From NCBI GenBank assembly GCA_024508935.1, contig JANINW010000037.1, forward strand, positions 1 to 64,000: a stretch of 64,000 nt of DNA, written 5' to 3'. Below are positions 1-64,000 of the stretch, one piece after another. The notes beneath the pieces were generated by a model. That model was not told the DNA's origin. It worked only from the letters and a program-made list of their open reading frames with translations, and made no database searches. How positions within the stretch are numbered: position 1 is the stretch's first letter; each line of letters opens with the position of its first letter. The DNA comes from Flavipsychrobacter sp. GTDB lineage: Bacteria > Bacteroidota > Bacteroidia > Chitinophagales > Chitinophagaceae. The position numbers and the translations under genes are program-made.

Positions 1-722
1 TTCCATTTTGGCAGGTCTAATTCTGGGTTCTTATCGGCAATGATTGTAAATGTAAAATCATACTGCTGCTGCAACTTACAAATGGCAGGTATAATATCAT
101 TTAGATAAGGCAGTGTAGAATGGCTGCCTGTCCATCCTACCACCAGCGGATGGTTGCCATGTTCTTTTATTTTGTTGTGCATCCGTTCCATGTCTACACA
201 AGTGGGCAGCTTTATTACATGGTTATTATACTGCCGGGCATATTGACATAAATAATCATTTCCTGGCGTTACCTTGTAAGCCCATTTACAGATCGAAGCT
301 ACTTTCCAGTTAGCTTTAAGGGATGCTGCAAGTTTATTGCTGCTGCTGGTATTCGGTATCCAGATGGCATCGTCAAAATCATAAATGATCTTTTTGCGCC
401 AAAGTTTTGCCAGTATCCATTCAAACACAGGAGGGCCTACCGGTGCGGATTCTCTATGAATAAAAATATAGTCGAAAAATGGAGCATCAAACAAAACAGT
501 TTTCCACCGTTTAAGAAAGCCTTTCAAAATGCCGGTTGCCTTTGATAAGGTATTCCCATTGCCATAAAGCAGTTTCCAGGTATTTGCATCCATAAACGGG
601 GCTATCCTGTAGTCGATATCTGCGTTTTCTATATAAGGTATAAACAGCTCAACCCTGAAACGCTGCGATGGCGCAACGTGTGTGGGATATGGAACAATGA
701 ACAATACCTTCTTGTTACGCAT
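1..722 (-). CDS. glycosyltransferase (GT4-like), C-terminus truncated by window edge
   Basis: Open minus-strand frame running off the left edge; start MRNKKVLFIVPYPTHVAPSQRFRVELF, then IIYDFDDAIW and VVGWTGSHSTLPYL, typical of GT4-family proteins. Not in the ORF track because it is partial. Confidence 0.75.
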   Translation of the reverse strand, partial: MRNKKVLFIVPYPTHVAPSQRFRVELFIPYIENADIDYRIAPFMDANTWKLLYGNGNTLSKATGILKGFLKRWKTVLFDAPFFDYIFIHRESAPVGPPVFEWILAKLWRKKIIYDFDDAIWIPNTSSSNKLAASLKANWKVASICKWAYKVTPGNDYLCQYARQYNNHVIKLPTCVDMERMHNKIKEHGNHPLVVGWTGSHSTLPYLNDIIPAICKLQQQYDFTFTIIADKNPELDLPKW

Positions 723-1827
723 GGTCATTTTTTATAGCTGCTGTAAAACCAGCAATATATTTTTCTATGCTGAATTTTTCACGCACATAGGTTTTTGCGG
801 CCATGCCTAGCTGTGCTCTTAGCGGTGCATTGCCGGCAAGCGTCACAATTGCTGCTGTCATAGCATCTATATCAGCTACAGGCACTAACATACCCGTGCG
901 CCCGTTATCAATTATTTCCTGTGGTCCGCCACATTTAGTGGCTATCACCGGTATGCCGTAAATGCATGCTTCCATAGTGGTCATGGACAAAGATTCACCA
1001 TCAGAGAAGTTAAGTAGTATATCGGCTGCTTTGATCTCCTGTTCTACATTGCTGTTAAAAGGAGAAAATGTTACCAGCTCCTCAATATCCAGTGCTTTAG
1101 CATTCGTTTCCAGTTCTTTTTTAAAATGTTTGTTTTTTTCCAGCCCCATGTCGCCACCTACAAATTTTAAAACAATATCCGCACCTTGCTGCTTTGCATT
1201 ATAAAATGCCTGCAGTGCATACTCCTGTCCCTTGCCTTTAATATAGTTTCCGAGGTAGAGCAGTTTAACCGGTTTACTATCACCCGGCTGTTTTGCAGGC
1301 AGATGTTCGGTAAAATCAACAGGGTCGTATATACGGATGGTATTGTTACCGGGAGGCAATTGACTGCGCACAATATCTGAAACGGCAATGACTTTATGGG
1401 AATGTTTCTGAGCAAAATGCACCCATATACTGCGGAAAATACCCGGTAAGCTAGCCGGAAGAAAACGCACATAGGTAATCAGCCTGCCTTTATACCCGGT
1501 CATTTTCAGCATAGCGCCCAGCAAGTTGTACAGGTCGTTTACCTGCACCACATCCGGTTTGTATTGGCGGACAATACGCCAGAGCAATACCGTATTACGT
1601 AATAGCCTGAATGGATATTTTATTAATACCGGGATGGATTTACGAATTTCCAGGAAGGGTATTTTATAAACCTTGAACCCCTTCTCCAGCAAATGTTGCT
1701 CTAGGTTGCTTTGTTCGTTTATTACAAAAATAAATTCATGTTCATTCTTTAACAGCATAGCCTCTTCCAATGCGCATTTAAACGCACCTGTGTAAGCTAT
1801 CGAGTTTTCTATGATCAGAATTTTCAC
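715..1827 (-). CDS. glycosyltransferase family 4
   Basis: 370 aa; Rossmann-like N-terminus and C-terminal SLSMTTMEACIYGIPVIATKCGGPQEIIDNGRTGMLVP motif. Confidence 0.9.
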   Translation of the reverse strand: MKILIIENSIAYTGAFKCALEEAMLLKNEHEFIFVINEQSNLEQHLLEKGFKVYKIPFLEIRKSIPVLIKYPFRLLRNTVLLWRIVRQYKPDVVQVNDLYNLLGAMLKMTGYKGRLITYVRFLPASLPGIFRSIWVHFAQKHSHKVIAVSDIVRSQLPPGNNTIRIYDPVDFTEHLPAKQPGDSKPVKLLYLGNYIKGKGQEYALQAFYNAKQQGADIVLKFVGGDMGLEKNKHFKKELETNAKALDIEELVTFSPFNSNVEQEIKAADILLNFSDGESLSMTTMEACIYGIPVIATKCGGPQEIIDNGRTGMLVPVADIDAMTAAIVTLAGNAPLRAQLGMAAKTYVREKFSIEKYIAGFTAAIKNDHA

Positions 1828-1840
1828 GAATTGCGTAGTT

Positions 1841-3043
1841 TCATTTTTGTAATACCTGGCGCCACTGCTGCAGCATAGCTTTTAATGTAAAGCGCTCTGT
1901 AAGCATCCCGAAATCATCCTGCTGCGGCAGTGGTTTGCCCAGCCAATATAATATTTCCTCTGCCCACATGGTATATATCCTTTCGTCAATAATATTCAGC
2001 ATTGGCAGTAAACTACCTACGGGTGTTCTTATGCAGTCTGTAACAGGCGTGTCCGGCAGGTTCTGTATATTTAATATTTCCCTGGGGCCTGTGGGGCAGT
2101 CCGTTGTTACTACCGGTATATTGCAGATAAGTGCTTCGGCCAATACATTGGGGAACCCTTCCCATGATGAAGGCAATGCAAATAAACTGCTATGTGCGTA
2201 AAATTTGAAAGCATTAGACTGGAAGCCCATCAGGTAAACATCTGCATCTTCATAGTTGCCTTTCCAGTTGCAAACTTTAAGGTCTAGTTCCGCACACAAT
2301 TGCAACAGGTTCGGTTTCAATTCACCATCGCCAAGTATCATCAGGCGAACGTCTGACCGGCTGCGGACATTTTTTAGTACGCGGATCAGTTTGTCCTGCT
2401 CTTTTTGCATATGCAGCCTGCCCGATGTTATAATGACCGGGCGGGTAAAAATTTTTTCCTCTTCAGCAGTAAGTGGCTCGCCGCATTTTTGTTGGATCAC
2501 ATTTGTTTCGTAGAAATTATAGATGGTTTTCAGCTTTGAAGGTTGAATGCCAAAGTCTTGTTTCATTTCATCAGACAGAGCCTGCGTAACACAAATGATC
2601 TCGTCTGCTTTTTTATAGAGGAATGGTATGAGCAGTTTTTTGCGCAGCTTGCCCATCATGCCGGCTATCTCCTTGTCATGCGATTTTGAACCTCGTATAC
2701 TCAATACTACTTTTTCATGCTGTCTTGTAAGCACGTTAGCATAATCGGGGCCCTCAAGAAAACTGACAGATACGTCAATATGGTTTTGTTGTTTGATCTC
2801 TCTGAGTTTTTGGAGCCTGTATCGCCATGCTTTCAATTTCCCGATAATGCCGGTGCTGGCCGGTGGGTCAACGAACACCACATTGCTACAGGTTTTGTAA
2901 AAGCGTTCTCTGCCCGTGCCCGACAATATGCATAAGGTGACGTTTATATCCTTTTCCTGCTCCAGGTAATAGCTAAGCAGGGAAATAGAGCGCTCAGCGC
3001 CACCTTTCCCTAATTCTGAACCTATCAGCAGTACATTTTTCAT
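1841..3043 (-). CDS. glycosyltransferase family 4
   Basis: ORF 1841..3058; likely start at MKNVLLIGSELGKGGAERS (3043), giving a 4-bp ATGA overlap with the upstream gene; contains PSSWEGFPNVLAEALICNIPVVTTDCPTGPREIL. Confidence 0.9.
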   Translation of the reverse strand: MKNVLLIGSELGKGGAERSISLLSYYLEQEKDINVTLCILSGTGRERFYKTCSNVVFVDPPASTGIIGKLKAWRYRLQKLREIKQQNHIDVSVSFLEGPDYANVLTRQHEKVVLSIRGSKSHDKEIAGMMGKLRKKLLIPFLYKKADEIICVTQALSDEMKQDFGIQPSKLKTIYNFYETNVIQQKCGEPLTAEEEKIFTRPVIITSGRLHMQKEQDKLIRVLKNVRSRSDVRLMILGDGELKPNLLQLCAELDLKVCNWKGNYEDADVYLMGFQSNAFKFYAHSSLFALPSSWEGFPNVLAEALICNIPVVTTDCPTGPREILNIQNLPDTPVTDCIRTPVGSLLPMLNIIDERIYTMWAEEILYWLGKPLPQQDDFGMLTERFTLKAMLQQWRQVLQK

Positions 3044-4908
3044 GATTGAGCCATCCATTTTTTATGCCACATCACAAAGCTGAGAATGCGCCACATTTTT
3101 TCAATATTATATTCCTTATGGTGTTTTTTATACCATTCATACTTTTTAAACTCATGCATAACCTCGCCTGTATTTAGAACGCCGGTTTGTGCAATGGTTT
3201 CCGGTTTTATATATTCATGAAACAGGTCATCCATTTTATGGATGAACCAGTGGAAGATAGGTATAGAGAATCCCATCTTAGGCCTCATAAACAGGTCGCC
3301 GGGCAGGTATTGATGCAATATCTCTTTCAGTATCCATTTGCTTTCTCCGTTGTGCAGCTTCAGGTCAAGCGGCATTTGTGCTGCCAGCTCTACCAGTCGG
3401 TGGTCCAGCAATGGTTCACGCCCTTCTATGCTGTTGTGCATGGTAGCCCTGTCCATTTTTACCAGCAGGTCATCGGGCAGGTAATGCTGCATATCATAGG
3501 CCATCAGGCCATTCATATCGGCATGTACAAGCGTGTCACTACGCTGGTCGTCTGTGCCCGTGGTTAGTAACCTACTCACTTCCAGCCGGCTTTGGTTTGC
3601 CAGGAAGGAATTATAAAATGCCCCGGGTGTGTTTTGGCGCAGTAGTTCATCTACAACACTGGCACGGTGTTCGGCATTTTTAAAGTAGAGGTTTTTTAGT
3701 GCCGAACTGTTGAAAAGTGTTTTGGATCCCAGCGCCATTAATTTTCGCAGGGCTGCCGGTATCTGCATAAACCGGTTATAATAATTCAGCGTGCTCACAT
3801 AATGCGGATAGCCTGCAAATAATTCATCACCCCCGTTAGCAGATAATACAACCTTTATGCCTGCCTTTGCTGCCAATGCCGATATAATAGTGGTTGGCAC
3901 ACCTGAGGAATCCGCAAAAGGTTCATCATATACATCGTAGAAGTTTTCCATTGCCTCGTAGGCTTGTTCGATCTCGAGTATATAAGATGTATGTTTCGTA
4001 TCCAGTTGCCTGGCTATTTTTTCTGCGTAAGGTGCTTCGTTAAATTGTTCGTTCCTGAAGCCTATGGTAAATGTTTCTATGTTACCATAATGTTTACGCA
4101 GTATAGCAGTAACAAGAGAGCTGTCTATACCGCCACTGAGAAAAATGCCCACCGGTACATCTGATACCATACGTATGGTGCAGGCATCTATCAGTTTTTT
4201 GTGCAGTTCTTCCTGCCATTCTACTGTCGTAAGTACAGGTGCCGGTTTGCGGAATTGTTCATTTACATCCCAGTAGCATTTTATATCGGCAGTCCCATTT
4301 CGGTAATGCAGGTAGTGGCCGGGTAATAATTTTTTTGCATGGCTGAAAATGGTCTTTTCGCGCGATATATAACCAAAGCGAAAGTATTCAGTTACTGCTG
4401 CGCCATCAATGTCTTTATTGGTCATCAATGGCATGATAGCTTTTAGCTCGCTGGCAAACGCAAATCCATTATCAGTTGTGTAGTATAATGGCTTCACACC
4501 CATCCTGTCGCGAAAAACATATATACTATGGTCGCTTTTGTCATAGATGGCGAAAGCGAACATACCGGTGAACTTCTGCACAGCATCTACTCCCCATTTA
4601 TGAAAAGCTTTGATAAGCACTTCGGTATCTGACGAGGAATTGAAATGATATCCTTCAGTCACCAGTTCCTGCCTGATGTCTTGGAAGTTGTATATCTCCC
4701 CGTTATATGTCAGCGTTAGGTGCATAAACTGGTAAGGCTGGTTGCCCTTTTCAGACAAGTCTAAAATAGACAGCCTGTGGTGTATTAGGGTTATCTCTCC
4801 ATCTGTATATACGCCATGCGCATCCGGCCCGCGATGCGAGATACTCGCAGCAGCTTTATTTATCAGGGCAGTATCATACCTGCCCCATGTTCCGAGGATG
4901 CCACACAT
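3040..4908 (-). CDS. asnB: asparagine synthase (glutamine-hydrolyzing) family amidotransferase
   Basis: 622 aa; MCGILG N-terminal Cys glutaminase, SHRGPDAHG, LSGGIDSSLV PPi-loop motif. Confidence 0.92.
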   Translation of the reverse strand: MCGILGTWGRYDTALINKAAASISHRGPDAHGVYTDGEITLIHHRLSILDLSEKGNQPYQFMHLTLTYNGEIYNFQDIRQELVTEGYHFNSSSDTEVLIKAFHKWGVDAVQKFTGMFAFAIYDKSDHSIYVFRDRMGVKPLYYTTDNGFAFASELKAIMPLMTNKDIDGAAVTEYFRFGYISREKTIFSHAKKLLPGHYLHYRNGTADIKCYWDVNEQFRKPAPVLTTVEWQEELHKKLIDACTIRMVSDVPVGIFLSGGIDSSLVTAILRKHYGNIETFTIGFRNEQFNEAPYAEKIARQLDTKHTSYILEIEQAYEAMENFYDVYDEPFADSSGVPTTIISALAAKAGIKVVLSANGGDELFAGYPHYVSTLNYYNRFMQIPAALRKLMALGSKTLFNSSALKNLYFKNAEHRASVVDELLRQNTPGAFYNSFLANQSRLEVSRLLTTGTDDQRSDTLVHADMNGLMAYDMQHYLPDDLLVKMDRATMHNSIEGREPLLDHRLVELAAQMPLDLKLHNGESKWILKEILHQYLPGDLFMRPKMGFSIPIFHWFIHKMDDLFHEYIKPETIAQTGVLNTGEVMHEFKKYEWYKKHHKEYNIEKMWRILSFVMWHKKWMAQS

Positions 4909-4933
4909 TTTTATTAGTTCTTATGTCTTATGT

Positions 4934-6136
4934 CTATAACTTCTCCAGGTAATCGGCCAATTGCACAATAAAATCATCCATCCGGTACGAATCGAGATTG
5001 TATTTGGCGTTCATGCCTATATCTATTGAAGTTTCTTTGTTGTTATACGCAAAAAGGATGCGTTCCTCAAGAGCATTGCTATCTCTTATAGGTACTATCC
5101 AGCAGCCACTGTTATTGCGGCTTAATAGTTCTCCCGAACCACAATTCTCTGTAATCAGCACCGGCAATCCGTAATGGGCTGCTTCCAATGCAGTATAAGG
5201 GCCGCCATCAATAAGGCTCGGCACTACGAAAAGATCCAGTTGCTTCATGAAATCAGGCACGTTGGCTACATGGCCTAACAACTTTACCTTCTTTATGTTT
5301 AAGTAGTTTTTAGTGATGTATCCATGCATCGATTCATCTATCGCCCCTGCTATCTGTAGTTGGATATCAAGTTCAGGGTATTGTTTCATCAGGTCGTCCC
5401 ATGCTTTCAGCAGGTATTGCAGGCCCTTCAATATTACAGTATGTGCCAGGTACCCTACTTTAAAAGTTCCGGTTCCGGCCTGCCTGCGCGGTATTGTTAC
5501 CGGTTTAAAATCAGGCTTCAGGTGGCCGGTTAGTTGTACTACTTCGCCCTGGAAATCAGATGCTTTATAGGTATCGTATACAGTAGGGTAAGAACCGATA
5601 ACCTTATCTACGTATTTAATTGATTTATTGAAATAGTTGATCCTTGCAGGGTAGGTATACGCATCTTCTGCATCAATACCCAGCATGGCTTTTTCTTCCG
5701 TTACCAGGTTCTTTATAAAATTCTCCTCCGGGTTAGCTGGAATGAATATTACCTGTATGCCGAGTTTCTTTGCTTTTTTAAAGGTGCGCAGCAAATAAGG
5801 CTGGGTAACAAATAGTATGTCTATGGAACCATCGATCTTTTTCGCACAGAAATAATCAAAGATCAGTTCCTGTGTAAAGCGAAACCATTGGGGTGTAAAG
5901 CGTAATATTTTATTCGCTTTATTTAAAGCAAACAAAACATACCTGGACCATTTTGATACAGGTGATGATGGGAAAGAAGTTGTGTACTTTCCTTTTGAAT
6001 AAACAATAAAATCGTGCAGCAAGCCACGCTGGTGTAGTATGTTTGAAAGATAATAGCCCAGTCTTGCCATACCTGCACCGCTATTAGCTGTCAGGGACTG
6101 GAAAGAGACTATTAATATTTTTTTCTTGCTGCTCAT
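4934..6136 (-). CDS. glycosyltransferase family 4
   Basis: Likely start MSSKKKILIVSFQS (6136), 4-bp overlap with the upstream gene; SLIDGGPYTALEAAHYGLPVLITENCGSGELL motif. Confidence 0.87.
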   Translation of the reverse strand: MSSKKKILIVSFQSLTANSGAGMARLGYYLSNILHQRGLLHDFIVYSKGKYTTSFPSSPVSKWSRYVLFALNKANKILRFTPQWFRFTQELIFDYFCAKKIDGSIDILFVTQPYLLRTFKKAKKLGIQVIFIPANPEENFIKNLVTEEKAMLGIDAEDAYTYPARINYFNKSIKYVDKVIGSYPTVYDTYKASDFQGEVVQLTGHLKPDFKPVTIPRRQAGTGTFKVGYLAHTVILKGLQYLLKAWDDLMKQYPELDIQLQIAGAIDESMHGYITKNYLNIKKVKLLGHVANVPDFMKQLDLFVVPSLIDGGPYTALEAAHYGLPVLITENCGSGELLSRNNSGCWIVPIRDSNALEERILFAYNNKETSIDIGMNAKYNLDSYRMDDFIVQLADYLEKL

Positions 6137-7305
6137 GCAGATAGTTTCAGTTTTTTGGTCCTCAGTTTTTCCAGGTAAGTAATACCGGGGTACTCTCCAA
6201 CATAATAAAGAAGCGCAGCCAGGGCCACGGCTATGCCAATACCCATGTACCATCCATACAATATGTATATCTCGTAAAAATGCAACCCTAATTTATAAAA
6301 GATAAGTTTCAATAAATAGATGGAAGCATAGTGTGTTACGTATAAAGTATAGCTAAACACGCCTATGTGCTCCAGCAACGGTATACGTATTACATATTTT
6401 AGTCCTGCAAATAATAATATGAATGTAAAGAGGATCATGCCAAGGCCTGTCAGCTTATTCGGGTCTTGGTGAAATAGATAAGATTTAGCAACCACCAGGC
6501 TTTCAAAGATGGCCAGTAAAAAAACAAGGCTCAGCAGTTTATTTAAACGGAAGCTCGCCAGTAAGCGGTCTCTTTGCATGTAAAACAGTATGCCTATAAG
6601 AAAATATATATTGTAGTCGGTAAGGAACTGGCGGGGTATATGATTGTGCTCATCATCTACATACTGGTAGCCCATCAGCATGCAGCCAATAACATAGGCA
6701 GCTATAGTAGCAACACCATACCACCTGAAATGTTTTATGATAAAAGGTGCCAGCAGGTAAAAGATGATCTCGTAGGGCAGCGACCAGTATTGAGGCGTGA
6801 GGAAATTGTTTTTTGGCATATATATGAAATTCGACACAAGGTTCCCGATGTCGTCAAATTTGTGGAACGGTATACTCAATGCCATATGCCCTTCTGTGCC
6901 ATGGTTGAACACATCGGGTGCAGCTATTTTTATGATCACAAAAACGAGTATTGCCCACACGATGCCAAGTATGTATGGAGGATATAAACGTACTAACCTT
7001 CGTATATAAAACCCTGTGGTATCGTCATTATTGCTGATGCTGTGTGCAATAGAGAAGCCTGATAATATAAAAAACAGTATTACAAATTCCGGCCCGAGGT
7101 TGGTGTGCTGCATTAGCAGGAAGTTCAGCCATTCCCACCAGTGCCATGCCGATTTTGGAGCAATGTTTTGCGCATACTTCATAGCATTGGTGAACATCAA
7201 TCCTCTTGAATGGTTGATGACAACATATAAGGCCGCCAGCCCACGCATCCAGTTGATGATGCGCCAGTCTATCTTATAGGTCGATATGTTGTTTTGTGCT
7301 TGCAC
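6133..7305 (-). CDS. acyltransferase family 3 (OafA/YrhL-like membrane acyltransferase)
   Basis: 390 aa multi-TM protein; INWMRGLAALYVVINHSRG and FFILSGFSIAHSIS motifs. Confidence 0.9.
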   Translation of the reverse strand: MQAQNNISTYKIDWRIINWMRGLAALYVVINHSRGLMFTNAMKYAQNIAPKSAWHWWEWLNFLLMQHTNLGPEFVILFFILSGFSIAHSISNNDDTTGFYIRRLVRLYPPYILGIVWAILVFVIIKIAAPDVFNHGTEGHMALSIPFHKFDDIGNLVSNFIYMPKNNFLTPQYWSLPYEIIFYLLAPFIIKHFRWYGVATIAAYVIGCMLMGYQYVDDEHNHIPRQFLTDYNIYFLIGILFYMQRDRLLASFRLNKLLSLVFLLAIFESLVVAKSYLFHQDPNKLTGLGMILFTFILLFAGLKYVIRIPLLEHIGVFSYTLYVTHYASIYLLKLIFYKLGLHFYEIYILYGWYMGIGIAVALAALLYYVGEYPGITYLEKLRTKKLKLSA

Positions 7306-8193
7306 TTATTGTTTCAGCATTTGAGATAATGACATTTTTTTTACCGGGAACTTCGCTACATGATCCAGGAATTCCATCAATACCTGTTTCATGGTTATTT
7401 TCTCGTCATACACCATAGGGTAATCAAATTCTGCATAGTGTGTAGAGAGTACAAAGTCTCCATCAAATTTTCGTACCATATCAAAGTCTTCTATCAGCGT
7501 ATTCAGCCGTGTATTGGGCTGCAGCGGGTAGTGGTAGGCTATTTCAGAATGGTTACTATATTTTACTACATGCGGATAATCGGCATCGGCATGCATCAGT
7601 TTAAATGCCAGCTGTTTGCCTATATTATAGAGCCCTCTCAGGTTCTTTTCTTTCTTATAGAAGGTAATGCCCCCGCCGCAGATATTCAGTCCTGCATTCA
7701 AAACCGCCTTGTAGCCCTGCAGCGACAAAAGATTTTGCGGCGGTGTGAAAACGCTGATAGGGTAGCGGAACAAACTGCTGAGATGCTGTACTTCTGCTTT
7801 TATGTCGTTGGTTAAATTGCGGGTGGTATAATATTCGGCGCCGCGCACAAAATTGTTCTGCATTTGTGGTGGCAGTGCGCTGTCTTCATTTCTATGGTAT
7901 TTGGCGTGGAAGCCAATATCCAGTTTCCCTTCAGCAATCTTTTCACGCATAAACGAAACAAGCTCACTGTTGTTTTCAATAGGATGCGGCTCGTTATCTG
8001 CGGTCCACGCTGCCCAGTCAGTATTTTGCTTGTCTTTATATATCTGGTGCACCCAATAAAGCCAGTTGCCTTTTACCTTAGATATCAGGCAAAGCGTTGG
8101 TGCAAATTCATGCCATATATCACCATAACAATGCTCCAGCTCGGCAGGAGTTGTAAAGAAATTAGTATCATCATCGCGTATGGCAAATCTCAT
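7306..8193 (-). CDS. polysaccharide deacetylase-like (NodB-fold-like) protein
   Basis: 295 aa; MRFAIRDDDTNFF, DIGFHAKYH, FTPPQN and LSTHYAEFD resemble NodB-type metal/catalytic motifs; sits within the EPS operon. Confidence 0.6.
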   Translation of the reverse strand: MRFAIRDDDTNFFTTPAELEHCYGDIWHEFAPTLCLISKVKGNWLYWVHQIYKDKQNTDWAAWTADNEPHPIENNSELVSFMREKIAEGKLDIGFHAKYHRNEDSALPPQMQNNFVRGAEYYTTRNLTNDIKAEVQHLSSLFRYPISVFTPPQNLLSLQGYKAVLNAGLNICGGGITFYKKEKNLRGLYNIGKQLAFKLMHADADYPHVVKYSNHSEIAYHYPLQPNTRLNTLIEDFDMVRKFDGDFVLSTHYAEFDYPMVYDEKITMKQVLMEFLDHVAKFPVKKMSLSQMLKQ

Positions 8194-8198
8194 AGTGA

Positions 8199-8981
8199 TT
8201 ACTTTTTCAGTACAATATTTTTATAGGTGTTGGAGTAATTCATGCGTCTTTTCTTTATGGCCGGTGCTATCAGTGGTATGTTCCATACCATTGCTTTCTC
8301 TACCAGCTTTTTGCCTATTTCCTGCAGCCTGTTTTGTGTATATCCTATTTCAGATCCAAAATCTGCATTCTCGGTAATAGGCATCGGGTAAACGCAATCT
8401 ACCGTATCTATCAGCCCGTCCATATGGTATACTATCCATGAGTCGGCCTGGCAGAGGAGCGGTGTATTGTAGTCCAGTATTTTCTTTGCAGTCTCTCTCG
8501 ATAAAATATAAGCGGCAGCCCTGCCTACACCATGTATGTCTGCAGGTGTGCAGATGCTATAATTGTCTGAAGCGCCTTTTAATATTTTGCCCTGCTGTGC
8601 AGTCAATTCCAGTTGGCCTTCCCTGCACCAGAAATAAGTAAGCAGTGTTATAGCCCTTGGGTTAGCTATTTTATCAAGCGCAGCAAGTATGGCCGACAGG
8701 TTCTTTTCCGTGATCAATACATCGTCTTCCAGCACCAGCGCAAAAGGTTCAGCCTGGTTTTGCATGCGCTCATATACCCTGTTGTGCGAAAGCGCGCAGC
8801 CTGCCTGCGAGCGCGTAAATTCCTGGGGTGTATTAGTGCTTTTCAGGAAGTCTTCTTCGCTCATGGCTTTACCCTCCACAGCTTCCACTATCTCGTACGA
8901 AATGCCGAGCGCCTCCAGCTGTGCTACCATAGCATCGCGCCGGTTCCTGCTTCGTTTCATATTTATCACATATACCTTCAC
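8199..8981 (-). CDS. glycosyltransferase family 25 (LPS biosynthesis type)
   Basis: 260 aa; MKVYVINMKRSRNRRDAMVAQLEALGISYEIVEAVEG, SQAGCALSHNRVYE, ALVLEDDVLI. Confidence 0.9.
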   Translation of the reverse strand: MKVYVINMKRSRNRRDAMVAQLEALGISYEIVEAVEGKAMSEEDFLKSTNTPQEFTRSQAGCALSHNRVYERMQNQAEPFALVLEDDVLITEKNLSAILAALDKIANPRAITLLTYFWCREGQLELTAQQGKILKGASDNYSICTPADIHGVGRAAAYILSRETAKKILDYNTPLLCQADSWIVYHMDGLIDTVDCVYPMPITENADFGSEIGYTQNRLQEIGKKLVEKAMVWNIPLIAPAIKKRRMNYSNTYKNIVLKK

Positions 8982-10189
8982 GCTACGATAATTTTATTTT
9001 CAATGGCATTTGTATAAGTATTTACATAAGCCGAAACACATTTATTCATGTCAAAAGATTCATAACACTGAATAGCGTTCCGCCTGTGTGCTTCATAGGT
9101 GTCGCCGTTTGTAATGTAATTGTGCATAGCAGCACTCAGCGCATCTGTGCTTACTTTCCCTTCCTGTATCGGTACGATAATGCCTGCCGGTTTTCCATTA
9201 GCCTGTATCATATTCACAATCTCGCCGGCATCAGATGCTATAACCGGTATGCCGCAGCATAAGTATTCGATAATAGCTGTTGGCAGGCTTTCCGATGCAT
9301 AGGTGGTAGGTAGCAGCCCTACATTCATTATGTTTATCCAATCCAGCGGCTTGTCTGAATGGCCTATGAAATGGATGTTTTTATGCGTGGCATATTTCAT
9401 TTCCATTTTATCCAGGTAGTCGCCACCCCCTATAAGGATGAGGTGGCTGCCGGGTTTGTTGAGCTGGATAAAAGCTTTTATGGCTTCTTCCCATCCTTTT
9501 TCAGGAATAGCGCGCGATACCATACCAAATACAAAATCATCCTTGCCTATGTTCAGTTTGTTGCGCAGCGGCAGTGTGTCTTCTGCAGGGTAACCTTCAT
9601 AGCCATTATAGATCTTTACGATCTTTCCGGCGGTATATTCCGGGAATGTATTCCTGAAAAAATCTATCTGCTTATCTGATATGCAAACGATCCTTCCCAA
9701 TGAAGAAAGGTTCTTAACTGCTTTTTGCCGGTAGTTGAGCAGCGGTATGGGCAGGCCCTGCTTTGTTTTATTATAGAATTGCAGGTAGTCGCCATGAATA
9801 GTGGTGACTACCGGTATGCCAAATGATTTCGCTGCCCTCAGGCATAGTTTATCTGCCTTCAGCAGGTGACTGTGTATAATGTCTATCTTTTCTTCGCGCA
9901 GGTGTTTTTGTATAGACCGCTTAATGAAATAGTTACGTAAGCTGTAATCTATGTTCATGCGGAAAAATACAGTATCTATTTTTCTTAGCAGCGGGCTGAA
10001 GGGTATATTGGCAAAGGTGACAGACACGCCCGGTGCCAGCAGCTTGTGCAATTTCCCGTGAAATATCTCCTTGTAGAAAATGAGTATCTCTACATTATGG
10101 CCACGCGATTGTAATGCATCGGACAGGCGCAGCACAAATGTCTCTGCGCCCCCCGGGTGTATTACTTCTGTGACTAATAGTATATTCAT
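8978..10189 (-). CDS. glycosyltransferase family 4
   Basis: 403 aa; VIHPGGAETFVLRLSDAL N-terminus, SESLPTAIIEYLCCGIPVIASDAGEI. Confidence 0.92.
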   Translation of the reverse strand: MNILLVTEVIHPGGAETFVLRLSDALQSRGHNVEILIFYKEIFHGKLHKLLAPGVSVTFANIPFSPLLRKIDTVFFRMNIDYSLRNYFIKRSIQKHLREEKIDIIHSHLLKADKLCLRAAKSFGIPVVTTIHGDYLQFYNKTKQGLPIPLLNYRQKAVKNLSSLGRIVCISDKQIDFFRNTFPEYTAGKIVKIYNGYEGYPAEDTLPLRNKLNIGKDDFVFGMVSRAIPEKGWEEAIKAFIQLNKPGSHLILIGGGDYLDKMEMKYATHKNIHFIGHSDKPLDWINIMNVGLLPTTYASESLPTAIIEYLCCGIPVIASDAGEIVNMIQANGKPAGIIVPIQEGKVSTDALSAAMHNYITNGDTYEAHRRNAIQCYESFDMNKCVSAYVNTYTNAIENKIIVA

Positions 10190-10218
10190 TTTCGGTGATG
10201 GTAATAGCGGGTTATGAT

Positions 10219-12006
10219 TTATGGTTGCGGGCTGTGCTTGTGGGCCGACATCAGCTCGTCGTATGTAAATGAATTATTGATATGCCCCTTATCCAGTTGG
10301 TATATCTTATCGCAGTATTTTAATGAAGTATACCTGTGCGCAATAATAATGATGGTAAGGTGCTCATGCCCAAGTTCGCGTATAGAATTGGTTATTTCTT
10401 CTTCTGTCTTTGAGTCGAGTGCAGATGTCGCTTCATCAAATATTAGTACTTGTGCGCCTTTGTATATGGCACGGGCAATGGCTATTCTTTGTTTTTGTCC
10501 ACCCGAAAGATTATTGCCACGTTCGTTTAAATGTGTGTGTATGCCTTCCGGCCATTCTGCCACCAGGTCATCCAGGCGCGATAGTTTTATAGCATGTTGC
10601 AGGCGTACAGTGTCAATTTCTTCTTTGCTCTCGCCAATAGCAATGTTCTCCATAAATGAAGTATTCATGATAAACACTTCCTGCCTTACATAGCCCAGTA
10701 TTTTCCACCACTGTATGGTATTGTCTGCCGTAAGGCTGGTGTCATCTACGTGAATGCTGCCCTCTGTAGGATGTAGAAAACCAAGGATATTACCTATCAG
10801 CGTAGATTTTCCCGCGCCTGATTTTCCTATGATGCCTATTTTTTCTCCTTTCTTGATTTCCAGGTTGCAGTCTTTAATAACGTATTTGCTGTCTCCGGGA
10901 TACTGGTAGGATACATTGCTAAAGCGGATATGTTCATCGAATTTTATAGCTTCTGCGGCCGTGCCGTCTTGCTTGCCTGCTTCCGTTTGCTGGATGAAAT
11001 CTTCATCCCTGAACACGAAGTCCGTAGCATTCAGGTTGCTGAGTGCCATTACAAATCGGTTCACAGAAGGTATGCTGCGGTAGGCTATCATAGAGAACAG
11101 GCTCACCGTTGATACTATCTTATCCAGGTCTTTAAGAACAAATACACCGTACAACAGTATAAGCGTAATGCACATGAAAATAGCTATCTCTATAATACGA
11201 GTAGGTATGAACAGCATAAAGTCCATGCGTGCCTGGTGCTTGCTATAGTTCGTTACAAAAGTTTTAAAACGGTTTTTAAAGCTATTCTCCGTACCTGCTA
11301 TTTTAATATCGGTATAGCCAAAAATCATTTCCTGCGCGCTGGCATACAGGGCTACGCCGTTTTTACTTTTTTCTTCACCGGCGGTTTTAATCATATTCTT
11401 CACCTTCGCATAAAAGAAACCCATAATAGGGAGCAGTACGCCTATCAGCAGCAGGAACAGTTTCCAGTCCCATGCGCAAACAGTGATGGCAGTAAGCGTG
11501 AAGATGATAGCTTCGTTGATGATAATGATAGTAGAGATAGCTGCATTGCTGCAAAGGGCAGACTGGTAATGTGATAATTTGCCCACCAGTTCATTCGATG
11601 TATTCTTTTGTATGTCCAGCAGAGAGCGGCCGTATATCTTCTCCAGCACGTTCATGGATGATGTAACGTACAGGTCCTGCACAAAGCTTACCTGCAGTTT
11701 ATTGATATAAAGACCGAAGGCATTTTTTGCTACTATGAGAATGAGGAATATTGCTACTATCACCAGCAACAGTTCGTTTTTGCTAAAGCCCGACATGAAG
11801 GGCATATAGCTGATAAGCGTATTGTAAGAAGCAGGGGATAATACAAGGCCAATTACAGGAATGATAAGTGCCAGGCCCAGCAGGTCTGTTATAGAGCTGA
11901 TGAAAGTAAAAAGTACCAACCAGGCGAAATATTTTTTTTGTCGCTGGTTAAATATCTTATACAGTTTGCCTATGGATGAAAGGGCGCTTGTGCCTTTGAA
12001 GTTCAT
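10219..12006 (-). CDS. ABC transporter, fused permease/ATP-binding protein (MsbA/PglK-like)
   Basis: 595 aa; Walker A GKSGAGKST, signature NLSGGQKQRIAIARAIY, Walker B VLIFDEATSALD; N-terminal ISSITDLLGLALIIPVIG is PglK-like. Confidence 0.92.
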   Translation of the reverse strand: MNFKGTSALSSIGKLYKIFNQRQKKYFAWLVLFTFISSITDLLGLALIIPVIGLVLSPASYNTLISYMPFMSGFSKNELLLVIVAIFLILIVAKNAFGLYINKLQVSFVQDLYVTSSMNVLEKIYGRSLLDIQKNTSNELVGKLSHYQSALCSNAAISTIIIINEAIIFTLTAITVCAWDWKLFLLLIGVLLPIMGFFYAKVKNMIKTAGEEKSKNGVALYASAQEMIFGYTDIKIAGTENSFKNRFKTFVTNYSKHQARMDFMLFIPTRIIEIAIFMCITLILLYGVFVLKDLDKIVSTVSLFSMIAYRSIPSVNRFVMALSNLNATDFVFRDEDFIQQTEAGKQDGTAAEAIKFDEHIRFSNVSYQYPGDSKYVIKDCNLEIKKGEKIGIIGKSGAGKSTLIGNILGFLHPTEGSIHVDDTSLTADNTIQWWKILGYVRQEVFIMNTSFMENIAIGESKEEIDTVRLQHAIKLSRLDDLVAEWPEGIHTHLNERGNNLSGGQKQRIAIARAIYKGAQVLIFDEATSALDSKTEEEITNSIRELGHEHLTIIIIAHRYTSLKYCDKIYQLDKGHINNSFTYDELMSAHKHSPQP

Positions 12007-12107
12007 TAGTTTTACCCTAAAATAATTCTGCTGTAAAACTATCTATTTATGCTGATGGAATATAATAGTTTTTGTTATTGATATGTAAAGGTAATCCGCG
12101 CCAGTGG

Positions 12108-14519
12108 CTATTTTGTGAAGAAACGGGCCAGGAAGCCTTTCTTGTGTTTCTTTTTCTTTTGGTCTTCGTAATAACCGTACCCGTAGGCATAGCCATAACC
12201 GTAGCCACTGCTGCCATAGCCATATCCGTATTTCTTCAGGAATTCAACACCGTTGAAGATAATGGCCGGGTTCTGGATCTTGCCGTCTTTATGCAGGATA
12301 TCGAACATTTTTACCTGGTCTTTTACAGTATAAGACTGGCGTATCACAAACAGGTTGATGCCGGAGTATTGCGACAGGATAAGAGCGTCTGAAACCAGGC
12401 CTATCGGCGCAGTGTCTATTATCACTACATCAAACATATCCTGCAGTTCATTTATCAGCTCCTTTGTCTTTGAAAGCACCAGCAATTCACCGGGGTTGGG
12501 TGGTATAGGGCCGCAGTTGGCTATATACAGGTTTTCGTGTATGCCCGATGCTTTTATAACGGTGTCCAGCCCGCCCAGCCCTGCCAGGTAGCCGCTGATA
12601 CCGCCTTCGTTAGGAATGCCTAAGTATTGCGATATTTTAGGTTTCCTCAGGTCAAATTCCATGATGATGACACGCTTTTTGGCCAATGTCATGGTTATAC
12701 CCAGGTTGATGGATATAAACGATTTACCCTCACCGCTGGAGCTCGAGGTGATCATGAACACACGGTTGTTGTGTGCGGCCGACATAAACTCCAGGTTGGC
12801 ACGTATCAGCCTGAACTGCTCTGCAACACCGGTGCGTATATGCGGACCAACCACTATGGTATTCTCTCTTTCCCCGGCATCTTCCACCTTGCTGATAGAG
12901 CCTATAACAGGTATGGTGGTCAATGATTCTATATCATTTTCGTTGATCACTTTATTATTCAGCAGTTCGCGCATTACCACTACAGAACCCGGTATCATAA
13001 GCCCCAGCAGGAACATAATGGCATAGATATTCTTAGGTATGGGGCTGATTGGCGCACCTGATGCAAACGGCACTACAATGATCTTCGATTTGTTGGTAGC
13101 CGAAGAAACAGATATTTCATTTTCTACATCTTTCTGGTACAGCAACAGGTATATGCTTTGCAGCACGTTATAGTTCCTGTTCACATCCTTCATATTACGG
13201 CTCACTTCCGGTGTGCTGCGTATGCGGCTGGTATATTCAGATGCATTCTTGGCTGCATTTGAAAGGCGAATTGAAAGGGAACGGTCTACTTTGTCTATCG
13301 CATCCAGTATCCTTCTTTTCAGTGCATTCAGTTCGTTTTCCGATTCTAACAATATAGGGTTTGACGGGCCTGTGTTTCTGGCCAGTTCATCCCTGCGCTG
13401 TACACCGGTATTGTACTGTGCTATTAGTTGCGCCAGGTATGGATCGTCGGCCCCCACGCCTGCTATTACCTGGTTGCGGCTACCACTGCTATATACGCTG
13501 TTTTTCAGGCTGCTAAGGGCCTGCTTTTGCACATACAGCCCGTTCATGGCATTTTCAGAGGTGGTTTTTTCTGCCATGAATGTAGAGGTCTGGGTGGTCA
13601 CATCTACAATGTCATTGTTCAGTTGTATATCTACTGTCAATGAGTCCATTGTTTTTAGCTCCTGCATCATAGAAGCTTTTTTCTCCCTGATGAATTCGCG
13701 CGTTTTTTGCGCCGTCAGGTTGATGTTCTCCAGTTCTTTCTTCTGGTAGAAATGTACCAGCACATTCATAAAGTCAAGTCCGCGCTGCGGTACATTGTCT
13801 GTATACACAAGGTCCAGCAGGCTGGTACGGCCGTCGTTCAGGTTTACCCTGAATGCACCGAGAATATTCTTTATGGTTATTTCCTCGTGTTCGATATGTA
13901 CGATGAATTCGGTCTCCGGCAAATAACCCCTGTTTACTTTAGGGCCGGAGCGGTACAGTATTTTAAAGCGTCCGTATGGCCTTTTTATCCAGGTATCATA
14001 CAGTACGCGTTCAGTTATCTTGCCTTCTTTCAGTTCAAACTGGCCTTCCACCACCTGCTTTACAGATATCTCTATCGCATCTGCCTTAAACCCGCTGGTA
14101 TCAAAGGCTATCATGATAGGGCATTCCGTATATACTTCTGTTTTTTTGATGCGCCCTATAGCCCAGTAGCGTATGTTCATGGTCAGTGAATCTACTACAC
14201 GGGCAATAAGGTCCTGCGATTGGAGGATGACCTTTTCGTTAAAAAGATTTACCTGCGATTTATCATTTTCAGGCTCCAGTTTACTCAATACCGATTTAGC
14301 TACGTTGTTCTGGTTCTCGTCTATCAGTATAGAGCTTTTTATCTCATACTTGGGGGTGGTATAGCGCAGGTACAGGAAACCGGTAGTGAGCGTAATAGAA
14401 AGTGCCAGCACAAACCAGTACCAGTTGCTCAGCAAAGCACCCATTAATCGCTTGAAGTCGAATGATGAGTTGAATTGCTTCAACAGCTTTTCCGAGAATT
14501 GTTGTTGGTTCTGTTCCAT
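12108..14519 (-). CDS. wzc: polysaccharide biosynthesis tyrosine autokinase (Wzc-like BY-kinase)
   Basis: 803 aa; Wzz domain, Walker A SSSSGEGKSFISIN, A' VIIMEFDLRKPK, B FDVVIIDTAPIG, C-terminal tyrosine cluster GYGYGSSGYGYGYAYGYGYY. Confidence 0.93.
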   Translation of the reverse strand: MEQNQQQFSEKLLKQFNSSFDFKRLMGALLSNWYWFVLALSITLTTGFLYLRYTTPKYEIKSSILIDENQNNVAKSVLSKLEPENDKSQVNLFNEKVILQSQDLIARVVDSLTMNIRYWAIGRIKKTEVYTECPIMIAFDTSGFKADAIEISVKQVVEGQFELKEGKITERVLYDTWIKRPYGRFKILYRSGPKVNRGYLPETEFIVHIEHEEITIKNILGAFRVNLNDGRTSLLDLVYTDNVPQRGLDFMNVLVHFYQKKELENINLTAQKTREFIREKKASMMQELKTMDSLTVDIQLNNDIVDVTTQTSTFMAEKTTSENAMNGLYVQKQALSSLKNSVYSSGSRNQVIAGVGADDPYLAQLIAQYNTGVQRRDELARNTGPSNPILLESENELNALKRRILDAIDKVDRSLSIRLSNAAKNASEYTSRIRSTPEVSRNMKDVNRNYNVLQSIYLLLYQKDVENEISVSSATNKSKIIVVPFASGAPISPIPKNIYAIMFLLGLMIPGSVVVMRELLNNKVINENDIESLTTIPVIGSISKVEDAGERENTIVVGPHIRTGVAEQFRLIRANLEFMSAAHNNRVFMITSSSSGEGKSFISINLGITMTLAKKRVIIMEFDLRKPKISQYLGIPNEGGISGYLAGLGGLDTVIKASGIHENLYIANCGPIPPNPGELLVLSKTKELINELQDMFDVVIIDTAPIGLVSDALILSQYSGINLFVIRQSYTVKDQVKMFDILHKDGKIQNPAIIFNGVEFLKKYGYGYGSSGYGYGYAYGYGYYEDQKKKKHKKGFLARFFTK

Positions 14520-14540
14520 TAATCCGTTCCGTTACCGGGC

Positions 14541-15362
14541 CTATTTGCTTATTTGTACGATACCGTATACAGCCAGGGCCGTAGACAATAAAGTGGTAAA
14601 TGTTGGCAGGTAGAAACGCAGGAAATCGTTCGATTCCTGGCGACGTATACGCGCCGGTTCTACATACACTATATCGTTTTGTTTTAAATAATAATAAGGG
14701 CTGTTAAATACATTCCTGCTGTTCAGGTTCAGGCGCGCATATTCACGTTTGCCTTCTGTTTCGCGTATCACCAGCACATTTTCTTTGCGGCCGGTAATAG
14801 GAATATCGCCGGCAGCTGCCAGTGCGTCTATAATGCTCAGTTTTTGGTTGGGAGCTACAACTGTACCGGGGTGGGCTACTTCACCAATGATGGTTACACG
14901 GTAATTGATGATGCGTGCTTCCACAACAGGTTCCTTCACATAGGCTTTCAGCTTATCGGCCAGCAATTCTTTTATCTGGCGCAGTGTAAGGCCGGAAACT
15001 TTTAGTTTGCCAACAACCGGGTAGTCTATAAAACCATTGGCATCAACCAGGAAGCCGTTGTTTTGTGCGGTGGGTGCGCCGCCGCCTGCCGATGAAGCAA
15101 TATTGAATGCGGTACCGCCGTCATTGAAAATGGCTACAGGATTAGCCCCGCTTTTATCAAGTATGCTGCTGATGGTAGATACTTTTATGGCAAGTATATC
15201 TTCAGGAAGCACGGTTGTTTCCTTGCGGCGCTCGATCTCATCCACCTGAACAGAAGGGTTCAGCGGGCTGTTATCGGCAAAGTAAATCGTCTTTTGAGGC
15301 GCCTTGCAGGAGGCTGCCAGTAAAAGAGTAGCTACAATGATGTGATAATAATACCGGCGCAT
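14541..15362 (-). CDS. wza: polysaccharide biosynthesis/export outer-membrane lipoprotein (Wza-like, SLBB)
   Basis: 273 aa; lipobox LLLAASCKAP; GFIDYPVVGKLKVSGLTLRQIKELLADKLK Poly_export and SLBB motifs. Confidence 0.92.
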   Translation of the reverse strand: MRRYYYHIIVATLLLAASCKAPQKTIYFADNSPLNPSVQVDEIERRKETTVLPEDILAIKVSTISSILDKSGANPVAIFNDGGTAFNIASSAGGGAPTAQNNGFLVDANGFIDYPVVGKLKVSGLTLRQIKELLADKLKAYVKEPVVEARIINYRVTIIGEVAHPGTVVAPNQKLSIIDALAAAGDIPITGRKENVLVIRETEGKREYARLNLNSRNVFNSPYYYLKQNDIVYVEPARIRRQESNDFLRFYLPTFTTLLSTALAVYGIVQISK

Positions 15363-15510
15363 AACTGATATGTTTACATGGATTTGTAAATCGCTTTTCC
15401 AATAAAATCTTAATCGGGTAAAATGCAGGAATTAAAAGGTTCCTGACCTTCTCTTGGCATCTGCTATATGTTTGAAAAGCGTATGGCACTATATGTTGAA
15501 AAACCCGGAT

Positions 15511-15642
15511 TTATCCACAGGAGTGAAACCCTTGTCGTTCTTAGCATTGTCTTATATTAAGACCATGCAAAATACTTTGCGCCGCTTAGAATATAAACAG
15601 TTGTGGATAACTTATACACAGCATATCAACAGGTTATCCACA
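15511..15642. promoter_or_regulatory. cluster of four DnaA boxes (candidate oriC / DnaA-binding region)
   Basis: TTATCCACA 15511-15519 (+), TGTGGATAA 15602-15610 (= TTATCCACA on -), TTATACACA 15612-15620 (+), TTATCCACA 15634-15642 (+); all match TTATNCACA and lie in intergenic DNA. Confidence 0.65.
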
Positions 15643-15676
15643 TGAGTATTAAGAGCTTATTCATTCTACCAGTGTT

Positions 15677-15684
15677 CAAAGGTA
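15677..15684 (-). promoter_or_regulatory. Bacteroidota-type -7 promoter element (TACCTTTG), possible promoter for EPS operon leader
   Basis: CAAAGGTA on + = TACCTTTG on -, matching TAnnTTTG; no clear -33 TTG. Confidence 0.3.
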
Positions 15685-15752
15685 TAATGCATGCATAAAG
15701 AGCGGTGTTACCCGTATGTTAGTGTGTCGTTATCCCGTTGTTAAACGGGCTT

Positions 15753-16430
15753 TTACGGTGCCAGGCGGGCTTTTTCCCAGGTATTTCCCGGGTTCATTTT
15801 AAAACGGATACGGTCGTGCATACGGCTGCTGCGGCCCTGCCAGAATTCAATTTCAGCAGGCAGCAACCTGTAGCCTCCCCAATGAGGAGGGCGGGGAATA
15901 TTGCCGTCAAATTCTTTATCGTACTTAATATAGTTCTCGTAAAGTATGCTGCGGTCGGCTATTACCGTGCTTTGCGGAGATGCCCAGGCGCCTAAGCGGC
16001 TGCCTTGTGGCCTTGATTGGAAATAGGCATCGCTTTCTTCCGCTGTTACTTTCTCAATGATACCTTCTACGCGCACCTGGCGTTCCAGCTCACCCCAGAA
16101 AAATACCAATGCCGCATGCGGGTTATCATCAATATTATGACCTTTAGCGCTCGTATAATTGGTGAAAAAGACAAAGCCTTTATCGTCCAGCCCTTTCAGC
16201 AGTACAATGCGGGCATGTGGTTTGCCGTAGGCATCTACGGTAGCCAGCGTCATGGCGTTTACCTCGTTCACCTGGGCTTCTTCAGCCTCGGAGAACCATT
16301 TGTGGAAAAACAACAAAGGATCATCACCGGTGTGAGACTCGTCAAGAGCCGCCAGTTGATAATCCTTACGTATATCTGCAATATTTTTAGCCGGAACAGG
16401 CAAGGTATTATTGCTTTTTGCTTCCACCAA
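15753..16430 (-). CDS. pdxH: pyridoxamine 5'-phosphate oxidase
   Basis: 225 aa; NAMTLATVDAYGKPHARIVLLKG, FFTNYTSAKGHNIDDNPHAAL, SRLGAWASPQS, RLLPAEIEFWQGRSSRMHDR. Start is TTG (16430) or GTG (16427). Confidence 0.95.
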   Translation of the reverse strand: MVEAKSNNTLPVPAKNIADIRKDYQLAALDESHTGDDPLLFFHKWFSEAEEAQVNEVNAMTLATVDAYGKPHARIVLLKGLDDKGFVFFTNYTSAKGHNIDDNPHAALVFFWGELERQVRVEGIIEKVTAEESDAYFQSRPQGSRLGAWASPQSTVIADRSILYENYIKYDKEFDGNIPRPPHWGGYRLLPAEIEFWQGRSSRMHDRIRFKMNPGNTWEKARLAP

Positions 16431-16551
16431 GATATTTGGCCATTACATAGATCACTTCAATAGCCATCAGGAAAACAAAAATATAAGTTATGATCGGTCC
16501 CAGGTTGTATTGAAAAGTGTCGTAGAAAGCGTTGAGTATTAAAGATTTCAT
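16408..16551 (-). CDS. small single-TM protein (47 aa) overlapping the pdxH start
   Basis: Read from the minus strand: MKSLILNAFYDTFQYNLGPIITYIFVFLMAIEVIYVMAKYLGGSKKQ*; ATG start, overlaps the pdxH non-ATG start by ~23 bp in another frame; below the ORF-track size cutoff. Confidence 0.55.
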   Translation of the reverse strand: MKSLILNAFYDTFQYNLGPIITYIFVFLMAIEVIYVMAKYLGGSKKQ

Positions 16552-16662
16552 TTGCTAATACTGTGTTTGCGGTGCAAGATACAAAACAAAGCGCTGAAAT
16601 ACTAACCTATGCAATTCCCGTTTTTCTATTTATTTTTCCTGCCCCAATGTGCATATGATTTG

Positions 16663-17874
16663 ATGTTTTTGCGGCACATACCTTTTCTGAAGGCGGTATT
16701 TACCTACGCCTTGACTGCCTTTGGCGGACCGCAGGGACATATAGGTATGATGGTGCGCACCTTCAGCCAGAAACGCCACGATATTACCGAAGAAGAACTA
16801 CTGGAATATAATTCCTTTTGCCAGATGCTGCCCGGGCCCTCATCTACCCAAACGGTAATGCTGATAGCCATGAAACGAGGTGGTATACCATTGGCGATTG
16901 TCACGCTGCTGCTATGGCTTTTGCCGGCAGCAGTTATTATGGGGGCATTTTCTTTTCTTATCTATTACTATGATGTAAAGGATATACGTACCAACCTGTT
17001 TACCTATATACAGCCCATGTCTGTAGGCTTTATCCTTTTTGCAGCCATACGCATGATGCGGGCCAGCTTAAAGCACATTGCCACATGGGCCATCATGACC
17101 GGCAGTATCATTGTTTCTCTGCTGATACGTACACCCTGGGTATTCCCGATGTTGTTATTCATTGCCGGCACTATCAGTAATTTTAGTAACAAACGTATCC
17201 CTGATACTTTTGAGAAACCTAAACCTGTGCAATGGGTGAACCTCTGGCTGTTTGCACTCATATTTGTAATGGCGGGTATACTCAGCCAGGTGGCTGTATA
17301 CCTTGCCTGGCCCCATAAGCGTATATTCAACCTGTTTGAGAACTTCTACCGTTTCGGCGCATTCGTTTTTGGTGGCGGGCAGGCATTGATGCCCCTGATG
17401 CTGTTCCAGTTTGTGACCCGCCCGATGCAGATAAGCGGTGTGCCACATATAAAAGGCGACCAGTTGCTGACCGGCTATGGTATTGTGCAGGCAGTGCCGG
17501 GACCGGTATTTTCTATTTGCTCTTACGTAGGTGGTATGGTAATGAGCCAGTACGGCCCTACCTGGCAACTGACCGGCTGCATTGTGGCAACGCTGGCTGT
17601 GTTTTTGCCCAGTACACTGTTATTGTTCTTTTTATTCCCCGTTTACCAGAACCTGCGGCAATATGTGGTGATATACCGCGCGCTGGAAGGTATCAATGCA
17701 GCTATTATAGGTATTATTTGCGCCTCCGGTTTTGTATTATTCCAGGCTATACCTTTCGAGTGGACCAATATTGTGGTCATTGCCATCACCTTCAGCATCC
17801 TGTATTTTACTAAAATACCGGCGCCGTTTATTGTGCTGGGCTGGTTATTGCTGGGCTGGGCTATGAATATGTAG
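16663..17874 (+). CDS. chrA: chromate transporter family protein (two-domain ChrA)
   Basis: ORF 16609..17874, likely start MFLRHIPFLK; FTYALTAFGGPQGHIGMM and second-half FGAFVFGGGQALMPLM repeats of CHR domains, LLTGYGIVQAVPGPVF. Confidence 0.9.
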   Translation: MFLRHIPFLKAVFTYALTAFGGPQGHIGMMVRTFSQKRHDITEEELLEYNSFCQMLPGPSSTQTVMLIAMKRGGIPLAIVTLLLWLLPAAVIMGAFSFLIYYYDVKDIRTNLFTYIQPMSVGFILFAAIRMMRASLKHIATWAIMTGSIIVSLLIRTPWVFPMLLFIAGTISNFSNKRIPDTFEKPKPVQWVNLWLFALIFVMAGILSQVAVYLAWPHKRIFNLFENFYRFGAFVFGGGQALMPLMLFQFVTRPMQISGVPHIKGDQLLTGYGIVQAVPGPVFSICSYVGGMVMSQYGPTWQLTGCIVATLAVFLPSTLLLFFLFPVYQNLRQYVVIYRALEGINAAIIGIICASGFVLFQAIPFEWTNIVVIAITFSILYFTKIPAPFIVLGWLLLGWAMNM

Positions 17875-17875
17875 G

Positions 17876-18508
17876 CTATTCTTTTTCTTTCAGCAGTTCG
17901 CCTATATCTCCTATCAGTTGGTTCACTTCGCCAATATCTGTGCCCTTGTACTGGCCGCGTATGCGTCCGCCGCGGTCTACTAATACAAACCTGTCAGTGT
18001 GTATAAAATCGCTTTCAATATCGGTAATGGCTGTATCATCCGCAGCAGTCACTAAATAACTGTAGCGTGCCATATCATACAATTCTTTTTTGCTGCCGGT
18101 TAAGAATTCCCATTGTTTGGGATCTGCGTCAAAGCGCAGGCTATAAGCCTTCATGGCGCCAACGGTATCTTTCAGCGGGTCTACTGTATGTGAGAGTATC
18201 ATCACATCATTTTTGCCGCGGTAGGCTGCATATACCTTGCTCATATTTTCGTTCATGCGGGGGCATATCCCTTTACAGGTAGTGAAAAAATATTCCACTA
18301 CATATATCTTACCTTCCACATCTGCATTCGTTATGGTTTTGCCTTCCTGGTTGATGAAAGCAAAAGGCTTTACCTTATGCCCGGGGTTGCCGATGACTTT
18401 CAGGGTTTTAGGTTGTTCGCGTGTTACCTTGTAGAAATAGGTCATAAACACTGCAGCCAATATTATAAAGAAGCTGATAAGAATAACGGCGATTTTGTTC
18501 TTTTTCAT
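17876..18508 (-). CDS. SCO1/SenC family protein
   Basis: 210 aa; N-terminal TM, VVEYFFTTCKGICPRMNENM CxxxC motif, FIHTDRFVLVDRGGRIRGQYKG. Confidence 0.93.
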   Translation of the reverse strand: MKKNKIAVILISFFIILAAVFMTYFYKVTREQPKTLKVIGNPGHKVKPFAFINQEGKTITNADVEGKIYVVEYFFTTCKGICPRMNENMSKVYAAYRGKNDVMILSHTVDPLKDTVGAMKAYSLRFDADPKQWEFLTGSKKELYDMARYSYLVTAADDTAITDIESDFIHTDRFVLVDRGGRIRGQYKGTDIGEVNQLIGDIGELLKEKE

Positions 18509-18516
18509 AACGGCTG

Positions 18517-18524
18517 CAAAATTA
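18517..18524 (-). promoter_or_regulatory. -7 element TAATTTTG upstream of SCO1-like gene
   Basis: CAAAATTA on +; 9 bp upstream of the ATG on the minus strand; matches TAnnTTTG. Confidence 0.35.
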
Positions 18525-18542
18525 GGTGCTACAGGCGGAATG

Positions 18543-18576
18543 AAAAAAGGATATTCTGTGAAGAATATCCTTTTTT
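18543..18576 (-). terminator. intrinsic terminator downstream of 76-aa lipoprotein gene
   Basis: AAAAAAGGATATTC-TGTGA-AGAATATCCTTTTTT hairpin with A/T-flanked stem. Confidence 0.8.
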
Positions 18577-18595
18577 ATATTATGTGTGGTTCTGT

Positions 18596-18826
18596 CTATA
18601 AGTGGCAATTGGTTGTACCGAGGCTGCCGCCGCTATTAGCCTGGTTTTCAAAGCGGTCGCATGCTTCATTCGCATCTTTGTAGCTTTGATTGTTCAGGTC
18701 GTGGGTCACCGTGTTTGATACACTGCCTACGCTGGTAGTACAGGTACAGGTGTAATCTTTTTTACATGAAGTAAAGGCCAATGTGCTCAGGGCAGCAATT
18801 CCTAATATCATTTTCACACTTTTCAT
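18596..18826 (-). CDS. small lipoprotein of unknown function
   Basis: 76 aa; lipobox STLAFTSCKK followed by a Thr/Cys-rich stretch. Confidence 0.7.
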   Translation of the reverse strand: MKSVKMILGIAALSTLAFTSCKKDYTCTCTTSVGSVSNTVTHDLNNQSYKDANEACDRFENQANSGGSLGTTNCHL

Positions 18827-18911
18827 AACATACAGTTTTGTTGGTTAATCAATTTTTTTCATGGTTATAGTTTAAAAAACCATGCCAACCGTATGCTATG
18901 TAATGTGAAAA

Positions 18912-21704
18912 CTATACTACCACATTGATCATTTTTCCTTTTACATAAATGAACTTCTTATGTTCTTTACCGTCCATCCATTTCTGTATAGTAGCGTCTG
19001 CCAGCACTTCCTGCTGCAGGATGCTTTCTTCAATATCCAGGGGAAATTCCATTTCAACCCTTGTTTTACCATTTACTGCAACAGGATATTTTTTTGTGTT
19101 TTCCGCAATATATTGTTCTTCATATTTTGGGAACGGCGCATCTAACACGGTAGTCTCATGGCTAAACTGGTGCCACAGTTCTTCAGCAATATGCGGCGCA
19201 AATGAGGCTATGATAACAGATAATGCTTCGAGTATCGTACGCTTGTGGCAGTTAAGCGCAGAGAGTTCATTGACACATATCATGAACTGTGCTACGCTGG
19301 TATTGAAGGAGAAGCGTTCAATATCTTCACCTACTTTCTTGATCGTCTTGTGAATGATACGCAGCTCTGCTTCTGTTGGTGCATCATCTGTAACGATCCA
19401 GCCTTTCTGCTCATCGAAATAAAGACGCCACATTTTTTTCAGGAAACGGTGTACACCTTCAATGCCTTTGGTATCCCATGGCTTGCTGATGTCTATCGGC
19501 CCCAGGAACATTTCATACATGCGGAATGTATCGGCACCATATTGAGCAACAATATCGTCGGGATTGACAACATTGTATTTCGATTTAGACATTTTCTCTA
19601 CTTCTGCACCGCAGATATATTTACCATCTTCCAGAACGAATTCGGCATCCGCATATTCAGGCCGCCAGTTTTTGAATGCTTCAATATTCAGTTCTGTACC
19701 ATTCACAAAATTTACATCAACGCGTACTGCAGTGGTATCAAATTGTGCAGCCAATCCTTTTGAAACGAATTTATTCTCACCATTTACCCGGTAAGCAAAC
19801 CTTGAGCTACCCTGTATCATGCCCTGATTCACCAGTTTCTTAAACGGCTCTTCAAAGCCTATATGCCCCAGGTCGTATAATGCTTTCGTCCACATGCGGC
19901 TATATAGCAAATGGCCTACAGCGTGCTCGGTGCCGCCTATATATATATCTACTTCGCGCCAATAATCGGTAGCATTGCGCGATGCGAAAGTGTCGTTATT
20001 ATGCGGGTCCATATAGCGCAGGAAATACCAGCTGCTCCCGGCATAGCCGGGCATAGTATTGGTCTCGCGCATACCCGCATGAGTATCTACCCATTCCTGC
20101 ACATTGGCCAGGGGGCCTTCGCCTTCAGGGCCGGGTTTGTAATTTTCTACCAGCGGCAGTTCTACCGGCAATTGCTGCAATGCAGGATGTGCATTCAGTT
20201 CAGCTTCGTCTATGCTATACGGCATGCCTTTTATGTAGATGATAGGGAAGGGCTCGCCCCAATAGCGCTGGCGGCTGAAGCCCGCATCGCGCAGTTTATA
20301 ATTTACTTTCGCCTTGCCAATGCCTGCGTCTTCTATAGCGCGTATAGCAATGTCTCCCGCTTTGGCTATTTCTATACCATTCAGGAACCCACTGTTTTCC
20401 AGCGTACCTATCTTCTCGGTATAAGCTTCCTGTTCATTGTAATTGTTGCCAAAAATATTGGTGATTGGTATCTCGAAATGCTTAGCAAAGGCATGGTCGC
20501 GGTCATCACCGCTTGGTACCGCCATGATAGCACCTGTACCATAGCCTGCCAGTACATACTCCGATATCCATACAGGTATCTTCCGTTTATTGAAAGGGTG
20601 TGTAACCGTAGCCCCCGTAAAGCAGCCTGTTACCTGTTTTACTTCTGCCATACGCTCGCGTTCGCTACGGCTCTGTACATACTTCTTATATTCTTCTATT
20701 TCGTGTTTTTGCTCGGGTGTGGTCAGTGTCTCTACCAGGTCATGTTCCGGTGCCAATACCATAAAGTCTACGCCAAATATGGTATCGGGGCGGGTAGTGA
20801 ATACCGTGATATGCGTATCCACCATGCCATCCACTTCAAAGCGCACTTCGGCACCATTGCTTTTACCTATCCAGTTGCGCTGCATTTCCTTCATCGCATC
20901 TGTCCAGTCCAGTGTTTCAAGGCTGGTAAGCAGGCGTTCTGCATATTCTGTAATGCGCAAAAACCACTGGCGCATCTGTTTGCGTATCACCGGGTAACCG
21001 CCGCGTTCAGATACACCGTTCACTACTTCATCGTTGGCCAATACCGTTCCCAATGCTTCGCACCACCACACTTCGGCATAGCCCTGGTAGGCCAGGCGGT
21101 AGCGCATCAGTGTTTCACGCCTTTCCTTTTCCGGCATCGATTTCCAGGCTTTGGCATCGAAGCAAAATTGCGCATCATCCGGGCATATATGGTTGTTATT
21201 GCCTTCTTTTTCAAAAACAGCAACCAGTTCGCTAATGGGCCTGGCTTTGTTTTGCTTCCTGTCGTACCAGCTATGAAACAACTGCAGGAATATCCATTGT
21301 GTCCATTTGTAATACTGCGGGTCGCTGGTGCGTACCTGGCGGTCCCAATCATAGCAAAAGCCTATATTGTCCAATTGCTCCCTGTAGCGGGCAATGTTCT
21401 TCTCTGTGGTTACAGCAGGGTGCTGTCCTGTTTCCAGCGCATATTGTTCTGCAGGCAGGCCAAAGGCATCAAAGCCCATGGGGTGCAATACATTGTAGCC
21501 GCGCTGGCGTTTATAGCGCGCATATATATCAGAAGCAATATAACCTAACGGGTGCCCCACATGCAGCCCTGCCCCACTGGGGTAAGGGAACATATCCAGT
21601 ATGTAAAATTTAGGCTTTGAAGTGTCATTATCCACCTTGTAAACCTGCTGCTGCTGCCAGTACTGCTTCCATTTCTTTTCTATGGCACTAAACGCGTATT
21701 CCAT
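18912..21704 (-). CDS. leuS: leucyl-tRNA synthetase
   Basis: 930 aa; FPYPSGAGLHVGHPLGY (HIGH), CP1 editing domain, VEKMSKSKYNVVNPDD (KMSKS). Confidence 0.98.
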   Translation of the reverse strand: MEYAFSAIEKKWKQYWQQQQVYKVDNDTSKPKFYILDMFPYPSGAGLHVGHPLGYIASDIYARYKRQRGYNVLHPMGFDAFGLPAEQYALETGQHPAVTTEKNIARYREQLDNIGFCYDWDRQVRTSDPQYYKWTQWIFLQLFHSWYDRKQNKARPISELVAVFEKEGNNNHICPDDAQFCFDAKAWKSMPEKERRETLMRYRLAYQGYAEVWWCEALGTVLANDEVVNGVSERGGYPVIRKQMRQWFLRITEYAERLLTSLETLDWTDAMKEMQRNWIGKSNGAEVRFEVDGMVDTHITVFTTRPDTIFGVDFMVLAPEHDLVETLTTPEQKHEIEEYKKYVQSRSERERMAEVKQVTGCFTGATVTHPFNKRKIPVWISEYVLAGYGTGAIMAVPSGDDRDHAFAKHFEIPITNIFGNNYNEQEAYTEKIGTLENSGFLNGIEIAKAGDIAIRAIEDAGIGKAKVNYKLRDAGFSRQRYWGEPFPIIYIKGMPYSIDEAELNAHPALQQLPVELPLVENYKPGPEGEGPLANVQEWVDTHAGMRETNTMPGYAGSSWYFLRYMDPHNNDTFASRNATDYWREVDIYIGGTEHAVGHLLYSRMWTKALYDLGHIGFEEPFKKLVNQGMIQGSSRFAYRVNGENKFVSKGLAAQFDTTAVRVDVNFVNGTELNIEAFKNWRPEYADAEFVLEDGKYICGAEVEKMSKSKYNVVNPDDIVAQYGADTFRMYEMFLGPIDISKPWDTKGIEGVHRFLKKMWRLYFDEQKGWIVTDDAPTEAELRIIHKTIKKVGEDIERFSFNTSVAQFMICVNELSALNCHKRTILEALSVIIASFAPHIAEELWHQFSHETTVLDAPFPKYEEQYIAENTKKYPVAVNGKTRVEMEFPLDIEESILQQEVLADATIQKWMDGKEHKKFIYVKGKMINVVV

Positions 21705-21730
21705 AACTCTTTATATAGTAAAAACGATGC

Positions 21731-21738
21731 CAAAAGTA
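21731..21738 (-). promoter_or_regulatory. -7 element TACTTTTG upstream of leuS
   Basis: CAAAAGTA on +, ~27 bp upstream of leuS ATG; matches TAnnTTTG. Confidence 0.4.
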
Positions 21739-21779
21739 AGGCTATTGGGGCAAAAGGCGAAAAGGGCGGCAGAGCTGTG

Positions 21780-22247
21780 CTATTTGCATTCGGTACGGTC
21801 ATACACAAAATCGCCGCCGAAGTTTATAATGAAGTGAGTGGTGCACAGGCGTTCGCTGTAAACGATCTCTTTGTGCTTGTCTTTGATGGCAATTTTTACC
21901 GGCATGGTATAGATATGGGCGTTCTGGCCGTCGTATAGCAGGTTGCTGATGAAGAATATAGGGTAGCCTGCTTTTTGTGCTTTATACAGCATGCCGGTTT
22001 GTACAGGGTCTATATACAACAGTTTGTGGCCGTTAAGTGTATCGGGGAAATCAATGGTATAGTTTTGTTTTAGGAGGCAGATGGTTTTGGAGGCTTTGGC
22101 TTTTTCAGACAGGAAGGCAGCATCCCCGTTTTTGTTGGTCAGCTGCTGCAGGGCCTGCAGGTAGCACTTCTGCGCTTTACCAATGGTACCCGACTGGGCA
22201 CAGCAGCAGAAGGGAAGGAATGCCAGCAGGTACAGGAACTGTTTCAT
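21780..22247 (-). CDS. hypothetical secreted protein
   Basis: 155 aa; signal peptide MKQFLYLLAFLPFCCCAQ; no family recognised. Confidence 0.65.
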   Translation of the reverse strand: MKQFLYLLAFLPFCCCAQSGTIGKAQKCYLQALQQLTNKNGDAAFLSEKAKASKTICLLKQNYTIDFPDTLNGHKLLYIDPVQTGMLYKAQKAGYPIFFISNLLYDGQNAHIYTMPVKIAIKDKHKEIVYSERLCTTHFIINFGGDFVYDRTECK

Positions 22248-22275
22248 ATCAGATAGGTTATGTCTTTAAATAAAT

Positions 22276-22300
22276 ATCCCCCGGCTATTGGCCGGGGGAT
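22276..22300 (-). terminator. GC-rich hairpin, likely terminator
   Basis: ATCCCCCGGC-TATTG-GCCGGGGGAT perfect 10-bp stem between two minus-strand genes. Confidence 0.65.
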
Positions 22301-22322
22301 AAAGGTATGAATCAGTTATTAT

Positions 22323-22766
22323 TTAATTTCCCATCAATATAGGCAGGTACAGGTCGTATGTACGTTCTATAGTGTCTACCACTTTGAACGGACCACCGCC
22401 TACCAGGGTAGTATCGTTGCTGGCATCGTACCCGCGGCCATACAGGTAATAGTTACCTTTTTTCAGGTTTTTGAATATAGCCCTTGGCAAGCCATCTATA
22501 GATGTAACATTAACGGCAGTATCAAAGCCTACTGTATCAGCCGGGAAGCTGGTTGCAGTATTGGGCTTGGCCAGGGTGTCATATTTAATATAAATACGGC
22601 AGGTGTCAATATACCTGTCGTGGAATTTAGGCATTACACGAAGGGTGGCCTTGCCTCCCGTACCGCCAATGGCGCGAGGCTCAGCAGGAAAAACTTCAGT
22701 TTTACGGGCACAGCCGGCAGCTGCAGCAACCATTACCAGTACAGCAATAATATGTTTAGTACGCAT
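22323..22766 (-). CDS. hypothetical lipoprotein
   Basis: 147 aa; lipobox MVAAAAGCARK. Confidence 0.65.
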   Translation of the reverse strand: MRTKHIIAVLVMVAAAAGCARKTEVFPAEPRAIGGTGGKATLRVMPKFHDRYIDTCRIYIKYDTLAKPNTATSFPADTVGFDTAVNVTSIDGLPRAIFKNLKKGNYYLYGRGYDASNDTTLVGGGPFKVVDTIERTYDLYLPILMGN

Positions 22767-22902
22767 AATGCTTTAAAGATATGACTTGTTTGCATTTTAC
22801 AAAATACCCCGGTAAAAAAATATGACGCCCTATATCGCCATTAAAGTGCTGATTATAATGAATAAATGACAGTGCGGTTAACAATTGTAATTCTATTAAA
22901 TG

Positions 22903-22910
22903 TACTTTTG
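22903..22910 (+). promoter_or_regulatory. -7 element TACTTTTG for downstream lipoprotein gene
   Basis: TAnnTTTG match 26 bp upstream of ATG 22936; a TTG lies 15 bp further upstream. Confidence 0.4.
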
Positions 22911-22935
22911 CAACCGCCTGTAGCGTTAATACATT

Positions 22936-23424
22936 ATGCGTAAGACTTATTTTATACTCTGCCTGTCCATTCTTACTATAGCCTTCGGGGCCTGCTGTAA
23001 AAAGCGCCAGTATTGTACTACCGATAAGCTGTCTGTTATTTTTACAGGCTTTAACCGTTCTGATATCCGGACAGTATGGTTGAAACGCTATAAAGCAGGT
23101 GAGCCGAAAGTAAAAGCACTCGATTCTTCCCAGTTTGTGTACAATGGCAATACGCCTTTGCCGGTAGGGAACAAAAAAGATACGATCGCATTCTCTGACT
23201 ATTCCAGGACATCAGGCTCCCTAAATGGCATTTACCCGGGCAACGACTGGCTGATCCTGGCACAATCTATAAACGGCTATTATACGATAGACCTTATTGC
23301 AGATGAAGGGCATACCTCCGAAATAGTAAAATGCGGGGAAAATGGCGGCTGTATCAATAAAGTAGCCCATTATTTTACCCAGGGCGCGTATCATAACGGT
23401 AATACGGCTTATATACAAAGATAG
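22936..23424 (+). CDS. hypothetical lipoprotein
   Basis: 162 aa; signal/lipobox ILTIAFGACCKK. Confidence 0.65.
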   Translation: MRKTYFILCLSILTIAFGACCKKRQYCTTDKLSVIFTGFNRSDIRTVWLKRYKAGEPKVKALDSSQFVYNGNTPLPVGNKKDTIAFSDYSRTSGSLNGIYPGNDWLILAQSINGYYTIDLIADEGHTSEIVKCGENGGCINKVAHYFTQGAYHNGNTAYIQR

Positions 23425-23506
23425 GAGGCAAACATATGGCGGTGCGATCTGTTATCTCATCGCCTAATTGTTTAATTTTCCAGACTAATCGTTTAATTTT
23501 TACATA

Positions 23507-26032
23507 ATGGATCATAACGGGCAAAGGCCGGATATGGAGCAATTGCGCCAATGGTGCAATGGAGTATGGCTGGTTAATTATAACAGCCACATGCCGGTTG
23601 AAGAGCTGGTTATAGATACACGTAAAATAGCACAGGCCGAGCAGGCGCTGTTCATAGCACTTAAAACCGAGCGCCGGGACGGCCATACTTTTATACAGGA
23701 TGCTTATGAAAAAGGTGTCCGTAATTTTTTAGTGGATGAAGATGTAGAGACGGGCCTGTTTCCTGCCAGCAATTTTATACTCACTACCGATAATACAAAT
23801 GCCCTGCAGCAGATAGCAGCGGGTTATAGAAAACTGTTCCATATACCGGTGATAGGTGTTACGGGCAGTAATGGTAAAACAGTAGTGAAGGAATGGCTGT
23901 ATCAACTGCTCTCCGAAGATTATAATTCGGTACGCAGCCCCAAGAGCTATAATTCGCAAATAGGCGTGCCGCTTTCTGTATGGCTGCTGGAGCAGGAAAC
24001 GGAACTGGGTATATTTGAAGCAGGTATATCGCAGCCCAATGAGATGGCCAGGCTGGAACGCATTATACAGCCCACCATAGGGGTATTTACCAATATTGGG
24101 GAAGCGCATAGTGAAGGCTTTATGAACATCCGGCAGAAGGTGAATGAAAAGTTGGTGCTGTTTCGCTATGCCCGGCAACTGGTATATTGCAAAGATTACC
24201 CCGAACTGAACCAGTGCATGGCACAATATGTGAACAATGTGCGGAATGCAGACGGAACGGGGCAGTTGCAATTATTTACCTGGTCGCAAAAAACAGATGC
24301 TGACCTGCAGATAACCGATATAAAAAAAGACCGCTATAAGGCAGTGATAGAAGGGGTTTATAATGGTAGCAATATAAGTATCACTATACCATTCTCCGAT
24401 CCTGCATCTATTGAAAATGCCATACACTGCTGGTGCGTGATGCTATTGCTGAGCATACCGCAGCAGCAGATAGCAGAACGGATGCTGACGCTGGTGCCGG
24501 TATCTATGCGCCTGGAACTGAGGCATGGCATAAACGACTGTACGATAATTAATGATACTTATAATTCAGACCTTACCTCTTTACTGATAGCGTTGGACTA
24601 CCTCGATCAGCAAAAGCAGCACCAGAAGCATACGCTGATACTGAGTGATATGCTGCAGATAGCCAAGCCGGATGGCGAATTGTACGAGGAGGTAGCAGAA
24701 CTGGTAAGCCGCCGCGGTATACAGCGCATCATAGGTATAGGGCCGGCCTTGTTTAAGAATAAAGCTGCCTTCAGGCAATACAAAAAGCTGCGCAGCATAT
24801 TCTTCAAGACCACGGCAGATTTCCTAAAACAGTATCACCTCATCACCTTTGAAAATGAGGCTATATTGCTGAAAGGTGCGCGTACGTTCCGTTTTGAAAA
24901 GATCAGCAGCCTGCTGGAACAGAAAGTACACCAGACAGTGCTTTCCATCAATCTTTCATCACTGACACATAACCTGAACGTATTTCGTAAAACAGTAGGA
25001 CCAAAGGTGAAGATAATGGCCATGGTCAAAGCCTTCTCTTATGGCGCCGGCAGCTACGAAATAGCCCACTTGCTGCAATACTCGGGTGTAGATTATTTAT
25101 CGGTAGCGTATACCGATGAAGGTATTGCTTTGCGCAAGGCAGGTATTACTATGCCCATTATGGTGATGAGCCCCGATGCAGCATCGTTTGACCGTATGAT
25201 AGCCTGGAAGCTGGAACCGGAGATATTCAATATCCAGTCCTTCCACAGGTTTACTGAAATAGCCAATACACTGCATGTGTATGAATACCCTGTGCATATC
25301 AAATTAGACACAGGCATGCACCGGCTGGGCTTTATGCCGCATGAAATAGATGCACTGGTGCAGGAACTGGAAAACAACCCGTATGTAAAAGTGGCCAGCA
25401 TATTCAGCCACCTTGCTGCCAGCGAAGATCCGCTGCAGGATGGTTTTACAGAGCACCAGCACAAAGTATTTGAAGAAGTAAGTACCCGGCTGATGCAGCA
25501 ATTGCATTACAAGCCGCTCAGGCATATCTGTAATTCGGCAGCTATAGCGCGCCATCCTGAGCTACATTATGATATGGTACGTTTGGGCCTGGGCCTGTAT
25601 GGTATAGACAGCAGTAAATCGCTTACCTCAGAATTGCGGCAGATAGGCACACTTAAAACCGTAATAGCACAAATAAAAACCATTCCTGCCGGTGAAACAG
25701 TAGGCTACAACCGCATGGGCCATGCTGATAAAGAAATGCGCATAGCTACTATCTGCATAGGCTATGCAGATGGCTATCCACGCGCATTGGGCAATGGTAA
25801 AGCGCATGTGCTCATCCATAACAAACCTGCTAAGCTGATAGGCATAGTATGCATGGATATGTGCATGGTAGATATTTCCGATATTCCTGAAGCACAGGAA
25901 GGCGATGAAGTAATTGTTTTCAGTCCACAATTGCCGGTAGGGCAGTTAGCATCATGGTCGGGCACTATCCCATACGAGATCATGACCGGTATATCGCAGC
26001 GCGTAAAACGGGTGTACGAAAACGAAGTATAG
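23507..26032 (+). CDS. murF-alr: bifunctional UDP-N-acetylmuramoyl-tripeptide--D-alanyl-D-alanine ligase / alanine racemase
   Basis: 841 aa; MurF ATP-binding VIGVTGSNGKTVVKEWL; Alr PLP motif MVKAFSYGAGSYEIA and C-terminal GYNRMGHADKEMRIATICIGYADGYPR. Confidence 0.95.
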   Translation: MDHNGQRPDMEQLRQWCNGVWLVNYNSHMPVEELVIDTRKIAQAEQALFIALKTERRDGHTFIQDAYEKGVRNFLVDEDVETGLFPASNFILTTDNTNALQQIAAGYRKLFHIPVIGVTGSNGKTVVKEWLYQLLSEDYNSVRSPKSYNSQIGVPLSVWLLEQETELGIFEAGISQPNEMARLERIIQPTIGVFTNIGEAHSEGFMNIRQKVNEKLVLFRYARQLVYCKDYPELNQCMAQYVNNVRNADGTGQLQLFTWSQKTDADLQITDIKKDRYKAVIEGVYNGSNISITIPFSDPASIENAIHCWCVMLLLSIPQQQIAERMLTLVPVSMRLELRHGINDCTIINDTYNSDLTSLLIALDYLDQQKQHQKHTLILSDMLQIAKPDGELYEEVAELVSRRGIQRIIGIGPALFKNKAAFRQYKKLRSIFFKTTADFLKQYHLITFENEAILLKGARTFRFEKISSLLEQKVHQTVLSINLSSLTHNLNVFRKTVGPKVKIMAMVKAFSYGAGSYEIAHLLQYSGVDYLSVAYTDEGIALRKAGITMPIMVMSPDAASFDRMIAWKLEPEIFNIQSFHRFTEIANTLHVYEYPVHIKLDTGMHRLGFMPHEIDALVQELENNPYVKVASIFSHLAASEDPLQDGFTEHQHKVFEEVSTRLMQQLHYKPLRHICNSAAIARHPELHYDMVRLGLGLYGIDSSKSLTSELRQIGTLKTVIAQIKTIPAGETVGYNRMGHADKEMRIATICIGYADGYPRALGNGKAHVLIHNKPAKLIGIVCMDMCMVDISDIPEAQEGDEVIVFSPQLPVGQLASWSGTIPYEIMTGISQRVKRVYENEV

Positions 26033-26037
26033 CAGCC

Positions 26038-26781
26038 TTAGAGCAGCAATACAGATAACACGTAGTCGGCCAGCAAAATAAGAATACAGCTTACTACTAC
26101 CGATGTAGTTGAAGCACGTCCTATTTCCAATGCACCGCCCTGCACATTATAGCCATAATAGGCAGGTATAATAGAAATGATAAGTGAGAATACAAATGCC
26201 TTGGCCATGGCAAAGAACAGGTTGTACGGCAGGAAGCCTTGCGTAAGCCCTTGCCTGAACTGTTCTTCGGTGATGATGCTGGAAAATTTACCCGCTATAT
26301 AACCGCCACCAATGCTGATGGCAATAGATAAGATGATAAGACTGGGCACCATTATCATGGCAGCAATTATTTTAGGCAGCACCAGGTAGGTCTTAGTATT
26401 AATGCCCATTATTTCCAGTGCGTCTATCTGCTCGCTTACGCGCATATTACCCAGTTCTGATGCTATTTTAGAACCTACAACACCTGCCAGTACAATACAA
26501 ATAACGGTAGGCGAGAGTTCGAGTATGGTAGAGTCGCGGATGATCTGCGCAATAACCGGTTTAGGCACCAGCGGGCTGATAAGCTGGTACGCCGTTTGGA
26601 TAGTGAGTACCGCGCCCAGGAAGAAGGATATGACAATGACGATAGGGAGTGAGCGAATGCCAATATCATTACACTGCTCCATAAATTCCTTCCAATATAC
26701 GCGTGTGTTCTCGGGCCTGCTGATAGATTCCTTCAACATAATGGCGATACGGCCCAGGTGTTCCAAAAAGCGTTTCAGCAT
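26038..26781 (-). CDS. mlaE: MlaE/YrbE family ABC transporter permease
   Basis: ORF extends to 26856; likely start MLKRFLEHLG (26781). ELSPTVICIVLAGVVGSKIASELGNMRVSEQIDALEIMGINTKTYLVLPKI. Confidence 0.93.
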   Translation of the reverse strand: MLKRFLEHLGRIAIMLKESISRPENTRVYWKEFMEQCNDIGIRSLPIVIVISFFLGAVLTIQTAYQLISPLVPKPVIAQIIRDSTILELSPTVICIVLAGVVGSKIASELGNMRVSEQIDALEIMGINTKTYLVLPKIIAAMIMVPSLIILSIAISIGGGYIAGKFSSIITEEQFRQGLTQGFLPYNLFFAMAKAFVFSLIISIIPAYYGYNVQGGALEIGRASTTSVVVSCILILLADYVLSVLLL

Positions 26782-26833
26782 AGAGATACAAATGTAGGGG
26801 AATTCGTTAATAGCTATAATACTTCCCAATTCA

Positions 26834-26878
26834 ATAAAATAAAAATCCCGTTCCACCGGAACGGGATTTTTATTATTT
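26834..26878 (-). terminator. intrinsic terminator after secDF
   Basis: AAATAAAAATCCCGTTCC-ACC-GGAACGGGATTTTTATTATTT hairpin with A/T flanks. Confidence 0.85.
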
Positions 26879-26894
26879 CAAGGGCTTTTTTTAT

Positions 26895-29800
26895 TTAAGC
26901 CAGTTTTTTCAATTCTTCGATCTGGGCTTCGCGGTCTACTTCTTGTTTCAGTTTGTCGCTCTTATCCATATCTACCAGGATAGGGGCGGCAACGAAGATA
27001 GAAGAATAAGTACCCGTGATAACACCTATCAGCATAGCGAAGGCGAAACCACGTGTTACTTCACCACCGAAGATGAAGAGGATCAATACAGACAGGAACA
27101 CGGTAAGTGATGTCATGATCGTACGGCTCAATGTATCGTTGATGGCACGGTTGATAACGCTCACCTTTCCTTCTCCCGGGTTTTTGCGGAAGTATTCGCG
27201 GATACGGTCGAATACGATAACGGTATCGTTCATCGAGAAACCTATCACCGTCAGCACCGCGGCAATGAAGTGCTGGTCAATTTCGAGAGCAAAAGGAACG
27301 ATGCCCCTGAAGAATGAGAACACTGCCAGTGTAACGCATACGTCGTGCAGCAAGGCCACGATAGTACCCAGTGAGTACTGCCATTTGCGGAAACGCAGCA
27401 GGATATAGATGAAGATAGCGATCAGTGAGAATACAGTTGCCTGTATTGCACCTGCTTTCAGGTCATCGGATATGGTTGGCAATACTGTTTGAGAGCTCTG
27501 TATATACTTAGTAGCAAAAGTAGCTTCGTCAACAGAAGCAGGAATGAAGTTAGCAGCTTTCAGACCTTCATAAAGCTGGTGCTGTACTTTTTGTTCTACT
27601 TCCTGGCCCGGTTGTTTGATGAGGTAAGCTGTAGTGATGTTCAGGTGGTTATCCTGGCCAATTGTTTTTACTACAGGGTATTCACCATCAAAATAGGTTT
27701 TCAGTTTTTCGCGTACATCGGCCACTTTGTGCGGAGCGTCAAACTTAATGGTATAGCTACGGCCACCGTCAAATTCCACACCATAGTCAAAACCGTGGAT
27801 GAATGAACCGATACCACCCAGCAGCACGATAACAGATATTACATAAGCTACTTTACGTGCGCCAACAAAGTTGAAATGTGCTTTGCGGAAGATAGCTTTA
27901 GACAGGTTGGTAAAGTAGTTGAAGTGACGTTCGCGTTTTGTGTAAATATCTGTTACCAGGCGAGATACCAGGATACCGCAGAACAAAGACAACAGGATAC
28001 TGATGATCTGTGTAGTAGCGAAGCCAAGTACAGGGCCAAGGCCGAATATGAACAGGATAACAGAAGTGATCAATATAGTTACGTGACCGTCCAATACAGG
28101 TGCCAGTGAGTTGGTATAACCACGCTTGATGGCATCGGAATAGCTGCTGCCGCCTGCCAGTTCTTCTTTGATACGCTCAAAGATGATAACGTTCGTATCC
28201 ACAGCCATACCAATACCCAGTACCAGGCCCGCAATACCAGGCATAGTAAGTGTAGCGTGCAGGGCAGAGAGTATGCCTATGGTGAACAGTACGTTCAGTA
28301 CCAGAGATATATTGGCAACGATACCGCCGGTGTTGTAATACACCAGCATCAGTATGAATATTACGATGAATGAAATGATCAGTGAGTTCATACCTGCGCT
28401 GATAGATTCAGCACCCAGGGTAGGACCTACTACTTGTTCTTGCACGATGCGTGCAGGTGCAGGCAGTTTACCTGATTTCAATATGTTGGCAAGGTCAGTG
28501 GCATCTTCTACAGTAAAATTACCGCTGATAGAAGTGTTACCACCTGCAATTTCGCCGTTTACCAGCGGGGCAGAATAAACTTTATCATCCAGTACTACTG
28601 CTACATATTTACCAGTGTTCTCGGCAGTCATTTTACGCCATATACGTGCACCCTGTACGTCCATGCTCATAGCCACTTCCGGTTTACCGGTCAGTGGGTT
28701 ATAGTCCATGCGCGAATCTGTTACGCGGTCACCTTCCAGTTTAGCTTCGGAGTTGCCGCCAGGTAATGTTTTCAGGGCATACATATATAAAGGTGCATTC
28801 GGGTTGCGTGCATCTTTTTTATCTTCAGCACCGTATACAAATTTTACGTTGTTAGGGAATTTAGCCCTTACTACGTCCATATTCATGTAGCGGTTTAGCT
28901 TAGCAGTATCTTTCTTCAGTACGATACCTACAACAGGCCCTGGGTTCACATTGCCTTGCTGCGAAATGTTTGGATACCATACAGCCAGCAGCGGGTTTTT
29001 CTTCTGTGCTTCCAGTTGTGCTTTCTTGGCAGAATCCGTACCACCTGCAGCAGTCTGGTTATCGGTTTTCGATTCGCCCAGCAGTGATGCTAAGCTGGCA
29101 GTATCGGCACCTGCTTTTTTGGTGCTGTCTGTATTCGCAGCAACAGCAGCGCTGGCAGCCGTATCGGCAGCACTTGCAGAGTCTATTTCTTTTGTACCGG
29201 AAAGGTAAGCGGCCAATGCATCGTTAGCAGGTTGTAAAGCCTGTATGATCTCCTGGTTGCTGTACAGTTCGAAGAATTGCAGTTTGGCAGTAGACTGCAG
29301 GTAGTTACGTACACGTTCAGGATCGCGTACACCGGCCAGCTCTACAGATATAATGCCTTTATTCTCATCCAGGTTTACGTTAGGCTGTGCCACACCGAAT
29401 TTATCGATACGGGTAAGGAGTACATTATAAGTACGCTTTACGGCATCCTTAGCTTCTTTATTGATCTTAGCCAGCACCTGGTCGTTGGAAGAGCTGAGTG
29501 TGATCTCTTTTTCAGAAGGCTTGGTGAACAGGTAAGCCAGTTTAGCACTTGGGTTGGCTTTAGCAAAAGCTTCACCGAACAGTGTTACGAAATTGGCCTG
29601 GCTGTTGGCTTTCGCCTTGTTGGCATCTGCAATAGCGCGGTTCAGGGCCGGGTCTTTCGGGTTGTTAGACATAGAACGAACCAGTTCGTCCAGGCTTACT
29701 TCCAAAGTCACGTTCATACCGCCTTGCAGGTCAAGACCCAGGTTCAGTTCCTGTTCTTTTGCTTCCTGGTAAGTGTACTTTTTCATCAGCGGCAGGCCTA

Positions 29801-30026
29801 CTACTTTTTCGCCCTGCAGGCTGTCTGTAATGTTGTTGTAACGTGCCTCTATAAGTTTTTCAAGATCCTGGCCTTTAGCCTCGGGATGTTCTGCCTTAGT
29901 GATACGTTCTGCCTTAGCACGCGCCGATTTTTCTACATTACGTACAATGAACGTAAATGAAAGCTGGTACAGCGAGATAAGGATAAGTGCGACGGTAAAA
30001 AACTTTACCAACCCTTTTAATTGCAT
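26895..30026 (-). CDS. secDF: protein translocase subunit SecDF (fused)
   Basis: 1043 aa; LGLDLQGGMNVTLEV, GMAVDTNVIIFERIKEE (SecD) and GFSMNDTVIVFDRIRE (SecF). Confidence 0.97.
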   Translation of the reverse strand: MQLKGLVKFFTVALILISLYQLSFTFIVRNVEKSARAKAERITKAEHPEAKGQDLEKLIEARYNNITDSLQGEKVVGLPLMKKYTYQEAKEQELNLGLDLQGGMNVTLEVSLDELVRSMSNNPKDPALNRAIADANKAKANSQANFVTLFGEAFAKANPSAKLAYLFTKPSEKEITLSSSNDQVLAKINKEAKDAVKRTYNVLLTRIDKFGVAQPNVNLDENKGIISVELAGVRDPERVRNYLQSTAKLQFFELYSNQEIIQALQPANDALAAYLSGTKEIDSASAADTAASAAVAANTDSTKKAGADTASLASLLGESKTDNQTAAGGTDSAKKAQLEAQKKNPLLAVWYPNISQQGNVNPGPVVGIVLKKDTAKLNRYMNMDVVRAKFPNNVKFVYGAEDKKDARNPNAPLYMYALKTLPGGNSEAKLEGDRVTDSRMDYNPLTGKPEVAMSMDVQGARIWRKMTAENTGKYVAVVLDDKVYSAPLVNGEIAGGNTSISGNFTVEDATDLANILKSGKLPAPARIVQEQVVGPTLGAESISAGMNSLIISFIVIFILMLVYYNTGGIVANISLVLNVLFTIGILSALHATLTMPGIAGLVLGIGMAVDTNVIIFERIKEELAGGSSYSDAIKRGYTNSLAPVLDGHVTILITSVILFIFGLGPVLGFATTQIISILLSLFCGILVSRLVTDIYTKRERHFNYFTNLSKAIFRKAHFNFVGARKVAYVISVIVLLGGIGSFIHGFDYGVEFDGGRSYTIKFDAPHKVADVREKLKTYFDGEYPVVKTIGQDNHLNITTAYLIKQPGQEVEQKVQHQLYEGLKAANFIPASVDEATFATKYIQSSQTVLPTISDDLKAGAIQATVFSLIAIFIYILLRFRKWQYSLGTIVALLHDVCVTLAVFSFFRGIVPFALEIDQHFIAAVLTVIGFSMNDTVIVFDRIREYFRKNPGEGKVSVINRAINDTLSRTIMTSLTVFLSVLILFIFGGEVTRGFAFAMLIGVITGTYSSIFVAAPILVDMDKSDKLKQEVDREAQIEELKKLA

Positions 30027-30228
30027 AGGTGCCTGAATTGAGTCTTATTATATTTTTAAAAATAGAGTGGGCAAAGATAGGATTTAAAACAAAAAAATAA
30101 AGTCCTGCGCTAAGTTTAGGGCTTTTTATCAAAAAATCCTTTTTCGTCCAAATCTTTTAGCATTTTATTAATGAATATCTTATTTTTACGAATTACTAAA
30201 ATATCTTCAGGTTAAATTAAGTAAACAC

Positions 30229-33200
30229 ATGATACGTAGAGTTACACTCCTATTCATGGCTTTGTTGGGTTTGCAGTATGCCGCACAGGCACAGCAAGCT
30301 TGTGGCTTCGACCAGGTCCACAGGCAGAAGATGGCTACCGACCCGGCTTATGCCAACGCTGTAAACCAGTTCAATACAGACCTTACCAACTGGATAGCAA
30401 CGCACCCTACCAGCCCTTCTCTTGTTACTACCGTAAACGGTAACAAAGCCTATGAGATACCTGTGGTGGTACACGTGATACACACCGGGCAGGCGATAGG
30501 TACTACGTACAACCCCAGCAATACTACAATTGCAAATTTTGTTCAATATTTAAGTGATGCATTCCAGGCTTCTTATGCAGGGCACCTGCTGGAAGCGAAT
30601 GGCGGTACCCGTGTACCGATCGTGTTCAAACTGGCACAACGTGCGCCGGGTTGTACAGCTTCAAACGGTATCAACCGTATAGATGCCAGCACTAACTCTA
30701 CCTATGTGGCAAGCGGTGTATCTAACGGCGGCTCGAACCCCGGTATCTCTGATGCCACATTGAAGGCATTGAGCTATTGGCCAAATACAGAATATTACAA
30801 TGTGTGGATGGTATATAAGATAAATGGTGTGAATGCTGCTACAGCCACGACCTCATTTACTGCCGGCTATGCTTATTTCCCTTTCCCGGGCTATTCTGCT
30901 ATAGATGGTACGGTAATGTTGAGTGACCAGGTGGCTACGGGTAATTCTGTAATCACACACGAACTGGGCCATGCTTTCAACCTGTACCACGTATTCGAAG
31001 ATGATGACCCGACCAATTCAGGCCCTCCGTATTCATGCCCAGTTGCTCCCGGCGATTTCTGTAATGATACGCAGCCAATGAAGCGTTCTTTATTTAACTG
31101 CCCGGCTGAAGGTACTAACACTTGTAACCCGCCTACCAACCTGTACCTGAACACACAGAAGAACTTCATGGATTATTCGAACTGTAAGGACCGCTTTACG
31201 CCAGACCAGCGTACCCGCGTATGGGGTGCATTGATGAATGTAAACGCCTGCCGTTCTTCTCTTATATCTTCTTTAGGTGCTACGGCTTTACCAGGTACGC
31301 CTATGGTAGCAGCGGCTTGTACACCTTCAGGTCCTGCGGCATCCAGCACACTGGGGCCACGTAAGGTTACCGTTATTAAGCCAAGTCCTGATACGGTGCT
31401 CATGAACGCTATATCACAAGACTATAATGGTGATGGCAGCCTGCACTATTTTGACCGTACCTGCCAGCACAGGGTAGAATTACAGGTTGGCCAAACCTAC
31501 ACTTTCAGTGTAACGGTAGGGCCTACTGCAGAAAATGTGCGCGCTTATATAGATTATAATAATGACGGTGATTTCTTAGATGCCAACGAAACTATTTACA
31601 CACCAACAGCCGGTTCTGGCAAAAGGCCGGATGCGAGCTTTACAGTGCCGCTGGTAGGTACAGTAAATTGTGTACCTATCCGTATGCGTGTTATCACCAA
31701 TTCGGGTTCGGTACCTAACTCGTGTACATCTCCTATTGCGGGCCAGGCCGAGGATTATAGCGTATTGATACGTGGTGGTGCAGCATCCAGCAATGCTTCT
31801 GTAGCTATCAGTGATCCTCCGGAAGGCGGAAACCCATCTTGCTATGGTACTACCCTTACATTCCGTGCTTACCCGGGTTCAGGTTCAAGCCCTGTAGGTT
31901 ATAAATGGTACAGGAAAACTACAGCAGGCGTGGTGACTTCTCCTACGCTTCCGCTTCCTGTTATTGATGATACTGTATGGGCATCTAATGCCTTTACAAA
32001 TAGGGACAGTGTTTGGGTGAAAATGTACTACAGCACGCTTTGTGGTACAGACAGCGTACTGTCAGACACCGTTGTGGTGAACAGGGTAGACTCTGTAACA
32101 CCAGTAGTGAATATAGCACTGACAACAGGTACTAACCCTACTTGTCCCGATGATACTCTGACTTTCTCGGTAGTAAGTACCATCAATCCGGGTGGTTCCC
32201 CTAGTTATCAATGGTTTGTAAATGGAATTGCAGCAACCGGCGTTATCTCAGGCACCCCAGGTATGACGTTTACTATGAATACCCATAGTAACGGTGACGT
32301 AGTTACTTGTAAGATGACCTCAAGTGCCGGCTTCCCTTGCGCTACAGCAACACCAACACGTACATCGAATGGTATTACCATTACCAATACAACTAAGCCT
32401 CCTACTGCTTCTATAGCATTGACCACAGGTACCAACCCTGGTTGTGCCGGCCAAACGCTTACGTTCACGGCTTCGGGTACAATATTAGGTACAGCGCCTA
32501 CCTATGAATGGTTTAAGAATGGTACTTCGCAGGGAGCTCCATCTACTGCTGCCAAAACATTCAGCGGCGTATTTAATAATGGTGACCAGATATTCTGCCG
32601 TATCGTGTCTAACTCTACTTGTGCAATACCTCCAGGTATCGTGAATTCTAACACTATCCAGGTGATACACCAGCAGATAACGGCTGATATAGTGATAGCA
32701 CAGGTAATAGGCGGTAACCCGGTATGTTCCGGTCACCAGGCTATATTCTCTGCCAATACTACCAATGCAGGTTCTAACCCGCAGTTCCAGTGGATGCTGA
32801 ATGGCAGCTCTGTAACCGGCGCTACCACACCTATATATGTTACAGACTCTCTGAAAGATAATGATGCGGTACAATGCGTACTGATAGCAACAGACCCTTG
32901 CGTGGCCAACCCGCGCGATACATCTTCGCCTATCATTATGCGTGTAACTACCAGCCTGGTGCCAACCATCAGCGTGGCTATTACACAGGGCAAGAACCCC
33001 GGCTGTCTCGATTCGCTGATCGAGTTTACGGCAAGCGTTACCAACCTGGGTACCAGCCCTAATTTCATTTGGTATATCAATGGCTTCCCGGCTGCATTTG
33101 GTAATGTATTCAGCTCCAGCAGCCTGCTGAACGGAGACATTATAGAATGCCGTGCCAACCAGACAGATGGTAAATGCTACCTGCCTGATACCATAGCTTC

Positions 33201-33702
33201 GCTGCCTGATACGCTGACACGCTCTACTACACCTAACCCGCCACTGATACACCTGATAGGCAATATGCTGACCACTAACCAGGCAGGTAACTATATATGG
33301 TTTGGCCCTAAAGGCAAGCAAATAACCGGTGGTGAAGACGGCAATTACAATCCTAAAGAACTGGGTGACTATTATGCTGTTACCAATAACAACGGCTGCT
33401 GGTCTAAACCATCCAATATCCTTACCATTACGCTGCTGGATGTTGCAGCCATCAGCATGGACAACCTGAAAGTGTACCCGAACCCGACAACCGGGCTGCT
33501 GACACTGGATTGGGGTATGGATGCAGTAAATATGGATATAGATGTACTGAACCCTGTAGGACAGCGCGTACTGCACGACCAGATGCGCGGCCAGTCTCAC
33601 AAGACAATGGACATCAGCCAACTGCCAAGCGGTATGTACTATATAGTACTGAAAGACGAAACAGGTAAGCTGGGTACTTTAAAAATTACCCTGGCTAAAT
33701 AA
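30229..33702 (+). CDS. T9SS-secreted zinc metalloprotease (M43/pappalysin-like) with GEVED domain, Ig-like repeats and type A sorting domain
   Basis: 1157 aa; signal peptide; HELGHAFNLYH zinc motif; YIDYNNDGDFLDANE...GQAEDYSV GEVED; Ig-like repeats; C-terminal VYPNPTTGLLTL...GTLKITLAK. Confidence 0.9.
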   Translation: MIRRVTLLFMALLGLQYAAQAQQACGFDQVHRQKMATDPAYANAVNQFNTDLTNWIATHPTSPSLVTTVNGNKAYEIPVVVHVIHTGQAIGTTYNPSNTTIANFVQYLSDAFQASYAGHLLEANGGTRVPIVFKLAQRAPGCTASNGINRIDASTNSTYVASGVSNGGSNPGISDATLKALSYWPNTEYYNVWMVYKINGVNAATATTSFTAGYAYFPFPGYSAIDGTVMLSDQVATGNSVITHELGHAFNLYHVFEDDDPTNSGPPYSCPVAPGDFCNDTQPMKRSLFNCPAEGTNTCNPPTNLYLNTQKNFMDYSNCKDRFTPDQRTRVWGALMNVNACRSSLISSLGATALPGTPMVAAACTPSGPAASSTLGPRKVTVIKPSPDTVLMNAISQDYNGDGSLHYFDRTCQHRVELQVGQTYTFSVTVGPTAENVRAYIDYNNDGDFLDANETIYTPTAGSGKRPDASFTVPLVGTVNCVPIRMRVITNSGSVPNSCTSPIAGQAEDYSVLIRGGAASSNASVAISDPPEGGNPSCYGTTLTFRAYPGSGSSPVGYKWYRKTTAGVVTSPTLPLPVIDDTVWASNAFTNRDSVWVKMYYSTLCGTDSVLSDTVVVNRVDSVTPVVNIALTTGTNPTCPDDTLTFSVVSTINPGGSPSYQWFVNGIAATGVISGTPGMTFTMNTHSNGDVVTCKMTSSAGFPCATATPTRTSNGITITNTTKPPTASIALTTGTNPGCAGQTLTFTASGTILGTAPTYEWFKNGTSQGAPSTAAKTFSGVFNNGDQIFCRIVSNSTCAIPPGIVNSNTIQVIHQQITADIVIAQVIGGNPVCSGHQAIFSANTTNAGSNPQFQWMLNGSSVTGATTPIYVTDSLKDNDAVQCVLIATDPCVANPRDTSSPIIMRVTTSLVPTISVAITQGKNPGCLDSLIEFTASVTNLGTSPNFIWYINGFPAAFGNVFSSSSLLNGDIIECRANQTDGKCYLPDTIASLPDTLTRSTTPNPPLIHLIGNMLTTNQAGNYIWFGPKGKQITGGEDGNYNPKELGDYYAVTNNNGCWSKPSNILTITLLDVAAISMDNLKVYPNPTTGLLTLDWGMDAVNMDIDVLNPVGQRVLHDQMRGQSHKTMDISQLPSGMYYIVLKDETGKLGTLKITLAK
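31792..33236 (+). repeat. tandem Ig/PKD-like protein repeats (about five units)
   Basis: Recurring x-GxNPxCxxxxLTFxA...SPxYxWxxNG units, e.g. IALTTGTNPTCPDDTLTF, IALTTGTNPGCAGQTLTF, AITQGKNPGCLDSLIEF. Confidence 0.75.
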
Positions 33703-33731
33703 GATAGTTGATAATAACAGATAACAAAAGA

Positions 33732-33758
33732 GTAAGGCCGCTATTTAGCGGCCTTTTA
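33732..33758 (+). terminator. intrinsic terminator
   Basis: GTAAGGCCGCTATTTAGCGGCCTTTTAC hairpin just after the metalloprotease stop. Confidence 0.8.
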
Positions 33759-33866
33759 CATTAACGAATGCCGGCTTTATGGAAACATGTTTTGAATTAC
33801 TTAGAAAATTCATAGTTTGACAGATTTGAGGAAGAACTTATGGCGAGCTATAACACCCCGATTAAT

Positions 33867-34184
33867 ATGAAGAAGTATTTCGAGTTGGTATTAAGCTTTT
33901 TAGCAGTGCTATGTTTGGCATTTTGTTTGTATGCTTACTATGATAGTCATTTAAGCACTTCGGCAAAAAAGAATGTCCTTAATGAAAAAAGAGCACATTC
34001 GGTAAAAGCAGGGATGCGTAAAGAGGAAGTAAAAGGCATAATGGGTGAGCCGGTGGATATTACACAATCAAATGATGCATCGGCAGTTGTTTCTTACCAT
34101 TATTTATCGAATAATGGAGATTATTTAGATATTGAGATCAGGTTTGATACAGCTGGAAAGGTTTCAAGTGTTTTTATTCCCTAA
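33867..34184 (+). CDS. small membrane protein with SmpA/OmlA (BamE-like) domain
   Basis: ORF 33840..34184; likely start MKKYFELVLSF; VKAGMRKEEVKGIMGEPVDI...YLDIEIRFDTAGKVSSVFI. Confidence 0.7.
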   Translation: MKKYFELVLSFLAVLCLAFCLYAYYDSHLSTSAKKNVLNEKRAHSVKAGMRKEEVKGIMGEPVDITQSNDASAVVSYHYLSNNGDYLDIEIRFDTAGKVSSVFIP

Positions 34185-34211
34185 CGCACTAAGTTGAGAA
34201 AAGTCACTATA

Positions 34212-34493
34212 ATGAAAGCATTTATGAGGATAATCTTGTGCGGGCTACTAGGGTTAACCCTTGGCTGCGGAGTTGGTATGAAGAATGATAAAAACATCAA
34301 AAAAGTTAAAAAAGGAATGACAAAAAAGCAGGTAATTGATATTATGGGTTCTCCGCAGGATTTGTGGGGATCGTCCGATGATACAAATACTTTCAGTTAT
34401 GTATACGATCCACCGTTTGCCTCATCTAGCGCAATCTATGTTTTTTTCGATAAAAAGGATACATTGGTAACAGAGATTTGGTACGCAAATTAA
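34212..34493 (+). CDS. SmpA/OmlA (BamE-like) lipoprotein
   Basis: Likely start MKAFMRIILCGLLGLTLGCG lipobox; VKKGMTKKQVIDIMGSPQDLWG. Confidence 0.72.
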   Translation: MKAFMRIILCGLLGLTLGCGVGMKNDKNIKKVKKGMTKKQVIDIMGSPQDLWGSSDDTNTFSYVYDPPFASSSAIYVFFDKKDTLVTEIWYAN

Positions 34494-34597
34494 AGGGTGC
34501 TGATGTAAGTTATTAGCAAAACCTTAAGTCTCTCCTTAGCAACCTTAACAAAGCCTCAACATAGGGCTGCCTAAATTTGCATTAAAGAGAACAGGAG

Positions 34598-34870
34598 ATG
34601 CAGAGAGGTTTACGAAACGTTTTTACAAAGACTATGTGGTGTATGGTGCGTGATGCCTTCAACGGGCATTACAGCATGTCTTTTCTCAGTTATTTGCTGC
34701 TGGTAGGTGGTGTACTATATGTTGTTTTTCCCTTCGACCTTATAAGTGACCTGATACCCGTTATAGGCTGGATAGATGATGGTGCTGTTATCTACTTTAT
34801 TGTAAAACGCCTTCAAAAAGAAATGCAGCGCTACAACCGCTTTAAGGTAATGGAGCGCAAGCGCTATTAG
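34598..34870 (+). CDS. YkvA family / DUF1232 protein
   Basis: 90 aa; YVVFPFDLISDLIPVIGWIDDGAVI DUF1232 signature. Confidence 0.88.
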   Translation: MQRGLRNVFTKTMWCMVRDAFNGHYSMSFLSYLLLVGGVLYVVFPFDLISDLIPVIGWIDDGAVIYFIVKRLQKEMQRYNRFKVMERKRY

Positions 34871-35325
34871 AATTTCACTTCTTCAGGTACAAACATTTTT
34901 ACGCTGCCGCCGTTGCGTATCACATCGCGCACCAGGGTAGAGGATATGGTTGAATACTCAGGAGAGCAGGTAAGGAAGATAGTTTCTATATCCGGTGCCA
35001 GCATACGGTTCATATCTGCAATGGCTTTTTCATATTCAAAATCGCTTACATAGCGTATGCCGCGCAATATATAGTTGGCATGTACCTGCTTGCAATAGTC
35101 TATGGTCAGGCCACTGTAGCCGGCTACTTCAATCCTTGGTTCGTCTTTAAATATATTGCTGATCCATTCGCAGCGCTGCTCTACCGTAAACATAGGCTGC
35201 TTGGACGAATTGATGCCCACGCCTATGATCAGTTTATCGAACAGGGAAACGGAGCGTTGTATCACATCTACATGGCCTTTTGTGATGGGGTCGAATGTGC
35301 CGGGAAATAAGCAGATGCGTTGCAT
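34867..35325 (-). CDS. coaD: phosphopantetheine adenylyltransferase
   Basis: 152 aa; CLFPGTFDPITKGHVDVI and ILRGIRYVSDFEYEKAIADMNRML. Confidence 0.97.
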   Translation of the reverse strand: MQRICLFPGTFDPITKGHVDVIQRSVSLFDKLIIGVGINSSKQPMFTVEQRCEWISNIFKDEPRIEVAGYSGLTIDYCKQVHANYILRGIRYVSDFEYEKAIADMNRMLAPDIETIFLTCSPEYSTISSTLVRDVIRNGGSVKMFVPEEVKF

Positions 35326-35331
35326 ATGGTT

Positions 35332-35877
35332 TTACGCGTTTGGTTGTTGGAAAAAGCTGAAAATCGTAGTGCCGTAATTCTTCATCCGCAGGAAATTAGG
35401 TAGCTGCTGGTAATCGTTGCGGGGCGTATGCTCCAGCACAAAAATACCACCCCGTGCCAGCATATTCTTTTCAAATACCAGCAGTGGTATATCATCAATA
35501 TTTGCCAGCGCATAAGGCGGACCGGCAAATATAAAATCGTACTGCTCTGTATTTTGTTTCATGAACTTGAACACATCGCCACGTATAATATTCAGTATAT
35601 CGCGTATGCCCAGTTCTCCTGCTATTTTCTTTATGAAATTAATATTCCCCAGGTCACGCTCTATCAGCGTAAGGTCTGCTGCCCCGCGCGATGCCAGCTC
35701 GTAGCTGATGCTGCCGGTGCCGCCAAACAGGTCGCAGGTCTTAATGCCTTCGATATCTATCAGGTTCTGCAGCGTATTGAATAATCCCTCCTTGGCCACA
35801 TCTGTGGTGGGGCGTGCCGGGGTGGTTGTCGGCGGGCTGAAACGCCTGCCGCTAAACGTGCCGCCTACAATGCGCAT
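35332..35877 (-). CDS. rsmD: 16S rRNA (guanine(966)-N(2))-methyltransferase RsmD
   Basis: Likely start MRIVGGTFSGRRF; RPTTDVAKEGLFNTL, CDLFGGTGSISYELASRGA, FAGPPYAL. Confidence 0.93.
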   Translation of the reverse strand: MRIVGGTFSGRRFSPPTTTPARPTTDVAKEGLFNTLQNLIDIEGIKTCDLFGGTGSISYELASRGAADLTLIERDLGNINFIKKIAGELGIRDILNIIRGDVFKFMKQNTEQYDFIFAGPPYALANIDDIPLLVFEKNMLARGGIFVLEHTPRNDYQQLPNFLRMKNYGTTIFSFFQQPNA

Positions 35878-36707
35878 GCGTATAATTGTTGTAATAAATA
35901 GATAGTGCCCGTCCAACTGCGGTCGTTGGTTTCAATATTGCCGCTGCCGTCTTTCAGCGTCGGAAAATATTGGGTAAGCTCTGTAACAACACCCGCCAGT
36001 CCGCGATTGGCAGTAGTACACTGCAGTACCAGTTCATTATCGGCTATCTGTTTTTCTTTAGCCAGGTGTTTGAAATGATAAGCTATATCTTCTGCATTCT
36101 GGTACTCAAAAACCTGGTGCCAGTGCAGCGAACGGTCTTTGTATAAAGTAGCAAACACCTGGTCGTTGGTCAGGCTGCATTGCAGGGAGCATTCAGATTT
36201 GAATGGCTTGTAAAACTGGTACAAAGAGAAAGGCAGCACCTTTGCCTTGGTAAAATAGCGGCCTACCAGGCTTTTCATAGCTGCCGGCCATGAATACATA
36301 TAGTAGGCTTTGTCTTCGCGCAGGTGATGATTGCCGATGATTTCATTGCCTTCTATAGCATGCAGCTGGCGCATCCACTTCTCCGCCTCGGTCTGGTTAT
36401 ACAGTACTTCCGGCACCAGCATAGTCTTATCGCTGGCAATAAAAGCAGCTATTACCTTATGTGGTGCGGCCAGCAGTTCGTTGTTCAGGAACTGGTGTTC
36501 GAAGAAATCCAGTATCCAGCCGCCCAGGCTTTGTTTATAATCATTGTATTCTGCTACAAGCAGGTCGCCGCGTTCACTGAAGCCTGCCGCTGTCACTCCT
36601 CTCGGGAACAGGATAAATATTACACGTGTCACCTGCGACATCAAAGTATCGCCGTTGTGTACTTTATAAACCTGTTGAGTAGACCCTGTATTTGAAATCT
36701 CTGGCAT
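35865..36707 (-). CDS. DUF3822 family protein
   Basis: ~280 aa adjacent to rsmD/coaD; family call from gene neighbourhood and recalled sequence style. Confidence 0.65.
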   Translation of the reverse strand: MPEISNTGSTQQVYKVHNGDTLMSQVTRVIFILFPRGVTAAGFSERGDLLVAEYNDYKQSLGGWILDFFEHQFLNNELLAAPHKVIAAFIASDKTMLVPEVLYNQTEAEKWMRQLHAIEGNEIIGNHHLREDKAYYMYSWPAAMKSLVGRYFTKAKVLPFSLYQFYKPFKSECSLQCSLTNDQVFATLYKDRSLHWHQVFEYQNAEDIAYHFKHLAKEKQIADNELVLQCTTANRGLAGVVTELTQYFPTLKDGSGNIETNDRSWTGTIYLLQQLYACAL

Positions 36708-36727
36708 AGAAACACACAATTATAGAA

Positions 36728-36735
36728 TAAATTTG
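36728..36735 (+). promoter_or_regulatory. -7 element TAAATTTG upstream of MATE gene
   Basis: TAnnTTTG match in the divergent intergenic region. Confidence 0.35.
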
Positions 36736-36824
36736 CGACTTTTCATGCCCGGCTGCTTAGCTTCACGCTTTTTGGAGGAGAAATGCACCCGGGTGGCATA
36801 GTATTAAGCCGGATATATTAACCA

Positions 36825-38156
36825 GTGAAATTATCTGTAACAAATAAAGATATTATACGCCTGGCAGCGCCTATATCGCTGGCTATGGTAATACCGCAGG
36901 TCAATTTCCTGACCAATACGGCCTTTTTAGGCCGGGTAGGGGAGCGGGAGCTGGGCGTAAATGGTATTACCGGTATATATTATCTAATCCTGTCTATGAT
37001 AGGGTATGGGCTGAGCAATGGTATACAAGTGCAGATGGCCCGCCGCTCCGGAGAAAATGACTGGGAAGGCCTTACCAAGACGTTTACAAACGGCATGATG
37101 CTATCGGTATTATGTTCCCTTTGCCTGATGGTGTTGTCGCTATGGCTGGCGCCGCTGATCTTCGGGCTGAGCCTGCATAGCAACGACCATATTTTCCTCA
37201 GTGTCAATTACCTATACATACGTGTATGGGGTTTACCCTTCCTGATGCTGACGCAGCTGGCCAATGCGTTTTACATATCCACCGGACGTTCGCGTTATCT
37301 TATCACCGGTTCGCTGGTGAGTACAGCGCTGAATATCCTATTTGACTACCTGCTGATATTCGGCAAAGGCGGCTTTCCGCATATGGGCCTGGAAGGAGCT
37401 GCGGTGGCCTCTGTTATTTCAGAAGTAGGCTTTTGCCTTACCATGTACGGCATTTTTTACTTTAAAAAGCTGCATCATACCTATCCTGTCTTTACCTATT
37501 ACAAGTTTGACCTGGCTTTGTCCGAAAAAACATTAAAAGTAGCTTCTCCGCTGGTGGTGCAATACATGTTCAGCATAGGCGGCTGGCAGGTATTTTTCAT
37601 ATTCGTAGAGCACCTGGGCGAGCGGGAACTGGCAGCATCGCAGATATTGCGCAGCGTATTCGGCATTGTAGGTATCGGCACATGGGCTTTTGCTTCGGCC
37701 TGCAATGCGATGGTGAGTAATTTAATAGGGCAGGGAAAAGCAGAGCAGGTACCTGCTCTCATCATTAAGATAGCCAAGCTGAGCCTGGCCGTAACGGCGG
37801 TGATATGCCTGGTATTATTAAACTTTTCTACGGAGTTCCTGGCGCTTTACCGCAATGAATTGTCTATGATAGTGCTGGCACGGCCCAGCCTGCATGTCAT
37901 CGTTACGGCTACACTTATCATGTCTTTGTCCACCGTCATTTTCAACGGCGTGCTGGGTACCGGCAATACCCTGGCCAACCTGGGTATAGAGGTGTTTTGC
38001 GTAAGCTGTTATCTGGTATACTGCTATATCGTTATAGAGCAGCAGCGTATGCCGCTGCAATGGGCATGGGGGTCAGAATTTGTTTACTGGACCAGCCTGC
38101 TGGTGACAAGCACCCTGTACCTGCGCTATGGCAGGTGGAAAGGCAAGCATATTTAG
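36825..38156 (+). CDS. MATE family efflux transporter
   Basis: 443 aa, 12 TM-like; DIIRLAAPISLAMVIPQV, GTG start. Confidence 0.93.
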   Translation: MKLSVTNKDIIRLAAPISLAMVIPQVNFLTNTAFLGRVGERELGVNGITGIYYLILSMIGYGLSNGIQVQMARRSGENDWEGLTKTFTNGMMLSVLCSLCLMVLSLWLAPLIFGLSLHSNDHIFLSVNYLYIRVWGLPFLMLTQLANAFYISTGRSRYLITGSLVSTALNILFDYLLIFGKGGFPHMGLEGAAVASVISEVGFCLTMYGIFYFKKLHHTYPVFTYYKFDLALSEKTLKVASPLVVQYMFSIGGWQVFFIFVEHLGERELAASQILRSVFGIVGIGTWAFASACNAMVSNLIGQGKAEQVPALIIKIAKLSLAVTAVICLVLLNFSTEFLALYRNELSMIVLARPSLHVIVTATLIMSLSTVIFNGVLGTGNTLANLGIEVFCVSCYLVYCYIVIEQQRMPLQWAWGSEFVYWTSLLVTSTLYLRYGRWKGKHI

Positions 38157-38160
38157 GTAG

Positions 38161-38490
38161 TTAGGCTGCCTGGTCGGCTATATCCTGCATGTCTATACCA
38201 TTGTGGCTTTCGTCATAGACACATTCACCATTTTTTATCAGCAATACCTGTGGCGATTCGTGGTGCACCTTAAATAGGTCAGCTATCTTATTAGATAAGT
38301 TGCGGTACCGTATCAGGTCCAGGTAGTAAAAGCTGATGTTTTGGGGTGTTTCTGCTCTTTCCAGGCGCATTTTAGCCATAGAACTGATAGAACAGCGGGT
38401 GCTGTGTTTAAAAATGGCTACGGGTTGTTTTTCGCTTTCCTGTTTTATTGCTTCCAATTGCGCTTCGTCTGTCAGTGCTATCCAATTCAT
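38161..38490 (-). CDS. ytxJ: bacillithiol system redox-active protein YtxJ
   Basis: 109 aa; AIFKHSTRCSISSMAKMRLE, YYLDLIRYRNLSNKIADLFKVHHESPQVLLI. Confidence 0.92.
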   Translation of the reverse strand: MNWIALTDEAQLEAIKQESEKQPVAIFKHSTRCSISSMAKMRLERAETPQNISFYYLDLIRYRNLSNKIADLFKVHHESPQVLLIKNGECVYDESHNGIDMQDIADQAA

Positions 38491-38571
38491 CCTGCAAAGT
38501 TATTTTATATAGTGTTTTCCAAAGGTATAGAGCTTGTTAAAATGACCCGGTGATATTAGTCTCATAGTTAG

Positions 38572-38579
38572 TACTTTCG
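38572..38579 (+). promoter_or_regulatory. -7-like element TACTTTCG upstream of fabD
   Basis: Variant of TAnnTTTG, 23 bp upstream of fabD ATG. Confidence 0.35.
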
Positions 38580-38601
38580 CGGCTATAAATAACAGTTATT
38601 G

Positions 38602-39483
38602 ATGAAGCACGCATATGTATTCCCTGGCCAGGGCGCACAGTTCTCCGGCATGGGTAAGAATCTTTACGAGCAAAACACCATTGCGAAGGAGTATTTTGAA
38701 CAGGCCAATGAGATACTGGGTTTCCGTATCACGGACATTATGTTTTCCGGCAGTGATGAAGACCTGAAGCAAACCAAGGTAACGCAACCTGCCGTATTCC
38801 TGCATTCTGTAATAGCCTTCCTGACCACACCCGACCTGTTGCCGGATATGGTAGCGGGCCATTCGCTGGGCGAATTTTCTGCACTGGTAGCTAATAAAGT
38901 ATTGAGCTTTGAAGATGGGCTGCGCCTTGTAGCCAAGCGCGCGGCAGCTATGCAGCGTGCCTGCGAGATCAACCCTTCTACTATGGCGGCGGTTTTAGGT
39001 CTTGACGATGCGAAAGTAGAAGAGATATGCAAAGAGTTTACAGACGAAGTAGTAGTGGCCGCTAATTATAATTGCCCGGGCCAGTTGGTTATCAGCGGCA
39101 GCATCAACGGCATACAGCAGGCGGCCGAAAAAATGAAGGCAGCAGGTGCCAAGCGCGCGCTTATATTACCGGTTGGCGGCGCATTCCACTCTCCGCTGAT
39201 GGAGCCTGCAAAGGCTGAATTGCAGGATGCTATCATGAGCACGCATTTCGGTAACCCTACCTGCCCTATATACCAGAACGTAGATGCACACCCCTATATA
39301 GAACCGGCTATGATAAAACAAAACCTCATCAACCAGCTGACTGCACCTGTGCGCTGGACACAGACTGTACAGAAAATGGTTGAGAACGGCGCTACTCATT
39401 TTACAGAAGTAGGACCGGGAGCAGTACTGCAGGGCCTCGTGAAAAAGATTGCCAAAGATGTGGTAACAGACGGAATAAACTAA
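38602..39483 (+). CDS. fabD: ACP S-malonyltransferase
   Basis: ~293 aa; YVFPGQGAQFSGMGK, MVAGHSLGEFSALV, VGGAFHSPLM. Confidence 0.97.
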   Translation: MKHAYVFPGQGAQFSGMGKNLYEQNTIAKEYFEQANEILGFRITDIMFSGSDEDLKQTKVTQPAVFLHSVIAFLTTPDLLPDMVAGHSLGEFSALVANKVLSFEDGLRLVAKRAAAMQRACEINPSTMAAVLGLDDAKVEEICKEFTDEVVVAANYNCPGQLVISGSINGIQQAAEKMKAAGAKRALILPVGGAFHSPLMEPAKAELQDAIMSTHFGNPTCPIYQNVDAHPYIEPAMIKQNLINQLTAPVRWTQTVQKMVENGATHFTEVGPGAVLQGLVKKIAKDVVTDGIN

Positions 39484-39504
39484 GGCAGTTATTAATCGCA
39501 ATAG

Positions 39505-39532
39505 AAAAGGGATGCAATTGCATCCCTTTTTT
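39505..39532. terminator. bidirectional intrinsic terminator between fabD and T9SS cargo gene
   Basis: AAAAGGGATGCA-AT-TGCATCCCTTTT perfect palindrome between convergent genes. Confidence 0.85.
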
Positions 39533-39552
39533 ACTACACTATAAAAATGATC

Positions 39553-40512
39553 TTATTGAATAGACAGTTTCTGTGCAGCATTCACATTAGTGCCTTCAAT
39601 AGTAATGAAGTAAGTGCCTTTCTGTAAGCTGGAAACGTTTACCTGTGAGCCACTAACACCTTGCGTAGACAATACAGTTTTACCGGCTATATCAGTAATG
39701 CGGATATTTGCATTGCCCGGTGTGTTCCATTTTACAGTTACAGTGCTGCTGGCAGGGTTTGGATAAACAGCCAGTCCGCTGTTTTTGCTTACAGAAGCAA
39801 TGCCTGAAGATTTAGGCGTAATTGTTTTCTGGCTCTTAGACCTTTCGAAATCTATATTGTTAACAGTTGGCTGGCCTACTGTAACAGTTACAGGGATAGG
39901 TGTGGTGGTGTAATTCATGTCTTCCGGGCGCACCTTGTAATTACCGGTAGGCAGGTTGCTGAAGGAGAAATTACCGCTTGCATCGGTTGTGGTTACATTC
40001 ACCAGTTTGTCAGCATTATCCAGTATGAATATGGTCATGCCGGGTAAGCCTGCACCTGTGCCTTTGTTGGCGCCGGCGCTCACATTACCGCCTACAAAAC
40101 CGGGGCCGCTGGTTACGGTACCATATTTCATGTAAATGTTATTGCCTACAGATGGTGAAGAACCATGGGTGATGGTGTTGGCAGTGTTCCAGAACAGGCT
40201 GCTGTCGTGGTAGGTCGGTACAAAGCCAGGACCTGAAGTAGGGCCATTGGTCAGTGCGGCTTTTACACGGTAGGTACCTGCGGGTACAGAGCTGAACAGG
40301 TACATGTGCGGGTAAGAGGTAACTGTCGTCGAATCGACAGCGGTAAGTGTACCGGCCGTTGAATTGTAAAGGATCAGCCATACCTTGTACTGCGGAGACG
40401 CAGGTCCGACAGTAGTGTCCATAACAATAGTGCCGTTAATGGCTGCCTGGCCCATAGATTTGGTGGCGGAGAGGCTCAGCAATAATGCTGAAAGAGATAG
40501 AATTTTTTTCAT
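39553..40512 (-). CDS. T9SS type A sorting domain-containing secreted protein
   Basis: ~320 aa; signal peptide; GLPGMTIFILDNADK...DASGNFSFSNLPTGNYKVRPEDM SdrD-B/CarboxypepD_reg-like; C-terminal VYPNPASSTVTVKWN...GTYFITIEGTNVNAAQKLSIQ. Confidence 0.88.
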   Translation of the reverse strand: MKKILSLSALLLSLSATKSMGQAAINGTIVMDTTVGPASPQYKVWLILYNSTAGTLTAVDSTTVTSYPHMYLFSSVPAGTYRVKAALTNGPTSGPGFVPTYHDSSLFWNTANTITHGSSPSVGNNIYMKYGTVTSGPGFVGGNVSAGANKGTGAGLPGMTIFILDNADKLVNVTTTDASGNFSFSNLPTGNYKVRPEDMNYTTTPIPVTVTVGQPTVNNIDFERSKSQKTITPKSSGIASVSKNSGLAVYPNPASSTVTVKWNTPGNANIRITDIAGKTVLSTQGVSGSQVNVSSLQKGTYFITIEGTNVNAAQKLSIQ

Positions 40513-40646
40513 GTTCATGAAATTTTAAAGGTTAAAAAAGAATCTATACACATGGAGACGGCACTGTATTAAGAATTGTTAGGATTTCAAGCATTAAAAA
40601 GTGAAAAAATGTAAAACACTAACTCTTGATTAAAAAAAACTAAAAT

Positions 40647-40672
40647 AAAAGGGACGCATTTGCGTCCCTTTT
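40647..40672 (-). terminator. intrinsic terminator of the second T9SS paralog
   Basis: AAAAGGGACGCA-TT-TGCGTCCCTTTT. Confidence 0.82.
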
Positions 40673-40692
40673 ACTACACTATAAAAATGATC

Positions 40693-41658
40693 TTATTGAA
40701 TAGACAGTTTCTGTGCAGCGTTTACATTAGTGCCTTCGATGGTAATGAAGTAAGTGCCTTTCTGTAATTCAGAAACGTTTACCTGTGTACCGCTAACACC
40801 TTGTGTAGACAATACAGTTTTACCGGCTATATCAGTAATGCGGATATTTGCATTGCCCGGTGTGTTCCATTTTACAGTTACAGTGCTGCTGGCAGGGTTT
40901 GGATAAACAGCCAGTCCGCTGTTTTTGCTTACAGAAGCTATGCCAGAAGATTTAGGCGTAATTGTTTTCTGGCTCTTAGATCTTTCGAAATCTACATTGT
41001 TTACTGTAGCCTGGCCACTGGTAACATTTACAGTGATAGGTGTGGTGGTGTAATTCATGTCTTCAGGACGTACCTTGTAAGTACCTGTAGGCAGGTTGCT
41101 GAAAGAGAAATTACCACTTGCATCTGTAGTAGTAGCGTTCACCAGTTTGTCAGAGCTGTTCAGTATGAAAACAGTCATGCCGGGTAAACCTGCACCTGTG
41201 CCTTTGTTGGCGCCTGCGCTTACATTACCACCTACAAAACCCGGACCGCTGTAAGCAGGGCCTGATTTCATCCAGATGTTTTTGCTGCTTACATTACCTG
41301 CAGGTTTGGTAATGCTGTTAGCCGTGTTCCAGTACAGGCTGCTGTCGCCATAAGTGGGTACCCAGCTGGTGCCTGATGATGGGCCGTTCATCAATTGGGC
41401 TTTGATACGGTAAGTGCCGGGCAAAACAGAGTCAAACTGGTAAGGTGTGTCCCAATACATATTGGGAGCCGTAACCGTTTGTGAATCGACTGCAGATAAT
41501 ACACCCGAATTCAAAACGATCAGCCATACTTTGTAGGTAGGGGTTGCAGGGGCTGACAATGAATCTTTAATGATAAGGCCGCTGATGTAACCCTGTGCAT
41601 AGGATGACGGAGTGGCAGCGCAAAGACCCAGCGCTAATGCGAATAAAACTTTTTTCAT
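40693..41658 (-). CDS. T9SS type A sorting domain-containing secreted protein (tandem paralog)
   Basis: 321 aa; C-terminal ~185 aa nearly identical to the 39553..40512 product; N-terminal half diverged. Confidence 0.9.
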   Translation of the reverse strand: MKKVLFALALGLCAATPSSYAQGYISGLIIKDSLSAPATPTYKVWLIVLNSGVLSAVDSQTVTAPNMYWDTPYQFDSVLPGTYRIKAQLMNGPSSGTSWVPTYGDSSLYWNTANSITKPAGNVSSKNIWMKSGPAYSGPGFVGGNVSAGANKGTGAGLPGMTVFILNSSDKLVNATTTDASGNFSFSNLPTGTYKVRPEDMNYTTTPITVNVTSGQATVNNVDFERSKSQKTITPKSSGIASVSKNSGLAVYPNPASSTVTVKWNTPGNANIRITDIAGKTVLSTQGVSGTQVNVSELQKGTYFITIEGTNVNAAQKLSIQ

Positions 41659-41806
41659 GAGCAGTTAATTTTTTTAGATAGTTAGGAATTGATACTGCTA
41701 CTACTGACGCAGCCCTTTTAGGGAATGTTAGAGAATTGTCAGAAAAAAAATGAAAAAAATTGCATCATTAACCGGCAGTAAATAAACGCCTGCAAATTAT
41801 TAGCTG

Positions 41807-44800
41807 TTATCTCTGTATTGTGAACCTGTGCGTTTGTACACTTTCTGCATCTTGTAGTTTCAGCAGGTAGATGCCATTGGGCAATGCTCCTGCATCGATG
41901 TCTTCATGCAGTATATTATTGCCTATAGCTATTGTTTTGCGATATACGGTACGTCCTGTCGCATCCAGTATTTCCAGCTGCAGTTCTTTTGCTGCAATGC
42001 CCGTGGCATGAAGCGTAAAATGGCCATCGTTGGGATTGGGATATAATGCTATGCCTGCCGGATTGTTTATATCATCCACACCGGTGAGTATGGTTACCGT
42101 AACGCAGTTGCTGCTCTTGACGGTTTTAGGGTTGGGGCATTGTGCGCTGCTGGTGAGCCAAACGCATACGGTGTCATGATTGGATAAAGTGGTTGCTCCC
42201 CAGCTTGTCGCTGTTGCTCCTGTAACATTGGTTCCATTCCGCGTCCACTGGTATTGAGGGCTGCTGCCTCCGTTTACAGGGGTGGCGGTAAAACTTATCA
42301 GTTGGAAGGGTGGTACTGGCCCCGCCGGGTTGGCCGTAACGGTTACAGATGGCGTAACGGTAGGCAGCACTGTCAGCGTAATACTATTGCTATTGTTGCT
42401 GGCAGGTAAGGCACAGGTTGTGTTATTTGTCAGTTCGCAATAGAATACATCGCCGTTGATTGGTGTCGTTACCGGATAGGATGGTGTTACCGTGCCTGTG
42501 AAGTTGCTGTTGCGGTACCATTTGTATTGCGGCGTGGTGCCCCCATTTGTTGGTATGGCCACAAAGGTTGCTGTGCCGCCTGTACATATCGTATCATTGG
42601 GGTTTACGTAAATGGAAACAGAAGGCCCGGTACTGATGGCCACATTGGTAGTGCCTGCAGGCGATGTACACCCATTGACGGTAGCCGTAACATTATAAAT
42701 ACCTGCGTGGCTCAATTGGACATTAGCCCTGGATGGATTCTGTATAGCTGAAGAGAAGCCTGCAGGGCCTGTCCAGCTATAAGATGCCCCGGCAACAGGA
42801 GAAGCCGTAAGGCTTAACGTATTACCTGTACACAGCGGACTATTACTGCCTGCCGTAGGCGTTGGAGGTATAGGATTAATGACAACAGCCTCTGTGTCTC
42901 TTGTAGCGCATCCATTTAGAATAGCACTTACGATATAATTCCCTGCATCAGCCGTTGTGACGCTTGTACGGGTAGGATTTTGAAATGTACTGCTAAATGA
43001 TGTAGGTCCTGTCCAACTCCAGCTTATCCCGCTTGTCGTGGATGAAGCCGTTAAATTCAAATTGCTGCCTGCGCACAGCGGTGTATTGCTGCCTGCGTTT
43101 GGCTTAGCAGGCAATGGTTTTACAGTGATTGTCTCCGTATCACGGATAGCACAGCCGTTGAGTGTGGCAGTAAGCACGTAATCACCAGCGCGGTTCGATT
43201 GTGCATTGGCAATAACAGTATCCTTGCTTATGCTTGTAAAACCCACCGGGCCGCTCCAATTCCAAGTCAGGCCAGGGGTGTTAGAAGAACCATACAGCCG
43301 TAAAGTATCACCTGCACAAATCGGTGTGTTGCTGCTGGCAGAGAAACCTGCGGCAACAGGTTTTATCCGTATAGGCATTGTATCGCGTAGCGAAATGCCC
43401 AGGGGTGATGTGCTGACGATGCGCATGCGGTAATTGTTCCCAGAAACAACATTCAAAGGAATTATCCCATGGATGATTCCTGCTGTGTCGCTATTCAGAG
43501 TGCCTATTATGACTGGTACAGTAAAATTCCCCGCGCTATTACTCAGTTCTAATTGAAAAGTATTGCTCGTACGGAACCTGGAACTGACGCCGAATGAAAT
43601 GTGCACACTATCACCCGGACAGAAAGATGTATCGGTAAACGGCATAGGTAGGTAGGCCAGTGTATCCATGATAAAACTTGCAAGAAAAGCATCACCGTAT
43701 GGATGCAACCCGCCTGAACTTGAACCTCCATAACTTGTCTGCCAGCCGTTTAACGTAGCTAAAGAAGAACTGCTATTAGTGCTACCGCCAAAATAAACTC
43801 TTCCGGTATAACTACATGCAATAGAACTAGACATTCCCTTTGCAGTGATAGTAGACGATTCGTTTACGAATTCATCACCTGGTCCTCCAAAAAATGTCCC
43901 GTATACCGGATACCCTCCGGTATTGAAAACAGTAAGAAATACACGGTCTCCAGACCCGAGGGCAGTAGTTTGATAAGCATCTGAAGTTGTTATACCAATG
44001 CCTCCTTGACCACCGTACGCATATATGTTCCCGGTTATCCCTTTTGCAAGACCGGCGAGATAAGCTCCACCCGCTCCACCGTAATAGGTGCCCCATTGCC
44101 GAACTCCAGAACTATTAAGTTTCGCCAGGAAAAAAAATGTACTACCACCAGTTGATTGGTATGACCCAGCGGTTGCTATATTGTTGGTGCTGCCAGAAAA
44201 TCCACCGATGTATATATTACCAGAGTCGTCTGTGCATACTGCACGAATGATATCATCCCCGGTGCCTCCATAAAACGTTGCCCATTGCCTTGTTCCACCT
44301 GTCGAGAATTTTACCAACAGGCCATCTTCCAATGAACAACTGGAACAGCCGAATATCGTTTGATGCGCGCCTGTGGATACTAATGCCGCACTATTGTCTT
44401 TAGTACTACCTCCTGCATACAGGTTGCCATTAGCATCGCAAGCCATGCTGTGTATATAAACATCAGGGGTTGTTAAGGTGCCTCCATAATAAGTTCCCCA
44501 AAGAAGTCCGCCATTTGTGGTTAATTTGACTATTAACGGGTTTCCATTTCCTCCATATGTTTGCTGGTGGCTGCCAGATGTAGCTAGTCCTGAATTAGTT
44601 GTATATGCTGCTATAAAAACGTTGCCGTTTTTATCGCATGTTATTGATGTGGCTGTGTCGTTATTAGCGCCACCATAGTAGGTGCCCCACTGCCGTGTGC
44701 CACTACTGTTGAATTTAGCAACAAAACAATCCATATTGCCAGCATTGTTAGGTTGAACTGTACCTGGAGTACTAATGCTACTCGTACTGAAAGTACTTCC

Positions 44801-45772
44801 CCCCACATAAACATTACCTGCTGAATCGATTGCTAAACCTATTAATTTGTCTTTACCTGTGCCTCCGTAATACGTTGCCCATATCCGTTGCCCTGCCTCA
44901 TTGAATTTAATAAGCATACCATCCATGTTACCCCCATATGTTGACTGATATGCACCGGTAGTCGCTATATTTGAAGAGCTAATGGTATTTCCCGCTAAAT
45001 ATGCGTTTCCCAGTATGTCGGTAGCTACGCCAACACCTATATCATCGCCTGACATTCCATAGTAGGTTGCCCAACTAATTGTTGGGTCAATAACGAAATC
45101 ATCCTCTTTACTTACTTCTTCTATTTCAAACGAAACAATATCATTGTTTAGGGCGAATTTTGAATTGATTCTTTTTTTGGTAATGCTATTATAGCTATAC
45201 GGGGCATTTTCTATAATTTGCCCGGAAGGGCAAATAGCATTAAGGTTGCCATCGTCAAGGTATAACGACGTCGTGCCGGAGTACTTTATTTTTATATCTT
45301 GTGCATTCCCACCCTTGTGAACAATAAAATCATACTTCAAGTTCGACGCGTTATCGCCATTAAAGTATAGCACCCAGTCAATATTAGGGTAGATATTTTT
45401 GTAGGTTACCCTTTTATAGCTGTAAGCGATAACCCCTTTGGGACATTGGGGTAAATAGTAATTTTCAAAATACTCTTGCTTATCTTCTGTTATTATTTCT
45501 GCTTTGGGGTTAGCACCTAATAAGCAAACGTCCATTCTGTAAGAGGTCACAACAGAATTTTGCGCTGTTTTAGTGGTCCATTGATAATGCAACTGCCCGT
45601 TACCGATAAATACAGTGACATTACCTCCCCGGAGCTTGAAATCTATATCGTGCCTGGGCTTACCATACTGGTTGGTGATCTGTCCCTTGTTCTCCGTAAA
45701 AGATGCGGAATGGGCAAAAGCCTTGCCTGTGGTGCAGGTTATAAGCAGCAGGTAAAGGATATAGCATTTCAT
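41807..45772 (-). CDS. large T9SS cargo with DUF7948-like N-terminus, SBBP repeats, Ig-like repeats and type A sorting domain
   Basis: 1321 aa; FTENKGQITNQYGKPRHDIDF; repeated WGTYYGG...DxxGNxYxGG; repeated Ig-like; ALYPNPNDGHFTLHATG...GIYLLKLQ. Confidence 0.9.
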   Translation of the reverse strand: MKCYILYLLLITCTTGKAFAHSASFTENKGQITNQYGKPRHDIDFKLRGGNVTVFIGNGQLHYQWTTKTAQNSVVTSYRMDVCLLGANPKAEIITEDKQEYFENYYLPQCPKGVIAYSYKRVTYKNIYPNIDWVLYFNGDNASNLKYDFIVHKGGNAQDIKIKYSGTTSLYLDDGNLNAICPSGQIIENAPYSYNSITKKRINSKFALNNDIVSFEIEEVSKEDDFVIDPTISWATYYGMSGDDIGVGVATDILGNAYLAGNTISSSNIATTGAYQSTYGGNMDGMLIKFNEAGQRIWATYYGGTGKDKLIGLAIDSAGNVYVGGSTFSTSSISTPGTVQPNNAGNMDCFVAKFNSSGTRQWGTYYGGANNDTATSITCDKNGNVFIAAYTTNSGLATSGSHQQTYGGNGNPLIVKLTTNGGLLWGTYYGGTLTTPDVYIHSMACDANGNLYAGGSTKDNSAALVSTGAHQTIFGCSSCSLEDGLLVKFSTGGTRQWATFYGGTGDDIIRAVCTDDSGNIYIGGFSGSTNNIATAGSYQSTGGSTFFFLAKLNSSGVRQWGTYYGGAGGAYLAGLAKGITGNIYAYGGQGGIGITTSDAYQTTALGSGDRVFLTVFNTGGYPVYGTFFGGPGDEFVNESSTITAKGMSSSIACSYTGRVYFGGSTNSSSSLATLNGWQTSYGGSSSGGLHPYGDAFLASFIMDTLAYLPMPFTDTSFCPGDSVHISFGVSSRFRTSNTFQLELSNSAGNFTVPVIIGTLNSDTAGIIHGIIPLNVVSGNNYRMRIVSTSPLGISLRDTMPIRIKPVAAGFSASSNTPICAGDTLRLYGSSNTPGLTWNWSGPVGFTSISKDTVIANAQSNRAGDYVLTATLNGCAIRDTETITVKPLPAKPNAGSNTPLCAGSNLNLTASSTTSGISWSWTGPTSFSSTFQNPTRTSVTTADAGNYIVSAILNGCATRDTEAVVINPIPPTPTAGSNSPLCTGNTLSLTASPVAGASYSWTGPAGFSSAIQNPSRANVQLSHAGIYNVTATVNGCTSPAGTTNVAISTGPSVSIYVNPNDTICTGGTATFVAIPTNGGTTPQYKWYRNSNFTGTVTPSYPVTTPINGDVFYCELTNNTTCALPASNNSNSITLTVLPTVTPSVTVTANPAGPVPPFQLISFTATPVNGGSSPQYQWTRNGTNVTGATATSWGATTLSNHDTVCVWLTSSAQCPNPKTVKSSNCVTVTILTGVDDINNPAGIALYPNPNDGHFTLHATGIAAKELQLEILDATGRTVYRKTIAIGNNILHEDIDAGALPNGIYLLKLQDAESVQTHRFTIQR
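42100..43390 (-). repeat. tandem Ig-like protein repeats
   Basis: Repeated AGSNTPLCAGxxLxLTASxxxGxSWSWTGPxxFSSxxQNPxRxxVxxADAGxYxVxAxxNGC units. Confidence 0.75.
43660..45090 (-). repeat. tandem SBBP (beta-propeller) protein repeats
   Basis: At least seven WxTYYGGxxxD...D..GN.YxGGxT...GxxQ..YGGxxD.FxxKFxxxGxRQ units. Confidence 0.8.
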
Positions 45773-45844
45773 ATCGGTGGCAGATCATATAAATATACTA
45801 AATCGTATAATATAAAAGCTGCCGCCGGAAGATTGCCTCAAATA

Positions 45845-45876
45845 AAAAAGCGTGAACATCGTCCACGCTTTTTTAT
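45845..45876 (-). terminator. intrinsic terminator after lolA
   Basis: AAAAAAGCGTG...CACGCTTTTTT hairpin. Confidence 0.8.
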
Positions 45877-45896
45877 TTGGATATCGGTTAGAAAAA

Positions 45897-46544
45897 TCAT
45901 CGCAGGTCTACCACTTCTACACCCGGGTATTTTTTCGCGTCGAAAGTAAACATGTTATCTGCTACCGGTGCATTAGGTGTAAAACCACTCACTTCGTATT
46001 GGTACTGGTTGCCGTTCTTCTCCCAGATATTACCACCTACAATGGTATTTGATTTGTCAATGGCCAGTTCTACTTTGCTGAATCCTTTTGATTTATTTAC
46101 CGGGCTCAGTTCAATGATATTACAGTCTTTGCCATTTACTTTGCGTGTACCGGCATATTTGTAATTGTATTCTTTGTCGTAGAAATTGGTGAACAGCTTA
46201 GCCGGGGAAATAGTCTGCGCATTCGGGTCGAAATTGCTTACCTGTACTTCATTCGCATCTTTAGTATAGGTCCACACGGTTTTGTTATCGCAAATGATCT
46301 CCTGCCCAGCCAATGTCACACGGTATTTAGGGCCCTTCATATAAAAAGTACCTTTCTTGGTTTCTTTCACTTTGCCGTTAGAGCCGGCCAGTTTCAGGGC
46401 AAAATTTGTTTTCAGTGAATTCAGCCCGTTCATCTTTTTGCTCATGGCGTCCAGTATCCCTTTTGCCTTGGCATCATTTTGTGCAAATGCAGGCTGAATG
46501 ATGCTTACCAAAGCCACCAGGCTTAATCCCAATAATTTCTTCAT
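45897..46544 (-). CDS. lolA: outer membrane lipoprotein carrier protein LolA-like
   Basis: 215 aa; signal peptide, AKAKGILDAMSKKMNGLNSLKTNFALKL, GTFYMKGPKYRVTLAGQEIICDNKTVWTY. Confidence 0.9.
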   Translation of the reverse strand: MKKLLGLSLVALVSIIQPAFAQNDAKAKGILDAMSKKMNGLNSLKTNFALKLAGSNGKVKETKKGTFYMKGPKYRVTLAGQEIICDNKTVWTYTKDANEVQVSNFDPNAQTISPAKLFTNFYDKEYNYKYAGTRKVNGKDCNIIELSPVNKSKGFSKVELAIDKSNTIVGGNIWEKNGNQYQYEVSGFTPNAPVADNMFTFDAKKYPGVEVVDLR

Positions 46545-46595
46545 TGTATTTAGTTTCTAGATTTAATGTATTAGACAAATGAAAAGCAGAAATGT

Positions 46596-49157
46596 TTAAC
46601 CAAGGCTGCTCAAAAATTGTTCCAGGTCGGCTTCCGTATGGTACAGCACATCTCTTGGTTTGCTGCCCATTGCCGGGCCAACTATGCCTGCCGCTTCCAG
46701 TTGGTCCATGATACGCCCTGCGCGGTTATAACCAAGGTTATAGCGCCTTTGCAGCATAGATGTAGAGCCGGACTGTGTTTGCACCACGGTGCGTGCACAG
46801 TCTTCAAACAGTTTATCGCGGTTCACCAGGTCTACCACCTTATCGTTATCTGCCTCTTCGCCTTCATATTCAGGCAGTTCGAATGCAGAAGGATAGCCGC
46901 GTTGTTTGCCAATAAAATTAACAATACTTTCTACTTCAGGCGTATCTACAAAAGCGCATTGCAGGCGCAATAGTTCGCTGCCGTGAGAGACCAGCATATC
47001 GCCGCGTCCTATAAGCTGTTCGGCACCGCCGGCATCCAATATGGTGCGTGAGTCTACCTTGGCCGATACTTTAAAGGCGATACGGCCCGGGAAGTTGGCC
47101 TTGATGGTGCCGGTTATCACATTCACCGAAGGGCGCTGTGTAGCAATGATAAGGTGTATGCCGATAGCACGCGCCAATTGTGCCAGGCGGGCAATAGGCA
47201 TTTCTACTTCTTTACCTGCGGTCATTATCAGGTCGGCAAACTCATCTATCACCAGCACTATGAAAGGCAGGTATTTATGCCCGCGTTCAGGGTTAAGGCG
47301 GCGGTTGATAAATTTCTCGTTGTATTCTTTGATATTCCTTGCGCCGGCCTCTTTCAGCAATTCATAGCGGTTATCCATTTCAATACACAGGGCATTGAGG
47401 GTGTAGATAACCTTCTTGGTATCGGTGATGATAGCTTCTTCCTCATTGGGCAGCTTGGCCAGGAAATGTTTTTCGATAGTGCGGTAAATAGACAGTTCCA
47501 CTTTCTTTGGATCTATCATTACAAACTTCAGCTGCGAAGGGTGCTTTTTGTAAAGCAGCGAAACCAGTATGGCATTGATACCTACCGATTTACCCTGGCC
47601 TGTAGCACCTGCCATCAGCAAGTGGGGCATAGTGGCCAGGTCTACTATATAGTTTTCGTTATCTATTTTTTTGCCCAGCGCTATAGGCAGGCTCATTTTT
47701 GAATTAGCGAATTTTTCACTGGCCAGCAGTGCGCGCATAGACACTATTTGCTTATTAGCATTAGGTACTTCAATACCTATGGTACCACGCCCGGGTATCG
47801 GTGCTATGATACGTATGCCCAGTGCTGCAAGGTTTAGCGCTATATCATCTTCCAGGTTGCGTATCTTGGATATGCGCACACCCTCTGCAGGAACAATTTC
47901 ATAAAGTGTAACCGTGGGGCCTACGGTAGCACTGATGCGTTGTATCTCTATACCAAAGCTTTTCAGCGTCTGGATGATCTGGTTCTTGTTCTTTTCCAGT
48001 TCTTCTTTATCCAGTGTTATTGTTTCCTGGCTGCGATCTTCCAGCAAGTCCAGGGTAGGGAATTTATAATCCGGCAGGTCCAGCTCCGGTGCATACGCTT
48101 CGTTGTCCTGTATGCTGATGTGGGCACCGTGTTTGATCACTACCGGTTCATCTTCCTGCTTTATTACTTCAAAAGAGAGTTCTACTTCGCCGGGTGTTGT
48201 TTCTTCCTCTTCTTCAATTTCTTCTTCTTCATACACATCTTCTTCCGCCTCTTCCTCTTCCGGTTCTTCCTCAATTTCTTCTTCTTCGGTTTCGTTTAGT
48301 GTATTGGCGTTATTACCCGAATTCTTTTCTACTAATTGCATTTTCCAGTCCTGGGCTTCTGCTTCTTCTTTGGCAAGTTGTAGTTCGTATAATTCTTTAT
48401 CGGTGAGGTCTTGCTCGTCGTCCCCGGTCTCTGCGGTTGCAACTGGTGAGGCGGGTTTGGTCTCTTCCTGCACTACGGTTTCTGCATCGGGCGCAACAAC
48501 AGGGGTGGGCGCCAGGTTAGATACTACTGTTTGTGCAGTACGTTTTGCATGGCGCAGCAGTGGCCTGATGTCGAGTGCCAGCACTACAAATAAGAAAAAG
48601 CAAACCAGAGATACCAATATGAGGCCGGTGCCGGCAGTGCCCACAAAGCCGTTGGTATAGGCTATGGCCTCGTTGCCCCATGCACCACCATATGGAAAGC
48701 TGGCCGTTGGCATCAGGTAAGCCATAATAGGGGCTACCAGCAACAGCAGCATAGAAAGCCAGCGCAGGTAGCGCATGATAACGGCCATTCTTTTGCCATA
48801 TAACAGGTTCAGTCCTATTACACCTATCCATAGCCCGATGAGTATAGATGCTATGCCTACACCTTCGTACACCAGCAGGTGGCCTATGGCTGCACCCAAG
48901 CGGCCGCCAATATTCACCACCGGACTTTTGTCATGAAACAGGAAATCAGCGGTGCTGCCTGCTGCAAACAATTTGTCCTGGTCGGTTTGCCAGGTGAAGA
49001 AATAGCTGCTGATGGAAGCACAGACAAGTACTCCCAAAAACAGGAAAAAAATACCCAAACCCAGTCTTACCTGGCGTTTTCTGTCTGTCTGCACGGTATC
49101 GTCGGCAGTAATTTTGGGCGGAGCAGCCGGTTTAGTCTTTTTCTTTGAAGTGGCCAT
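46596..49157 (-). CDS. ftsK: DNA translocase FtsK/SpoIIIE
   Basis: 853 aa; 4-TM N-terminus, acidic linker, MPHLLMAGATGQGKSVGINAI, gamma winged helix LQRRYNLGYNRAGRIMDQLEAAGIVGP. Confidence 0.97.
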   Translation of the reverse strand: MATSKKKTKPAAPPKITADDTVQTDRKRQVRLGLGIFFLFLGVLVCASISSYFFTWQTDQDKLFAAGSTADFLFHDKSPVVNIGGRLGAAIGHLLVYEGVGIASILIGLWIGVIGLNLLYGKRMAVIMRYLRWLSMLLLLVAPIMAYLMPTASFPYGGAWGNEAIAYTNGFVGTAGTGLILVSLVCFFLFVVLALDIRPLLRHAKRTAQTVVSNLAPTPVVAPDAETVVQEETKPASPVATAETGDDEQDLTDKELYELQLAKEEAEAQDWKMQLVEKNSGNNANTLNETEEEEIEEEPEEEEAEEDVYEEEEIEEEEETTPGEVELSFEVIKQEDEPVVIKHGAHISIQDNEAYAPELDLPDYKFPTLDLLEDRSQETITLDKEELEKNKNQIIQTLKSFGIEIQRISATVGPTVTLYEIVPAEGVRISKIRNLEDDIALNLAALGIRIIAPIPGRGTIGIEVPNANKQIVSMRALLASEKFANSKMSLPIALGKKIDNENYIVDLATMPHLLMAGATGQGKSVGINAILVSLLYKKHPSQLKFVMIDPKKVELSIYRTIEKHFLAKLPNEEEAIITDTKKVIYTLNALCIEMDNRYELLKEAGARNIKEYNEKFINRRLNPERGHKYLPFIVLVIDEFADLIMTAGKEVEMPIARLAQLARAIGIHLIIATQRPSVNVITGTIKANFPGRIAFKVSAKVDSRTILDAGGAEQLIGRGDMLVSHGSELLRLQCAFVDTPEVESIVNFIGKQRGYPSAFELPEYEGEEADNDKVVDLVNRDKLFEDCARTVVQTQSGSTSMLQRRYNLGYNRAGRIMDQLEAAGIVGPAMGSKPRDVLYHTEADLEQFLSSLG

Positions 49158-49182
49158 AGTGGCAAGCGCGGGGGCGAAGTTA

Positions 49183-49190
49183 CAAACTTA
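49183..49190 (-). promoter_or_regulatory. -7 element TAAGTTTG upstream of ftsK
   Basis: CAAACTTA on +, ~26 bp upstream of ftsK ATG; matches TAnnTTTG. Confidence 0.4.
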
Positions 49191-49316
49191 AAAATAGTAG
49201 GCGATTTAAAATAATGGTAGCAGATATTTGCAAAAACACTATTTTTATAAAATCAGAAAAATGGCTTGAATAACAAACCATTTAACCATCTAATACTGTC
49301 TTATATTAAACAACGC

Positions 49317-51728
49317 ATGGAAATGACCCTTGCAAATAAATTTTTTACTCATAAGATGGGCACGATAGGTAAAGCAATTTTTACCGCAGTAATGGCTGTT
49401 TTCAGCTGCCAGGCTGTAAATGCCCAGGTAAACATTGCCCCTAACCAGACAGCACTGGCATTGGCCCAGAAGCTGACCGGCTTTGGTGTTATTATTACTA
49501 ATCCTGTGCTTAAGTGCCCTTCGGGAGCAAATGGTATATTCAGGGTGGTAAAGAGCGACCTGGGTATAGACAGCGGCATATTGCTGACAACAGGTTCTGC
49601 AACGCAAACTAACAGCGGACCTGCTACCTTTATCAGTACCGATAACCTGGCTGCGGGCGATGCTTTCCTTGATTCTTATACCGGCAGCACCACAAAAGAT
49701 GCCTGTGCTTTGGAATTTGACTTCCAGGCGGCAGGCGATACCGTTCGGTTCAATTACGCATTTGCATCAGAAGAATATACCAATTACTCGTGCAGCCAGT
49801 TCAACGATGTGTTCGGCTTCTTCATTTCAGGTCCCGGTATAGCCGGCCAGCGTAACATAGCCCTGGTGCCGGGTACTACCATACCCGTGGCTGTAAATAG
49901 TATTACCAATACTACCATCAATGTTGTTAACCCTCCTACGAATATTGCTACCTATTGCGAAAGCATGGGGGCAGGTTCTCCTTTCGCCATGTATTATGTG
50001 CCTTCGCATACCAACATAGCATACGATGGTTTTACAACAACGCTGACAGCAGAAAGTCCTATATATGCCTGTTCTACCTATCACCTGAAATTGGTGATAG
50101 CCGACGTTTTCGACGGTTCGTTTGATTCAGGTGTATGGCTGGAAGCAGGCAGTTTATCATCTAACCCGCCCAAAATAGCCCCGATAAGCGGTGGCTCCAG
50201 CAGTACTACCCCATATGTTATACGTGGTTGTAAGCCCGGCCAGTTCGTTTTTACCCGTAACCGTAAAAAGCCATTGGCTAAAACAGTAAAATTTGACATT
50301 TTGGGTTCTGCGGTAAATGGTACAGATTATTCGCATATACCGGATTCTGTTATTATCCCTGCATTCGATTCTGTAGCTACAATCACCATCAACGGTATAC
50401 CGGTGGTGCCTGCTACAGGTAAAAAGACCATTAAAATAGTGGTAAAAGAAGTAGACTGTAGTGGTGTTGCAACGGCTGTAGATAGTGCCGAGCTTGAATT
50501 GTGGGATGGATTGAGGGTGTCTATGCAATCGCAGGACACAGCCTTATGCCAGGGGGCAGGAATTATTATACGCGGTACAGGTGAGCCGGACTATACCTAT
50601 GCATGGAGCCCGCTGAAAGGTGTCTCGGGTGCCAACACCCTTACCCCGCTGCTGAAACCGGATACGACTACTACTTACACGTTAGTTACCACTTACGCAA
50701 GTTGCCCGCCTTATATATATAATATAAAGGTAGAGGTGCAGCCTAACCCGAAAGTGACGATAAATTCAGGTAAAGACACTTCTGTATGCCAGTGGTATAA
50801 TGTTCCGCTGAAAGCGGTAGCGCAGCCTGCATGGTTTACACAGTATGCCTATGCCTGGAGCCCTGCCACAGACCTAAACATAACTAATAGGGACAGTGTA
50901 GTATTTACCGCAAATGATAAAGGACAACTTATAGCAACCGTTACTACTCCTATAGGTTGTATAGGGCACGATACCATCAACGTGAATATATACCCCGGCA
51001 ATTTTGGCGAGAAGCCAAACACCCCGATAGGTGTATGCCCGAATGATAGTGTGGATATTACTGTGGGCGGCGGCGTTAAGTACCAATGGGTACCTGATGA
51101 ATTCATTACCAGCGCAACATCGGGCCAGATACAGGCTTTCCCGGTTGCTCCTAAAGACTATATAGTGTACGTGACCGACCAGCATAATTGCTTTGATACA
51201 TTAGATATTCATGTGGATGTATACCCGGGTGCCGTATTGTACCTGGGTGAAGATATCAAGCTGCATCCCGGTGAAAAATACCAGATGTTTGTACAGGGTA
51301 CCTGTACCAGTTTTAACTGGTTCCCGCATGTTGGTTTGAGCTCTGTAAACAGTTTCAACCCGGTAATAGACCCTAAAGTAAATACGCGTTATATAGTTAC
51401 CGGAGCCAGCAAAGACGGCTGTCCTGCGGTAGATACGGTAGATGTGTATATGGTGGAAACCGAACTGGGTATGCCGAATGCTTTTGCCCCATATAGTTCA
51501 AATCATGAATTAAAAATTGTTATGCGGGGCATTGCAACTTTGAAATATTTCCGTATTTTCAACCGTTGGGGACAAAAGGTTTTCGAGACGCAGGATATAA
51601 ACAAAGGGTGGGATGGACGCCTGAACGGTGAAGATCAGCCTACCGGGGTATATGTTTATGTGATAGAAGCAGAAACCGATGCCGGAAAACCATTCCATAA
51701 AGAAGGAAACGTAACATTAATAAGATAA
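49317..51728 (+). CDS. choice-of-anchor L domain protein with gliding-motility-type (type B) C-terminal domain
   Basis: ORF 49266..51728, likely start MEMTLANKFF; SGILLTTGSA...FDFQAAGDTVRFNYAFASEEYTNY; C-terminal YFRIFNRWGQKVFETQDINKGWDGRLNGEDQPTGVYVYVIEA. Confidence 0.9.
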   Translation: MEMTLANKFFTHKMGTIGKAIFTAVMAVFSCQAVNAQVNIAPNQTALALAQKLTGFGVIITNPVLKCPSGANGIFRVVKSDLGIDSGILLTTGSATQTNSGPATFISTDNLAAGDAFLDSYTGSTTKDACALEFDFQAAGDTVRFNYAFASEEYTNYSCSQFNDVFGFFISGPGIAGQRNIALVPGTTIPVAVNSITNTTINVVNPPTNIATYCESMGAGSPFAMYYVPSHTNIAYDGFTTTLTAESPIYACSTYHLKLVIADVFDGSFDSGVWLEAGSLSSNPPKIAPISGGSSSTTPYVIRGCKPGQFVFTRNRKKPLAKTVKFDILGSAVNGTDYSHIPDSVIIPAFDSVATITINGIPVVPATGKKTIKIVVKEVDCSGVATAVDSAELELWDGLRVSMQSQDTALCQGAGIIIRGTGEPDYTYAWSPLKGVSGANTLTPLLKPDTTTTYTLVTTYASCPPYIYNIKVEVQPNPKVTINSGKDTSVCQWYNVPLKAVAQPAWFTQYAYAWSPATDLNITNRDSVVFTANDKGQLIATVTTPIGCIGHDTINVNIYPGNFGEKPNTPIGVCPNDSVDITVGGGVKYQWVPDEFITSATSGQIQAFPVAPKDYIVYVTDQHNCFDTLDIHVDVYPGAVLYLGEDIKLHPGEKYQMFVQGTCTSFNWFPHVGLSSVNSFNPVIDPKVNTRYIVTGASKDGCPAVDTVDVYMVETELGMPNAFAPYSSNHELKIVMRGIATLKYFRIFNRWGQKVFETQDINKGWDGRLNGEDQPTGVYVYVIEAETDAGKPFHKEGNVTLIR

Positions 51729-51752
51729 ACACTCTTTTAAGGATTATATATC

Positions 51753-52799
51753 ATGACGAGGAAAACCAAAATCAGCCGGGCAAGCTTGTTAGCAGCTTTG
51801 GCTCTCACAGCCCAAACTGTGCAGGCACAGGATGTTCACTTTACGCAGTTCAATGCATCTCCGCTGATAGTTAACCCTGCATTTACGGGAAACTTCAGTG
51901 GCCAGTGGCGTGCTTCAGCTATCTACCGCGACCAATGGAGAAGTGTAGTAGGGGCCAGTGCCTTTAAAACCTATGCAGTTTCTTTTGATGCGCCTATCGT
52001 GACCGACCTCACGCTGGACGATTACCTGGCAGGTGGTATACAGCTGTATAACGACCGCGCGGGTGATGGTAACCTGTCAAACCTTTCGGCTTTGGCTTCC
52101 ATAGCTTATCATAAGTTCCTAGGCCGCGATGTAAATAAGGTGATCTCTGTGGGCTTCCAGGGTGGTTACACGCAAAAAAGCATTGACCTGAGCCGTTTAT
52201 ACTTCGGTAATGAGTTTACCAATGGTAGCTTTGAACCGGGTACAGGTGGCGAAGCCTTAAATAATAAAATAAATTATTTCACTATCAACGCAGGTATCGG
52301 CTGGGCGCACAACGTGAGCGACAACTTCAGCTATGCTATCGGTTTGGGTGCTAACAACCTCAACCAGCCACGCGAAACGTTCCAGCGCAAAGCGCATAGT
52401 GATGTAGGCCTGGGTATGCGTTATACGGCACAGGCAGGTGCTATTGCCTATGTAAGTGAAAAATTCAGCCTGCGCCCTGCAGTATTGTATCAGACACAAT
52501 CAACTGCTACAGAACTGGTTGCAGGTAATGAGTTCCACCTGATCGTGGGTAATTCTGAGTTCCGTAACTTCTCTACAGCTGTGTTTTTAGGTGGCTGGTA
52601 CCGCAGCAGCGATGCTATCATGATAACTGCCGGTATGGAGTTTAAAGGGGCAAGAATAGGCCTTAGCTACGATTATAACACATCTGACCTGAAGAATGCA
52701 TCGAACGGTAACGGAGGTTTTGAAATATCATTAACTTATATAGCTCCCGACCCGCTTGAGTTTGCAAGGAAACTCATCTATCCTTGCTCACGCTTCTAA
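51753..52799 (+). CDS. porP/sprF-like: PorP/SprF family type IX secretion system membrane protein
   Basis: 348 aa; AQDVHFTQFNASPLIVNPAFTGNFSGQWRASAIYRDQW signature. Confidence 0.93.
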   Translation: MTRKTKISRASLLAALALTAQTVQAQDVHFTQFNASPLIVNPAFTGNFSGQWRASAIYRDQWRSVVGASAFKTYAVSFDAPIVTDLTLDDYLAGGIQLYNDRAGDGNLSNLSALASIAYHKFLGRDVNKVISVGFQGGYTQKSIDLSRLYFGNEFTNGSFEPGTGGEALNNKINYFTINAGIGWAHNVSDNFSYAIGLGANNLNQPRETFQRKAHSDVGLGMRYTAQAGAIAYVSEKFSLRPAVLYQTQSTATELVAGNEFHLIVGNSEFRNFSTAVFLGGWYRSSDAIMITAGMEFKGARIGLSYDYNTSDLKNASNGNGGFEISLTYIAPDPLEFARKLIYPCSRF

Positions 52800-52816
52800 T
52801 ACTATTTTCATATAAA

Positions 52817-52860
52817 AAGAAAGGGCGAAAAAATTTTTTTTAAAGCCCTTTCTTTTTTTT
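52817..52860 (+). terminator. intrinsic terminator
   Basis: AAGAAAGGGC...GCCCTTTCTTTTTTTT hairpin after the porP-like gene. Confidence 0.8.
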
Positions 52861-52903
52861 AAACCAATTTATACTTTTATACCCATTAACAACGTTCGCG
52901 CAC

Positions 52904-55081
52904 ATGAGAAAAAACTGGCTGCTCCTGATTCTGGCAACGATATTTGTTACTATTCAATTTGACGCTAACGCTCAGCAGCAACAAAAAGAAAAGTACCGTA
53001 ATAAGGCAAACGATCCGATTGCCCAACTTCCGTACTATAAAAAGTTACGCTATGCTGATCAATTGTTTAAAGATGGTAGCTACTTCAATGCGATAGAATA
53101 TTATCAACAATTGAAACAAGAACAGGAGCGTAACCCGTACCTGACTTACCAGCTTGCAGAATGCTACTGGATGTCCCGCGACTATATGCCTGCTGCGCAC
53201 TATTACGGCGAGGTATATTCTATGTCTCCGAAGATGTATCCTGAAGCGATATACAAGCAGGCTATGATGCTTAAAAAATCAGGCCAATATACTGAAGCTA
53301 TTGATCGTTTCAATAAATTCATTGCTGACAACCCTAAAACGATGAAGAAGCTTAAAAAGCAAGCTCAGCGTGAAATAGAAGGTTGTAATGTTGCGATGAA
53401 CTCAATGAAAGATCCGGTTGCAGCTAACGTTATCAATGCAGGTCCTAACGTAAACAGTGCGTATACAGAATCAGCGCCTTATCCTTTGGGAGATACTGCA
53501 TTGTTGTTCTCTACTATGCGCCAGAACAGGCCTGTTGAGATCGACAAAAAGAAACGCGATGAATACATGTCACGTTTCATGGTTTCGCGTAAGCAAGACC
53601 ACGTACAGCAAGTTGACTCTTTCCAATGGCCATTGACTTTCAATGACGGAGATTTCAACAATCCTAAAGTGCACGTTGGTAATGGTTGCTACAGCCCGGG
53701 CGGCGAACGTTTCTACTTCACAAAATGTACTGAAGAAGATTCGATGAAAATAGTTTGCCGTATCTATGTTTCTAAATTCGAAAAAGAAAAATGGGGTGAA
53801 GCCGAACTGCTGGGTGAAGGTATAAATGAAAGCGGTTCTAACACACAGCCATGCGTTGCCAAAGTAGGTAAGAAAGAAATATTGTTCTTCTCTTCAAACC
53901 GTACACTGCAAAGCCGCGGTGGATATGATATCTGGTATTCAGTTATCGATCCGCGTAACAATACTTACCGCCGTCCTCAAAATGCTGGTAAACAAATCAA
54001 CACTGCCTATGACGAGGTTACTCCTTATTACGACAGCCGTGTAAACAAACTGTACTTCTCTTCAGATGGCTGGGTAACATTGGGTGGTTTCGACGTATAC
54101 TCTGCTGACGGTGGTCCGTCTCGTTATACTAACCTGACTAACATGGGCTATCCTATCAACACATCTGCAGACGAACTGTATTTCATTAAAGACCCTGTAG
54201 GTAAACCCGATGCATACCTGGTTTCTAACCGTATCGGTTCTATAGCTTTGAAGAACCCAACTTGTTGCGATGATATCTGGCGCGTACAATTTGAACCTAA
54301 ACTGGTAGTTCTGGGTAAAGTTGTAGACAGGAAAACACAACAACTGATGAACGAAGTAGTTGTGAAAATGACAGACCAGCAAGGAGATATGAAAACATTC
54401 AACTCTGCTGACGGTAATTTCGGTTTCAACATTGCACGCAGCAAAGCTTATGTAATAACTGCTGATAAGCAAGGTTATTCTTCTACCCGTGCTACCGTTA
54501 ATACAATGGATGTAAAACGTACAGATCCGGATGATACAGTTAACGTAACTATCTATGTTGACGAGATCAGGCACCCATTTGCTGTAAGCAACGTATTCTA
54601 CGATTACGATAAAGCTACACTGCGTCCTGAATCAGTTGCTTCTCTGGATTCCGTTGTTACTTTCATGAAAGATAATCCATCGTTAAGTGTGGAGATCTAC
54701 TCTTTCACCGATGGTAAGGGTACTGATAAATACAATAAAGACCTTTCAATGCGCCGCGCCCAGTCTGTAGTTGATTACCTGGTTGGTGCAGGCGTAGAGC
54801 AAAGCAGGCTGGTAGCAAAAGGATTTGGTATGGCTATGCCGGCTGCACCGAACACTGTGAACGGTAAAGACAACCCGGAAGGCCGCCAGCTGAACCGCCG
54901 TACAGAATTCCGTATTGTTACAGATGTTCCTACACGCCGTGTACTGTATAACAGTGCTAAACCGGGCGATATGGATGAACAACAAAACAACCTGAAGCAA
55001 AACGAGAACATGAATGATGACGATAATACACCTGATTCTGAGTCTGACATGGGCAAACCAGGTAGCAGGGTAAATAAATAA
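52904..55081 (+). CDS. OmpA family protein with TPR, PD40 beta-propeller and carboxypeptidase-regulatory-like domains (PorE-like)
   Basis: 725 aa; TPR region, FFSSNRTLQSRGGYDIWYS PD40, LGKVVDRKTQQLMNEVVVKM CRD, C-terminal NVFYDYDKATLRPESVASLD...RRAQSVVDYLVGAGVEQSRL OmpA. Confidence 0.92.
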   Translation: MRKNWLLLILATIFVTIQFDANAQQQQKEKYRNKANDPIAQLPYYKKLRYADQLFKDGSYFNAIEYYQQLKQEQERNPYLTYQLAECYWMSRDYMPAAHYYGEVYSMSPKMYPEAIYKQAMMLKKSGQYTEAIDRFNKFIADNPKTMKKLKKQAQREIEGCNVAMNSMKDPVAANVINAGPNVNSAYTESAPYPLGDTALLFSTMRQNRPVEIDKKKRDEYMSRFMVSRKQDHVQQVDSFQWPLTFNDGDFNNPKVHVGNGCYSPGGERFYFTKCTEEDSMKIVCRIYVSKFEKEKWGEAELLGEGINESGSNTQPCVAKVGKKEILFFSSNRTLQSRGGYDIWYSVIDPRNNTYRRPQNAGKQINTAYDEVTPYYDSRVNKLYFSSDGWVTLGGFDVYSADGGPSRYTNLTNMGYPINTSADELYFIKDPVGKPDAYLVSNRIGSIALKNPTCCDDIWRVQFEPKLVVLGKVVDRKTQQLMNEVVVKMTDQQGDMKTFNSADGNFGFNIARSKAYVITADKQGYSSTRATVNTMDVKRTDPDDTVNVTIYVDEIRHPFAVSNVFYDYDKATLRPESVASLDSVVTFMKDNPSLSVEIYSFTDGKGTDKYNKDLSMRRAQSVVDYLVGAGVEQSRLVAKGFGMAMPAAPNTVNGKDNPEGRQLNRRTEFRIVTDVPTRRVLYNSAKPGDMDEQQNNLKQNENMNDDDNTPDSESDMGKPGSRVNK

Positions 55082-55106
55082 TAAAAGAACATAACAGAGC
55101 AATAAT

Positions 55107-55133
55107 AAGGGCTGTACCTCGTGTACGGCCTTT
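55107..55133 (+). terminator. probable terminator
   Basis: AAGGGCTGTACCTCGTGTACGGCCTTT imperfect hairpin after the PorE-like gene. Confidence 0.55.
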
Positions 55134-55156
55134 ATGCTTTTATAGAGAGTAGATTT

Positions 55157-55972
55157 ATGGATTATATACAATTGCACTGCAGTATTGCAGATGGGGGCAC
55201 TAAAGAGATCATTATAGCATTGCTGGAGCAGGAAGGTTTTGAAGGTTTCGAGGAAACACAAGATGGACTGCTGGCCTATATACCCGAGCCGGAGTTTAAG
55301 AAGAATGATATAGATGAATTATTCGTGCCGTTCGGTATAAACTATACAATTCAGACAATAGCCCCGAGAAACTGGAATGAGGAATGGGAAAAAAACTTTG
55401 ACCCTGTTGTAGTAGAAGGGTTCTGTACAGTGCGGGCCGATTTTCATGAAAAGAATGCTGATACCCCTTATGATATCATCATTACCCCTAAAATGTCATT
55501 TGGTACCGGGCACCATGCCACTACCCGCCTGATGATGCAGCAGATGAAGGATATAGATTTCAAAGGCAAATCTGTATTTGATTTTGGCACCGGTACGGGC
55601 ATATTAGCCATACTAAGCGAAATGCTGGGCGCAGAGGATATTGTTGCTATAGATAATGATGAATGGGCCTATGAGAACAGTAAAGAGAACCTGCAGCGCA
55701 ATAATGCCAGTCATATACAGGTATTGCAGGGTAGTATAACCGATATTGCGGCCAGGCAATTTGACGTGATACTTGCCAATATTAACCGCCATATATTATT
55801 GCAATATATGGGCGATATGTATGCTTTATTGAAGCCCGGTGGCATTATTTTAATGAGTGGCTTGTTCACAGAAGATGTACAGGTAGTAAAGCCGGCAGCT
55901 ATTGAGACGGGTTTTTCCTATGTACAAACCGATGCATTAAATAATTGGGTGGTATTGAAATTTATCAGATAA
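55157..55972 (+). CDS. prmA: ribosomal protein L11 methyltransferase
   Basis: Likely start MDYIQLHCS; NWNEEWEKNFDPVVV, PKMSFGTGHHATTRLMM, VFDFGTGTGILAIL, DVILANINRHILL. Confidence 0.95.
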   Translation: MDYIQLHCSIADGGTKEIIIALLEQEGFEGFEETQDGLLAYIPEPEFKKNDIDELFVPFGINYTIQTIAPRNWNEEWEKNFDPVVVEGFCTVRADFHEKNADTPYDIIITPKMSFGTGHHATTRLMMQQMKDIDFKGKSVFDFGTGTGILAILSEMLGAEDIVAIDNDEWAYENSKENLQRNNASHIQVLQGSITDIAARQFDVILANINRHILLQYMGDMYALLKPGGIILMSGLFTEDVQVVKPAAIETGFSYVQTDALNNWVVLKFIR

Positions 55973-56103
55973 ATTCTTTTTGCAATAGATTGTATTGCAA
56001 TGAGTTGTGAGAGTAATCATAAATTTTATGCACAATGCTATAATTATTAGGATTTGCAAAGGCAACATTATAAATTTGTTAACTTCAACCTGCAGATAAA
56101 ATA

Positions 56104-56745
56104 ATGGGTATAGCAATACTGGTTATCTTAGCTTACTTAGTTGGCTCGGTTCCTACAGCTGTTTGGGTAAGCAAAAGGGTATATGGCATAGATATACGTG
56201 AACATGGAAGTGGTAATGCCGGTGCAACAAATACTTTCAGGATATTAGGTTCTAAAGCCGGTGCGGCAGTCATGGTCATTGACATGCTGAAAGGCTTTAT
56301 GGCAGCCAAGCTGGCGCTGTTTTCCCCTTTCCCGTGGAATAGTGAACAAGTGGTAAACCTACAGGTATTCCTTGGCCTTGCAGCTGTTGTAGGCCATATT
56401 TTCCCCATCTGGGCTGATTTTCGCGGTGGTAAAGGTATTGCCACATTATTTGGAATGATACTGGCTATACAGCCATTGGCTGCGGTAAGTCTGGTAGGTG
56501 TATTTATGGGTATGCTCTACCTTACGCGCTATGTGTCGCTTAGCTCTATCTCTGCCAGCATTGCATTTCCCCTGCTTATCATGTTCATTTTCCGCGAGCC
56601 GGAGATGAGTTACCGCATATTTGCCATTGCTACTGCATGCCTTGTAGTGCTTACACACTATAAAAACATCAACAGGCTGCTAAGTGGTAATGAGAGCAAA
56701 GTGCCCTTCTTCCGGAAGCGCCGCTTACGCCGCGGAGAAGATTAA
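56104..56745 (+). CDS. plsY: glycerol-3-phosphate acyltransferase PlsY
   Basis: 213 aa; YLVGSVPTAVWVSK, REHGSGNAGATNTFRILG, GHIFPIWADFRGGKGIATL. Confidence 0.97.
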   Translation: MGIAILVILAYLVGSVPTAVWVSKRVYGIDIREHGSGNAGATNTFRILGSKAGAAVMVIDMLKGFMAAKLALFSPFPWNSEQVVNLQVFLGLAAVVGHIFPIWADFRGGKGIATLFGMILAIQPLAAVSLVGVFMGMLYLTRYVSLSSISASIAFPLLIMFIFREPEMSYRIFAIATACLVVLTHYKNINRLLSGNESKVPFFRKRRLRRGED

Positions 56746-56799
56746 TTTCTTTTTCCTTTTGATGGTATAATACTTGATGTAGGCATTAAATAAACTTTC

Positions 56800-57609
56800 A
56801 TGCTTATGAAAAGGCTATTATTTTTTGCTTTAGGTATTCTTCTCTTTAGCTGTGTCTTATTTTCCTGCTATCGCAATCCTGTAACAGGGCGCAATTCCCT
56901 AAACCTGGTTGATGAAGGTACTATGTTACAACTGAGCAACCAGCAGTACAGCTCATTTCTTGCTACTAATCCAGCTATTAAAGGTACACCTGATGCTACG
57001 ATGGTGAGCAGGGTAGGAGCGCGTATGGCTGCTGCTGTATCGGAATACCTGAAAAGTAAAGGACAACAAAGCCTGGTGAACGGCTATAACTGGGAATTTA
57101 ACCTGGTGAACAATGCAGAAGCAAACGCATGGTGCATGCCTGGTGGCAAAGTGGTTGTATACAGCGGGATATTACCACTTACCCAAAACGAAACGGGACT
57201 CGCCGTGGTAATGGGGCATGAAATAGCCCATGCCATAGCACGCCATGGTAACGAACGTATGAGCCAGCAACTGGCTGTTCAGGCGGGTGGTGTGGCCCTG
57301 TCAGCAGCACTTTCCAGCAAACCGGCTGAAACACAAAATATGTTCAATGCAGCTTATGGTGTGGGTTCTACACTGGGTACATTGAAATATTCGCGCGAGC
57401 ATGAAAGTGAGGCAGACCATATGGGTTTGATATTTATGGCACTGGCAGGATATAATCCTAATGAAGCAGTAGGCTTCTGGCAACGTATGGCTGCCAAAGG
57501 TGGACAGAAACCACCTGAATTTTTAAGTACACACCCGGCAGACAGCAGGCGCATAGACCAGATAAAGAACTGGTTGCCCGATGCGATGACTTATTACAAA
57601 CCGCATTGA
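56800..57609 (+). CDS. M48 family metalloprotease (lipoprotein)
   Basis: 269 aa; lipobox, CYRNPVTGRNSLNLV, VVMGHEIAHAIARHGNERMSQ, SREHESEADHMGL. Confidence 0.95.
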   Translation: MLMKRLLFFALGILLFSCVLFSCYRNPVTGRNSLNLVDEGTMLQLSNQQYSSFLATNPAIKGTPDATMVSRVGARMAAAVSEYLKSKGQQSLVNGYNWEFNLVNNAEANAWCMPGGKVVVYSGILPLTQNETGLAVVMGHEIAHAIARHGNERMSQQLAVQAGGVALSAALSSKPAETQNMFNAAYGVGSTLGTLKYSREHESEADHMGLIFMALAGYNPNEAVGFWQRMAAKGGQKPPEFLSTHPADSRRIDQIKNWLPDAMTYYKPH

Positions 57610-57720
57610 TAAGGGCGAGCATCATTATCTTATTGCAAAGCTCAAAAAAATATGCTTATACGATATGATTCATACGTATATAATGTTATATTTAGCTTAT
57701 GCAAGTAAAGTGCATTAAGC

Positions 57721-58374
57721 TTGAAGATAGCAGAATATACAAGAGTGTTGAGTTATGTTTTCCCCATTGTGTTACGCAGGGGCAGCAGTGCATACAACCC
57801 TTTGCTTGAACTCATATTGTACCGTAACCAATTGCAATTAGCTACAGAAGACGCATTGTATTCTGATGGAAAACGTTACCGGCCGCTGGTGATGGCCTTT
57901 AATTCCATAAGGGAGAGACTGGTAAATGTGCAGCAGGTGCTCGCCTTGGGTACAGGTATAGGCAGCATTGTGCAGATACTCAATAAGATGGGGCATTATC
58001 CTTCCTTTACATTGGTAGACAAGGATAGTATGATCATTGATTGGGCTTCTGAAATACTGAAGGATTTCTCTGCCAATAAAAATCTGACGCTGGTATGCGC
58101 TGATGCTGCAGACTATATTGATATTGCCGAACGGAAGTACGATATGGTGGTGATTGACATTTTTAATAGCCGGGTGGTACCACAGTTTGTAACAGGTACT
58201 GCCTTCTTAGAAAAATGCCGCCGGAGATTAAATCCAGGCGGCATTTTTATTTTAAATTATATAGTGAGCGATGAACCTGGCTGGCAGGAAGTGTATGCCA
58301 ACCTGGAAAATGTTTTTCATTCTATACGCGTGCTCAGCAATGATATGAACCGCATTATAGTAGCTACAGCTTAG
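57721..58374 (+). CDS. spermidine synthase-like methyltransferase fold protein
   Basis: 217 aa, TTG start; VLALGTGIGSIVQIL, LVDKDSMIIDWA, YDMVVIDIFNSRVVP, LNPGGIFILNY. Confidence 0.8.
   Translation: MKIAEYTRVLSYVFPIVLRRGSSAYNPLLELILYRNQLQLATEDALYSDGKRYRPLVMAFNSIRERLVNVQQVLALGTGIGSIVQILNKMGHYPSFTLVDKDSMIIDWASEILKDFSANKNLTLVCADAADYIDIAERKYDMVVIDIFNSRVVPQFVTGTAFLEKCRRRLNPGGIFILNYIVSDEPGWQEVYANLENVFHSIRVLSNDMNRIIVATA
58211..58248 (+). terminator. terminator-like hairpin inside a CDS
   Basis: AAAAATGCCGCC-GGA-GATTAAA-TCC-A-GGCGGCATTTTT: perfect 12-bp inverted repeat followed by ATTTTAAATT. Confidence 0.5.
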
Positions 58375-59320
58375 CAGACTGTATACGCAGTATTTTCCTG
58401 TTCTTCTTTTGCACACGCATCTTTTCAGGTACCAGTGCTATGATCTCGTCCATCAAAGTTTGCAGTATAGACAGCCTAACAAAATGCCCGTTTGTAACCA
58501 GGCTTATTTCGCGTACCGGTTCCGGTTCATCAAAATAGCGTACCCTGTCCTGCTGGTCTTCGCTGAATTCGAAAGTTGCCAGTTCTGGCAGTATGGTTAG
58601 TCCTTTATTCTTGTCTACCATTTTGCGCAATGTTTCTACGTTGCTCGATTCGTAGCGGTAAGGGCGGCTGGCCTGCAGGCGTTGTATCTGGTCGCTGCAT
58701 AGGTCCAGCACCTGGTTGCGCATACAATGCCCTTCGTTGAGTAGCCAAATACGGCCCAGGTCTATGTCCTCAGCCGTTACTGTACGTTTTTTCAGTGCTT
58801 TTTCATCTTCCGAAAAATAAGCTACAAACGGTTCAAAGAATAATGGATATTCTTTGATATTGGAATCTTCCAGTGGCGTACTTACCAGGGCAGCATCCAG
58901 TTCATTATTATACAGGGCGGTGATGATCTGTTTGGTTTCCATCTCCTGCACTTCCAATTTCACTTCAGGATATTTGGAGGCATAGTTTTCCAGCAAAGAA
59001 GGCACTATATATGGCGCCACAGTTGGTATAACCGCAATCTTGAAACTACCTGTTACATTATTCTGCTGCTTCTGTATCAGTTCATGTATCTTCTCCGATT
59101 CAGACAGTACAATACGTGCCTGTTCTACAATAGCTTCGCCCATAGCGGTAATGGCTATAGGATGTTTATTACGGTCGAATATCTTGATGCCAAGCTCTTC
59201 CTCCAGCTTCTGTATCTGCATACTTAGCGTAGGCTGAGTAACAAAGCACTTGTCGGCTGCTGCTACAAAGCTTTTGTAGGTAGCTACTGCAACAACATAT
59301 TCCAATTGAGTGATGGTCAT
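58364..59320 (-). CDS. oxyR: LysR-family transcriptional regulator, OxyR-like
   Basis: Likely start MTITQLEYVVAVATYKSFVAAADKCFVTQPTLSMQIQKLEEELG; EGHCMRNQVLDLC cysteine pair. Confidence 0.92.
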   Translation of the reverse strand: MTITQLEYVVAVATYKSFVAAADKCFVTQPTLSMQIQKLEEELGIKIFDRNKHPIAITAMGEAIVEQARIVLSESEKIHELIQKQQNNVTGSFKIAVIPTVAPYIVPSLLENYASKYPEVKLEVQEMETKQIITALYNNELDAALVSTPLEDSNIKEYPLFFEPFVAYFSEDEKALKKRTVTAEDIDLGRIWLLNEGHCMRNQVLDLCSDQIQRLQASRPYRYESSNVETLRKMVDKNKGLTILPELATFEFSEDQQDRVRYFDEPEPVREISLVTNGHFVRLSILQTLMDEIIALVPEKMRVQKKNRKILRIQSAKL

Positions 59321-59344
59321 AATTAGCGTGTGGGATTTGTATAA

Positions 59345-59352
59345 CAAACCTA
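59345..59352 (-). promoter_or_regulatory. -7 element TAGGTTTG for oxyR-like gene
   Basis: CAAACCTA on +, 25 bp upstream of the ATG. Confidence 0.4.
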
Positions 59353-59436
59353 CATCATAAAATTGAATATAGAGTAAATCTATAATTCATATATTTTTAT
59401 TTGTTAACGCGTCTTATGTGCTGCCGTTATAATATT

Positions 59437-59444
59437 TACCTTTG
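59437..59444 (+). promoter_or_regulatory. -7 element TACCTTTG for divergent YdeI-family gene
   Basis: TAnnTTTG match, 24 bp upstream of ATG 59468. Confidence 0.4.
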
Positions 59445-59467
59445 ACCCGCAAAAATAGCACCGCATT

Positions 59468-60118
59468 ATGAGCCTTTCCGGTAAACTGAAGCTGAAAACT
59501 GAATTGCCTCTTTATGTCTATGCTGCACCGGCAGAAGCGGCTGATCTATTTGCCGACCTGGAACTGAAAAATGCGGCCAAGGGGAAAGGACCTTTTGCGC
59601 AGGTGTTGTTTTTTGCAGGCAATAAAAAGGATATTGATGCCCTGTTTGATAAAATAACTGCATCGCTGGCGGCGGACGCTGTATTTTGGATAGCCTACCC
59701 CAAGCAGAGTGGGAATATGAAATCGGACCTGATCAGGAATGAAGGATGGGATACTGTATTTAAGTCTGATTACCAGATCGTATCCTCGGCATCTATAGAT
59801 GATAACTGGACGGCCGTGCGGATACGCAGGAAAGATCCTAATGCAAAGTATAAAAGCGATGTGCCGATGGAAGAGCGCATAACAGAGGGAGTAGACTATG
59901 TAAAGCGCACCGTGCAGTTGCCGAAAGATGCAGTAGCGGCGATGAAAGGATATAAAGGCCTCGAAGATTTCTTCAACAGCATGTCCTTCTCTCACAAACG
60001 GGAATATGCAGAAGCTATAGCGGAAGCTAAGAAGCCGGAGACACGTGCCCGGCGCATAGAGAAGATGGTAGAAATGGTGCAAAAGATAAAAGAACGAAAA
60101 GAACAGAAAAAGAAATAA
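59468..60118 (+). CDS. YdeI/OmpD-associated family protein
   Basis: 216 aa; C-terminal MSFSHKREYAEAIAEAKKPETRARRIEKMVEMVQ; middle LAADAVFWIAYPKQSG. Confidence 0.82.
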   Translation: MSLSGKLKLKTELPLYVYAAPAEAADLFADLELKNAAKGKGPFAQVLFFAGNKKDIDALFDKITASLAADAVFWIAYPKQSGNMKSDLIRNEGWDTVFKSDYQIVSSASIDDNWTAVRIRRKDPNAKYKSDVPMEERITEGVDYVKRTVQLPKDAVAAMKGYKGLEDFFNSMSFSHKREYAEAIAEAKKPETRARRIEKMVEMVQKIKERKEQKKK

Positions 60119-60119
60119 G

Positions 60120-60602
60120 ATGAGCTACAAAGAAGTGCCGCAGGGGGCTGTGCTGCAGTATATAAAAGAACATTTTGAAGGTAAGCTGGTAGAAGGCTCC
60201 CGTTCGCCGGCTGGCAATTGGCTGCATTTTACATTAGAACATATTGAAAAAGGAAAAGCAGTTATATCACTGGAAGTGAAAAAGGATATGACCAATCCCT
60301 ATGGCAATATACATGGTGGTATGATGGCGCTGGTAATGGATGAAGTGATAGGCTGGGCAGTGGTGAGCCTTGATACCGATAGCCATTACACTTCGCTGAA
60401 CCTGAACGTAGATTTTCTTTACGCCATTAAGCAGGGAGAAAGGTTGAGGGCAGTGTCTGAAGTGATACGGGCAGGGAAAAAGATCATTCACGTGGAGTGT
60501 AAAGTATATGATATGCAGGAGCGGCTGCTGGGAAAATGCAGCAGCAACCTGATAGTTACCAGCATGAAGCCGCAGGAAGGCGATGCCAAAGTGGCCAATT
60601 AA
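60120..60602 (+). CDS. PaaI family (hotdog-fold) thioesterase
   Basis: 160 aa; NPYGNIHGGMMALVMDEVIGWAV, SLNLNVDFLYAIKQGERL. Confidence 0.9.
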   Translation: MSYKEVPQGAVLQYIKEHFEGKLVEGSRSPAGNWLHFTLEHIEKGKAVISLEVKKDMTNPYGNIHGGMMALVMDEVIGWAVVSLDTDSHYTSLNLNVDFLYAIKQGERLRAVSEVIRAGKKIIHVECKVYDMQERLLGKCSSNLIVTSMKPQEGDAKVAN

Positions 60603-60680
60603 AAGACTGCGCGGGTTAGTCTTAGGGGGATAGAATTACCCCGTTAAACCATTAATTTCAGCTTTATATTTTTTACCAGG

Positions 60681-63600
60681 ATGAAGAAATTTTTACCGGC
60701 ATTACTTGTATGGGTACTGGCTTTGCCTGCCCTGGCACAGGAAAATGAATACCGCAGCAAGAGCAATCCCTTGTATTGGAAAAACCGTGTGCCCGATAAG
60801 GCATACTGGCAGCAGGATGTGCACTATAAAATTGATGCGCGTATAGACGAGACAACAGATATTATAGAGGCTACGGAAAACCTGCAATATTGGAACAATT
60901 CGCCGGATACACTGCACTTTGTCTATTTCCATCTATGGCAGAATGCTTTCGTCAAAGGGTCGCACCTGCACGAGCTGGAAGAAGCTACCAATTTTAAACC
61001 CCGTTTAGGCAAATATGAAAAGCAGGGGTTGGGTACCGTGGTAGATGAATGGGTGGTAGATGGCCTGAGTACCAAAACAGAGCTGGATAATACCATTATA
61101 AAAGTGTACCTGCCTAAGCCGCTATACCCGGGTGCAAAAACTACTTTCAGCCTGAAGTTTAAAACCTATTATGATAAAGGGGCTACACGCCGCCGTATGC
61201 AAATGTGGGACGCCTGGGGCTACCGCCATTACAATGGTGTGCAGTGGTTCCCGAAGATGTGCGTATATGACCGCAAGTTTGGCTGGGATACTTACCAGCA
61301 CCTGAACAAGGAGTTTTACGGCGATTTCGGTTCTTATGATGTGTCGCTGGATTTTGCATCGAACTATATAGTAGAAGCAACAGGCATGCTGCAAAATCGC
61401 AAAGAAGTGCTGCCCGATGAACTGAGAGCGAAACTGGACATCAAGAACTTTGCGAACAAGAAATGGGAAGAAAAACCATCGGAGATCATTCCGTATAAAA
61501 AAGGCGAGCGTAAAGTGTGGCATTTTAAAGCTAACAATGTGCATGATTTTGCTTTTACCGCAGATCCTTCATACCGCATAGGCACAGCTACCTGGAATGG
61601 GGTGGAATGCGTAGCATTGGTACAGGAGCCACACGCGGCCGGCTGGCAGAATGGTGCTGAATATGTAGCAAAGATCATCCAGACATTTTCTGAGGATATA
61701 GGCATGTATCAATACCCTAAGATGGTGGCGGCTGATGCACGTGATGGCATGGAATACCCTATGCTGACAATGGACGGCGGCAGAGACCCCGGCTATCGCG
61801 GTTTACTGGTGCATGAAATAGCGCATAATTGGTTTTACGGGCAGGTAGGCAATAATGAGACCTATCGCGCGGCGCTGGACGAAGGCTTTACGCAATTCCT
61901 TACAGCATGGGGCCTGCGCAAGATTGATGGCGATACGCTGAAAGAAGACCAGCCTAAATCGAAATACAGGCGCATGTTCCGTGAACCGGAGATAGTGGCC
62001 GACAGGCGTGTATATGTCGCATACCTGTACGATGCATTGAATAAAGAAGAATTGCCGCTGAATACGCATTCAAATGATTTCAACAATGCGCTGGGCCACG
62101 AAGGCGGCTACCGCGGCGTATATTATAAAACCGCTACTATGCTGTATAACCTGCAGTATACGCTGGGCGATTCACTATTCCTGGCAGCTATGCAGCATTA
62201 TTTCCACCAGTGGCGCTTTGCGCATCCTTATTTCGAGGATTTCAGGAACAGCATCATTCAGTTTACCCATACCGATCTTAACTGGTTTTTTGATCAATGG
62301 CTGGAGACAACCAAAACAATCGATTACAGTATCCGAAACATAAAAAGAATACCGGGCACCGATAGCTTTGCTATTAAGCTGCGCCGTAATGGGCAGATGC
62401 AAATGCCTATAGATTTTACCGTTACTGCACGCAACGGTAGCATGTATGATTACCACATACCAAATACATGGTTTACCAGGCAGACTAATGCTACGGTATT
62501 GCCCAAATGGTACGGATGGAATAAACTGCATGATACCTATACCGCCCATGTGCAGGTACCCGGCGGTATAAAAAATGTATTGCTGGATACCAGCTACAGG
62601 CTGGCAGATATTTATATGCTGGATAATTACAAATCGCGCGGACTGCCATTCTCACCGAAAGGGCTGGTTGTTAAAGCAGATGGAGGTACGGCAAATCCCT
62701 GGGACAGGAAACATAACCGCGCTTATTTGCGTCCGGACGTATGGTGGAACCCCGTGGATGGTATAAAGTTGGGCCTGCACCTGGAAGGCGATTACATGTT
62801 TACCATGCATAAGGTAGATGCCAGTATATGGTGCAATACACATTTCCTGCAAGGGTATGACTACCTGAGCACTAAAAGCCAGGGCTGGTATGATAAATAT
62901 GTTCCGCTGAACTATTCGGTGAATTATATTTCTCCTCTCACCCGTTTCATGCCAAAGTTGCAATTGCAGCTAAACAGCCGCCTGCTGGATGGTTTATGGT
63001 ACCATCGCCTTGGCTTTAACTGGTTGATAAACGAAGTGAACACTGTTTCATTGTACGGGCAAACTATGTACCGTAACAGCAATTATGACCTGGACTATCT
63101 TATTTATGCAAGCGAATGGAGCAGTACCCGTTCAAGGACGAACACATCTCTGAATGCAAGCTGGGAACACCGTTATAATTATATGCGCGGTTCAGGCGTG
63201 TATAAGTTCAGCGTACGTGCACCTTTCTTTACGGGCAATAATGCAAATGCTTTCAATTATGCCTACGCGCAGTTAGAAGCGGTGAACAATAACAGGCTGG
63301 GTAAGCTGGATATACGCACCCGCTTATTTGGCCGCTATGGCATGGGCAATAGCATACCTTCAGAAAGTGCCTTATGGTTAGCTGGTGCTAATCCTGAAGA
63401 ATTGATGGATAATAAATATACCCGCAGTAAAGGTTTCATTCCCGATAGCTGGCAAGGTATCTCCCGTTACGAGACCAGTCATTTTCAGCAGGGTGGCGGA
63501 CTTAACCTGCGTGGATATGCCGGTTATTTTGTTGCCGATGAAAGGAACGGCAACCCGATGGTAGGCTATAAAGGCCGCAGCGGTGTATCGGGCAATATTG

Positions 63601-63935
63601 AAGTGGATATAGATAACTATTTCGCCTTCCGTCCTAAGATAGTAAGAGATATACTACACCTGGATGTGTATGCCTTTGCCGATGCTGGTATTATAGAATT
63701 AAGCAGGGCAAATACTGCTGCATTTGAAAACAGCATACCCACCACCATGTGGAGTGATTTCAGGGTAGACGCAGGTATTGGTATGGCACTAACGATAAAA
63801 AAATGGGGATGGTTTGATAAGGCAAAACCACTTACACTTCGTTTTGATATGCCCCTGTTGATTAACAGGCCTCCTTATGCCAATCCGCAATATGCCACAT
63901 TCAGGTATGTAATAGGCGTGAACCGTACATTCTAA
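60681..63935 (+). CDS. M1 family metallopeptidase
   Basis: 1084 aa; HEIAHNWFYGQVGNNETYRAALDEGFTQF (HExxH...E), DGMEYPML substrate motif; long C-terminal region. Confidence 0.93.
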   Translation: MKKFLPALLVWVLALPALAQENEYRSKSNPLYWKNRVPDKAYWQQDVHYKIDARIDETTDIIEATENLQYWNNSPDTLHFVYFHLWQNAFVKGSHLHELEEATNFKPRLGKYEKQGLGTVVDEWVVDGLSTKTELDNTIIKVYLPKPLYPGAKTTFSLKFKTYYDKGATRRRMQMWDAWGYRHYNGVQWFPKMCVYDRKFGWDTYQHLNKEFYGDFGSYDVSLDFASNYIVEATGMLQNRKEVLPDELRAKLDIKNFANKKWEEKPSEIIPYKKGERKVWHFKANNVHDFAFTADPSYRIGTATWNGVECVALVQEPHAAGWQNGAEYVAKIIQTFSEDIGMYQYPKMVAADARDGMEYPMLTMDGGRDPGYRGLLVHEIAHNWFYGQVGNNETYRAALDEGFTQFLTAWGLRKIDGDTLKEDQPKSKYRRMFREPEIVADRRVYVAYLYDALNKEELPLNTHSNDFNNALGHEGGYRGVYYKTATMLYNLQYTLGDSLFLAAMQHYFHQWRFAHPYFEDFRNSIIQFTHTDLNWFFDQWLETTKTIDYSIRNIKRIPGTDSFAIKLRRNGQMQMPIDFTVTARNGSMYDYHIPNTWFTRQTNATVLPKWYGWNKLHDTYTAHVQVPGGIKNVLLDTSYRLADIYMLDNYKSRGLPFSPKGLVVKADGGTANPWDRKHNRAYLRPDVWWNPVDGIKLGLHLEGDYMFTMHKVDASIWCNTHFLQGYDYLSTKSQGWYDKYVPLNYSVNYISPLTRFMPKLQLQLNSRLLDGLWYHRLGFNWLINEVNTVSLYGQTMYRNSNYDLDYLIYASEWSSTRSRTNTSLNASWEHRYNYMRGSGVYKFSVRAPFFTGNNANAFNYAYAQLEAVNNNRLGKLDIRTRLFGRYGMGNSIPSESALWLAGANPEELMDNKYTRSKGFIPDSWQGISRYETSHFQQGGGLNLRGYAGYFVADERNGNPMVGYKGRSGVSGNIEVDIDNYFAFRPKIVRDILHLDVYAFADAGIIELSRANTAAFENSIPTTMWSDFRVDAGIGMALTIKKWGWFDKAKPLTLRFDMPLLINRPPYANPQYATFRYVIGVNRTF

Positions 63936-63953
63936 ACAGGTATTCGAGATAAC

Positions 63954-63981
63954 AAAAAGCTCCCGTTATGGGAGCTTTTTG
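63954..63981 (+). terminator. intrinsic terminator after M1 peptidase gene
   Basis: AAAAAGCTCCCGTTATGGGAGCTTTTT hairpin. Confidence 0.85.
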
Positions 63982-64000
63982 TATACGCTTATGCGTTACC

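Follow-up and report, generated by a model that had tools for sequence, protein, structure and literature searches.

The site described here lies in a 390-bp intergenic region (15363-15752), whose length had been given correctly in the first-pass annotation. In the following, the window denotes the whole stretch of DNA that was analysed (64,000 nucleotides), and genomes are referred to by G numbers, this genome being G000. The region and its neighbouring genes are as follows.

12108 to 14519, minus strand: Wzz/Wzc-like chain-length protein, gene 2 of the operon (Pfam Wzz)
14541 to 15362, minus strand: wza-like polysaccharide export protein, gene 1 of the operon (Pfam Poly_export, SLBB_2)
15363 to 15752, no strand: 390-bp intergenic region between wza and pdxH, ahead of the EPS export operon
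15753 to 16430, minus strand: pdxH, the upstream neighbour, with its 3' end towards the site (Pfam PNPOx_N, PNP_phzG_C)

The wza-like and Wzz/Wzc-like genes are followed, likewise on the minus strand, by genes for an ABC transporter and for glycosyltransferases. The earlier description of genes running away from the site holds for wza, but no genes diverge here, and pdxH, which is also on the minus strand, runs towards the site. Since the region has the 3' end of pdxH on one side and the start of wza on the other, it is the upstream region of the EPS operon rather than a divergent intergenic region. Elsewhere in the window, a single long open reading frame (23507-26032) resembles, by eye, a MurF-alanine racemase fusion.

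Four matches to the DnaA-box consensus TTATNCACA had been reported in the region, and all four are present, at 15511 (+), 15602 (-), 15612 (+) and 15634 (+). The other matches in the window are exactly the three listed at the same time (9871, 17998 and 56026), which gives seven observed against 4.33 expected from shuffling. The statement that four boxes in 132 bp are not due to chance also stands: among 200 Markov simulations of the window, none placed more than two boxes within 132 bp, and the expected number of such four-box clusters per genome is about 8e-6. The draft genome (3.76 Mb, 98 contigs) contains 194 matches to TTATNCACA; its sole direct pair of perfect boxes at most 31 bp apart is at the wza-pdxH site, as is one of its two head-to-head pairs at most 30 bp apart.

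The reported list of boxes was, however, incomplete, since two diverged boxes at 15591 and 15623 had been missed. When these are included, the site contains a regular array of five likely DnaA boxes, whose starts on the plus strand are at 0, 11, 21, 32 and 43 (a pitch of 11/10/11/11 bp) and whose orientations are + - + + +. The individual boxes, together with one that lies outside the conserved unit, are listed below; "copies" refers to the 13 copies of the array, namely those in 12 genomes of the genus and in G287.

15511 to 15519, plus strand: DnaA box outside the conserved unit, TTATCCACA, found in this genome only
15591 to 15599, plus strand: B1, diverged DnaA box, ATATAAACA, which is TTATAAACA in most relatives
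15602 to 15610, minus strand: B2, the anchor DnaA box, TTATCCACA (the plus strand reads TGTGGATAA), invariant in 13/13 copies
15612 to 15620, plus strand: B3, DnaA box, TTATACACA, which is TTATNMACA in relatives
15623 to 15631, plus strand: B4, diverged DnaA box, ATATCAACA, mostly WWWTNAACA across copies
15634 to 15642, plus strand: B5, DnaA box, TTATCCACA, WWRTNMACA across copies

On the plus strand, the conserved unit reads TGCAAAATAC, 15 bp, and then B1 to B5 in order. Its internal spacing is rigid; for example, the 11-bp pitch at B4 is retained in all 13 copies, and B2 is a perfect consensus DnaA box in each of them. Several of the other boxes are of the form TTATNAACA, which departs from the TTATNCACA consensus. 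In addition, comparison by eye with the E. coli IHF consensus gives a fit at TATCAACAGGTTA (15624-15636), a possible IHF site of the kind that accompanies the DnaA boxes of datA. Note that a TTATCAACA box with TTA 11 bp further on yields this match by itself.

The exact head-to-head core pattern occurs in this genome and in 5 of 14 relatives of the same genus, and is absent from 46 genomes of other genera. Direct reading of the pdxH/wza neighbourhoods extends this considerably: the array lies between pdxH and wza in 12 of the 15 genomes of the genus, including this one. It is present in every genome of the genus that has a pdxH-adjacent wza at least 67% identical, and is missing from G003, whose wza is 48% identical, and from G001 and G013, which have no such wza at that place. 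A scan of 397 genomes of the family with a longer pattern found one array outside the genus, in G287, again between pdxH and wza; this copy scores 55.7 bits with a profile built from the 12 copies. The same profile gave no further copies in the loci taken from named genomes, including three with a wza 58-65% identical near pdxH. The range of the array is narrow. Within the intergenic region, conservation peaks on the array: when the 12 regions are aligned, identity across six lineages reaches 0.83-0.88 within the unit, as against 0.38-0.70 over most of the rest. The first-pass annotation had proposed conservation of the boxes next to wza and pdxH in relatives as a check on the site. Three of its four boxes belong to the array kept in these 12 genomes, but the fourth, at 15511, is conserved in no relative.

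The array also has a conserved place with respect to two sequence elements on the wza strand.

15677 to 15684, minus strand: canonical Bacteroidota -7 element, TACCTTTG (consensus TANNTTTG), the putative promoter of the wza operon
15566 to 15575, minus strand: conserved GTATTTTGCA, one base short of the canonical -7 box

The -7 promoter consensus of Bacteroidota underlies TANNTTTG. In each of the 13 copies, the wza strand has exactly one TANNTTTG element, and its position is conserved: it precedes the anchor box by 60-62 bp, or by 74 bp in this genome, so that the spacing between the -7 box and the array varies somewhat. On the other side, GTATTTTGC follows in 13/13 copies, at a distance of exactly 35 bp from where the anchor box starts. 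The order on the wza strand is therefore the same throughout, namely TANNTTTG, array, GTATTTTGC, leader and wza, and in every copy the conserved DnaA boxes occupy a conserved position with respect to a promoter predicted from the consensus. At 15700-15752, a short conserved GTTAT...GTTAA (plus strand) is found, which lies upstream of the -7 box in relatives; it may possibly represent an activator site or the -33 region.

The presence of two -7-like elements raises the question of which of them would be used. Across 490 upstream regions drawn from four genomes of the genus, TANNTTTG occurs 183 times on the coding strand and 110 times on the opposite strand, an enrichment that the form one base short does not share (51 against 63). 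We therefore rejected GTATTTTGCA as a canonical -7 box, and because the canonical form is enriched and the short form is not, the array is placed at about +30 to +80 of the predicted transcript, followed by the rest of the leader. These counts also bear on a reading in which DnaA activates wza. A second promoter would then have GTATTTTGCA as its -7 element, and the anchor box, about 35 bp farther upstream, would resemble a class II activator site. The spacing of 35 bp, exact in every copy, and the invariance of GTATTTTGC speak for such an arrangement, and the leader structure discussed below could start at GTATTTTGCA. Nevertheless, we consider activation fairly unlikely, in view of both the counts for the two forms and the canonical -7 form on the other side of the array.

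Another possibility is that some unrelated regulator controls the EPS operon with the array as its operator, which would then only resemble a set of DnaA boxes. B2 and B3 together form a near-palindrome, TGTGGATAACTTATNCACA, some of the boxes are TTATNAACA, and both the narrow range and the tight link to wza would suit a local regulator. However, the palindrome is imperfect in G004, G006, G007, G009, G012 and G014, all of which keep the five-box pitch. Since half of the relatives break the palindrome and yet keep the pitch, a palindrome-binding protein other than DnaA is disfavoured, and the perfect consensus box at B2 in all copies also argues for DnaA. We regard the operator as quite unlikely.

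The first-pass annotation had listed the cluster primarily as a candidate oriC. The array has features in favour of this: a cluster of boxes with an AT-rich flank and a pitch like that of oriC. Moreover, the neighbourhood of dnaA, which we rejected as the origin, contains no TTATNCACA in the 3.5 kb around the gene. The GC skew of relatives, whose minimum lying elsewhere the first-pass annotation had itself named as a refutation of oriC, gives a different picture. In G004, a complete relative that matches CP075895 (Chitinophagaceae bacterium LGM1; 3,322,193 bp), 20-kb samples taken around the chromosome place the skew maximum at 1.72-1.87 Mb; the minimum, near 0-0.3 Mb in the same samples, narrows on finer reading to a zone of about -13 to 200 kb. 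At 2.669 Mb, the orthologous site falls in the middle of a chromosome arm, with 0.65-0.85 Mb between it and the minimum and 0.8-0.95 Mb between it and the maximum. Within the 400 kb that have the site at their centre, the skew is positive in G008 and negative in G002, where the orientation is opposite, apart from one near-zero block of the opposite sign in each; thus, no sign switch occurs within 200 kb on either side. In this genome, the skew of the contig is positive from about 20 kb on. Because only 15.5 kb of the contig lies to the left of the site, the conclusion that this genome does not have its origin here rests on synteny with the relatives.

A second AT-rich array, located downstream of pdxJ, provides further evidence on this point. 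It reads TTTAACAGTTTATCCACA in G004, G006 and G007 and is present in a diverged form in this genome (contig 18), and its DnaA boxes, about 10-11 bp apart, are conserved in these four genomes. The loci are as follows.

G000, contig C18, about 221080-221200: pdxJ-side array (L251)
G004, contig C1, 175834-175968: pdxJ-side array (L172)
L170 and L171: the two further pdxJ-side array loci

The pdxJ-side array is within the minimum zone of G004 and at the skew sign change in G006; in G007, it is about 180 kb off the local skew minimum, in a region with rearrangements. It is a better, though unproven, candidate for the oriC of the genus than the wza-pdxH site. With the skew minimum of G004 elsewhere, the skew unswitched at the site in G002 and G008, and this other conserved array at the sign change of G006 and in the minimum zone of G004, the oriC interpretation of the wza-pdxH array fails, and we consider it highly improbable that the array is the chromosomal origin. 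The case carries a general caution, because the strongest cluster of DnaA boxes in a genome is not necessarily its oriC, which is a trap for origin predictors that count boxes. Other box clusters were compared and found not to be the same element (upstream of a pheT-like gene in G013; on C3 and C18 here; on C8 in G007; and on C43 in G003). That in G013 (L142, G013:C2:749738-749787) is a three-box DnaA cluster seen in this one relative.

The mid-arm position would, on the other hand, suit a locus for DnaA titration or recharging (datA-like or DARS-like) that acts on replication timing rather than on wza, and the site is indeed the strongest cluster of perfect boxes in the genome. Against this, the array occurs in every case together with wza and is missing wherever that wza is missing, and the order and spacing of its boxes are unlike those of both E. 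coli DARS cores. Titration or recharging as the main role is thus unlikely.

The reading that we put forward, with a confidence about evenly balanced, is that the site is not an origin but a conserved regulatory array for DnaA, situated close to the promoter in the leader of the wza (EPS export) operon, where DnaA would repress or road-block transcription. The first-pass annotation had mentioned a DnaA-regulated site linked to EPS expression as its alternative; at the level of sequence, this suggestion is backed by the conservation of the array and by its geometry relative to the canonical promoter element of the operon. The proposed mechanism is as follows. Transcription of wza would start just downstream of the TANNTTTG box, near 15671. 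The strong and invariant B2 would nucleate DnaA, which could then spread as an oligomer over the four weaker boxes, at a pitch of about 11 bp, to cover roughly +30 to +80 and hinder RNA polymerase from leaving the promoter. EPS expression might thereby track the amount or the nucleotide state of free DnaA, and hence the replication status. The sequences themselves show the array with its pitch and conservation, its position with respect to the -7 box and, in relatives, its location in mid-arm; we infer DnaA as the bound protein, use of the promoter, and repression as the sign of the effect. The varying distance between -7 box and array, the boxes that depart from the consensus and the narrow range weigh against this reading. 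The DnaA of this genome has normal N-terminal, AAA+ and helix-turn-helix domains, and in E. coli, a box occupied by DnaA can halt RNA polymerase.

The leader itself (15363-15560, minus strand) may also contribute. Several relatives have hairpins at one place in it, with differing sequences (GAGGTGATTAACCTC, GAGATCAGGGATCTC and CAATCAACAGATTG), and the corresponding element in this genome is as follows.

15436 to 15450, minus strand: possible leader hairpin AAGGT-CAGGA-ACCTT, suggestive only

Possibly, this is a structured 5' leader or an attenuator. Scored genome by genome, the hairpins reach P < 0.05 in no genome other than G000, G004, G006 and G012, so the RNA structure of the leader is only suggested. 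The hairpins were rejected as clean intrinsic terminators because, by eye, the T-run is not consistent, and no known RNA family in Rfam matches the leader at E up to 0.5.

More broadly, and more tentatively, this Bacteroidota lineage may tie polysaccharide export to replication through a DnaA oligomer on an origin-like array in the leader, possibly with the hairpins, and the array may also buffer free DnaA in mid-chromosome. If this is true, an origin-like array before an EPS operon would provide a direct and testable link from replication to surface polysaccharide. DnaA sites in Bacteroidota are very sparsely covered in the paper library that was searched, and the papers it gave for DnaA boxes together with exopolysaccharide do not, judging by titles and abstracts, concern a connection between the two. 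As a separate observation on polysaccharide loci, a second NusG-like protein is encoded in this genome (L252, G000:C6:451350-451634) about 9 kb from another wza-like gene (G000:C6:442028); it may serve a second polysaccharide locus as an antiterminator of the UpxY type.

In some respects, the array resembles known DnaA systems. In the low-affinity arrays of E. coli oriC, DnaA boxes have an 11-bp pitch (2-bp gaps). The wza-pdxH array is similar in that one strong box is accompanied by weaker ones about 11 bp apart and by an AT-rich flank; unlike those arrays, it lies off the skew minimum in the relatives tested. Its resemblance to E. coli DARS1 and DARS2 consists of a short box cluster, one box opposed to the others, and a mid-arm place. 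A DARS core has three boxes, with box I opposed to boxes II and III (PMC5742627), and, in agreement with this, both cores as read from NC_000913 have the orientations + - - and starts at 0/14/26. We rejected the array as a DARS core, since its orientations are + - + + + and its starts 0/11/21/32/43.

As a regulator, DnaA is documented as both an activator and a repressor of transcription in other bacteria (PMC8203912). The E. coli dnaA and nrdAB promoters likewise have a few DnaA boxes of mixed strength next to the promoter (PMC8203912), whereas here the boxes belong to an EPS operon in Bacteroidota, are five in number and regular, and probably lie downstream of the transcription start. For the E. 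coli his operon, attenuation of transcription has been proposed to involve DnaA boxes in the leader, which are followed by stem-loops, as they may be here (PMC10989985). In contrast to what is proposed for the wza array, the his boxes would act in RNA together with the ribosome and tRNA.
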